Assembly (NCBI RefSeq): GCF_003258295.1
Contig: NZ_QKYN01000191.1
Span: forward strand, 1-38,003
DNA: 38,003 nucleotides
Direction of reading: 5' to 3'
From: Streptacidiphilus pinicola
Lineage (GTDB): Bacteria > Actinomycetota > Actinomycetes > Streptomycetales > Streptomycetaceae
The notes under the pieces were generated by a model. It saw only the letters and a list, made by a program, of their open reading frames with translations, was not told where the DNA came from and did not search any database. The number at the start of each line of letters is the position of its first letter. The stretch's first letter is position 1. Shown here piece by piece: positions 1 through 38,003 of this stretch. A program made the position numbers and the translations under genes.

Positions 1-80
1 CCGCGCCGCTCGCGGGGGGCGTCGACACCGCCGTGCTCGCCGAGCTGGAACCGCTCGTCGCCGTGCGCGACGTGACCTGA
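1..80 (+). CDS. C-terminal end of an upstream gene, possibly a PfkB-type sugar kinase (5' partial)
   Basis: Only the last 25 codons are present, in frame 3, ending in TGA at 78-80. The tail reads APLAGGVDTAVLAELEPLV and then VAVRDVT. The short alternating Val/Ala ending resembles the C-terminus of 1-phosphofructokinase / tagatose-6-phosphate kinase proteins of the PfkB family, and such a kinase is often encoded directly before a class II ketose-bisphosphate aldolase. That identification rests mainly on context. It lies 39 nt upstream of the aldolase on the same strand, so the two are probably cotranscribed. Confidence 0.4.
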   Translation, partial: APLAGGVDTAVLAELEPLVAVRDVT

Positions 81-119
81 CACCTGATCTGCCGTCACCG
101 AACCCTGGAGCCAAGCGCC

Positions 120-944
120 GTGCCCCTCGTCCCCCTCCCCCACCTGCTGGCCGAACGGCCGGTCTTCGCCTTCAACGTGATCCAGATCGAGCACGCCGAG
201 GCGATCCTCGCCGGCGCGGAGCAGGCCAAGGCCGCCGTCGTGCTGCAGATCAGCGAGAACGCCGTGCGCTACCACGGCGCGCTCGCGCCGCTCGCGGCGG
301 CGACCCGCCTCGCCGCCGAGCGCAGCGGCGCCCGCGCCGCCCTGCACCTGGACCACGCGACCGAGCCGCGCCTGGTCCACGAGGCCGCCGACTGCGGCTT
401 CGGCTCGGTGATGTACGACGGTTCGACGCTGCCGTGGGAGGAGAACCTGGCCACGACCGCCGAGATGGCCACCTGGTGCCACGCCAACGGGCTCGCGATC
501 GAGGCGGAGCTGGGCGAGGTCGGCGGCAAGGACGGCGCGCACGCGCCGGGCGTGCGGACGGACCCGGCGCAGGCGGCGGAGTTCGTCGCCCGCACCGGCG
601 TGGACGCGCTCGCGGTCGCGGTCGGCAGCGAGCACGCGATGACGACGCGCACCGCCTCGCTCGACCTGGAGCTGATCGGCCGTCTGCGCGACGCCGTCCC
701 GGTGCCGCTGGTGCTGCACGGCAGCTCGGGTGTCCCGGACGCGACGCTGGTCGCGGCCGTGGAGGCGGGGATGCGGAAGATCAACGTCTCCACCCACCTG
801 AACCGCCTGTTCACCGAGGCGGTCCGCGACGCGCTCGCCACCGACCCGAAGCTGGTCGACCCGCGCAAGTGGCTCGCGCCCGGCCGCGACGCGGTCGCCG
901 CCGAGGTGGCCCGCCTCCTCGGCCTGCTCAACGCGGTCGGCTGA
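120..944 (+). CDS. Class II ketose-bisphosphate aldolase (fructose/tagatose-bisphosphate type)
   Basis: A 274-aa zinc-dependent class II aldolase that cleaves a ketose 1,6-bisphosphate to DHAP and an aldehyde phosphate in the cytoplasm. The zinc and catalytic motifs are all present: HLDHA at 76-80 (His76/Asp78/His79 region), EAELGE from 128, GSEHA at 169-173, HGSSG at 200-204, and the phosphate-binding KINVST segment around 220-225. The length is normal for the GatY/KbaY/FbaA family. The start is GTG at 120, preceded by a GGAG ribosome site at about 106-109. It follows a probable sugar kinase and converges on a DeoR regulator, which suggests catabolism of a dedicated sugar phosphate (tagatose, fructose or a similar sugar) rather than the housekeeping glycolytic aldolase. 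The exact substrate cannot be read from the sequence. Confidence 0.9.
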   Translation: MPLVPLPHLLAERPVFAFNVIQIEHAEAILAGAEQAKAAVVLQISENAVRYHGALAPLAAATRLAAERSGARAALHLDHATEPRLVHEAADCGFGSVMYDGSTLPWEENLATTAEMATWCHANGLAIEAELGEVGGKDGAHAPGVRTDPAQAAEFVARTGVDALAVAVGSEHAMTTRTASLDLELIGRLRDAVPVPLVLHGSSGVPDATLVAAVEAGMRKINVSTHLNRLFTEAVRDALATDPKLVDPRKWLAPGRDAVAAEVARLLGLLNAVG

Positions 945-974
945 CGCCCCGACCCGCCGGGCGCGGCCCAGGCG

Positions 975-1760
975 TCACGACGCGCCGTCGGCGGTGAGCA
1001 CCCGTACCTCCGCCTCCGTCAGGGCGGCGCGCTCGGGTTCGGCGGGTGAGACGTCCGTGACCAGGGTGTCGATCTCCTCCAGCGGGCAGATCGCGGCGAA
1101 GGTGGCCCGGCCGAGCTTGCTGCCGTCCGCGAGGACGACCCGGTGGGCGGCCACGCGCAGGAAGGAGCGGTCGGTGTGCGCCTCCATCTCGTCGTGGGTG
1201 GTGCAGCCGGCCGCCGCGCTCAGGCCGTCGACGCCGATGAAGGCGAAGTCGAGGCGGTAGCGGGCCAGGTGCTGGTCGGCGGCCGGACCGACCAGCTCGT
1301 AGCTGGCGCTGCGGGCCTGACCCCCGATCACCACGAGCCGGATCTCGGGGCGGACGATGAGGTCGGCGGCGATGTTGACGGCGTTGGTGACGACGGTGAG
1401 GCCGCCCTGCCCGCCGCCGACGCGCTCGGCGAGGACGTGGGCGAGCTCGCTGACCGTGCTGCCGCCGGTGAGGCCGACCACCGCGCCATCGGGGACGAGC
1501 GCCGCGGCCGCCTCGGCGATGCGGCGCTTCTCCTCCTGGCGGCGGCCCGCGCGGTGACGCAGCGGCAGCTCCAGGTTGACCGTGCCGGTGACCGCGCCGC
1601 CGTGGGTGCGGCGCAGCAGGCCCTGCTCGTCGAGCGTCTGCAGGTCACGGCGGACGGTGGCGCCGGAGACGCCCAGCAGCTCCGCGAGCTGGTGCACGTC
1701 GGCGCTGCCGGCGCGGGCGACGTGGTCGAGGATCCGGGCGAAGCGGTCGGCCTTGAGCAT
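975..1760 (-). CDS. DeoR-family transcriptional repressor
   Basis: A 261-aa regulator. The N-terminal DeoR winged helix-turn-helix covers about residues 5-57, with the recognition segment VSGATVRRDL at 31-40 and the family signature RRTHGGAV at 50-57. The C-terminal DeoRC phosphosugar sensor covers about 75-230. It shows the phosphate-binding GLTGGSTVSELA loop near 96-107, and the typical FIGVDGL and ADGSKLG motifs. The family binds operator DNA until a phosphorylated sugar intermediate releases it. The gene is convergent with the aldolase (30-nt gap), so the likely target is the kinase/aldolase operon. It is divergent from the nitric oxide synthase gene, which could also be affected, but nothing in the sequence proves this. 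Confidence 0.9.
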   Translation of the reverse strand: MLKADRFARILDHVARAGSADVHQLAELLGVSGATVRRDLQTLDEQGLLRRTHGGAVTGTVNLELPLRHRAGRRQEEKRRIAEAAAALVPDGAVVGLTGGSTVSELAHVLAERVGGGQGGLTVVTNAVNIAADLIVRPEIRLVVIGGQARSASYELVGPAADQHLARYRLDFAFIGVDGLSAAAGCTTHDEMEAHTDRSFLRVAAHRVVLADGSKLGRATFAAICPLEEIDTLVTDVSPAEPERAALTEAEVRVLTADGAS

Positions 1761-1906
1761 GCGGCGAGTCTACGGAGTCCGTCGGTCCGCGTGCCGCCAA
1801 CCCGTTCGAGCGGACGCGAGCATAGCCGCGAGGTGCGCCCCTGTCCTCCGAATCGGGCACTCTGCGTGTCCGCTGCCACACCTACGGTACTCATGGTGCG
1901 GGAGGG

Positions 1907-3145
1907 ATGTCCTTGCTGTTCACACGCCTTCGCAGGCCGACTCGCACCATGCCCTACGCGTCCGCCGCCCCCGAGCACGTGGCAGCGCCGGTGTTCGCCC
2001 CGCGCGGCTGCCCGGTGGTCCACCAGGCGCCTCCGGTGCCGCCGCACCCCGCGGCTCCCTCGTCCGGGCCGCCTCCGCTGCTGTACGCGGCCGAGGACTT
2101 CGTGCGGGCCCACGCCGCCGAGTCGGCGCGGCCGGTGGACGTGGAGGCCCGGTTGCGGGAGGTCCGCGTGGAGCTCGCCGCGCGCGGCAGCTACACGCAC
2201 ACGCCCGAGGAGCTGGCCTTCGGCGCCCGTGTCGCGTGGCGCAACGCGGCGCGCTGCATCGGGCGGCTGTACTGGCGCAGCCTCGTCGTCCGGGACCTGC
2301 GGCAGCTGCGCCGCCCCGACGACATCGCCGAGCAGTGCTTCGAGCATCTGCGGCTGGCCGCGAACGGCGGGCGGATCCGCCCCGTCGTCAGCGTCTTCGC
2401 ACCCGACACCCCGGACCGTCCGGCGCCCCGGCTGCTCAACGAGCAGCTGGTCCGCTACGCGGACGACCGGCGCAGCGGGGAACGGGCGGCGCTGGCGCGC
2501 GAGCTCGGCTGGAAGGGCGGCGAGGGCCCGTTCGAGACGCTGCCGCTGCTGGTTCAGTCCTCGCCGGAACGCCCGCCGGACTGGTACGAGCTGCCGGACG
2601 ACGCCGTGCACGAGGTGCGGCTGACCCACCCGACCGAGCCGGGTTTCGCCGCCCTCGGGCTGCGCTGGTACTCCGTCCCGGCGGTCAGCGACATGACGCT
2701 GGAGATCGGCGGCATCCGCTACCCCTGCGCGCCCTTCAACGGCTGGTACCTGGGCACCGAGATCGGCTCGCGCAATCTCGCCGACCGCGACCGCTACGAC
2801 CGGCTGCGCGAGGTCGCGGAGCTCTTCGGCCTGGACACCTCCAGCGAGCGCACCCTGTGGCGGGACCGGGCACTGGTGGAACTGAACGCGGCGGTGCTGC
2901 ACTCGTTCGGCGAGGCGGGCGTCACCGTCGCGGACCACCACACCGAGTCGCGGCGCTTCCTCACCCACATCGAGCGCGAGCAGCGCCACGGGCGTCCGGT
3001 GCCGACGGACTGGTCCTGGATCGTTCCCCCGCTCTCCGGCGGCGCGACGGCGGTGTTCCACCGCTACTACGACCCGCCCGACCCGCACGCCCGCCCGGCC
3101 TTCCTGCGCCGCACCGGCGCCTGGGAGGAACCGCAGGCGGACTGA
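1907..3145 (+). CDS. nos: Bacterial nitric oxide synthase oxygenase (stand-alone haem domain)
   Basis: A 412-aa protein with the whole NOS oxygenase fold and no reductase domain. It oxidises L-arginine to citrulline and NO, with electrons from unrelated cellular flavoproteins. The haem-thiolate motif WRNAARCIGR lies at 111-120 (Cys117). The substrate and pterin region includes FNGWYLGTEIGSRN at 277-290, where Glu285 is the expected arginine-binding residue. WSWIVPPLSGG at 369-379 is the usual C-terminal haem/pterin segment. About the first 55 residues are a Pro/Ala-rich extension. Start choice is uncertain: the GGAGGG before ATG 1907 touches the start codon (no spacer), and ATG 1949 (residue 15) is an alternative with a weak GCAGG. 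Neighbours give no nitration P450 or peptide synthetase, so this is not obviously a thaxtomin-type locus. Confidence 0.95.
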   Translation: MSLLFTRLRRPTRTMPYASAAPEHVAAPVFAPRGCPVVHQAPPVPPHPAAPSSGPPPLLYAAEDFVRAHAAESARPVDVEARLREVRVELAARGSYTHTPEELAFGARVAWRNAARCIGRLYWRSLVVRDLRQLRRPDDIAEQCFEHLRLAANGGRIRPVVSVFAPDTPDRPAPRLLNEQLVRYADDRRSGERAALARELGWKGGEGPFETLPLLVQSSPERPPDWYELPDDAVHEVRLTHPTEPGFAALGLRWYSVPAVSDMTLEIGGIRYPCAPFNGWYLGTEIGSRNLADRDRYDRLREVAELFGLDTSSERTLWRDRALVELNAAVLHSFGEAGVTVADHHTESRRFLTHIEREQRHGRPVPTDWSWIVPPLSGGATAVFHRYYDPPDPHARPAFLRRTGAWEEPQAD

Positions 3146-3157
3146 CGCCCGGTCACC

Positions 3158-3185
3158 GCAGGCCGGCAGCCGCCCCACGGCCTGC
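3158..3185 (+). terminator. Candidate terminator hairpin after nos
   Basis: GCAGGCC (3158-3164) pairs with GGCCTGC (3179-3185) around a 14-nt loop, starting 12 nt after the nos stop codon. There is no U tract, which is common for terminators in high-GC actinomycetes. Confidence 0.4.
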
Positions 3186-3419
3186 ACCGTCTCGAAGACG
3201 CCGGCTCCGACGGCAGGACCCAGAGCCTGCGTCGATCCTCCCGTCCCCCGCCGGCGCCGGACATGGGACTCTCCCGCGCACCCGTACGGGGGGCCGGCCC
3301 TACCCCGGCTCGCCTGGCCCCGCTCCACAGCGCGAGGACGCCGCGCGATCCGGCGACCGGCCCCACCCCGCACCGACGAGGCGATCACACCCGTCCCCGG
3401 CGGGCTCGGTAGCGGGGCC
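3186..3419. other. Intergenic stretch without recognisable features
   Basis: No reading frame with convincing codon bias, no RNA gene and no clear promoter hexamers were seen here. It probably contains the untranslated leader or promoter of the small Cys-rich gene that follows. Confidence 0.4.
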
Positions 3420-3436
3420 GCTCCCGTGGTGGGAGC
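3420..3436 (+). promoter_or_regulatory. Hairpin that can mask the ribosome-binding site of the next gene
   Basis: GCTCCC (3420-3425) and GGGAGC (3431-3436) form a perfect 6-bp stem with loop GTGGT. The right arm contains the GGGAG that serves as ribosome-binding site for ATG 3446, 10 nt away. Folding would hide the site, so a translational switch is possible; this is inferred from geometry alone. Confidence 0.35.
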
Positions 3437-3445
3437 ATCGGTGAC

Positions 3446-3658
3446 ATGGGCGGCGAGCAGTACCCCGGCCCACCTGGCGTCGACGTGATGGTCTGCGGCG
3501 GGTGCGGCGCGGTCATGCCGTGGACGCCCTGGGGCCGGTGCTCCTGGGAGTGCTACGAGATGCCCCGGGAGACGCCCGAGGAACAGCTGACCGCGAACGA
3601 GGACGCGCCGCGTGCCTTCGCGTACTTCACCGGCCGCCGGGCCCTGGAGGGCGAGTAG
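3446..3658 (+). CDS. Small Cys-rich protein, possible zinc ribbon (hypothetical)
   Basis: A 70-aa protein with an internal CGGC (18-21) and a CSWEC (32-36) pair. Together they give a CxxC...CxxxC arrangement that could hold one zinc ion. The rest is acidic and ends near FAYFTGRRALEGE. No signal peptide or membrane segment is visible. Start ATG 3446 has GGGAG ten bases upstream; Met15 (3488) is a weaker alternative. Codon use has the third-position G/C bias of its neighbours, which supports it as a real gene. It lies between nos and the convergent ABC importer, and I do not recognise a function. Confidence 0.6.
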   Translation: MGGEQYPGPPGVDVMVCGGCGAVMPWTPWGRCSWECYEMPRETPEEQLTANEDAPRAFAYFTGRRALEGE

Positions 3659-3682
3659 CCCTCCAGCGGCCCGCGCGGACGG

Positions 3683-4600
3683 TCAGCCCTTCGTCGCGCC
3701 CAGGGTCAGGCCGGCGATGAAGTGGCGCTGCAGGATGAAGAAGAGGATCACCGTGGGCAGCGCGACCAGGACGGAGCCGGCCGCGAGCAGGTTGTAGTCC
3801 TGGAAGTACTGTCCCTTCAGGTTGTTGAGCGCGCTGGTGACCGGCATCTTGTCGCCGGAGGACATCAGCACCAGCGCCCACAGGAAGTCGTTGTAGATCC
3901 AGGCGAACTCCAGCGTGGCCAGCGCCGCCAGCGCCGGGCGGCACAGCGGCATCGTGATCCGCCAGAACTGCGTCCACACGCCCGCGCCGTCGACGATCGC
4001 GGCCTCGCGCAGCTCCTCGGGGAGCGCCTTCATGAAGTTGGTCATCACGAAGACGCAGAAGCCCGTCTGGAAGGCGATGTGGATGGCGATGACGCCCCAG
4101 TAGGAGTCGTACATCGTGAGCGAGTCCGACATCCAGTAGGGCAGCGGGATCCGGGTGAAGAGCTCGTACACCGGGGTCACCATGACCTGCGGCGGCAGCA
4201 GGTTGCCGGCCGTGAAGAGGATCAGGATGAGGAACCCGCCCCGGATCCGGACCCGGGCGATGCAGAAGGCCACGAAGGAGGCGAAGAACAGCGTCAGCAG
4301 CACCGCCGGGACGGCGATGAGCAGGGTGTTGAGGAAGTGCTGCGCCATCCCCGACTGCGTGAAGGCCTCGCGGTAGTAGGCGAAGCTGAGGTGGTGCGGC
4401 CAGGAGAAGTACCCGTACTTGGACGTCTCCTGGTAGGGGCGCAGCGAGGCGTAGACCGCCAGCAGCAGCGGCGCCAGCCACAGCAGCGAGACGGCGGCCA
4501 GGAAGACGTGCAGGCCCAGTCGGCGTGGGGCGACGGCCGGGCTCGCGGAGGGTTTGGCGCCGGTGGCCTTCGGCGCCGGGCCGGCGGCGATCGCGGTCAC
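3683..4600 (-). CDS. Carbohydrate ABC transporter permease, MalG-type
   Basis: A 305-aa inner-membrane permease with six hydrophobic segments. The first is at about 31-52 and the last near the C-terminus. The cytoplasmic EAA loop (EAA at 199-201, Gly205, then an ITMPLCRPAL segment) docks to the ATPase. The start is GTG at 4600, which overlaps the stop of the preceding permease gene by 4 bp (GTGA), so the two are translationally coupled. The family imports mono- or oligosaccharides with a lipoprotein receptor. No ATPase gene is in the operon; in Streptomyces such importers commonly share the multitask ATPase MsiK, which is the likely partner here (inference). The sugar cannot be predicted. Confidence 0.92.
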   Translation of the reverse strand: MTAIAAGPAPKATGAKPSASPAVAPRRLGLHVFLAAVSLLWLAPLLLAVYASLRPYQETSKYGYFSWPHHLSFAYYREAFTQSGMAQHFLNTLLIAVPAVLLTLFFASFVAFCIARVRIRGGFLILILFTAGNLLPPQVMVTPVYELFTRIPLPYWMSDSLTMYDSYWGVIAIHIAFQTGFCVFVMTNFMKALPEELREAAIVDGAGVWTQFWRITMPLCRPALAALATLEFAWIYNDFLWALVLMSSGDKMPVTSALNNLKGQYFQDYNLLAAGSVLVALPTVILFFILQRHFIAGLTLGATKG

Positions 4601-5592
4601 GACTTCTCCTCCCGCAGTTCGGTCATGCAGTACGCGACGATGCAGCCGACCGAGATCAGCAGCAGCACGACCGCGATCGCGGAGCCGAAGCCGATCCGGC
4701 TGGCCTCGCCGATGATGTTGTCGGTGATCAGCACGCTGAGCAGTTCCAGCCCGTTGGTGCCGCCGTTGATGGCGTAGACGATGTCGAACGCCCGCAGCGC
4801 CTCGATCACCGTGATCACGCCGACGATGATGTTGACCGGCCGCATCACCGGGAAGACGACGCGGAAGAAGGTCTGCCGCGCGTTGGCGCCGTCGATCGCG
4901 GCGGCCTCCTTGAGCGACGGGTCGACGCCCTTGAGCCCGGCCAGGTAGAGCACCATGACGTAACCGGAGTGGCGCCAGCCGGCCATCAGCAGCACCACCC
5001 AGATGTTGATGTGGGGGTTGCCGATCCAGTCGACCGGGTGGCCTCCGGGGCCGGTGGTGCCGAGCAGCGTGTTGAGGATGCCGTCGTCGCGGGCGAAGAT
5101 CAGCTGCGAGATGAAGCCGATCACCGCGAGCGAGAGCACGACGGGCAGGTAGATCGCGCTCTGGTAGAAGCGGCCGAAGCGGATCTTGCGGTCCAGCAGC
5201 ACCGCGAGGAGCAGGCCGAGCGGCGTCGCGACGACCGCGAGGAAGCCGAGCCAGAGCAGGTTGTGCCAGATCGCGGTCGCGAACGGCGGGTAGTTGGTGA
5301 ACAGTTCCTTGTAGTTGTCGACGCCGATGAACTTGGCCGAGCCGATGCCGTCCCAGTTGGTGAAGGACAGGCCGATCGAGGCGAGCGTGGTCGCCCAGAC
5401 CAGCACGAAGGTGAACAGCAGCGGCAGGCCCAGCAACACGGTGATGACGAGGCGGTCGCGCGTGGTCAGCCGGCGGATCCGGCGCCGCCCGGCGCGCGGG
5501 CGCCGCCGCCCCTCGGTGGGGGCGGCGGCGGGCGCGGCGGCGGTCTCGGGGCCGGTCGGCACGGCGGGTTCGAGGTCAGCCTTCGGTGGCAT
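4597..5592 (-). CDS. Carbohydrate ABC transporter permease, MalF-type
   Basis: A 331-aa permease. It has a long Pro/Ala/Arg-rich cytoplasmic N-terminus (1-45), then about six membrane helices starting with VITVLLGLPLLFTFVLVW at about 49-66. The EAA loop is EAAAIDGA at 229-236. It forms the heterodimeric channel with the MalG-type permease encoded next. ATG 5592 lies inside the 3' end of the binding-protein gene (17-nt overlap), and the gene ends in the GTGA overlap with the next permease. All three cistrons therefore overlap, indicating one tightly coupled operon. Confidence 0.92.
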   Translation of the reverse strand: MPPKADLEPAVPTGPETAAAPAAAPTEGRRRPRAGRRRIRRLTTRDRLVITVLLGLPLLFTFVLVWATTLASIGLSFTNWDGIGSAKFIGVDNYKELFTNYPPFATAIWHNLLWLGFLAVVATPLGLLLAVLLDRKIRFGRFYQSAIYLPVVLSLAVIGFISQLIFARDDGILNTLLGTTGPGGHPVDWIGNPHINIWVVLLMAGWRHSGYVMVLYLAGLKGVDPSLKEAAAIDGANARQTFFRVVFPVMRPVNIIVGVITVIEALRAFDIVYAINGGTNGLELLSVLITDNIIGEASRIGFGSAIAVVLLLISVGCIVAYCMTELREEKS

Positions 5593-6895
5593 AGATGGCC
5601 GTCTTCTGCCGTTGGATGGAGTTGCACAGCCCGTCGACGTCGCTCGGGTTGTTCAGGAAGGTCTGCAGCGCCTGGATCATCACCGTCGAGACGAAGTCGG
5701 GGCGGCTGTCGCGGTCCATGAACTGCGAGATGCTCTTGGCCGTGGAGACGAGCTTCGCCCCGGACTGCTGCAGCGAGTTGTAACCGCTGGTGTCCACCGA
5801 GGAGTTGACGCCGAGCTCGGAGGAGTCCGCGGACAGGTAGGCGTTCTCGGCCTTCGGCGTCCCCAGGAACGTCAGCAGCTTCTTGGCGCCCGTCTCGTTC
5901 TTGGCCTTGTGCGAGAGCAGGAAGCCGTCGATCGGCGCCTCCACCGCGTCCTGGCCGTTGGTCGGGTCGAGCGCCGGGTAGGCGAAGAAGTCCAGGTCGG
6001 CCTGGTCCGCTCCGGCGAACTGCTGGCCGATGAACATGCCCAGCGTCATCATGCCGGTCTTCTTCTGCTGGAGCGCCTGCGCGGACTCCTGCCAGGTCAG
6101 CCCGAGCGCGCCCTGCTGGTAGTAGGGCAGCAGCTGGCGCCAGGTGTCGAAGACCTGCTTGACCTTGGTGCCGGACCAGTCCTCGTGACCGCCCATCAGC
6201 GACTTGTGGAAGTCGTAGCCGTTCAGGCGCATGTTGATGTAGTCGAACGTCCCCATGGCCGGCCAGCCGTCCTTGTCGGAGAAGGAGATGGGGACGAGGC
6301 CGTCCTTCTGCATCTGCTTCGCCAGGGATATGTACTGGTCCCAGGTGGTGGGGATCTGGTAGCCGTGCTGGGCGAAGACCGACTTCCGGTAGAAGACCGC
6401 CCATGGGTAGTAGTAGTACGGCACGAAGTACTGCTTGCCGTCCAGGCCCGTGGACTGCGCCTTGATGGCGTCGGACATCCCGGAGAAGCCGCTCCAGACG
6501 TCGCTGATGTCGCCCAGCAGTCCCTTCTGCGCGAAGTACTGCATGCGGTAGCCGGCGAACCAGCCGAACACGTCGTCAGGGTTGCCCTGCAGGTAGCGGT
6601 TGATGTTCTGCTGGAACGAGTTGTGGTCGACCGTGTTGGTCTTGACCGTGTAGCCGGAGCTGCTCTGGAAGGCGGCGACGGCGTTGGCGATGCCCTTCTT
6701 CGGCACCGGGTCCGACCAGTTCGAACCGAAGGTGACGGACTTCCCACCGCCTCCTCCCGCGCCGGATCCGCTGCCGCAGGCGGCGAGGACCGAGGGAAGC
6801 GTGACCGCCCCTGCGCCGATCGCGGCAGCGCGCAGGACCGACCTTCTGGTGGGACTGTTACTGGTGATGCGGTCGTGCGATCCGGGCGTTGCCAT
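5576..6895 (-). CDS. Sugar ABC transporter substrate-binding lipoprotein (Tat signal)
   Basis: A 439-aa extracellular receptor for the adjacent permeases. The start is ATG 6895 because GGGAGGGG precedes it at normal spacing; a longer frame reaching 6976 would include the operator region and lacks such a site. The N-terminus has a twin-arginine motif, TRRSVLR (16-22). A hydrophobic stretch and lipobox LAAC follow, with Cys40 the lipidated residue, and then a Gly/Ser-rich linker. The body is a typical family 1 carbohydrate-binding fold, with many Trp/Tyr residues suited to stacking on sugars (for example VFGWFAGYRMQYF). Expression is likely controlled by the promoter and operator at 6951-6995. 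Confidence 0.92.
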   Translation of the reverse strand: MATPGSHDRITSNSPTRRSVLRAAAIGAGAVTLPSVLAACGSGSGAGGGGGKSVTFGSNWSDPVPKKGIANAVAAFQSSSGYTVKTNTVDHNSFQQNINRYLQGNPDDVFGWFAGYRMQYFAQKGLLGDISDVWSGFSGMSDAIKAQSTGLDGKQYFVPYYYYPWAVFYRKSVFAQHGYQIPTTWDQYISLAKQMQKDGLVPISFSDKDGWPAMGTFDYINMRLNGYDFHKSLMGGHEDWSGTKVKQVFDTWRQLLPYYQQGALGLTWQESAQALQQKKTGMMTLGMFIGQQFAGADQADLDFFAYPALDPTNGQDAVEAPIDGFLLSHKAKNETGAKKLLTFLGTPKAENAYLSADSSELGVNSSVDTSGYNSLQQSGAKLVSTAKSISQFMDRDSRPDFVSTVMIQALQTFLNNPSDVDGLCNSIQRQKTAIYATEG

Positions 6896-6950
6896 GTCCC
6901 CTCCCGTGGGGTGCAAGTGCCGTTCAACGAGCGCCAATGAACACACAAAC

Positions 6951-6964
6951 GAACGTGAGCGTTC
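6951..6964 (-). promoter_or_regulatory. Candidate repressor operator of the sugar ABC operon
   Basis: A perfect inverted repeat: GAACG (6951-6955), four bases TGAG, CGTTC (6960-6964). It lies immediately downstream of the -10 element, at the expected transcription start, an ideal place for repression. No LacI or ROK regulator gene is adjacent, so the cognate protein is unknown. Confidence 0.5.
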
Positions 6965-6966
6965 AG

Positions 6967-6995
6967 ATACCACCAACAGCGTGACCCCCTGTCAA
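6967..6995 (-). promoter_or_regulatory. Promoter of the sugar ABC operon
   Basis: On the minus strand a consensus -35 TTGACA (6995-6990) is followed after 17 nt by TGGTAT (6972-6967). Transcription should start near 6960, leaving a leader of about 65 nt before ATG 6895. Confidence 0.6.
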
Positions 6996-7144
6996 GGTCC
7001 CCGACCGCACAAACTTGCAGCCCAGCACGGGGTTGCCCCACCGCTGACCGGACACGGCGTGAGCGCATCAGAAAAACCGCTTATGAGCGGGCCTTTGCGA
7101 GTGTGTTGGAGAATGTTGATTCGCGGCGAGGTCGCGTAACGATG

Positions 7145-7771
7145 TCATCTCGCGCGGGGGAAGCGGGCTTCCAGTCCGAGCAGGACGGTCTCCAGGCCGA
7201 GCTCGAAGGCGCCCTCGTCGACCGCGCGCTGGCGCTCGGCGAGGAGGTGGGCCTGGCCGAGGTGGGGGTACTGCTCGGCATAGAGCCCGGCGTCGTCGGG
7301 GAAGCCGCCGGCGAAGGAGCCGAGCGCGGAGCCGAAGACGAGGTAGCGCATCAGCGCGCCGATGCGGGTGGCCTCGCCGGCGGGCCAGCCGGCGTCGACC
7401 AGGGCGCCGAAGACGGCGTCGGCGAGTCGGAGCGCGTTGGGGCGGCGCCCCGGGCCGGTGGCGAGGGCGGGCACCAGGTTGGGGTGCGCGGCGAGCGCCG
7501 CGCGGTAGGAGCGGGCCCAGCCGCGGAGCGCGTCGGGCCACGGGTCGCGGCCGAGCATGTCCAGGCACACCTCGCCCACCACCGCGTCGACGACGGCGTC
7601 GAGCAGCGCGTCCTTGGTGGCGAAGTGGTGGTAGAGCGACGGCCCGCTCACGCCGAGCTCGGCGGCGAGGCGGCGGGTGGAGAGCGCGTCCAGCCCCTCG
7701 TCGTCCACCAGACGCAGCGCGGTCCCGACGATGCGCTCGTGACTGAGCAGCGGGTTGCGCGGTCTGGCCAT
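7145..7771 (-). CDS. TetR-family transcriptional repressor
   Basis: A 208-aa regulator starting at ATG 7771, with GGAGG 11 nt upstream; a longer frame to 7834 would run into the operator region. The N-terminal TetR domain reads IVGTALRLVDDEGLDALSTR, then RLAAELGVSGPSLYHHFATK, a canonical helix-turn-helix ending in YHHF. The C-terminal ligand domain is of the TetR_C type, with hydrophobic helices and no enzyme motif. The gene is divergent from the acyl-CoA dehydrogenase operon and shares a 158-bp gap containing a near-perfect palindrome. It very probably represses that operon and itself until an acyl-CoA or related ligand binds. Ligand identity is inferred from the neighbours. Confidence 0.9.
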   Translation of the reverse strand: MARPRNPLLSHERIVGTALRLVDDEGLDALSTRRLAAELGVSGPSLYHHFATKDALLDAVVDAVVGEVCLDMLGRDPWPDALRGWARSYRAALAAHPNLVPALATGPGRRPNALRLADAVFGALVDAGWPAGEATRIGALMRYLVFGSALGSFAGGFPDDAGLYAEQYPHLGQAHLLAERQRAVDEGAFELGLETVLLGLEARFPRAR

Positions 7772-7849
7772 CGGGCCGCGGCCCTCCTCACCTGGGTCGT
7801 CTGCGGGCGCGTGTCGGGCGACACACTTCCCCAAGCCTGCCGTACGGGG

Positions 7850-7879
7850 TTACGGTCTAAAAACTTGCAGTGCTAGTTT
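7850..7879 (+). promoter_or_regulatory. Candidate promoter of the acyl-CoA operon
   Basis: TTACGG (7850-7855) and TAGTTT (7874-7879) are separated by 18 nt, upstream of GTG 7930. The -10 hexamer lies inside the palindrome at 7861-7879, so repressor binding would block it. Confidence 0.4.
7861..7879. promoter_or_regulatory. Palindromic TetR operator
   Basis: A 19-bp inverted repeat of the form AAACTnGCAnTGCnAGTTT, matching its reverse complement at all positions except the three n. It sits in the AT-rich part of the gap between the tetR gene and the acyl-CoA dehydrogenase gene, as expected for the adjacent regulator. Confidence 0.7.
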
Positions 7880-7929
7880 AACTGCCGTCGCCCACCGCCG
7901 CAGGGTCTCCACCACCGAGGGAAGTCGCC

Positions 7930-9078
7930 GTGAACCTGGAGCTCACCGAGGAGCAGGCCGCCGTCCGCGAGCTGGCCGCCGACTTCGTGAACCGCGAGAT
8001 CGTCCCGCACGCCGCCGCCTGGGACCGGGCCGAGCAGGTGGATCGGGGCGTCGTGAAGAAGCTCGGGGCCCTCGGCTTCCTGGGCCTGACCATCCCCGAG
8101 GAGTACGGCGGCTCCGGCGGTGACCACCTCGCCTACGTGCTGGTCACCGAGGAGCTGGGCCGCGGCGACTCCTCCGTGCGCGGGCTGCTCTCGGTCTCCC
8201 TCGGCCTGGTGGCGAAGTCGATCAACCACTGGGGCACCGAGGAGCAGAAGCGGCAGTGGCTGCCGCGCCTGTGCGCCGGTGAGGCGCTCGGCTGCTTCGC
8301 GCTGACCGAGCCCGGCACCGGCTCCGACGCCGGCAACCTCACCACCCGCGCCGTCCGCGACGGCGACAGCTGGGTGATCAACGGCGCCAAGATGTTCATC
8401 ACCAACGGCACCTGGGCCGAGGTCGCGCTCGTCTTCGCCCGTACGGGAGAGGCGGGCCACAAGGGCGTGAGCGCCTTCCTGGTGCCGACCGACACCCCGG
8501 GGCTGACCCGCACCACCGTCCACGGCAAGCTCGGCCTGCGCGGCCAGCCGACCGCCGAGCTGGCCTTCGAGGACGTGCGCGTCCCCGTCGCCGCGATGCT
8601 CGGCCCGGAGGGCAAGGGCTTCAGCGTCGCGATGTCCGCGCTGGCCAAGGGCCGGATGTCGGTCGCGGCCGGCTGTGTCGGCATCATCCAGGCCTCGCTG
8701 GACGCGGCCGTCGCCTACGCGACGCAGCGCGAGCAGTTCGGCCGGCAGATCGCCGCGCACCAGCTCGTGCAGGAGATGCTCGCCGACATCAAGGTCGAGC
8801 TCGACGCCGCCCGGCTGCTGGTGTGGCGGGTGGCCGACCTGATCGAGCGCGGCGAGCCCTTCCAGACGGAGTCCTCCGTCGCCAAGCTCTACGCCTCCGA
8901 GGCGGCCGTGAAGGCCGCCAACACCGCCCTGCAGGTCTTCGGCGGCTACGGGTTCATCGACGAGTACCCCGTCGGCAAGTACGTCCGCGACGCCCGCGTG
9001 ATGACCTTGTACGAGGGCACCAGCCAGATCCAGAAGCTGCTCATCGGCCGGGCCCTCACCGGCGTCAACGCGTTCTGA
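7930..9078 (+). CDS. Acyl-CoA dehydrogenase
   Basis: A 382-aa FAD enzyme that makes the trans-2-enoyl-CoA from an acyl-CoA, passing electrons to electron-transfer flavoprotein. The three family domains are present. The middle domain has the ACAD signature CFALTEPGTGSDAGNL and WVINGAKMFITNG. The C-terminal domain has the FAD/dimer motif QVFGGYGFIDEYPVGKY and LYEGTSQIQ, with Glu362 at the catalytic-base position used by short-chain and most bacterial members. The start is GTG 7930, after a GAGGGAAG site. It heads an operon with thiolase, SDR and CoA ligase. Chain-length specificity cannot be assigned. Confidence 0.93.
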   Translation: MNLELTEEQAAVRELAADFVNREIVPHAAAWDRAEQVDRGVVKKLGALGFLGLTIPEEYGGSGGDHLAYVLVTEELGRGDSSVRGLLSVSLGLVAKSINHWGTEEQKRQWLPRLCAGEALGCFALTEPGTGSDAGNLTTRAVRDGDSWVINGAKMFITNGTWAEVALVFARTGEAGHKGVSAFLVPTDTPGLTRTTVHGKLGLRGQPTAELAFEDVRVPVAAMLGPEGKGFSVAMSALAKGRMSVAAGCVGIIQASLDAAVAYATQREQFGRQIAAHQLVQEMLADIKVELDAARLLVWRVADLIERGEPFQTESSVAKLYASEAAVKAANTALQVFGGYGFIDEYPVGKYVRDARVMTLYEGTSQIQKLLIGRALTGVNAF

Positions 9079-9112
9079 CCCCCCTTATCCACGACTGCCC
9101 AGGAGCCCGACG

Positions 9113-10300
9113 ATGCGCCCTGTGTACTTCGCCGCCGCCAAGCGGACCCCGATCGGCCGCCTGCGCGGCGTGCTGTCCGGCGTGCGCCCGGACGACCTCG
9201 CCGCCACCGCGCTGCGCGGCGTGCTGGACACCCTGCCGGGCCTGGACCCGGCCCGGATCGACGACGTCTACTGGGGCGCCGCCAACCAGGCCGGTGAGGA
9301 CAACCGCAACATCGCCCGCATGGCCGTGCTGCTGGCCGGGGTCCCCGAGTCCGTCCCCGGCGCGACGCTGAACCGCCTGTGCGCCTCCGGCCTGGAGGCC
9401 GTCACCACCGCGGCCCGCGCGATCGCCGCGGGCGAGGCGGACATCGTCGTCGCTGGCGGCTCCGAGTCGATGAGCCGCGCGCCCTTCGTACTGCCGCGCG
9501 CCGAGGACCGGCTGCCGCACGGCCAGGAGATCTTCGACACCAAGCTGGGCTGGCGCATGGTCAACCCGAGGATGAAGGAACTGCACGGCCTGCTTTCCAT
9601 GGGCGAGACCGCCGAGGAGGTCGCCGCCCGCTACGGCGTCAGCCGCGAGGACCAGGACGCCTTCGCGTTCCGCTCCCACCAGGCGGCGGCCGCCGCCCGC
9701 AAGGACGGGCTGTTCGACGCCGAGACGGTCCCGGTGACGCTCAAGGACGGCAGCGTCGTCACCCAGGACGAGTCGATCCGCCCCGACACCAGCCTGGAGA
9801 AGCTCGCCACGCTCAAGCCCGTCTTCCGCGACGGCGGCACGGTGACGGCGGGCAACGCCTCGCCGATGAACGACGGCGCGGCCGCGCTGGTGCTGTGCAG
9901 CGAGGAGGCGCTCGCGTCGCTCGGCGTCGAGCCGCTGGGCCGCTACGTCGGCGGCGCGAGCGCGGGCGTGCATCCGGACGTCATGGGCATCGGCCCGGTC
10001 CCGGCGGTCCAGCGCGTGCTGGCCCGCACGGGCCGGACCCTGGACTCGGTGCAGACCGCCGAGTTCAACGAGGCCTTCGCCGCCCAGGCGCTGGCCTGCG
10101 TGCGCGAGCTCGGCATCGACCCGGAGCGGGTCAACCCGCAGGGCGGCGCGATCGCCATCGGGCACCCACTGGGCGCCTCCGGCGCGCGCATCCTCACCAC
10201 GCTGCTGCATCGCATGGCCCGCACCGGTGAGGGGCGGGGCCTGGCCACGATGTGCGTCGGCGTCGGCCAGGGCACCGCCGTCCTCGTCGACCGCGACTGA
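9113..10300 (+). CDS. Acetyl-CoA C-acyltransferase (thiolase), 3-oxoadipyl-CoA-thiolase-like
   Basis: A 395-aa thiolase that cleaves a 3-oxoacyl-CoA with CoA, releasing acetyl-CoA, or runs in reverse. The nucleophile is Cys90 in NRLCASG. The other active-site motifs are NEAFAAQ, GHPLGASG (His351) and the C-terminal CVGVGQG (Cys381). The segment WGAANQAGEDNRNIARMA near 54-71 is typical of the PcaF/PaaJ/FadA degradative subgroup rather than biosynthetic PhaA. ATG 9113 has AGGAG at normal spacing and follows the dehydrogenase by 34 nt. It is the chain-cleavage step of the operon. Confidence 0.93.
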   Translation: MRPVYFAAAKRTPIGRLRGVLSGVRPDDLAATALRGVLDTLPGLDPARIDDVYWGAANQAGEDNRNIARMAVLLAGVPESVPGATLNRLCASGLEAVTTAARAIAAGEADIVVAGGSESMSRAPFVLPRAEDRLPHGQEIFDTKLGWRMVNPRMKELHGLLSMGETAEEVAARYGVSREDQDAFAFRSHQAAAAARKDGLFDAETVPVTLKDGSVVTQDESIRPDTSLEKLATLKPVFRDGGTVTAGNASPMNDGAAALVLCSEEALASLGVEPLGRYVGGASAGVHPDVMGIGPVPAVQRVLARTGRTLDSVQTAEFNEAFAAQALACVRELGIDPERVNPQGGAIAIGHPLGASGARILTTLLHRMARTGEGRGLATMCVGVGQGTAVLVDRD

Positions 10301-10377
10301 CCTCCTCGGGCGCTCCGCCCCTCCGAACGACCCGCCGAATCCTTCACTGACCGCACCCAGCTGAGGAGTCTTCCGCT

Positions 10378-11136
10378 ATGAGCCGCTTCACCGACCGCGT
10401 CGCCGTCGTCACCGGCGCAGCCCAGGGCATCGGCGCCGCCACCGCGCAGCGTCTGGCCGAGGAGGGCGCGAGCGTCGCCGTCGTCGACCTGACCGCCGAG
10501 CGCGCCCAGGCCACCGTCGACGCGATCACCGCCAAGGGCGGCACCGCCCGCGGCTACGGCTGCGACGTAACCGACTACGACGCCGTCGAGGCCGTCTTCG
10601 CGCAGATCGCCGCGGACTTCGGCACGATCCACATCCTGGTCAACAACGCCGGCATCACCCGCGACAACCTCTTCTTCAAGATGCCGAAGACCGACTGGGA
10701 CGCGGTCATCACGGTCAACCTGACCAGCGTCTACAACTGCTCGCAGGCGGCACAGAAGTACATGTGCCACCAGAAGTACGGCAAGATCGTCTCGCTCTCC
10801 TCCCGCTCCGCCCTCGGCAACCGCGGCCAGGCCAACTACGCCGCCGCGAAGGCGGGCATCCAGGGCTTCACCGCGACCCTCGCGATCGAGCTCGGCCCGT
10901 TCAACATCAACGTCAACGCGGTCGCCCCCGGCTACATCGCCACCCACATGACCGCCGCGACCGCCGAGCGCGTCGGCGCCACCGCCGAGGACCACCAGAC
11001 GGAGGTCGCCGCCCGCACGCCGCTGCGCCGCGTCGGACAACCGGAGGACATCGCGGCCGTCGTCGCGTTCCTCGCCTCCGAGGACGCCTCCTACGTCAGC
11101 GGTCAGACGCTGTACGTGAACGGCGGCGCACGGTGA
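10378..11136 (+). CDS. Short-chain dehydrogenase/reductase, FabG-like 3-oxoacyl reductase / 3-hydroxyacyl-CoA dehydrogenase
   Basis: A 252-aa classical SDR. The cofactor motif is TGAAQGIG at 12-19, NNAG is at 89-92, and the catalytic tetrad is Asn114, Ser141, Tyr154 (in QANYAAAKAG) and Lys158. Asp37 after the second strand (VVDLT) suggests NAD(H) rather than NADP(H). The C-terminal [14 protein letters not shown] is typical of FabG. In this operon it most likely interconverts the 3-hydroxyacyl- and 3-oxoacyl-CoA between the dehydrogenase and thiolase steps, not fatty acid synthesis. ATG 10378 has a GAGGAG site. Its stop overlaps the ligase start (GTGA). Confidence 0.9.
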   Translation: MSRFTDRVAVVTGAAQGIGAATAQRLAEEGASVAVVDLTAERAQATVDAITAKGGTARGYGCDVTDYDAVEAVFAQIAADFGTIHILVNNAGITRDNLFFKMPKTDWDAVITVNLTSVYNCSQAAQKYMCHQKYGKIVSLSSRSALGNRGQANYAAAKAGIQGFTATLAIELGPFNINVNAVAPGYIATHMTAATAERVGATAEDHQTEVAARTPLRRVGQPEDIAAVVAFLASEDASYVSGQTLYVNGGAR

Positions 11137-12674
11137 CCACGCTCTCCCTGGCCTCCGTGCTCGCGGAGAACGCGCGGCGGCGACCGGACAAGCTGGCGCT
11201 GGTCGAGGGCGAGACCCGGCTGAGCTTCGCCGAGCTGTGGCAGCAGGCGCTCACCCAGGCCGCCGCACTGGTCAAGCTGAGCGTCCGGCCCGGTGACAAG
11301 GTCGCCCTGATGGCGCCCAACGTCACCGAGTTCCCCCGCGCCTACTACGCGATCCTCGCGGCCGGCGGTGTGGTCGTGCCGGTGCACCTGCTGCTGACCG
11401 GCGAGGAGGTCGCGTACGTGCTGCGCGACTCCGGCGCGACGCTGCTGCTCGCCCACGCCGCGAACGCGCCGGTCGCGGCGGGCGCGGCGGCCGAGGCCGG
11501 CGTGCCGCTGGTGACGATGGGGCCGGCTGCGGAGGTGCCGGGCGCGCTCGGGCGGCTGGAGGAGTTCGCCGCGCTGGAGCGGCCGCTGACGCACTTCGTC
11601 GCCCGCCAGGCCGAGGACCCGGCGGTCGTCTTCTACACCAGCGGCACCACCGGCCAGCCCAAGGGCGCGGTGCTGTCGCACCTGAACCTGGTGCTGAACG
11701 CGACCGTCAACGCCTTCGACGCCAACCACGTCGAGGCCGACGACGTCGTCCTGGGCTCGCTGCCGCTGTTCCACACTTTCGGACAGACCGTCAGCATGAA
11801 CTCCACCTGGCGCGCGGGCGCGGCGCTGGTGCTGCTGCCGCGCTTCCACGCCGGGCAGGCGATCGAGCTGATGCTGCGGGAGGGCGTGAACACCTTCCAC
11901 GGCGTGCCCACGATGTACATCGCGTTGTTGGAGGCCGCCAAGGGCAGCGACGGCCCGCTGCCGGCGCTGCGCCTGTGCATCTCCGGCGGCGCGTCGCTGC
12001 CGGTCCCGGTGCTGGAGCGCTTCAACGCCGCGTTCGAGGCGGACGTCTTCGAGGGCTACGGCCTGTCGGAGACCTCCCCGACCGCCTCGGTGAACCAGCC
12101 GGACTACGGGACGCGGGCGGGCACGGTCGGTCACCCGGTATGGGGCGTGGACGTCGAGATCGCGCGGGCGGAGGTCGAGGAGAGCATCGAGCTGCTGCCG
12201 GCGGGCGAGGTCGGCGAGGTGGTCGTGCGCGGCCACAACGTCTTCCAGGGCTACCTGAACCGCCCCGAGGCGACCGCACAGGCCCTGGTGGAGGGCTGGT
12301 TCCGCACCGGGGACCTGGGGGTCAAGGACGCGGACGGCTTCGTCTCGATCGTGGACCGCAAGAAGGACGTCGTCATCCGCGGTGGCTTCAACGTCTACCC
12401 CCGCGAGGTCGAGGAGACCCTGCTGCGCCACCCCGCCGTCGCCGAGGCCGCCGTCATCGGCCTGCCGGACGACACGCACGGCGAGGAGGTCTGCGCGGTC
12501 CTGGTCCTGGACGCGTCCCACTCCCCCGCCCCAACGGCGCAGGACATCATCGACTGGTCCAAGGAGCACCTGGCCAAGCACAAGTACCCGCGCCGGGTCG
12601 AGTTCACCGACGCCTACCCGCTGGGCCCGAGCCATAAGGTCCTCAAGCGGGAATTGCGGGCGCGCTACCACTAG
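11133..12674 (+). CDS. Long-chain acyl-CoA synthetase-type AMP-forming ligase
   Basis: A 513-aa ANL-superfamily adenylating enzyme that activates a carboxylic acid to its CoA thioester. The start is GTG 11133 inside the SDR stop (4-bp GTGA overlap), which gives [14 protein letters not shown] and the normal family length. Motifs include the P-loop [11 protein letters not shown] at about 168-178, [18 protein letters not shown], the hinge [20 protein letters not shown], and the A10 region [11 protein letters not shown] with the catalytic lysine. Most relatives have GPTGKILKREL, so Ser-His before the lysine is a variation. It probably supplies the substrate for the upstream dehydrogenase. It is convergent with the permuted tRNA-like element that abuts its stop codon. 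Confidence 0.92.
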
Positions 12675-12776
12675 GACATGAAAGAGAGCGGGTCGCTCTA
12701 CTTTGAGCTACAGCCCCATGATGGTGGAGCTGGGAGGAATCGCACGCTCCATCTACCCGCTCGAATTCCATTGTCC
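12674..12776 (-). ncRNA. Circularly permuted, alanine-type tRNA-like RNA (two-piece candidate)
   Basis: Read on the minus strand. Upstream half: GGACA (12776-12772), TGGAA (12770-12766), GAGCGGGT (12762-12755), AGAT variable loop, T arm (12750-12733) with loop TGCGATT, CAGCTCC (12732-12726) and encoded ACCA (12725-12722). Spacer TCAT. Downstream half: GGGGCTG (12717-12711), TA, D arm GCTC/AAAGTA/GAGC (12708-12695), G, ACCCGCTC (12693-12686), TTTCA (12683-12679), TGTCC (12678-12674). Pairings: a 7-bp acceptor stem with a G3:U70 wobble and A73, a 4-bp D stem, a 5-bp T stem with one bulged C (12746), an 8-bp anticodon stem, plus 5+5 further pairs. Positions expected of tRNAs are kept: U8, A14, A21, purine 26, pyrimidine 48, G53-C61, U54, C56, A58. 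In the linear transcript the acceptor stem closes on the loop ACCAUCAU. There is no anticodon. Alternatives are a decayed tandem tRNA pair or an elaborate terminator; the long cross-half pairing argues against both. Confidence 0.7.
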
Positions 12777-12817
12777 CCCCGGTCCCCGGGCTCCGCATCC
12801 CGAGCCGGATGAGGGGG

Positions 12818-13057
12818 TCACGCGCCGGGCCAGGTCCAGGGGTCGCCGATCCAGTGGATCAGGTCCGGGTGGGCCTGCAGGTCGAGGTCGGGGCGGATCT
12901 CCGCGACGAAGGCGAGGAGCTCGGCGGCGTTCGCCGTGCCGCGCCAGACCGGGGTGCCCGAGGGGGGCTGAACGCGGGTCTGGCGGTGGGGGTCGTGGGG
13001 GTTGAGCGCCGCGACGTAGACGGGCTGCGCGGGCCGGTGCGGACCGGTGGTGCTCAT
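12818..13057 (-). CDS. Conserved hypothetical small protein
   Basis: A 79-aa cytoplasmic protein that begins MSTTGPHRPAQPVYVAALN, has a middle section GTPVWRGTANAAELLAFV, and ends DLIHWIGDPWTWPGA. No catalytic motif, signal peptide or membrane segment is visible; I recall similar small Streptomyces proteins but no function. ATG 13057 is preceded by GGAGGT with only one base of spacing, unusually tight. A GTG at 13114 in the same frame is the alternative but has no ribosome site. The tRNA-like element lies just downstream on the same strand and could be made by read-through of this transcript. Confidence 0.6.
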   Translation of the reverse strand: MSTTGPHRPAQPVYVAALNPHDPHRQTRVQPPSGTPVWRGTANAAELLAFVAEIRPDLDLQAHPDLIHWIGDPWTWPGA

Positions 13058-13118
13058 ACCTCCAGCCTGTCCCTCGGCCCGGCCCGCCGCACCCGCGTCC
13101 CCCGCGGCCTCCACCTGC

Positions 13119-13142
13119 GGGTGGACTGTGGCCTGTCCACCC
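13119..13142. repeat. Perfect 8-bp hairpin at a gene-decay junction
   Basis: GGGTGGAC (13119-13126) and GTCCACCC (13135-13142) around an 8-nt loop. It lies between the 79-aa gene and the truncated methyltransferase fragment, near the point where the latter loses its N-terminal part. It may be a terminator or a scar of rearrangement. Confidence 0.45.
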
Positions 13143-13146
13143 CCGG

Positions 13147-13347
13147 TGGGGTGCGAGCGGGTGCGAGGACGCGAACTACTCCCTCGGTCTGGGCAGCTGG
13201 CCGGCGACCGTCGTGGTCGCGCTGCTGCTGACGGTCGCCTACCTGTGGCGCATCGGCGCCGAGGAGCGGCTGCTGCTCACCGCCTTCGGCCCCGCCTACG
13301 CGGACTATCGGGTCGGCACCAAGCGGCTGATCCCCTTCGTCTACTGA
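13147..13347 (+). pseudogene. C-terminal remnant of an isoprenylcysteine-carboxyl-methyltransferase-family membrane protein
   Basis: In frame 1, ending in TGA 13345-13347, the translation contains SWPATVVVALLLTVAYLWRI and then GAEERLLLTAFGPAYADYR and VGTKRLIPFVY. This is the last membrane helix plus the ExERLL...YxxY...T+RLIP tail of the ICMT/PEMT-like family. The N-terminal membrane helices and the RHPxY motif, which would make up two thirds of the protein, are absent; sequence upstream is unrelated and becomes Pro-rich. No ribosome site is visible. It is a truncated gene, so the region has lost or rearranged DNA. The left boundary is approximate. Confidence 0.7.
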
Positions 13348-13405
13348 CGCCCGGGGCCACACCTCGCGGCTGCGACGACGGGAGTGGCCACCGGCCGGGG
13401 ATGGT

Positions 13406-14758
13406 CTACCCCGCGCGGCCGCGCGGGGTGGTCGCCGCAGGTTCGGTGAGGGGGGAGGGCCGCCGGAGGCGGAGCCGGGTGGCGCTCGCGGTGAGGAGGC
13501 GGGCGGCCCGGGAGGAGGCGCGGAGGGAAGCCGTGGCCGGCCCGTGGGTCGTGTGCTTCGCCTGCCAGTCGCGGGCCAGGCCGGCGACGACGTGGGCGGC
13601 CTGGCGGTGTTCGGGCAGGGGTTCGAGGTGGACGCGGCCGCGCGCCGCCTGTTCCGTGAGCGCGCCGGCCAGGGCGCGCCGGTCGCGGGGCCAGGGCGCG
13701 AGCCCGGACGCGTCCAGCGTGGCGGCGTTGGCGCGGCCGTGACCGGAGATGACCTCGTAGCTGACCGCCGGGAGCCCGGCAACCAGCGCCTCGGTGAAGG
13801 AGAGGCCGCCGGCGTTGTGGACCAGCACGTCCGCCGCGCCCATCAGCGCGGGCACGTCGGTGCGCCAGCCGAGCGCGATGACGTCGGGCAGCTCGGAGAG
13901 GCGCCGGCGCAGCCGGTCGTTGCGGCCGCACAGCACGACCGGGGTGGCGCCCTCGACCCGGCGCAGGTCCTCGACGCTGGACATGACGTCGCCCAGGCCC
14001 ATCGAGCCGGTCATCAGCAGCGCCATCAACCCGCCCTCGGGCACCCCGAGTTCCGCGCGCAGCGCGGCCCGCTCGGCGGCGGGCAGCGGGGCGGCGAAGC
14101 TGTCGCAGGCGAGCGGCCCGGCCGCGTTCATCTCGATGCCGTAGCGGGCGCTGCCCTCGGCCGCGGTGGCCTCGGTGACGGTGAGGTGCACCTGCACCTC
14201 GGGGTGGATCCAGAGCCGGTGCGGCGCGGGGTCGGTGAGGTAGCAGACGGTGGGGACGGTGAGCGTGCCCTCCTCCGTCAGCAGGCCCATGCTCTGCGCG
14301 GCGAACGGGAAGGTGGTGACCACCGTGTCCCATCCCTCCTCGACCCAGCGGCCCAGCTCGCGCGAGGCGAGCCGGCACAGGTAGAGGGTGAGCGAGCGGA
14401 CGAAGGAGTCGTGCTCCTCGTTCTGGAACAGCCACTCGAAGAACCAGGGCAGCTTGCCGGCGCTGAACTCGTAACCGTCCTGCAGCAGGCGCCGGTAGCG
14501 GCGCGGCAGGGTGTCGAGGTAGTCGCGGCAGCTGACCTCGAGGCCCAGGTCGGTCAGACGGCGCGTCAGCTCGTTGGCGGCGCCGTTGTGCCCGGCGCCG
14601 ACGCTGCCGGTGACGACGAGCACCCGCGGCGGCCGGTCCGCGGCGGCGGGGTGCCGCTCGCACCCGTCGTCGCCGCGCCGGGCGCGGCCCGGTCGCGCGG
14701 CCTGCGCGGGTATGGGCCGCGCCGATGTGGGGGGTGCGGTGGTCTGCACAGCCTGCAT
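13406..14758 (-). CDS. Glycosyltransferase, MGDG-synthase / UDP-sugar:diacylglycerol type (GT28-like)
   Basis: A 450-aa GT-B enzyme. Residues 45-61 (RVLVVTGSVGAGHNGAA) are the N-terminal glycine-rich acceptor motif of MGDG synthases and MurG-like enzymes. The middle section YLTDPAPHRLWIHPEV resembles the family's xDxxxHxxW region. The donor site is VLVHNAGGLSFTEALVAGLP, a typical UDP-sugar loop. These enzymes add a sugar to diacylglycerol or related lipids at the inner membrane leaflet. The start is ATG 14758 with GCGGAAG upstream. The Arg-rich C-terminus may help membrane association. The last codons encode a perfect palindrome (13408-13429). The lipid acceptor and sugar are not determined by sequence. 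Confidence 0.85.
   Translation of the reverse strand: MQAVQTTAPPTSARPIPAQAARPGRARRGDDGCERHPAAADRPPRVLVVTGSVGAGHNGAANELTRRLTDLGLEVSCRDYLDTLPRRYRRLLQDGYEFSAGKLPWFFEWLFQNEEHDSFVRSLTLYLCRLASRELGRWVEEGWDTVVTTFPFAAQSMGLLTEEGTLTVPTVCYLTDPAPHRLWIHPEVQVHLTVTEATAAEGSARYGIEMNAAGPLACDSFAAPLPAAERAALRAELGVPEGGLMALLMTGSMGLGDVMSSVEDLRRVEGATPVVLCGRNDRLRRRLSELPDVIALGWRTDVPALMGAADVLVHNAGGLSFTEALVAGLPAVSYEVISGHGRANAATLDASGLAPWPRDRRALAGALTEQAARGRVHLEPLPEHRQAAHVVAGLARDWQAKHTTHGPATASLRASSRAARLLTASATRLRLRRPSPLTEPAATTPRGRAG
13408..13429 (-). terminator. 22-bp perfect palindrome spanning the end of the glycosyltransferase gene
   Basis: Every base from 13408 to 13429 is symmetrical about the GGCC centre, and the palindrome includes the first base of the TAG stop. 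As RNA it would form a GC-only stem with almost no loop, so a terminator or a DNA-level cruciform are both possible. It encodes the terminal TPRGRAG residues. Confidence 0.4.
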
Positions 14759-14980
14759 GGATCTTCCGCTCGTCGACGATGACGCCAGGACCAGGACGGT
14801 GCCGGGAGGGAGGCACGACGAACGCGGACGCGGCCCGTCGGGCCCCGCCTCGCGTCTCGCGCCGTACGTTAGGGGAGATCCGGAGGCGTGCCGTCCTGTT
14901 TCGGATGAGCGCTGGGCGGCGAGTCGGTGAATTGACGACGTCGCGCCCTGACGCGCGCCGGAGCGGCGGAGTGCGAGCCG

Positions 14981-15859
14981 TCAGTCGCGCGGCTCCCGCG
15001 CCAACTCCGGGGCGTGACGCGCCGCGAGGGCGTCCCAGGCGGGCACGCCGCCGGGCAGGGGCCAGGCCGTGGTGCGGGCCTGTTCGGCGATCACCTCGCT
15101 GACCGCGTCGGCGTGTGCGCGCTCGGCCGCGGCGCGGGCGGGCGCGCCGAGGTGGGCGACCTGGGCGCGGCGATGCTCCTGGTTGGCGTCGACGTAACCG
15201 AGGAACTCCTCTTGCGTGGCGTCGTCCAGTCCGCGAGCGAGGATGATCGCGCGCGGGCGGCCGAGGCCCTCCGCCCGTGCGGCGACGAGGCGGTCGTGGC
15301 CGTCCAGCAGCAACCAGCCGTCGAGGCCGGTGACCCACCACAGCAGGATCGGCGCCGCGCTCCCCTCGCGCAGCTGCCGGCGGTAGGCCTTGACCCGGGG
15401 GTCGTCCGGCGGGCTGAGCGGTCGCAGCGGCACGACGCCGTTCCAGCCGTGCCCCCAGTCCAGGTAGGCGCGCGGCCACGCGGTGACCAGCTCGCCGTGC
15501 CACGCGTAGTGCGGCGGGGTCCCCTCGCGCAGCAGCCAGCGGTCGGCGTGGAGCGGGCCGTGCGGGCAGTCCGCGAGGCGGTCGGCGAACCAGTGCGTCC
15601 AGTCGGGCTGTCGGCGCACCGTCTCGGCGCGCAGCGACGGAACGACGGAGCGGTAGCCGGGCAGCCGGACGGTGCGCACGCCCTGGTGCCAGGGCACGAC
15701 CCGGCCGAGCAGCAGCGGCTGCTCGCCCTGCCGGACCAGCAGCCGCGCGCCGTCGGTCATCTCGACGCGCAGCGCCGGCTCGCGCGGGCCCACCGGTTCG
15801 AGCGCGAGCGCGCGCTGCCCCGCTCCGCCGGCCGCGTACGTGATGTCGGTGCGCCGCAT
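14981..15859 (-). CDS. Hypothetical protein with ParB/sulfiredoxin-like DGHDR motif
   Basis: A 292-aa cytoplasmic protein. The recognisable part is APILLWWVTGLDGWLLLDGH followed by DRLVAARAEGL. It matches the loop found in ParB-like and sulfiredoxin-like domains (LLDGHHRxxAA), which binds nucleotide phosphate. Upstream sequence contains several Trp/His-rich segments (PDWTHWFADRL, PHYAWHGELV) not assignable to a fold by eye. ATG 15859 has no ribosome site. It lies 6 nt after the stop of a 10-codon ORF that has a strong one, so translation probably depends on reinitiation. The function is unknown. Confidence 0.7.
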   Translation of the reverse strand: MRRTDITYAAGGAGQRALALEPVGPREPALRVEMTDGARLLVRQGEQPLLLGRVVPWHQGVRTVRLPGYRSVVPSLRAETVRRQPDWTHWFADRLADCPHGPLHADRWLLREGTPPHYAWHGELVTAWPRAYLDWGHGWNGVVPLRPLSPPDDPRVKAYRRQLREGSAAPILLWWVTGLDGWLLLDGHDRLVAARAEGLGRPRAIILARGLDDATQEEFLGYVDANQEHRRAQVAHLGAPARAAAERAHADAVSEVIAEQARTTAWPLPGGVPAWDALAARHAPELAREPRD

Positions 15860-15865
15860 GCCGGT

Positions 15866-15898
15866 TTACCGCTGGGTCCGCGGGAGCGGGTCGGCCAC
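15866..15898 (-). CDS. Ten-codon leader ORF (VADPLPRTQR) coupled to the ParB-like gene
   Basis: GTG 15898 is preceded by AGAGGAGA at ideal spacing and runs ten codons to TAA (15868-15866). The ATG of the 292-aa gene follows after 6 nt and lacks its own site. This fits a coupling leader peptide. Chance cannot be excluded for so short a frame. Confidence 0.4.
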   Translation of the reverse strand: MADPLPRTQR

Positions 15899-16032
15899 GG
15901 TGGTCTCCTCTGCGGTGGATGTCGGTGCCCCACGGGAGGATAGGCGCGCCGGTGGTGCGGGTCGACGCGACGGCGGTGCGGCGGGCCGGCCCCCGGTGTG
16001 GCAGGGGCCGGCCCCGACCCGGCCGCCGCGGC

Positions 16033-16914
16033 TCAGCCGAGACCGAGGGTGCTCGCGGTCTGGTCGGCCATCGCGGCCTCGCCGGTCGCGTTGGGGTGGA
16101 CCGGCACGTAGTTGGTGCCGAAGAGGATCGGTTCGATCCAGCGGGTGTCGGCGGACTCGCAGGCGTCGTGGCCGTCGGAGACCTTCGACATGTCGACGTA
16201 GGTGACGCCGTTGTCGGCGGCGGCGCGCTGGATCGCGGAGTTGAGATGCCCCTCGAGGTCGCGCAGGTAGGGGATGTCACCGGAGGCGATCGGCATCTTG
16301 ACGAAGCAGCCGGGCACGGCCTGCGCCGGGACGATCCACGGGTAGCCGAGGATCGCGACCCGCGCGTTCGGCGCCTTGGCCTTGACGGCGGCGAGCGTGG
16401 CGTCGAGGGAGTGGTAGGTCGTGGTGTCGATGGTGTTGTCGAAGCTGTCGCCGTAGAGGGTCTGGCAGGGGTGGCCGAACCCGAGGGTGGCGACGCCGGC
16501 CGAGCCGCAGGCGAGGATCGCGTCGATGAAGGTGTTGCTGTCGTTGCCGCCGATGGTCATGGTGACCAGGTCGGTGCCGCTGTTCAGGGCGTCCAGTTGC
16601 GGGGCGACGCCCGGGTACTGCGAGCCGGTGTAGTCCTGCGTCTTGGCGCCGCCGCAGGTCACGTCCGTCAGGCTGAGCCCGAGTCTGCCGGCCAGGTCGT
16701 GCGGGTAGTTGACCGCGGAGCGGGCGCACTCGAGCGGCGCGCTCAGGTCCAGCGGCAGCACGCCGGACCCGGCGCTGTAGCTGTCGCCGAGGGCGACGTA
16801 GTTGTGCGGGGCACTCGCCTGCGCCTGGGCGGGCGCCGCGAGGCACATCCCCGCCACGGCGGAGACGGCGACGGCGGCCGCGGCGAGACGACGGGAACGG
16901 GGGCTGGGCGACAT
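16033..16914 (-). CDS. Secreted SGNH/GDSL-type esterase-lipase
   Basis: A 293-aa protein with a Sec signal peptide (Arg-rich start, hydrophobic 10-26, Ala-x-Ala cleavage region near 28-34). Block I GDSYSAG carries Ser45. The Gly block is CGGAKTQDY, block III is IGGNDSNTF, and the C-terminal VHPN (His273) provides the catalytic His. Several Cys pairs suit extracellular disulfides, as in the Streptomyces lipase/esterase of the SCO1725 or S. rimosus type. It should hydrolyse ester bonds of lipids or aryl esters outside the cell. AAGGAGA lies 6-7 nt before ATG 16914. It is next to another secreted lipid-acting enzyme, a phospholipase C. Confidence 0.92.
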   Translation of the reverse strand: MSPSPRSRRLAAAAVAVSAVAGMCLAAPAQAQASAPHNYVALGDSYSAGSGVLPLDLSAPLECARSAVNYPHDLAGRLGLSLTDVTCGGAKTQDYTGSQYPGVAPQLDALNSGTDLVTMTIGGNDSNTFIDAILACGSAGVATLGFGHPCQTLYGDSFDNTIDTTTYHSLDATLAAVKAKAPNARVAILGYPWIVPAQAVPGCFVKMPIASGDIPYLRDLEGHLNSAIQRAAADNGVTYVDMSKVSDGHDACESADTRWIEPILFGTNYVPVHPNATGEAAMADQTASTLGLG

Positions 16915-17004
16915 GCGGGTCTCCTTGAACCGGGGGTGGGACCGTGACAGGGAGAAAGATCGACGGCACCCGGGCAGCGCCCAGGTGTCGTCGACGTTTC
17001 CGCT

Positions 17005-17026
17005 AAGTTACTGGCCGGGAAGTTAC
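17005..17026 (-). promoter_or_regulatory. Direct repeat upstream of the esterase gene
   Basis: AAGTTAC occurs at 17005-17011 and again at 17020-17026 (plus-strand reading), with a 15-bp period, about 90-110 nt upstream of ATG 16914. Such spacing suits an OmpR-type response regulator; no specific regulator is claimed. Confidence 0.3.
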
Positions 17027-17152
17027 CCACTGGTTCTTCGGAGAGCAAGAGACGCGACGCCATTCGTGACACGATTCAGCTGATCGGCCGTCAGAAGGCG
17101 TTCCCTGAGGTCACCCAGCGGTCGGCGGCCCCGCCGGAGCCGGTGAAACGGC

Positions 17153-17187
17153 GCGCGGCCCCGGCGGGGAACCCGCCGGGGCCGCGC
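17153..17187 (-). terminator. Strong terminator hairpin after the phospholipase C gene
   Basis: A perfect 16-bp stem, left arm 17153-17168 and right arm 17172-17187, with the triloop GAA. It begins 14 nt after the phospholipase stop on the minus strand. It also shields the esterase promoter region from read-through. Confidence 0.75.
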
Positions 17188-17200
17188 TGATCGGAGTGGG

Positions 17201-19264
17201 TCAGCGGCGGCCGATGGCCGGGTCGCTGGTGGAGGCCTTGCCGGTCTCCACGTGGCCGGCGACGCGGCGCAGCGCGGAGGGGTGCTGCTCGGTCAGCACC
17301 GAGATGTCGTACCAGCCGGAGGTCCGGCCGGTGTCGACGCGGTGCTCGACCTTCGCGCCCGGCCGCAGCTGGACCGTGGCCGGGTGCTGCGCACCGTAGG
17401 CGTCGACCAGGGCCACCCGCAGCGGCGTGGCCGCGTGGTTGGTGAGCGTGAGCCGCACATGGCCGGAGCCGCCCTCGTGGCGGGCCGTCACCTCGACGCC
17501 GCGGTCGGCCGCGTCACCGCGGAACTGGCGCAGGAAGCCCGCCGGGCCGTGCACGGTCAGCTCGTAGGGGCCGCTCGCGGGCGCGGTCCAGGTGTTCGAC
17601 AGCTCGCGCCCGGCCTCGACGGTGAAGGTCCACGGGCCGTCCGTGCGCGTGGTGGAGGTGGCCAGGAACTGCGCACCCACGCGCCCGTGGCTGGCGAAGT
17701 CGACCGCCAGCGCGCCCTGCGCGTCCACGCTGCCGTCGACGGTGAGGTCGTATGGGAGCGCCCGGGACGGGCGGGTCCCCGGCTCCTGCTGCGGCAGCGC
17801 CGGGTTGGCGGGCGGCGTCGGGACGTAGTCCGGGTGGCGGTTGGCGTCCCCCGGCACGTAGCCGGCGGTGGACGGCAGGCCCGGCGTGGCCGCGTCGTGG
17901 CGGTGGAAGTCGAACGCGGCCGTCAGGTCGCCGCAGACCGCGCGGCGCCAGGGCGAGATGTTGGGCTCGTGCACGCCGAAGCGCTGCTCGATGAACTGGA
18001 CGATCGAGGTGTGGTCGAAGGTCTGCGAGCAGACGTAGCCGCCGGTGCTCCACGGCGAGACGACCAGCATCGGCACGCGCGGCCCGAGCCCGTAGGGGCC
18101 GGCGACGCCGCCGCCCGCGCTGTAGAGCTCCAGGCTGGTGTCGGCGGTGGAGCCGCCCTGCGCGGCGTTCTCGGGCGCGAACGGCGGGACGACGTGGTCG
18201 AAGAAGCCGTCGTTCTCGTCGTAGGTGATCAGCAGCGCGGTGCGGCTCCACACCTCCGGATCGGCGGTCAGCGCGTCGAGGACCTGGGAGATGTACCAGG
18301 CACCGTAGTTGGCGGGCCAGTTGGGGTGCTCGGTGAAGGCCTCCGGCGCGACGATCCAGGAGACCTGCGGCAGCGTGCCCGCCTTGACGTCGGCACGCAG
18401 CACGTCGAAGAAGCCGCCGCCCGCGCTGACGTTGGTGCCGGTGCGGGCCTTGTCGTAGAGCGGGTCGCCGGGCTTGGCATTGCGGTACTGGTCGAAGTAG
18501 AGCAGCGAGTTGTCGCCGTAGTTGCCGATGTACGCGTCGCTGGTCCAGCCCCAGTAGCCGTTCGCGTCCAGGCCGGTGCCGACGTCCTGGTAGATCTTCC
18601 AGGAGACCCCGGCCGCCTCCAGGCGCTCGGGGTAGGTGGTCCAGCCGTAGCCGGCCTCGGCGTTGGAGATGATCGGGCCGCCGCCCTTGCCGTCGTTGCC
18701 GACGTAGCCCGTCCACATGTAGTAGCGGTTGGGGTCGGTGGGGCCGAGCAGCGAGCAGTGGTAGGCGTCGCAGACCGTGAACGCGTCGGCGAGGGCGTAG
18801 TGGAACGGGATGTCGTCGCGGGTCAGGTGCGCCATCGAGGTGGCGCTCTTGGTGGGCACCCAGCGGTCGTAGCGGCCGTGGTTGAGCGCGCCGTGGGTGG
18901 AGTTCCAGTCGTGCGGGAGGTCCTCGATGAACTGCAGACCCAGGTCGGGCGCGTCCGGGTGGAACGGCAGCACGTCCTTGCCGCCGTTCGCGCCGCCGTC
19001 GTTCTGGTACCAGACGGCCTTGCCGGACGGCAGCGTGACCGGGTGCGGGTCACCGAAGCCGCGCACGCCGCGGAGCGTGCCGAAGTAGTGGTCGAAGGAC
19101 CGGTTCTCCTGCATCAGCACGACGATGTGTTCGACGTCCCGCAGGCTCCCGGTGGCCCGGTTGGCGGGGATCGAGGCGGCGCGGGCGATGCTGGACGAGA
19201 GCGCGGTGGCGGCTGCGGTACCACCCGCGAGCTGGAGGAAGCGGCGTCGGTTCAGCGAGGACAT
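17201..19264 (-). CDS. Tat-exported phospholipase C (phosphoesterase family, with C-terminal DUF756 repeats)
   Basis: A 687-aa enzyme starting at ATG 19264, with GGAG six nt upstream. The Tat signal is NRRRFLQLAGG (5-15), ending near SIARA. The catalytic PF04185 domain starts at VEHIVVLMQENRSFDHYFGT with the active-site Asn/metal residues. It includes YDENDGFFDHV and the downstream FDHTSIVQFIEQRFG. Two immunoglobulin-like DUF756 segments follow a Pro-rich linker, the usual architecture of phosphocholine-specific phospholipases. It releases the phosphorylated headgroup from phospholipids outside the cell. A tandem 11-bp PHO-box-like repeat lies 131-152 nt upstream, so phosphate starvation control through PhoP is likely. 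A strong terminator follows. Confidence 0.93.
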   Translation of the reverse strand: MSSLNRRRFLQLAGGTAAATALSSSIARAASIPANRATGSLRDVEHIVVLMQENRSFDHYFGTLRGVRGFGDPHPVTLPSGKAVWYQNDGGANGGKDVLPFHPDAPDLGLQFIEDLPHDWNSTHGALNHGRYDRWVPTKSATSMAHLTRDDIPFHYALADAFTVCDAYHCSLLGPTDPNRYYMWTGYVGNDGKGGGPIISNAEAGYGWTTYPERLEAAGVSWKIYQDVGTGLDANGYWGWTSDAYIGNYGDNSLLYFDQYRNAKPGDPLYDKARTGTNVSAGGGFFDVLRADVKAGTLPQVSWIVAPEAFTEHPNWPANYGAWYISQVLDALTADPEVWSRTALLITYDENDGFFDHVVPPFAPENAAQGGSTADTSLELYSAGGGVAGPYGLGPRVPMLVVSPWSTGGYVCSQTFDHTSIVQFIEQRFGVHEPNISPWRRAVCGDLTAAFDFHRHDAATPGLPSTAGYVPGDANRHPDYVPTPPANPALPQQEPGTRPSRALPYDLTVDGSVDAQGALAVDFASHGRVGAQFLATSTTRTDGPWTFTVEAGRELSNTWTAPASGPYELTVHGPAGFLRQFRGDAADRGVEVTARHEGGSGHVRLTLTNHAATPLRVALVDAYGAQHPATVQLRPGAKVEHRVDTGRTSGWYDISVLTEQHPSALRRVAGHVETGKASTSDPAIGRR

Positions 19265-19394
19265 GTGCGGCTCCGGTGTGTGGGTGCGGCCGGCTTCGGA
19301 TCGGGATCCGCGCACAACCTGTCTGGACAAGTGGCGTGGTTCCCGGAGGATTCTCTGCAGGCGCGCGGTAACACGGAAGAGCCAGTCGGCGGCG

Positions 19395-19416
19395 CACGGA
19401 CGAACCCCGGACGAAC
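19395..19416 (-). promoter_or_regulatory. PHO-box-like tandem repeat upstream of phospholipase C
   Basis: On the minus strand GTTCGTCCGGG (19416-19406) is followed directly by GTTCGTCCGTG (19405-19395). The Streptomyces PhoP unit is an 11-bp direct repeat of type G(G/T)TCAYYYR(G/C)G. The first unit differs only at position 5 and the second at positions 5 and 10. The rest of the gap 19265-19583, between the divergent phospholipase and secreted-protein genes, shows no other clear element. Confidence 0.55.
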
Positions 19417-19583
19417 GACCGGAATCGTGACCGGGCGGAACCACCGGGTCCGCGACCGCCACGAGCCCCGCCCACCGACTCGACCAACAGGCAGTGACTA
19501 TTCCGTGACGGCTGGTCAACTGTTCGCGGACACGCCGATGCCACCCTCGTGACAGCATCACGCCCGACCGAGGGGGATCCACC

Positions 19584-20411
19584 TTGTCCGTCCGTACCGT
19601 GCGGCCCGCCCAAGCGGCCGCCACTGCCCTGCTCGCCGCGCTGTCGGCGGGCTTCCTGCTGCCGACCGCCGCCCATGCGGACGTGCCTCCGCCGCCTCCG
19701 CACGCACGCCCGCTCGTCGTCACCGTCAGCACCCCGACGCGGGCCCTGACCTGGGGCGGCGGCAGCGAGGCGGTCACCGTCACGGTGACCAACACGGCCC
19801 ACCACGCCGAGGCGTTCGTCCCGTACGTCGAGGCCTGGGGCATCCACGGCTATCAGCTGCCGATCATTCCCACGGCGAGCTTCAAGGCCCTCAAGGCACC
19901 CGCGACCGGATGGTTCGACGGGAACCAGGACGGCGTGCTGTTCTCCCGCTTCTACCCGGCCGGTCATCCGCAGACCGGCTTCAACGTGCCGGCCGGGGGC
20001 CGGATGAGCTGGACCATGTGGATCGGCATCGGCCGGACCACGAAGCCCGTGGCCGCCGACTTCCAGGTGTCGGTGCTGGACTTCGACAGCGTCAACGGCG
20101 GGAGCCACACCGACTTCCGGGTCGTGCCCGCCGCGCCCCGGCCGGCGATCCGGCTCGCCCCCACGGCCACCCGGGTCCGTCCCTGGCAGGCGTTCCGGCT
20201 CGCCGGCAGCACCGCCCACGTCCCGGCCGGCACCCGGCTCACGCTGGAGCAGTGGCAGGGCGGCCGCTGGGCGGTCCTGCCCGCCGCCACCACGGTGCGA
20301 CGCGACGGCGGGTTCACGCTGTGGGCGCAGCTCGGCCTGCGCGGTGCCGACCACCTGCGGGTCGTCGGCGACGGGACGGCCTCCGGGGCCGTCACGGTGA
20401 CCGTCGCCTGA
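19584..20411 (+). CDS. Secreted protein of unknown function
   Basis: A 275-aa protein starting at TTG 19584, chosen because GAGGGGG lies 7 nt upstream. A Sec signal peptide (about 1-32, ending TAAHAD) precedes a Pro-rich linker. The mature part is beta-rich, with two apparent Ig-like sections: VTVSTPTRALTWGGGSEAVT and the later IRLAPTATRVRPWQAFRLAG. There are no Cys residues and no catalytic motif that I recognise. It may bind a cell-surface or extracellular polymer, but this is only a guess from the fold-like pattern. It is divergent from phospholipase C and shares its regulatory gap. Confidence 0.75.
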   Translation: MSVRTVRPAQAAATALLAALSAGFLLPTAAHADVPPPPPHARPLVVTVSTPTRALTWGGGSEAVTVTVTNTAHHAEAFVPYVEAWGIHGYQLPIIPTASFKALKAPATGWFDGNQDGVLFSRFYPAGHPQTGFNVPAGGRMSWTMWIGIGRTTKPVAADFQVSVLDFDSVNGGSHTDFRVVPAAPRPAIRLAPTATRVRPWQAFRLAGSTAHVPAGTRLTLEQWQGGRWAVLPAATTVRRDGGFTLWAQLGLRGADHLRVVGDGTASGAVTVTVA

Positions 20412-20479
20412 ACCGCTCCGTCCGCCCGCCGGGCCCTGCCTCGCGGGCCCGGCGGGTCCCGGCTGGCAGACTGGAAAGC

Positions 20480-21307
20480 ATGCAGACGATCACGCTGAAC
20501 AACGGTCTGACCATGCCCCAGCTCGGCTTCGGCGTCTGGCAGGTGCCGGACGCCGAGGCCCGCAGCGTCGTCGCGGAGGCGCTGCGCGCCGGGTACCGCA
20601 GCATCGACACGGCCGCCATCTACGGGAACGAGCAGGGCGTCGGACTCGCGCTGCGCGACAGCGGCGTGCCGCGCGAGGACCTGTTCGTCACCACCAAGCT
20701 GTGGAACACCGAGCACGCCCACGACGACGCGCTGCGTGCCTTCGACGCGAGCCTGGCACGGCTCGGTCTCGACTACGTGGACCTGTACCTGATCCACTGG
20801 CCGGTCCCCTCCCGGGACCGCTACGTCGACGCGTGGCGGGCGATGGAGAAGATCGCCGCCGACGGCCGGGCCAAGGCCGTGGGCGTGTCCAACTTCAACG
20901 CCAAGCACCTGGAGCGGCTCTTCGCCGAGACCGGGCTGGTACCGGCCGTCAACCAGGTCGAGCTGCACCCCTACTTCCCGCAGGCCCGGCTGCGCGCCCT
21001 GCACGCGGAGCACCGGATCGCGACCGAGGCGTGGAGCCCGCTCGGCCAGGGCCGCGGCCTGCTGGAGGACGCCTCACTGGTCGCGATCGGCAAGAAGCAC
21101 GGCAAGACGGCCGCACAGGTCGTGCTCCGCTGGCACCTGCAACTCGGCAACGTCGTCATCCCCAAGTCGGTGACACCGGAGCGGATCCGGCAGAACCTCG
21201 ACGTCTTCGACTTCACTCTCGACGCCGAGGACCTGTCCGCCATCGCCGAACTCGACCGCGGCGGCCGCATCGGCCCGGACCCGGACACCTTCGACTGGAT
21301 GGGCTGA
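20480..21307 (+). CDS. Aldo/keto reductase (AKR3/AKR5-like, 2,5-diketo-gluconate reductase type)
   Basis: A 275-aa NADPH-dependent reductase of carbonyl compounds, cytoplasmic. The catalytic tetrad is Asp43, Tyr48, Lys73 and His106, within GYRSIDTAAIYGNEQGVG, TTKLWN and DLYLIHWP. The NADPH site is VVIPKSVTPERIRQNLDVFDF near the C-terminus. The normal family length is 270-280 aa. ATG 20480 has a close GGAAAG. The physiological substrate is not predictable. A hairpin at 21324-21352 ends transcription. Confidence 0.92.
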   Translation: MQTITLNNGLTMPQLGFGVWQVPDAEARSVVAEALRAGYRSIDTAAIYGNEQGVGLALRDSGVPREDLFVTTKLWNTEHAHDDALRAFDASLARLGLDYVDLYLIHWPVPSRDRYVDAWRAMEKIAADGRAKAVGVSNFNAKHLERLFAETGLVPAVNQVELHPYFPQARLRALHAEHRIATEAWSPLGQGRGLLEDASLVAIGKKHGKTAAQVVLRWHLQLGNVVIPKSVTPERIRQNLDVFDFTLDAEDLSAIAELDRGGRIGPDPDTFDWMG

Positions 21308-21323
21308 GTCGGCATCCAACCGG

Positions 21324-21352
21324 GCGCGCTCCAGCCGTGGGCCGGAGCGCGC
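21324..21352. terminator. Bidirectional terminator between the aldo/keto reductase and MFS genes
   Basis: GCGCGCTCC (21324-21332) pairs with GGAGCGCGC (21344-21352). An A/C mismatch and a 3-bp inner stem with loop GTG follow. It lies in the 59-bp gap of two convergent genes. Confidence 0.65.
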
Positions 21353-21366
21353 ACTCCCCCGGACGG

Positions 21367-22632
21367 TCAGGTGCGGTCCCGGGGCGTGGCCGTGGCCGCA
21401 GGCACCTGCTCGAACACCGTCCCGGGCGCGGCCACACGCGTGGGTGCCGTCGCCGGTGTGGGCGCCGGGCGGAGCAGCAGCAGCGTGGCACAGGCGGCCA
21501 TCACCGACGTGATCGCCAGCAGCATCAGGCGGTAGTCCACCACCGCGACCAGGCTCGTGCCCGCCGCGATGGAGGCCGTCTGCGGCGTCACGACCAGCAT
21601 CATCCAGGCGGAGTTGACCCGCCCCTGCAGCCGGCCGGGCGTGTGGACCTGGGCCGCCGTACCGAGGGCGACGACGAGCCAGACCAGGCCCAGGCCGTCG
21701 CCCACCGCGCCGACAAGACAGAGGCTCAGGGAATGCGAGGTGAAGGCCGCCGCGGCCGCGCCAAAGGCCGCGAGGGCGAACCCGGCCACCCGGGCCGGGC
21801 CGAGGCGGCGCATCAGTGCGGCTGTGGCAAGCCCGCCGAGCGCGGAGGCCACGCCCTGCACGCTGTTGAGAACACCGAAGAACGAGGGCGGACGGTGCAG
21901 GCCCTGGTCGACGACAGCAAAGATCGCCGTCTCGTTCAGGCCGATCACACCGAAGGCGCAGGCGGTGACGACAGTGATCTGGAACAGCAGCGGCACGGAC
22001 CGGATGTGCCGGAACCCGGCGGTCAGGTCCGCCCCGAAGGAGCCGCGCGGACGCGCCTCCGGCTGCTGCTCGTCGACGCGGACGGAGAGCAGCGCGGCGA
22101 TCGCCGCCGCGAAGGTCACCGCGTCGAGGACGGCCACCGCGCCGCCGCCGAAGGCGACGAAGAGACCGGTGCCCACCAGCGGCGCGACGACGCGCAGAGC
22201 CTGGGTGACACTCTGCAGCAGCGCGTTGGCGGCCGCTGCCTGCTCGTCGCCCAGCAGCGACTTGCGCAGCCCCGCTCCCGCGCTGCTGAGCACGGACGCG
22301 GCAAGACCGTAGCCGAAGGCCACGGCGTAGAGCAGCCAGAGCTGCCTGCGGTCGTGCACGGCGAGCAGGCCCAGCACGACGACCGCCGCGAGCGCATTGG
22401 TCACGATCATCAGCGGACGTCTGCGGACCCGGTCGGACAGTTGCCCCGCGAAGGGCGAGAGCACGGTGGGCACACCCAACGCCAGGAACACGCCACCCGC
22501 AGCCGCGTTGCTGCCCGTCAGTTCCTTGGCCCAGACGCCGAGCGCTAGGTAGAGCGCGGTGTCGCCGAAGCCGGAGAGGGACTGTCCGGCGAGCAACCGT
22601 CGGAACCTGGGGTCCCGGAGCGGGCCCTTCAC
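21367..22632 (-). CDS. MFS transporter, probable drug/metabolite exporter
   Basis: A 421-aa membrane protein with about 12 helices of the MFS_3 (EntS-like exporter) type. It begins MKGPLRDPRFRRLLAGQSLS, the usual start of this subgroup. The signature loop GQLSDRVRRRPLMI lies between helices 2 and 3. GTG 22632 overlaps the ArsR-type regulator's stop by 4 bp (GTGA), so both are made together; longer upstream frames are shadows of the regulator gene. The pair is controlled by the palindromic operator at 23248-23269. The exported compound is unknown. Confidence 0.9.
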   Translation of the reverse strand: MKGPLRDPRFRRLLAGQSLSGFGDTALYLALGVWAKELTGSNAAAGGVFLALGVPTVLSPFAGQLSDRVRRRPLMIVTNALAAVVVLGLLAVHDRRQLWLLYAVAFGYGLAASVLSSAGAGLRKSLLGDEQAAAANALLQSVTQALRVVAPLVGTGLFVAFGGGAVAVLDAVTFAAAIAALLSVRVDEQQPEARPRGSFGADLTAGFRHIRSVPLLFQITVVTACAFGVIGLNETAIFAVVDQGLHRPPSFFGVLNSVQGVASALGGLATAALMRRLGPARVAGFALAAFGAAAAAFTSHSLSLCLVGAVGDGLGLVWLVVALGTAAQVHTPGRLQGRVNSAWMMLVVTPQTASIAAGTSLVAVVDYRLMLLAITSVMAACATLLLLRPAPTPATAPTRVAAPGTVFEQVPAATATPRDRT

Positions 22633-23219
22633 TCCCGCCCCTCCCCCGGTTCGGCTGTCTCCGCGTCGGACCCCAGCGCGGCCACGGTGGTCGCGGCGAA
22701 CAGGCGGACGTGGCGGGCGCCCTGGGGACGGCGGGACGCGTCGTCGTCGCGGTCCGCGTAGCGGGTGGCGAGGTCGAGAAGTTGCTGCCGGATCTCCTGC
22801 AGTTCCGCCGCCGTGATCCACATCGTCGAGCCGAGCACGCTGCCGGCCTGACGCCAGTCCGGCGGCTGCAGGTCGCGCTGCCGCACCCGGCGCCGGATCC
22901 GGCCGAACTCGTGCTCCAGGAAGGCATCGACCGCAGCCTCGGAGGCGAGCTGTCCTTCGAGGTCGAGCTCCTCCCCACCGAGGCGCTGCTGCCGCTCCGT
23001 GATCCGCCACGGCTTCTCGCGGCCGGCGCGGGCCGGATCCGCCTCGATGTAGCCGTACTTGGCGAGGATGCCCAGGTGGTAGGCGCAGCTCGCGACACTC
23101 TCACCGAGCAGCTCGGCGCAGCGGGTGGCCGTGGCCGAGCCTTCGCGCTCCAGCACGTCGATCAACTTCCAGCGCAGCGGGTGCGCGAGGGCTCGCAGCG
23201 CCTGGGGATCCCTGGTCAT
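22629..23219 (-). CDS. ArsR-type winged-helix transcriptional regulator
   Basis: A 196-aa protein. The N-terminal DNA-binding domain spans about 1-75 (LRALAHPLRWKLIDVLEREG, CAELLGESVASCAYHLGILAKYGYIE). The longer helical C-terminal part would be the effector or dimer region. The start is taken as ATG 23219, because the -10 element of its promoter ends 7 nt upstream, indicating a leaderless mRNA; GTG 23228 is less likely. No Cys metal-binding motif of classical ArsR proteins is visible, so an organic ligand is more likely. It is translationally coupled to the MFS exporter and probably represses its own operon. Confidence 0.9.
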   Translation of the reverse strand: MTRDPQALRALAHPLRWKLIDVLEREGSATATRCAELLGESVASCAYHLGILAKYGYIEADPARAGREKPWRITERQQRLGGEELDLEGQLASEAAVDAFLEHEFGRIRRRVRQRDLQPPDWRQAGSVLGSTMWITAAELQEIRQQLLDLATRYADRDDDASRRPQGARHVRLFAATTVAALGSDAETAEPGEGRE

Positions 23220-23226
23220 GTAGGCC

Positions 23227-23255
23227 ACGCTACTAGCTCAAGGGTTCTTAATCAA
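23227..23255 (-). promoter_or_regulatory. Leaderless promoter of the ArsR/MFS operon
   Basis: On the minus strand TTGATT (23255-23250), 17-nt spacer, TAGCGT (23232-23227); ATG 23219 begins 7 nt after the -10. The -35 lies inside the palindrome at 23248-23269. Confidence 0.55.
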
Positions 23256-23269
23256 GAGTTCTTGATTAA
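23248..23269. promoter_or_regulatory. 22-bp palindromic operator for the ArsR-type regulator
   Basis: Perfect arms TTAATCAAGA (23248-23257) and TCTTGATTAA (23260-23269) are separated by GT. The related direct repeats TCAAGGGTTCTT and TCAAGAGTTCTT start at 23238 and 23253. This is the most AT-rich spot of the neighbourhood, directly upstream of the regulator gene. Confidence 0.7.
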
Positions 23270-23369
23270 CGAAGCGTCATCACTCTGCGCGATCGCGCCT
23301 CTTCCCCTTTCGGGTGATCGCAAGGCGTTCCGAGGACAGGCGGTCCTTCGCACCAGTTTGCTCAATTTC

Positions 23370-24035
23370 ATGACGGTTGTTCAGATCCTCGCGAAACTCG
23401 GCGCGGGCCTTACCCTGCTCGCCGCGACCTGTGCGTTCACCGGTGCGCCGGCTGCCGCGCACGCCGACACCCGCCCCAGCGACTCCTGCTCTGCCGCCTT
23501 CGAGAACGGCGACGCCCGGCTCGGGCCGGCACAGTTGCCGACCACCGGTCCCGTCGGGCGCGAGCTGCGCGGTTACCAGCGCACGGGCGGAGCCTCCGAG
23601 CAGTCCTTCCTCGCGCAGTACTGGGATCCGGCCGCCAACGCCGGCGCTGGCGGTTGGCGTTACCCGCCGCAGAACGGCTTCCTGCTCAAGCCCGACGGCT
23701 CTCCCATCGAGGTCCACCAGCACCTCGGTCCGGGCCAGGACGTCGACCGCTACGGCAGCGAGTACGGCGGCTTCCTCGCCCCCGAGGGCGCGGCCTACGA
23801 CTCCCGTGCCATCCCGCCGCAGAGCCTGGACGGCCAGCCGCCGGCCGGGTGCAACTACCACGCCTACCGGGTGCTCAAGCCCTTCGAGGTCGAGGGCGGC
23901 CCGATCGCACCCTGGTTCAACCAGCCCGGGCTGGGCTGGCAGTACCAGCTCGACGCGACGCTCGTGCCGGGCGCGCCCGCGCGGCTGAACGTGCTGTGGC
24001 TGGTGCAGAACGGCTTTCTGGAACGTCTGATCTGA
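23370..24035 (+). CDS. Secreted TNT-domain protein (probable NAD+ glycohydrolase)
   Basis: A 221-aa protein with a Sec signal peptide (about 1-32). The C-terminal TNT (tuberculosis necrotizing toxin) domain spans about 97-215. It shows WRYPPQNGFL, QDVDRYGSEYGGFLAPEG, SRAIPP, NYHAYRVLKPFEV and IAPWFNQPGLGWQYQLD. By spacing, Arg127, His164 and Gln191 match the Arg/His/Gln set needed for NAD+ hydrolysis in M. tuberculosis TNT (inference, not an alignment). Cys40 and Cys161 may form a disulfide. ATG 23370 has no good ribosome site. No neighbouring gene resembles the TNT immunity protein, so the enzyme probably acts only outside the cell. It is divergent from the ArsR/MFS operon. Confidence 0.82.
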   Translation: MTVVQILAKLGAGLTLLAATCAFTGAPAAAHADTRPSDSCSAAFENGDARLGPAQLPTTGPVGRELRGYQRTGGASEQSFLAQYWDPAANAGAGGWRYPPQNGFLLKPDGSPIEVHQHLGPGQDVDRYGSEYGGFLAPEGAAYDSRAIPPQSLDGQPPAGCNYHAYRVLKPFEVEGGPIAPWFNQPGLGWQYQLDATLVPGAPARLNVLWLVQNGFLERLI

Positions 24036-24054
24036 CCCGGCCGCACCCGCGGCA

Positions 24055-24081
24055 CCCGGGGTCAGGGCCCCTGGCCCCGGG
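24055..24081 (+). terminator. Terminator hairpin after the TNT gene
   Basis: A 12-bp stem (24055-24066 with 24070-24081, one G:U pair) with the triloop GCC, 20 nt after the TNT stop codon. Confidence 0.6.
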
Positions 24082-24124
24082 CATTCCCTGGTGCGCGTCG
24101 CTGCGGGCCTGGTAGGAAGAGGCC

Positions 24125-24997
24125 ATGAGCAGCGACGTTCGCACCGCGCAGGACCAGGCCCATGCCCGAGCCGCCGAGCGGGCGCTGAGCCACGTGGCGG
24201 CCCGCTCCGGTGGTGAGCCGGTGGACCGGGCGCTGCGGGTCACGCTGAACTTCCATCCCGACCGCGTCGGCGGGGACGGCACACCGCTGTTGGAGCAGTT
24301 GCGGGCGGACGGGGTCTACCGGTCGCAGTTCGTGACCGGTACCAGCAACGGGGGGCTCGCCGCCCATCCGGGCGGGGACCGGTGGCGGTGGGAGAGCCGG
24401 ATCTTCGGTGGTGCCTACGACGGCGGGGCGCCGGAGGCCCGGCCGGTCTACGGTGCGTTGAACGTCCGGCGCCGGTCCGTGGGGGGTTCGCCGCGCTTCG
24501 GCTCCGCGCATCTGCGGCTGCGCGCCGGAGTTCTCGACCGGGCGACGTTCTGCTTCCCGGACAGTTTCTACGAGCCGTCGACCTTCGGGGTCGGCGACGC
24601 CGCGTCGGCCGTGATCGCCGCCGCGCTCGCGGACGACGGACCGTCGGATCCGCTGGACGGCTACGTCGAGGCCCAGATCCACGGACCGGTGCTGCTGGAG
24701 CGCGACGTCGAGGCGCTGGTGCTGGACCCGTGCTACCGGGACACGGCCGTCGAGGCACAGGCCCGGCGGCTGCCCGTGCCGCTGGAGTGGCACGGGGGCT
24801 TCCGGTTGACCGTCAGCGAGCTGCGGCGTCACCCCGACTACCGCGGCCCGGAGTTCGTGGAGCTCGGGGCCCTGATCGCCGAGGACGGCCGACTCGACCC
24901 CCGCGTCATCGGCGACGCCGTCCGCACCAAGCGGCACGACCCGCAGTCACTCAAACGGGTCTGGCACTACCTCGCGCACTTCGGCGCTCCGGCCTAG
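24125..24997 (+). CDS. DUF3626 family protein
   Basis: A 290-aa cytoplasmic protein that matches the DUF3626 family as I know it: LNFHPDRV near 41-48, YRSQFVTGTSNGGLAAHPGG, YGALNVRRR, PRFGSAHLRLR, TFCFPDSF and the C-terminal HPDYRGPEF. The conserved His, Asp, Arg and Ser residues suggest an enzyme, but no activity is established to my knowledge. ATG 24125 is preceded by GGAAGAGG. It follows the TNT gene on the same strand, separated by a terminator, so a joint role is not certain. Its stop codon overlaps that of the convergent MerR regulator (CTAG). Confidence 0.8.
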   Translation: MSSDVRTAQDQAHARAAERALSHVAARSGGEPVDRALRVTLNFHPDRVGGDGTPLLEQLRADGVYRSQFVTGTSNGGLAAHPGGDRWRWESRIFGGAYDGGAPEARPVYGALNVRRRSVGGSPRFGSAHLRLRAGVLDRATFCFPDSFYEPSTFGVGDAASAVIAAALADDGPSDPLDGYVEAQIHGPVLLERDVEALVLDPCYRDTAVEAQARRLPVPLEWHGGFRLTVSELRRHPDYRGPEFVELGALIAEDGRLDPRVIGDAVRTKRHDPQSLKRVWHYLAHFGAPA

Positions 24998-25845
24998 GCC
25001 GGCTCCTCGGTGGGTTCGTCGATCGGCCAGGCGATCTCCATGCGGTTGTCCGGGTCGTCCGCGATCCCGGTCCACCGGCGGTAGATCATCCGGACCGGGC
25101 CCGCAAAGGCGAAGCCGTGCTCGGTGATCCACGCGGCGACGGCGTCGTAAGCGCCGAGGATCTGCGGGAAGCCGGCGGCCGCTCCCTCCACCTCCGTGCA
25201 GGCGAGGGTGGTTTCGGGAAGCTCGCGCACGGTCATGCCGTCGGGCAGGTCCGTGGGTTGCGCGCCCTGCACCCAGAACGGCAGGCACGCCTCCACGAGT
25301 GTCTCGTTCTCGTCGTCGCACACGCCGTGGAACCGGACGAAAGCGGGCCCGGCGAAGGTGAGCGGGCCCCGGCCGGCGACCTCGTACATCTCGCGGTAGG
25401 CGCCACGGAGGAAGGCGTCGAGCCCGGAGTTGTCCACGGTCGCCCCGCGGACGAGGGTCCGTTCGGCGACGCCCTGGCGAACGGTGACGCGGTGGGTCAT
25501 CTCTGCTCCTTCGGTCAGTCGACTCAACAGGCTGTGGACCACGGAGCGCTGCACCTCCAGCCGTCGCTCGGCCGCCCGCAGATGCGACCGCAGGGCGGCG
25601 ACCAGCTCCTGCTCGCCGCCGTCGAGCAGACGACGCACCTCCTCGACGGGGATGTCCAGCTGCCGGAGCGCCCTGATCGACTGCGCCGTCCGCACCTGGT
25701 CACGTTGGAAGTACCGGTAGCCGCTCGCCGGATCGACGAACGCCGGCACCAGCACGCCACACGCGTCGTAGTGCCGAAGCGCGGTGACCGAGAGGCCGCT
25801 GGCCTGCGAGAACTGCCCTATCGGCAGCAGGTTTCTCCTGTCCAC
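24994..25845 (-). CDS. MerR-family regulator with GyrI-like effector domain
   Basis: A 283-aa regulator. The N-terminal MerR domain (LPIGQFSQASGLSVTALRHY, then DACGVLVP and the GYRYFQRDQV wing) covers about 5-75, followed by a coiled-coil linker near 85-115. The C-terminal part contains a GyrI-like/SOUL-type ligand module that in relatives binds hydrophobic compounds. The start is GTG 25845: a MerR-type promoter with a 19-bp spacer lies immediately upstream, so the longer frames reaching ATG 25914 or GTG 25932 would begin before the promoter. The mRNA is therefore almost leaderless and the gene autoregulated. No target operon other than itself is apparent. Confidence 0.85.
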   Translation of the reverse strand: MDRRNLLPIGQFSQASGLSVTALRHYDACGVLVPAFVDPASGYRYFQRDQVRTAQSIRALRQLDIPVEEVRRLLDGGEQELVAALRSHLRAAERRLEVQRSVVHSLLSRLTEGAEMTHRVTVRQGVAERTLVRGATVDNSGLDAFLRGAYREMYEVAGRGPLTFAGPAFVRFHGVCDDENETLVEACLPFWVQGAQPTDLPDGMTVRELPETTLACTEVEGAAAGFPQILGAYDAVAAWITEHGFAFAGPVRMIYRRWTGIADDPDNRMEIAWPIDEPTEEPA

Positions 25846-25852
25846 GGCTCCG

Positions 25853-25883
25853 AGGGTGCCGTCTCGCGCTACCTGAGAGTCAA
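25853..25883 (-). promoter_or_regulatory. MerR-type promoter (19-bp spacer) with operator
   Basis: On the minus strand TTGACT (25883-25878), spacer of 19 nt, CACCCT (25858-25853). The spacer region carries the inverted repeat TCTC...GAGA. Over-long spacers corrected by DNA twisting are the hallmark of MerR control. GTG 25845 starts 7 nt after the -10. Confidence 0.6.
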
Positions 25884-25935
25884 GCCCGTTCTCGGACGGC
25901 GGCTTTGCCGCCATCGCCCAGGGGCCTCCCACCGA

Positions 25936-26256
25936 TCAGGCCATCCAGACCACGTCGCTCAGGCGCAGCTCGCGGTGGTCGGGCAGCACCACGTAGGAGA
26001 CCAGGACCGGCTCACGCGGTATCACCAGCGAGAGCCGGCCGTCGGAGAGCCGCACCCCCGGCGGTTCGCGTCCCGCCGTGACGGCCGCGCCCGCCTCCAG
26101 GGTGAGGGCGCGCAGGAAGCGCAGCACCGAGCGGCACAGCGTCTCGCCGGCCTCGCCGGACTTGAGCATGTCGAGCAGCACGTCGTCGACGCCCGGCCCG
26201 GTGACCAGGCTCCAGCCGGACGGGGTCCCGTGCGGCGTCGGATCCGGCCCGGTCAA
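25936..26256 (-). CDS. Small RelE/ParE-like protein, possible toxin of a TA pair
   Basis: A 106-aa protein starting at TTG 26256, which overlaps the TGA of the preceding gene (TTGA). The C-terminal half, RLSLVIPREPVLVSYVVLPD followed by HRELRLSDVVW, has the two-strand pattern seen near the end of RelE/ParE toxins. The helix-rich N-terminal half contains DDVLLDMLKSGEAGETLCRS. No catalytic residue set can be confirmed by eye. Its tight coupling behind a DUF6247-like protein supports a toxin-antitoxin or similar two-gene module. Longer upstream frames are Arg-rich shadows of that gene. Confidence 0.55.
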   Translation of the reverse strand: MTGPDPTPHGTPSGWSLVTGPGVDDVLLDMLKSGEAGETLCRSVLRFLRALTLEAGAAVTAGREPPGVRLSDGRLSLVIPREPVLVSYVVLPDHRELRLSDVVWMA

Positions 26257-26543
26257 TCCAGCCCGCCGACGCGCTGGACGAGCTCCTCCAGCGGGACGCC
26301 GCCGCGCCGGGCGCGCGCGTCGGCCAGGCGCTCGGCGCGACCGGGCAACTGGTCCAGCATGGCCTCGCGCCACCACGTCTCGATCACCAGGTTGATCGGC
26401 TCTCCGGCCTCGGCGCCCAGCACCTCCGCGTAGAAGGCGAGGCGCTTCTCACTGCTCAGCGCGTTGCCGACGGCCTGGATGCTGCGCGGGATGGCCGGGA
26501 CGCGCGGATCGTCGTCGGCACGGTGGACCGGCTGTGCGCTCAA
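26253..26543 (-). CDS. DUF6247-like small protein, possible antitoxin
   Basis: A 96-aa protein starting at TTG 26543, with GGAGG six nt upstream. The central region, VPAIPRSIQAVGNALSSEKR and then LAFYAEV with INLVIETWWREAM, resembles the DUF6247 pattern (an alanine-rich helix after a PxxI segment, then a VLxxWWRxAxL motif). That family is often paired with RelE-like proteins in Streptomyces. Its stop codon overlaps the next gene's TTG start. Upstream lies a GC-rich repeat tract rather than a clear promoter. Confidence 0.6.
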   Translation of the reverse strand: MSAQPVHRADDDPRVPAIPRSIQAVGNALSSEKRLAFYAEVLGAEAGEPINLVIETWWREAMLDQLPGRAERLADARARRGGVPLEELVQRVGGLD

Positions 26544-26625
26544 CGCCTGCCTCCTGGGTCGGGGCGGTTGCTCCCACCAACGTACCGCCCCGGGCCCCGC
26601 CGTGGGGCGGCGCCCGGGGCTTCCG

Positions 26626-26700
26626 CGTCCGCGCTCCCACGTCCGCGCTCCCGCGTCCGGGCTTCGGCGTCCGGCGCCCGGCGCCCGGCGCCCGGCTCAC
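26626..26700. repeat. Degenerate GC-rich tandem repeats
   Basis: CGTCCGCGCTCCC occurs at 26626-26638 and 26640-26652. Related CGTCCGG units and three consecutive GCCCGGC units follow, up to about 26697. It is a low-complexity tract between the oxidase stop and the DUF6247-like gene, with no coding bias. Confidence 0.55.
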
Positions 26701-26706
26701 ACGGGG

Positions 26707-27696
26707 TCACAGGCCGGGCGGCCCCGCCTGCTTCACCAGGTCCAGCACCTCGGCGGCGCAGCCCCAGGAGACGGTGACGCCCGCGCCGCCGTGGCCGTAG
26801 TTGTGGACGAGCAGCCCGCCGGGGCTCTCCTCCGCCTCCAGCCGCACCTGGTCGCGCGTGGGACGCAGGCCGACCCGGGTCTCCAGCACCTCCGCGCCGC
26901 GCAGTTCGGGCAGCACGCGGAGGCAGTTGCGCACGATCGTCTCCGTGGTGGCCGCGGACGGCTCCAGCGACTCGTCGCCGCGCTGCGTGGTGCCGCCGAG
27001 CACGGCCGTGTTCCCGTGCGGGAAGGCGTAGATCAGCTCCGGCGCGCCGGGTGTGTCGTCGCCGAAGAACTCGCGCAGCTCCCCGCTGTGCCGGACCAGC
27101 ACCGCCTGACCGCGCACCGGGACGACCTTCGGGTCCGGCACCAGCGTGGCCGCGCCGATGCCCGAGCAGTTGACGACGACGGGGGCCTCCCCCGCTGCCT
27201 CGGCGAGCGAGCCGTAGCGGTGGTTCCGCATGAGCCCGCCGGCCCGCGCGAGCCGCTGTTCGAGCCAGGCGAGGTAGCGGGGCATCTCGATGACGGGCGC
27301 CCGCAGCCGCCAGCCGAAGACGTAGCCGGGCCGCAGCTCCGTCCCGGTGCAGAGCCGCGCACCCGCGGCGACGGCCCAGCGCGGCGGCTCGGTGGGCGTC
27401 ATCGACTGGTGGCTGCCCCAGATCAGGGCCACCCCGGTCTCCTCCGTGCGCTCGGCCAGTTCCTCGAAGACGGGTCGGCTGCTCCGCGCCCATCCGTCCA
27501 CCCGCTGCTCCGGACCGATCAGGAACGGCCCCCAGGTGGCGCCCGCCGCCACGGACGTGGTCGCCCCCGGCGGCCGCTCCGCGTCCACCCGCACCGCCAG
27601 CCCGGCCTCGGCCAGGACCACCGCCGTCGTCAGCCCGATCACCCCGGCCCCGACGATCACCACGTCAGGACGTCCCACCTCACTGTTCGCGCTCAT
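26707..27696 (-). CDS. D-amino-acid oxidase (FAD-dependent)
   Basis: A 329-aa flavoprotein that oxidatively deaminates D-amino acids to 2-oxo acids, ammonia and H2O2. The FAD-binding DVVIVGAGVIGLTTAVVLAE lies at about 11-30, with an Ala/Gly-rich ATTSVAAGATWGPF adenine region. The C-terminal DAAO signature is LLVHNYGHGGAGVTVSWGCA. The active-site segment VGLRPTRDQVRLE carries the substrate-carboxylate Arg. The start is ATG 27696 with GAAGG at 7 nt; longer frames are antisense shadows. It may recycle peptidoglycan D-amino acids. No operon partner is evident. Confidence 0.92.
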   Translation of the reverse strand: MSANSEVGRPDVVIVGAGVIGLTTAVVLAEAGLAVRVDAERPPGATTSVAAGATWGPFLIGPEQRVDGWARSSRPVFEELAERTEETGVALIWGSHQSMTPTEPPRWAVAAGARLCTGTELRPGYVFGWRLRAPVIEMPRYLAWLEQRLARAGGLMRNHRYGSLAEAAGEAPVVVNCSGIGAATLVPDPKVVPVRGQAVLVRHSGELREFFGDDTPGAPELIYAFPHGNTAVLGGTTQRGDESLEPSAATTETIVRNCLRVLPELRGAEVLETRVGLRPTRDQVRLEAEESPGGLLVHNYGHGGAGVTVSWGCAAEVLDLVKQAGPPGL

Positions 27697-27800
27697 GGCC
27701 CGACCTTCGCACAGCCCCGTGGCGGGCGCACCGGTGCCGACGCAGAACGGCGTGATCATGCCGCCCGCCCGCCGCGCGCAAGCGGTCGGGACGGCGGCGT

Positions 27801-28430
27801 TCAGGCGCGCTTGGGGAAGGTCAGGTCCATCAGGCCCTTCTTCGGGTCCGGCGAGAGCTGCCAGTCGTAGCGCACGACCGCGGCCAGCGCGAGCAGCAGG
27901 CCGATCCGCCGGTCGTGGATCCGCAGCGAATAGCGCGGATGCACGCCCTTCAACCGCGCGAACTCGAACCCCTCGCGGCGCCCGCCCTCGCCCTCGTTCT
28001 CGTCCGCCGGTCCGCGGAAGCGAACGCGGTACTCGAAGGCCATCTCCAGCGCCCCCGCGAGCGGCACCGCCGCCACCGTGGTGCCGTGCCGCAACCGGGC
28101 GCCGGTGCCCCGGGCCACCCCGGTGAGCGCCGGCAGGCCCGGCTGCTCGGCGGTCCACGTCTCGCGCCGGCCGCGCGAGCCGGGCTCGTGACTGACCGTG
28201 CCGCGCATCACCCGCTCGACGTCCTTGGCCCCGACCGCCGTCACCCACCCCGCCGGGGTGTCCAGCCGCGGCCCGGTGAACACCTGCAGTGGGTGCGGCG
28301 AGTCGTAGAAGTAGGGCTTGTACAGCCGGACCACCGGCACCTCGGACCGGCCCGGGAGCACGTCGAACGTGGTGCTGTCGCGCTCGTTGCGCACGAGGAC
28401 CATGGCCTCGTCGAGCTGTGGTACCGACAT
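27801..28430 (-). CDS. Conserved hypothetical protein
   Basis: A 209-aa soluble protein beginning MSVPQLDEAMVLVRNERDST with a beta-rich body. It ends in FEFARLKGVHPRYSLRIHDR, then RIGLLLALAAVVRYDW. The pattern vaguely recalls tubby/scramblase-like (LURP1) beta barrels, but I cannot confirm this. ATG 28430 has GGGAAGG seven nt upstream. No signal peptide. The function is unknown; codon bias supports a real gene. Confidence 0.6.
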   Translation of the reverse strand: MSVPQLDEAMVLVRNERDSTTFDVLPGRSEVPVVRLYKPYFYDSPHPLQVFTGPRLDTPAGWVTAVGAKDVERVMRGTVSHEPGSRGRRETWTAEQPGLPALTGVARGTGARLRHGTTVAAVPLAGALEMAFEYRVRFRGPADENEGEGGRREGFEFARLKGVHPRYSLRIHDRRIGLLLALAAVVRYDWQLSPDPKKGLMDLTFPKRA

Positions 28431-28537
28431 ACGCCAACCTTCCCTCGCAGAGCCACAGATGACGAACAGCCAGAAAGGCTAACAGACGAAGATCGTCAGA
28501 CCTCGGCCGGACCTCGCCCGGAACCCGCCGACTCTCG

Positions 28538-28930
28538 TCATCCCCCGGCCAGCGGAACCAGCTTGACGAAGACGAGCGACAGCTCGGCCCCGACCTCCAC
28601 GACCTCGTCCAGCTCCTCGACCTGACGGTCCCCGACCAGCACGAGGAACCCGTTCCCCGCGAAGGCGCGCTCCGCGATCTCGGCCTGCGCCTCCCAGTCG
28701 AGCGTGCGCGCCTCCCGCAGCCGGTAGCCGTTCAGCTCCACCTCGGCGTCGGTGGGGCGGACCAGGCCGTGGAACCGCACGCCCGGCCGGGCGTTGTGCC
28801 GTGCGACCTCCTCGCGCACGCGGATCCGGATCAGCTCCCGCACCGTCATCCGGTCGGGCAGCCCACCCACCTCGAACGCCCCGACCGGCCGGCCCATGGC
28901 GGTCTCGTCCTTGAACGTCACCGTGGCCAA
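28538..28930 (-). CDS. Hypothetical protein coupled to the DUF4132 gene
   Basis: A 130-aa protein starting at TTG 28930, only one base after the stop of the DUF4132 gene (TGA, C, TTG), with GGGGAG six nt upstream inside that gene. It contains GGLPDRMTVRELIRIRVREE, then EVARHNARP, and GYRLREARTLDWEAQAEIAE, then the ending LVPLAGG. It is a mixed alpha/beta protein with no recognised catalytic motif. The close coupling makes it a likely partner of the DUF4132 protein, as seen for accessory proteins that follow DUF4132 genes in actinomycetes. Confidence 0.65.
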   Translation of the reverse strand: MATVTFKDETAMGRPVGAFEVGGLPDRMTVRELIRIRVREEVARHNARPGVRFHGLVRPTDAEVELNGYRLREARTLDWEAQAEIAERAFAGNGFLVLVGDRQVEELDEVVEVGAELSLVFVKLVPLAGG

Positions 28931-28931
28931 G

Positions 28932-30974
28932 TCAGGCTCCCCTGCGGATCTGGCTGAGGATCGACGGGTCCGTGATCCGGGTGTCGTCGGCGAGCAGGAA
29001 CGCCTTACTGAGGATCAACGACAGGCGCTCGTCCTCGAACGGCAGGAACACCTTCCCGCCCACAGCCGCCCCCTTGGCCGCCGGAACCACACACAGATAG
29101 GCACCGCTCGGCTCCATCACCACATTCGCCGACCCCAGATGGATCCGATACGACGCCAGCTCACCCCGCACCACCAAGAAGCGCCCCTCCACCGTGCACC
29201 GGCCGGCGATCCTCAGACGCGGCAGAATCCGCTCCAGGGCCTCACGGCGGATCGCGGCGGTCCCGGAGAGGTCGGCGAAGGCCGCGGACCGCCAGTAGGC
29301 GGCGTAGCGGTCCTCGCCGCGGTCGGACCAGGTGGGGTCGGCGGCTATGGAGGTGACGGAGACGAAGAGGTCGACGTCGCGCATGGCCTCGCTGAGGACG
29401 GCGGGTGGGACCTCGGCGACGGCGACCGGCTGCCAGCGGCGGCCGTCCCGGCGGTCGAAGCGGACCTGGTCGGTGGTCGCGTGGTCGGGGCTGTAGGCGA
29501 AGTCCGTGTCGGCCGGCTCGTGGTGGAAGCGGGCGCGCCACCGGCCGTCGCCGAACTCGGCGCGCGCCTCACCGTCCCAGCCGCCGTCGTGGTTGCACAG
29601 GTAGTTGGCCTGCCAGCCGCGTTCCTTGAAGAGGGCGTAGAGCCGCTGGTAGTGGACGACGTGTGCGGCGAAGCGGTTGGAGTACCCGCCGGTCTGCTGC
29701 TCCGCCGGGGTGAGCAGGTAGATCTCGCGGAAGGCCTGCTTGAACGGCTGCCGCTGCCGGTCCGTCAGGACGCGCTCGCGCCAGGCGCGGACCTCGTCGA
29801 CCGTCGCGCGGATCGGGTGCCACAGCCGGACCTCCACCGGGCTGCCGGCCGGCTCGGCCCCGGGCGCGGCGGCGTGCCAGACGCCGTCCGCACCCGCGAA
29901 CTCCCAGATCAGACCCCGGACCAGCAACCCGGTGACGGGGTGGTCGCGGTAGTGGCGGCGCCACTCGTCGTACGGCCAGGTGCGGTCCGTGGACAGCAGC
30001 GCCTCGAGCCGGGCGCGCTCGCCGGACAGCGTGCCTCGCACCTCCTTGGCCAGCTTCCTGAGCTGCGCGAGCTCCTCGGCGCAGCGTTCCTTGAGCACGG
30101 CCGGAGCGGTGCGAGAGGTGCGGCCGTCGGGAGCGGTGAACGTCAGCCGGACCGTCGTCGCGTCCTCGATCGCGAGGCGCGCCCGGTGGCCGTTCGCCAG
30201 CGGCCGCTCCAGGGAGCCGTCCGGGCCGAGGCCGTGGTCGGGGACGTTGCGCTCGACGAGCTGCGCGGCGGTGATCCCGGCGCGCTCGGCGGCCGTGGTC
30301 AGCGCGGTGTCGACCTGCTTGCGCAGAGCCCGGTCGCGGATGCGCGAGCGCAGCAGCCACAGCGCCTCCAGCGCCGACGCGTCCTCCACCTCGGCCAGCG
30401 CGTTGATCGCCGCTCCGGCGATCTTGGCGTCCTCGATGAGGCCGCCGCCCGGAACGCCGGCGCGCAACGCGAGCGCGGTGAGCCCCGGTACCGTCCCGGC
30501 CCCGCCGGTCAGAGCTGCGGCCCAGACCAGACCCCGCGCGAGGTCGCGGGCGTCCTGCTGCACCAAGTAGTGGTAGTGGTAGCCGTCCCCGAACCACCCC
30601 GCGTGGGCGCCGTGCGTCTTGCTGCACTGCGGCTCGTCCTCGGCCAGGCGGCGAAGGGCCTCCGCGACGAGCTCGCGCGCCGACGCCGCGTCGACGAGCC
30701 CCGGGCAGGCGCGCCGCCAGCGCTGCGTCGGGCGCGGGCCGGAAAGGCCGCCCAGGTGCCGCACGAGCGTGACGAGTTCGGGCGTGACCGCGTGCTCCCG
30801 CAGCGGCTCGGCCCAGACGCCGTAGGCGGGGACGAGCCCCTCGGGCATCCTCGCCTCGGCCTGCGCGGGCAGGCCGACGGGCGCGGCGGACCGCGCAGCG
30901 GCAGACCGGGCGGCCGAGGGCGCGGGCGCGGCGGGGTGCGGGACCGCGGTGACCGGGGTGTCGTCGTCGAGCAT
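28932..30974 (-). CDS. DUF4132 domain protein
   Basis: A 680-aa cytoplasmic protein. The DUF4132 region occupies roughly 380-600 and includes RQPFKQAFREIYLLTPAEQQ, YSNRFAAHVVHYQRLYALFK and the downstream LFVSVTSIAADPTW. The C-terminal tail has FEDERLSLILSKAFLLADD. The N-terminal half is helical and includes EDASALEALWLLRSRIRDRA, resembling HEAT-like repeats that accompany this domain. Its biochemical role is unknown to me. ATG 30974 has no ribosome site. CACGAT lies 6 nt upstream as a possible -10 for a leaderless mRNA, though the -35 is unclear. It forms an operon with the 130-aa gene. Confidence 0.82.
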   Translation of the reverse strand: MLDDDTPVTAVPHPAAPAPSAARSAAARSAAPVGLPAQAEARMPEGLVPAYGVWAEPLREHAVTPELVTLVRHLGGLSGPRPTQRWRRACPGLVDAASARELVAEALRRLAEDEPQCSKTHGAHAGWFGDGYHYHYLVQQDARDLARGLVWAAALTGGAGTVPGLTALALRAGVPGGGLIEDAKIAGAAINALAEVEDASALEALWLLRSRIRDRALRKQVDTALTTAAERAGITAAQLVERNVPDHGLGPDGSLERPLANGHRARLAIEDATTVRLTFTAPDGRTSRTAPAVLKERCAEELAQLRKLAKEVRGTLSGERARLEALLSTDRTWPYDEWRRHYRDHPVTGLLVRGLIWEFAGADGVWHAAAPGAEPAGSPVEVRLWHPIRATVDEVRAWRERVLTDRQRQPFKQAFREIYLLTPAEQQTGGYSNRFAAHVVHYQRLYALFKERGWQANYLCNHDGGWDGEARAEFGDGRWRARFHHEPADTDFAYSPDHATTDQVRFDRRDGRRWQPVAVAEVPPAVLSEAMRDVDLFVSVTSIAADPTWSDRGEDRYAAYWRSAAFADLSGTAAIRREALERILPRLRIAGRCTVEGRFLVVRGELASYRIHLGSANVVMEPSGAYLCVVPAAKGAAVGGKVFLPFEDERLSLILSKAFLLADDTRITDPSILSQIRRGA

Positions 30975-31041
30975 GGCGAGATCGTGGCAGACGCGACTGA
31001 CAACCGCCGATCACAGCCCCGCGCGAGCGGGTGACCGGACG

Positions 31042-32286
<1,245 letters not shown>

Positions 32287-32356
32287 GCGAACAGTCTTCC
32301 CCGCACCCGGCCTCCGTACGACGATGACGCGCGATCACCCCACCATCGAGCGACCC

Positions 32357-32385
32357 TTGACTTCTCGCACGCCCGGCACCACCGT
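32357..32385 (+). promoter_or_regulatory. Candidate promoter of the cholesterol-oxidase-like gene
   Basis: TTGACT (32357-32362), 17-nt spacer, CACCGT (32380-32385), upstream of ATG 32471. The -35 is near consensus; the -10 is weak. Confidence 0.35.
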
Positions 32386-32470
32386 TCCCTCTGACGATCC
32401 ATCAGCTACCGCTGTCAGCTGACCGCACGCAGCCCGGCGCGGCCCCTCAGGAGGGACGGCGACGCAACCC

Positions 32471-34297
32471 ATGGCACAGGTGCGCAAGGACTCAGCAGCT
32501 GAGAACCCCCCGAACGCCCCCGGTCGCTCCCCCGATCGTGATCCTGCCGACTCCCGCGCGTTCTCCCGGCGGGCTCTGCTCGGCGCGGGTGCGGCGGCGT
32601 TGGCCGCGACGGCGGTGCAGTGGACGCCGCTGGGGCGGGTCGCCGCGGCGAGCGCGGCCACGACCATCCCGGCGCCCCCGCAGTTCCCCGCGGGGATCGC
32701 GCTCTACCAGCGGACGTTCCAGAACTGGTCCGGCGAGGTGGTGGTCGAGGGCCTGTGGAGCGCCTCGCCCGCCTCGGCGGCGGACGTGGTGACGCTGGCC
32801 AACTGGGCGCACGCCAACGACTGGCGGCTGCGGCCGCGTGGCGGCGGGTACAGCTGGTCACCGCTGGTCGCCCCGGCCGGGACGCCCGCGAACGTGCTCC
32901 TGGTGGACTCCTCGACACACCTGACGAACATCAGCGTCGACGCCACGGGGGCCGGGACGGGCGGCGCGAGCGTCACGGTCCAGCCGGGCGCGACGATGGA
33001 CACCCTGCTCGGCACGCTCAAGTCGGCCGGGCTCGGCTTCACCGGCTTCCCGGTGATCGGTGCCGGCACGGTCGGCGGGGCGCTGGCGACCGGCGGGCGC
33101 GGCACCGGCGTCCCGGCGCTCGGCGAGAGCCGGCTGCCCGGTCACACCTACGGCTCACTGAGCAACCTGATCACCAGCCTCACCGCGGTCGTCTGGGACC
33201 CGGCTCGGGGCGCGTACGCGCTGCGCACCTTCCAGCGCACCGATCCGCAGATCCAGGCGCTGCTGGTGAACCTCGGCCGGGTCTTCGTGACCGAGGCGAC
33301 CCTGCGCGTCGGCCCCGACCAGCGGCTGCGCTGCCAGAGCTGGTTCAACGTCGCCGCCACCGACCTGTTCGCGGCCCCGGCGACGGCCGGATCGAAGTCG
33401 ATCGCCTCGTACGTGGACCAGTGCGGGCGGGTGGTCTGCATCTGGTTCCCGTTCACCGGCTCGCCATGGCTGCGCGTGTTCACCCCCTCGCCCAGCCAGC
33501 CCTGGACCTCCCGCGCGGTGACGGGACCGTACGACTTCACCTTCAACGACATCGTCCCGAAGAACGTCTCGGACCTGCTCTCCCAGATCGTGGCCGGGGA
33601 CGCGGCGGCGACGCCGCAGTTCACCGCCGCGCAGATGGACGCGATCAGCGCCGGGCTGGTGGCGACGGACACCTGGGACCTCTGGGGCTGGTCCAGCGAC
33701 GTGCTGCTCTACGTCCGCCCGACGACGCTGCGGATCACCTCCACCTGCTGCAACGTGGTGACCTCGCGGGCGAACGTGCAGCGGGCGGTGAGCGAGTTCT
33801 ACGCCGAGTACAGCGCGAAGCTGGCCGCCTACGCCGCGCAGGGCCAGTACCCGATGAACGCCCCGCTGGAGATCCGCGTCACCGGCCTCGACCAGCCCGG
33901 CGACTGCGGGGTTCCCGGCGCGCTCGGCGCCCAGCTCTCGCCGCTGCGCCCGCGACCGGACCACCCGGAGTGGGACACCTCGGTCTGGTTCGACATGACG
34001 ACCGTGCCGATCACGCCGGGCTGCCACCAGTTCATGGGCGAGATGGAGGCGTGGTTCCGCTCGAACTACGCTTCCTACGGCCAGGTGCACAACGAGTGGC
34101 CGAAGGAGTGGGCCAACAGCCCCTCGGGCGCATGGTCGGACAGCGCGGCGATCGCGGGTGCCATCCCGGCCTACTACACCACCGGCCAGGCGGCGGGCGA
34201 CGGGTGGAACGCGGCGGTCGCGACCTTCACGGCGCTGGATCCGAACGGCGTCTTCGGCAGCCCGTTCCTGGACCGCGTGCTGGTTCCCGGCGGGTAG
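32471..34297 (+). CDS. Tat-exported FAD oxidase resembling class II (VAO-type) cholesterol oxidase
   Basis: A 608-aa flavoenzyme. The Tat signal is FSRRALLGAGAAALAATA (31-48). The FAD-binding PP-loop is RPRGGGYSWSPL (121-132), and the rest matches the cholesterol-oxidase substrate domain: PGHTYGSLSNLITSLTAVVW, LGRVFVTEATLRVGPDQRLR, PMNAPLEIRVTGLD and FLDRVL. Class II cholesterol oxidases oxidise the 3-beta-hydroxyl and isomerise to cholest-4-en-3-one. In the Brevibacterium enzyme, as I recall it, the PP-loop carries a His that binds FAD covalently; here that place is Tyr127. The cofactor is therefore probably non-covalent, and activity or substrate may differ. GGAGGGAC precedes ATG 32471. Confidence 0.88.
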   Translation: MAQVRKDSAAENPPNAPGRSPDRDPADSRAFSRRALLGAGAAALAATAVQWTPLGRVAAASAATTIPAPPQFPAGIALYQRTFQNWSGEVVVEGLWSASPASAADVVTLANWAHANDWRLRPRGGGYSWSPLVAPAGTPANVLLVDSSTHLTNISVDATGAGTGGASVTVQPGATMDTLLGTLKSAGLGFTGFPVIGAGTVGGALATGGRGTGVPALGESRLPGHTYGSLSNLITSLTAVVWDPARGAYALRTFQRTDPQIQALLVNLGRVFVTEATLRVGPDQRLRCQSWFNVAATDLFAAPATAGSKSIASYVDQCGRVVCIWFPFTGSPWLRVFTPSPSQPWTSRAVTGPYDFTFNDIVPKNVSDLLSQIVAGDAAATPQFTAAQMDAISAGLVATDTWDLWGWSSDVLLYVRPTTLRITSTCCNVVTSRANVQRAVSEFYAEYSAKLAAYAAQGQYPMNAPLEIRVTGLDQPGDCGVPGALGAQLSPLRPRPDHPEWDTSVWFDMTTVPITPGCHQFMGEMEAWFRSNYASYGQVHNEWPKEWANSPSGAWSDSAAIAGAIPAYYTTGQAAGDGWNAAVATFTALDPNGVFGSPFLDRVLVPGG

Positions 34298-34302
34298 CCC
34301 GG

Positions 34303-34327
34303 CCCCTCCGGGCCCCGCGGGGAGGGG
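34303..34327 (+). terminator. Candidate terminator after the cholesterol-oxidase-like gene
   Basis: CCCCTCC (34303-34309) pairs with GGAGGGG (34321-34327) around an 11-nt GC-rich loop, 6 nt after the stop codon. Confidence 0.45.
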
Positions 34328-34445
34328 ACGTGACGCGGGGCCGGTAGCAGGCTTCGCGGGACGTTCGGTACGCGTGCGCAGCATCTCCACATCCAGCGCA
34401 CGGACCCTCCCCACCCCGGGTCGCTGATCTGCAGGTTTGCTTGGG

Positions 34446-34451
34446 TAGAGT
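34446..34451 (+). promoter_or_regulatory. -10 element of a leaderless gene
   Basis: TAGAGT ends six nt before ATG 34458, so transcription should begin at or beside the start codon. The -35 is not clear. Confidence 0.4.
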
Positions 34452-34457
34452 GCGCGG

Positions 34458-34805
34458 ATGCACGACAGACCGCACCTCCCGATGTCCCCCGCCGAGGCCG
34501 CGTCGCTGCGCGCCTCGTCCCCCGTGGACGAGGCTCTGCTGCAACGCATCAGGGCCGCCCTCGTCGGCAAGGACCGCGCGGGCGAGGCCTCCGACGCGGG
34601 GCCGGACGACGCCAGCGACTCCGCCCCGTCGGCCCCCGAGTCCGAGGAACCGGCCCCGCGGCCGGACGACGACGCCGCGCGGACCGACGCGGGCGGCGTG
34701 GCGGCGCACGAGGACGAGAGCGGCGTGGCGACGCACCAGGACGAGAGCGCCGCACGGACGGACGAGGACGGCGACGCCACGGAGGGATTCGGCGCGCCCG
34801 CCTGA
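34458..34805 (+). CDS. Small acidic, low-complexity protein
   Basis: A 115-aa protein. The first 40 residues are ordinary (MHDRPHLPMSPAEAASLRAS, VDEALLQRIRAALVGK). The remainder is rich in Asp, Glu, Ala, Ser and Pro and probably disordered. It includes a duplicated 9-residue unit GVA(A/T)H(E/Q)DES encoded by a 27-bp tandem repeat. No ribosome site precedes ATG 34458; the -10 element six nt upstream suggests a leaderless mRNA. The function is unknown; the tail may be a protein-binding or spacer region. Confidence 0.55.
   Translation: MHDRPHLPMSPAEAASLRASSPVDEALLQRIRAALVGKDRAGEASDAGPDDASDSAPSAPESEEPAPRPDDDAARTDAGGVAAHEDESGVATHQDESAARTDEDGDATEGFGAPA
34695..34748 (+). repeat. 27-bp tandem duplication inside the acidic protein gene
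   Basis: Two in-frame copies, 34695-34721 and 34722-34748, differ by two substitutions. A third, degenerate copy follows. Copy number may vary between strains. Confidence 0.7.
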
Positions 34806-34920
34806 GCGCGAGCACGTCGCCGCCCGGCCCGGGCCGGCGCGGCAGACCACCCGGGCCGGGCTCTTCCGATCGTCCGACGGCCATACCGCGATCCGCACCC
34901 GAACCGGCGAAGTCAACGCC

Positions 34921-34942
34921 GTTCGGGGGAGGTTCACCCGTG
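34921..34942 (+). promoter_or_regulatory. Weak PHO-box-like repeat upstream of a small secreted protein
   Basis: GTTCGGGGGAG (34921-34931) abuts GTTCACCCGTG (34932-34942). The second unit fits the PhoP 11-bp unit except at position 10, the first poorly. It lies about 90-110 nt before ATG 35032. TTGACC at 34979-34984 may be a -35 element. Confidence 0.25.
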
Positions 34943-35031
34943 TCGCGCGGGCCGTTCCGGGTGTCCGGGCTGGAAGATTTGACCGAATTCCTCGCGTTGT
35001 TCCGTTCTTCACTCCTGAGAGGCCTGAGGTC

Positions 35032-35277
35032 ATGATCCGTCGACTTGGAACCGCGCTGGCGGGCGGGCTGCTGCTGACGATCGTCGGTCTGACGACACTC
35101 CCCACCGCGGCGTCCGCCGACACCGGCACGGGCGACGCCCGGCCGCAGACGTACCTGTGCAACGTCGGCGACTCCGGCTCGACGGCCACGGTCCAGACCA
35201 CCGACATCAACGGCGCCGCGGCCGTCATGCCGGCCTTCTTCGGCATGCCGCTCGACAACTGCCGCCTGCTGCAGTAG
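35032..35277 (+). CDS. Small secreted protein with two cysteines
   Basis: An 81-aa precursor starting at ATG 35032, preceded by GAGAGG and GAGG. The signal peptide is MIRRLGTALAGGLLLTIVGL followed by TTLPTAASA, cleaved near Ala29. It leaves a mature chain of about 50 residues with Cys43 and Cys76, which could form one disulfide. The mature part contains YLCNVGDSGSTATVQTTDIN and a hydrophobic AAAVMPAFFGMP. It resembles small surface or secreted Streptomyces proteins, but I recognise no family. Confidence 0.65.
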   Translation: MIRRLGTALAGGLLLTIVGLTTLPTAASADTGTGDARPQTYLCNVGDSGSTATVQTTDINGAAAVMPAFFGMPLDNCRLLQ

Positions 35278-35296
35278 TCCCGCGCGGCGCTGCGCG

Positions 35297-36304
35297 CTAC
35301 GAGCGCGACAGCACGACCCTGGCCACGGCGGGCATGCGGGCGGTCTGGAAGGCCGCGTACCCGCCGTTGGCCACGAGCTGGAACTTCATGCCCTCCTTGC
35401 CGGCCGGGCGCTCGTACCCCTCGGGCACGAAGCGCTGGTAGTGCGCCGTGGCCCGCTGGAAGAAGTCCGAGCGCTGGGCGCGCGGCAGGCAGTCGGACAG
35501 GGCGAGCAGGAACAGGTACTGACGGATCATCCGCGTGAAAAGGTGCGGCACGACGTCCGGGCGGTCGTACGCCTCGACCAGGGCGAAGCTCTCCTCGTAG
35601 CGGTCGAAGACGTCGAAGTGGCTGCCGTTCGGTCCGCCCGCGGGGTGCGCGGTGTGACGGCGACGCAGCTGCGCGCAGTCCCACTTGAGCACGGCGGCGC
35701 TGGCGGCGGCGAGCATCAGGCGGTGCTGGACCGCGATCTCCTCGTGCAGGCCGTCGGGGAACCCCGCCCCGGTGCGCACCCACAGGTCGCGGCGGACCAG
35801 ACGGTCCCACATGTAGGCGGGCGCGCCGAAGAGCTGGGGCTGCTCGGCGGGGGAGAACGCGTTGGCGCCCTGCCCGGCGAGCAGTTCGGCGGCGCCGCCG
35901 GGCCAGGAACGGCCGCGGTGCAGCCGCGTGTGGCCGAAGAGCAGGAGCTCGGGCCACTCGCAGGTGCGCAGCCGGTCGGCCATGGCCTGCAGGGTGCCGT
36001 CCCAGAGCACGTGGTCGGCGTCGAGGAAGAGCAGGTACTCCCCCGTCGCGCGCGCCACGCCCGCGTTGCGGGCCGCGCCGACGGAGGCGACGGCGTCCAG
36101 TCGCACGATCTGGACGCGGCCGTCCTCGAGCTCGGCCGCGCCGACCACACCGGCCGGGCACTCGGGCGACTGGTCCGCCACGACGATGACCTCGATGTCG
36201 CGGTAGGACTGACCGAGCACCGACTGCAGGCAGGTCGCCAGGGTTCCCTGGAGGTCGTACGCGGCGACGATGACACTGATCAAGGGTGAGGGTGAGCTGA
36301 GCAC
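35297..36304 (-). CDS. GT2-family glycosyltransferase
   Basis: A 335-aa GT-A enzyme. PLISVIVAAYDLQGTLATCL at the N-terminus, DRVQIVRL-like core strands, SVGAARNAGVARATGEYLLF and the LDADH metal/donor motif identify family 2. The C-terminal region (RMIRQYLFLLALSDCL and following) resembles teichoic-acid or capsule-type polymerising transferases. GTG 36304 is chosen because the promoter TTGTGG-18-TATCTT ends 7 nt upstream (leaderless), while ATG 36367 would lie upstream of that promoter. It probably acts on a cell-surface glycopolymer or glycolipid at the cytoplasmic membrane face; the substrate is unknown. Confidence 0.87.
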   Translation of the reverse strand: MLSSPSPLISVIVAAYDLQGTLATCLQSVLGQSYRDIEVIVVADQSPECPAGVVGAAELEDGRVQIVRLDAVASVGAARNAGVARATGEYLLFLDADHVLWDGTLQAMADRLRTCEWPELLLFGHTRLHRGRSWPGGAAELLAGQGANAFSPAEQPQLFGAPAYMWDRLVRRDLWVRTGAGFPDGLHEEIAVQHRLMLAAASAAVLKWDCAQLRRRHTAHPAGGPNGSHFDVFDRYEESFALVEAYDRPDVVPHLFTRMIRQYLFLLALSDCLPRAQRSDFFQRATAHYQRFVPEGYERPAGKEGMKFQLVANGGYAAFQTARMPAVARVVLSRS

Positions 36305-36311
36305 GCCACGG

Positions 36312-36341
36312 AAGATAGGCCCCCCACTGGACACCCCACAA
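36312..36341 (-). promoter_or_regulatory. Leaderless promoter of the GT2 gene
   Basis: On the minus strand TTGTGG (36341-36336), 18-nt spacer, TATCTT (36317-36312); GTG 36304 begins seven nt after the -10. Confidence 0.5.
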
Positions 36342-36362
36342 GATCGATAACGGCGTCTGAGC

Positions 36363-36376
36363 TGCATCGTTATGCA
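36363..36376. promoter_or_regulatory. Short palindrome upstream of the GT2 promoter
   Basis: TGCAT (36363-36367) CGTT ATGCA (36372-36376) is a perfect inverted repeat, about 22 nt upstream of the -35 element. A regulator site is possible. Confidence 0.3.
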
Positions 36377-36522
36377 ATTTCCCGCAATCCTTCACACCGT
36401 CACCCCATGAGTGAACGAAGCGTCGCGCGCGGCGGGCCACCACCCCCTTGATCCACAACTCCTGTGCGCGCCGGATGACTTGGGCTTCCTGCGGCCCGAA
36501 TCGGGCGAGGCCGCGAGTCGGC

Positions 36523-36561
36523 ATGCATTGTGCATAGAGCACACAGTATGTACTGTGCATA
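36523..36561 (+). promoter_or_regulatory. Promoter and tandem operators of the MFS exporter gene
   Basis: Two 14-bp copies, ATGCATTGTGCATA (36523-36536) and ATGTACTGTGCATA (36548-36561), start 25 bp apart. The second is part of the palindrome TATGnACnGTnCATA. The promoter TTGTGC (36528-36533), 17-nt spacer, TACTGT (36551-36556) lies within them, so a bound repressor (MarR, TetR or PadR type, not encoded here) would block it. Confidence 0.5.
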
Positions 36562-36593
36562 TCGCTCGCCCTCGTCACCGCAAGGAGAACCGC

Positions 36594-38003
36594 ATGGACG
36601 GCTCACAGCCGGCCTCCCGCACCGGCACCGTCGTCGCCGTGCTGGCGGTCGCCGGCATCGTCGCGTCGCTGATGCAGACCCTGATCGTGCCGCTGATCGG
36701 CGAGCTGCCGACGCTGCTGCACACCAGCGCCGGCAACGCGTCCTGGGCCGTCACCGCGACCCTGCTGGCCGCCGCCGTCACCACACCCGCGATCGGGCGG
36801 CTGGCGGACCTCCACGGCAAGAAGCCGATGCTGCTCGTCTGCGTCGTCCCGCTGGTCGCGGGCTCGGTCGTCTGCGCGACGGCGGGCTCGCTCGCGCCGA
36901 TGGTCATCGGCCGCGGCCTGCAGGGCATCGGCGCGGCCATGGTGCCGATCGGCATCAGCACCCTGCGGGACGTGCTGCCGCCCGAGAAGCTCGGCTCCGC
37001 GATCGCGCTGATCAGCTCCTCGCTCGGCATCGGCGGCGCGCTCGGCCTGCCGGTCTCCGCGGCCGTCGCCCAGCACGCCAACTGGCACGTGCTGTTCTGG
37101 GCCGCCGGCGCGCTCAGCCTGGTGGTCGGCGCGCTGGTCTGGGCGTTCATCCCCTCCGTGCCGGCCCGCGCGACCGGGCGCTTCGACGTCCCCGGCGCGC
37201 TCGGCCTGGGCAGTGGGCTGGTCTGCCTGCTACTGGCCATCTCCAAGGGAGCCGACTGGGGTTGGGGCAGCGGCACCATCCTCGGCCTGTTCGCCGCGGC
37301 GGTCCTGGTGCTGCTGGCCTGGGCCTGGTGGGAGCTGCGCTCCGCCTCCCCGCTGGTCGACCTGCGGGTCACCGCGCGCGGCCAGGTGCTGCTGACCAAC
37401 GCCGCCTCCATCGTGGTCGGCTTCGCCATGTACGCCTCGGCCCTGATCGCGCCTCAGCTGCTCCAGCTGCCGAAGGCCACCGGCTACGGCCTGGGCCAGT
37501 CGATGCAGGCTGCCGGCCTGTGGATGGCCCCGGCGGGCCTGATGATGATGCTGGTCTCCCCGCTGGGCGCGAAGCTCTCCGCCGCGCGGACCCCGAAGAC
37601 GACGCTGGTCGTCGGCAGTCTCGTGATCGCCGCGGGCTACGGCACCTCGCTCGCCCTGATGAGCTCGGTCTGGGGCCTGCTGGTCGTCTCGATCGTCATC
37701 AACAGCGGCGTGGCTCTCGCCTACGGCGCGATGCCCGCGCTGATCATGGGCGCCGTCCCGCTCTCCGAGACGGGCTCCGCGAACAGCTTCAACACCCTGA
37801 TGCGCTCCATCGGCACCACCTTGTCCGCGGCGGTCGTCGGCGTCGTCCTGTCCCACCTGACCACGGGGTTCGGCCCGGTGGCCCTCCCGTCCCTCGTCGG
37901 CTTCCGCACGGGCATGGTCATCGGCTGCGCCGTCTCCCTCACCGCGGCGGCGGTCGCCTCCTCCATCCCCCTCCGCCGCGCGGACACCCCCACCCCGCCG
38001 AAC
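36594..38003 (+). CDS. MFS exporter, DHA2 (14-helix) type, 3' end outside the window
   Basis: At least 470 aa without a stop. The N-terminus has the first helix TVVAVLAVAGIVASLMQTLI and the Motif A loop GRLADLHGKKPMLL. The Motif C-like segment is SSSLGIGGALGLPVSAAVAQ. More than 12 hydrophobic segments fit the 14-helix drug:H+ antiporter-2 family that exports drugs and antibiotics. AAGGAGAAC precedes ATG 36594. The gene is divergent from the GT2 gene and has operator-like repeats over its promoter. The C-terminal helices or tail are missing only because of the window boundary. Confidence 0.9.
   Translation, partial: MDGSQPASRTGTVVAVLAVAGIVASLMQTLIVPLIGELPTLLHTSAGNASWAVTATLLAAAVTTPAIGRLADLHGKKPMLLVCVVPLVAGSVVCATAGSLAPMVIGRGLQGIGAAMVPIGISTLRDVLPPEKLGSAIALISSSLGIGGALGLPVSAAVAQHANWHVLFWAAGALSLVVGALVWAFIPSVPARATGRFDVPGALGLGSGLVCLLLAISKGADWGWGSGTILGLFAAAVLVLLAWAWWELRSASPLVDLRVTARGQVLLTNAASIVVGFAMYASALIAPQLLQLPKATGYGLGQSMQAAGLWMAPAGLMMMLVSPLGAKLSAARTPKTTLVVGSLVIAAGYGTSLALMSSVWGLLVVSIVINSGVALAYGAMPALIMGAVPLSETGSANSFNTLMRSIGTTLSAAVVGVVLSHLTTGFGPVALPSLVGFRTGMVIGCAVSLTAAAVASSIPLRRADTPTPPN

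Follow-up and report, generated by a model that had tools for sequence, protein, structure and literature searches.

What kind of gene, if any, lies on the minus strand behind the acyl-CoA synthetase-like gene of the Streptacidiphilus pinicola window (the whole stretch of DNA that was analysed, 38,003 nucleotides)? The initial annotation had read positions 12776 to 12674 as a circularly permuted tRNA-Ala-like RNA that lacks an anticodon, and neither ARAGORN nor Rfam, used at its gathering cut-offs, reported anything within the window. The permuted order held for positions 12762–12686, both when the helices were read off the sequence and in the minimum-energy fold. The fold of 12776–12674 includes all of the helices named below (-45.2 kcal/mol, z -4.15, with 0 of 200 shuffles equal). 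The conserved unit proved to be 77 nt long rather than the 103 nt first proposed. This core (12686..12762, minus strand) adopts a circularly permuted tRNA-like fold of 24 base pairs, supported by the fold z-score and by covariation. The neighbouring plus-strand gene (11124..12674; AMP-binding, PF00501, E 5.8e-90) lies outside the RNA, is convergent with it and ends 11 nt from the core.

Read along the minus strand, the core opens with the 5' strand of an 8-bp closing stem (12755..12762), which replaces the anticodon stem and pairs with 12686–12693; four of its eight pairs covary in 12 aligned rows. The T arm follows (12733..12750), with 5 bp, one bulged base and the loop TGCGATT, and two of its five pairs covary. 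The 3' strand of the acceptor stem (12726..12732, tRNA positions 66–72) includes U70, and all 12 rows keep its seven positions paired, with covariation at one pair. A73 (12725) and the connecting loop CCATCAT occupy 12718..12725, the site at which cleavage would have to occur to create a free 3' end. The 5' acceptor strand (12711..12717, positions 1–7, GGGGCTG) includes G3, and G3.U70 is found in 13 of 13 rows. After U8-A9 comes the D arm (12695..12708, GCTC-AAAGTA-GAGC), whose four pairs are invariant in 12 rows, and G26 then leads into the 3' strand of the closing stem (12686..12693), supported by covariation in the 13-row consensus. An anticodon arm and the standard tRNA order are absent (ARAGORN, none), and the closing stem stands where the anticodon loop belongs.

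A DNA search among 14 genomes of the genus found two close relatives. The covariance model R2 matched 39 of the 394 genomes of the family (E 1e-6 or below); ten of these scored 83.5–101.1 bits and the next best 57.3, a gap that marks a compact class as distinct and rare. A pattern search of genome contigs added four loci (L164, L166, L177 and L208), bringing the class to 14 genomes; as seen here, it occurs in Streptomyces, S. netropsis and S. albireticuli among them, and in Streptacidiphilus. In the wider taxonomic class, R2 matched 13 of 374 genomes at 1e-5, and the best score among those 374, leaving aside S. pinicola and G157, was 51.6 bits.

Thirteen copies, S. pinicola included, were aligned; L164, incomplete at the end of its stretch, was left out. 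In a 12-row alignment fitted to the model, 98.6% of the cells are paired, seven pairs have changed in both partners, and none of 500 shuffles reached the covariation score of 0.230, slid versions scoring far lower. When the 13 rows and their flanks were aligned with MAFFT, RNAalifold recovered the same 24 pairs unaided and none beyond them; pairs 7 and 8 of the closing stem are broken in one and three rows, respectively. Seventeen of the consensus pairs, G3.U70 among them, are invariant. The nearest two relatives show the same helices in single folds, yet these are little better than shuffles (z -0.67 to -1.47), and the structural case therefore rests on covariation. Homologous loci thus exist, and in both alignments their acceptor and closing-stem pairings covary. 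The homologues and the covariation rule out a chance fold. Remnants of two different tRNAs are likewise ruled out at the S. pinicola locus, since the entire unit is conserved. The locus almost certainly encodes a conserved, structured, permuted tRNA-like RNA.

Tandem tRNA-Ala genes can mimic the RNA: the matches in L007, L024, L025 and L268 bridge the junction of two such genes. The permutation may have originated from such a tandem pair. On S. pinicola contig C107 (L025 and L268), two tRNA-Ala(GGC) genes stand in tandem and their junction scores 45.3 bits with R2; a junction of this kind could have been the first source of the permuted gene.

Other details of the first description were trimmed by the comparison. 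Its "8+5+5" pairing of the two ends survives as the 8-bp stem, which belongs to the consensus, while the outer 5+5 bp fall outside the 13-row consensus, and the promoter-like hexamers of ten relatives occupy their site. The 22-nt flanks of S. pinicola pair at -15.6 kcal/mol against -2.0 to -12.3 in the 12 relatives; because the relatives pair more weakly and in other registers, the extended flank pairing looks peculiar to the S. pinicola copy. The T arm is conserved, with a bulged pyrimidine in the T stem of S. pinicola and eight other rows of 12 and none in the remaining three. The encoded ACCA is no feature of the class, being present in three of 13 copies. A73 and C74 are invariant in the 13 rows (three of them pattern-selected), the rest of the loop is variable, and 5–8 nt follow A73.

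Among known systems, two-piece tmRNA (RF04321) shares the permuted gene order, G3.U70, A73 and the need for a cut in the acceptor loop; the compact RNA differs in its 4-bp D stem and 8-bp closing stem. At a relaxed E-value the RF04321 match is limited to model positions 36–95, in the acceptor region, and reaches 27.5 bits against a cut-off of 47. A two-piece tmRNA was rejected on the grounds that the 77-nt unit lies wholly within the fold and holds no tag reading frame, as first stated. Nor is the RNA the genome's own tmRNA, an ordinary one of 162.6 bits having been found separately. Resemblance to tRNA-Ala extends to the acceptor letters, the alanine identity pairs and similar D-arm letters, whereas the halves are swapped, the anticodon is missing and a loop seals the acceptor end. 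The tRNA(Other) of Bacillus cereus, likewise small and tRNA-like and encoded close to a lysyl-tRNA synthetase gene, is not known to be permuted. Jakobid mitochondrial tmRNAs are described as lacking the tag sequence (PMC3985003); by that description they, too, are tRNA-like RNAs without a tag part, and they differ in being mitochondrial and tmRNA-derived. Among the titles and abstracts retrieved from the open-access literature we found no description of the RNA studied here, and an earlier one within the Y RNA papers is possible.

The nearest known relative, which the initial annotation overlooked although it was right on the permuted order, the missing anticodon, the alanine identity pairs and the distinction from tmRNA, is the tRNA-like domain of the bacterial Y RNA YrlA. 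At a relaxed E-value, YrlA (RF02553) was the sole Rfam family to match over its full length, at 22.9 bits against a cut-off of 69. Acceptor, T and D arms follow the same permuted order in its tRNA-like domain (PMC8394870), so the order itself is already known. The same source describes the YrlA basal stem as the part that tethers Rsr. Besides the low score, three differences separate the compact class from YrlA: it has no conserved long 5'/3' stem, the 8-bp stem alone appearing in the 13-row consensus; ten of the compact relatives carry promoter-like hexamers at the closing stem; and, as read from flanks of unequal length, rsr adjoins the RNA in only one of the 14 genomes. In that genome, Streptacidiphilus jiangxiensis, some 76 nt separate the end of the compact core from the stop codon of rsr, and the two are convergent.

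These observations bear on a first alternative, namely that the RNA is a compact Y RNA, an uncut tRNA mimic that works in a Y-RNA-like particle, its partners being Rsr, PNPase or tRNA-modifying enzymes, with no role for alanine charging. The full-length YrlA match and the S. jiangxiensis arrangement speak for it, as do the rsr-linked Y RNAs of the same genus, which hold the same permuted domain (one in ten with G3.U70). TROVE was present in 11 of the 13 compact-class genomes tested (all but G413). The two genomes giving no TROVE match, S. pinicola and G321, count against it, together with the missing long stem and the scarcity of adjoining rsr genes; rsr is in any case widespread, occurring in 173 of 297 family genomes. 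We consider this alternative a real possibility, to which we give roughly one-third of our belief. No intact rsr was found in S. pinicola: on contig C175 (6,975 bases), L100:4609-4818 matches the C-terminal 70 residues of Rsr, and no other part of the gene was found on that contig.

Y-RNA-like genes of the same genus (L072, L073 and L075) stand about 100 nt upstream of rsr and match the YrlA model over its full length; the L072 fold has a long stem, though it is little better than shuffles (z -1.67). The rsr-upstream loci L072–L075 also fall below the RF02553 cut-off, with 38.5–48.7 bits at best, so this model seems to miss these genes. L266 and L267 are likewise Y-RNA-like and upstream of rsr, and were matched by R2 alone. 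In G016, tandem YrlA-like RNAs were observed upstream of rsr (L038:344-448 and 503-599; 48.1 and 30.1 bits). In a separate conserved RNA, permuted tRNA-like modules come in pairs, spaced by about 145 nt (L110–L123 and L125–L130, for example L119:1353-1575, and L063:6757-6979), the second module scoring above the cut in part of the loci. The fold of L119:1255-1665 has a z of -5.18, and both L119 modules are weak YrlA matches. The linker motif of this RNA is also recognisable by eye in other families, at L258, L259, L261 and L262. Between L063 and rsr there are about 2.5 kb; in G155, G114, G087, G117, G126 and G216, rsr is distant or on another contig.

One of the alanine marks, G3.U70, largely sets the compact class apart from other permuted RNAs. 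Bacterial alanine determinants are given as A73, G2-C71, G3.U70, G4-C69 and G20 (PMC9976931). G2-C71, G3.U70, G4-C69 and A73 are invariant in 13 of 13 rows, and in 10 of 10 without L166, L177 and L208, which were chosen by a pattern demanding the acceptor letters and A73/C74. The alanine identity set first proposed (G3.U70 and A73) is thus constant across relatives. G20 is absent: a pyrimidine stands between the G and A21 of the D loop in 13 of 13 rows, and the tRNA-Ala of S. pinicola likewise has T at position 20. In one 52-row alignment, all 9 compact rows have G3.U70, as against none of the 43 other permuted RNAs, many of them related to one another, which all have C-G or G-C there; A73 occurs in 9 of 9 against 20 of 43. 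Among ten rsr-linked permuted RNAs that were read, only L072 has G3.U70, with U73. The pattern demanding these letters also retrieved RNAs near rsr-like genes (L175, L195 and L209).

Within the class, conservation of G3.U70 is weak evidence alone, as it is one of 17 invariant pairs. Furthermore, the acceptor letters GGGGCTG are identical to those of S. pinicola tRNA-Ala(GGC) and the D-arm letters are similar; descent from tRNA-Ala could explain the marks without present charging. We put recognition by alanyl-tRNA synthetase (AlaRS) at an even chance. That the RNA is also cut and charged seems possible but somewhat doubtful; the scarcity of an encoded CCA (three of 13 copies) and the shortness of the loop speak against it.

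The ends of the gene carry putative expression signals in part of the class. The pattern TTGNNN-N16-18-TANNNT is found in every one of the 10 copies from outside the genus, ending 6–7 nt upstream of the closing stem; it was picked after viewing the sequences, with a chance of 0.0005–0.0018 per locus. These promoter-like hexamers would start transcription at the closing stem. None of the three copies within the genus has them, and the corresponding stretch of S. pinicola (12763..12797, minus strand) holds no such -35/-10-like pair. Strong hairpins, matched by at most 2 of 200 shuffles, lie 3' of L003, L106, L107, L108, L109 and L166; the other seven of the 13 copies show no hairpin of that strength. 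S. pinicola is among these seven, 155 of 200 shuffles folding as well as its own.

The activity of the S. pinicola copy is uncertain, since the hexamers, a terminator-like hairpin and a lipid transferase gene on its contig are all lacking. The copy might accordingly be a relic, or silent, with its sequence still intact. That rsr was seen only as a fragment on another contig, and that the convergent gene ends 11 nt away, would fit such a fate. All 24 pairs are intact in S. pinicola, however, its differences from the G012 copy are confined to loops, and the G008 copy shows a compensatory pair change. Absence of hexamers need not mean decay, because the other two copies of the genus lack them too. 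We hold decay or silence to be unlikely.

A possible clue to function comes from the neighbourhood of the relatives, whose RNAs were located by sequence alone, without regard to neighbours. A gene with a PF09924 domain, the mark of lipid aminoacyl-transferases, lies within 8 kb of the RNA in 10 of 14 genomes, against 0.14 expected. Three layouts were observed. In G157, G257, G413, G321 and G329, the RNA directly precedes a PF00756 esterase gene, and the PF09924 domain follows about 2.9 kb on, in an MprF homologue behind the esterase. In G317 and G318, the RNA stands before the same esterase, LysX comes next, and the PF09924 domain is 6.4 and 7.0 kb away. In G147, G076 and G094, the RNA is convergent with LysX, with the PF09924 domain 1.8 kb off and more PF09924 genes beyond. 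No PF09924 gene lies close to the RNA in G012, G008, G178 or S. pinicola, and in S. pinicola the whole contig of the RNA is without one. The association has a p of about 4e-5 when counted as three of seven lineages and of about 0.05 if the three layouts represent one event; they may be one shared ancestral locus.

The esterase layout invites a further alternative, in which the RNA is a cis-acting leader controlling the esterase and mprF genes in the manner of tRNA-like operators. L104, L105, L177, L208 and L247 each place the RNA immediately 5' of the esterase frame and in the same orientation, and any hairpin between the two is no better than shuffles. The six copies with a strong hairpin 3' of the RNA are at odds with a leader, and so are S. 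pinicola and L107–L109, where the RNA faces the end of the neighbouring gene. We regard control in cis as very improbable.

The best explanation, which we hold tentatively and a little short of even confidence, is a compact, free-standing, Y-RNA-like mimic of tRNA-Ala, perhaps serving as an alanine donor for lipids. Such an RNA would be a free-standing permuted tRNA-like domain with tRNA-Ala-like arms and without the long Rsr-binding stem, and would act in trans as a non-decoding mimic. If it is expressed, the mechanism that we favour is that tRNA enzymes would cut the short acceptor loop, CCA would be added to the cut end, and alanyl-tRNA synthetase would then charge the resulting two-piece RNA. 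MprF-type transferases would take the alanine from it for lipids with no competition with translation. In Actinobacteria, LysX and alanyl-diacylglycerol synthase are described as transferring amino acids from aminoacyl-tRNA to lipids (PMC10580965). The complete scheme, a non-decoding, two-piece alanine carrier charged by AlaRS from which MprF-type enzymes alanylate membrane lipids, is conjecture from sequence and gene order, and we judge it rather unlikely as a whole. The 14 genomes carry 4–7 PF09924 genes each and the RNA, at 80 bits or more, is found in 10 of 394 family genomes, from which it follows that MprF proteins can do without it. LysX, the neighbour in five of the genomes, comes with a lysyl-tRNA synthetase part of its own.

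The pattern search of genome contigs gave 86 matches in all. Of these, 71, L211–L216 included, were scored with the covariance model, 14 Sphingomonas loci and L167 (Undibacterium) being left out; ARAGORN saw 14 of the 86, and among the 80 matches listed many are ordinary tRNA-Ala genes by eye. Permuted RNAs with G3.U70 were recovered from Mycobacterium sp. MBM (L191), Nocardia mikamii (L189), two Modestobacter (L159 and L183) and a viral contig (L302), a set chosen by a pattern demanding the acceptor letters and therefore uninformative on the frequency of G3.U70. A hairpin lies 3' of four of these five RNAs (0 of 200 shuffles equal), L183 being without one, and TROVE gave no match in the four bacterial genomes. 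L191 is near a resolvase gene and L159 near a phage integrase gene, which suggests that these two permuted RNAs may sit on mobile elements.

Among plasmids, one of 72,556 records matched, with 53% covered. Among phages, 5 of 50,697 records matched, none with at least 80% covered; four of these matches lie over annotated tRNA-Ala genes and one in an RIIB gene. Thirteen viral contigs contained the pattern: L302 and L303 scored 54.5 and 50.7 bits, with no ARAGORN tRNA in either, and the remaining 11 carry ordinary tRNA genes. On the viral contig L303, a permuted tRNA-like RNA at 4156-4231 is accompanied by an rsr-like frame at 5836-6432. At the S. pinicola locus itself, the AMP-ligase gene was compared with its orthologues in four relatives; the sequence downstream of them is unrelated, and no clean empty site emerged.

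tRNA-dependent lipid modification shares its pool of aminoacyl-tRNA with translation. If an alanine-donating tRNA-Ala mimic is the correct reading, a chargeable RNA that cannot decode would give these bacteria a separate supply line of amino acid. Should the RNA instead be a Y RNA lacking the Rsr-binding stem, then Y RNAs would have a tRNA-like half able to exist independently, even in genomes that lack rsr. Either way, the permuted tRNA fold is in use beyond the families of Y RNA and tmRNA.
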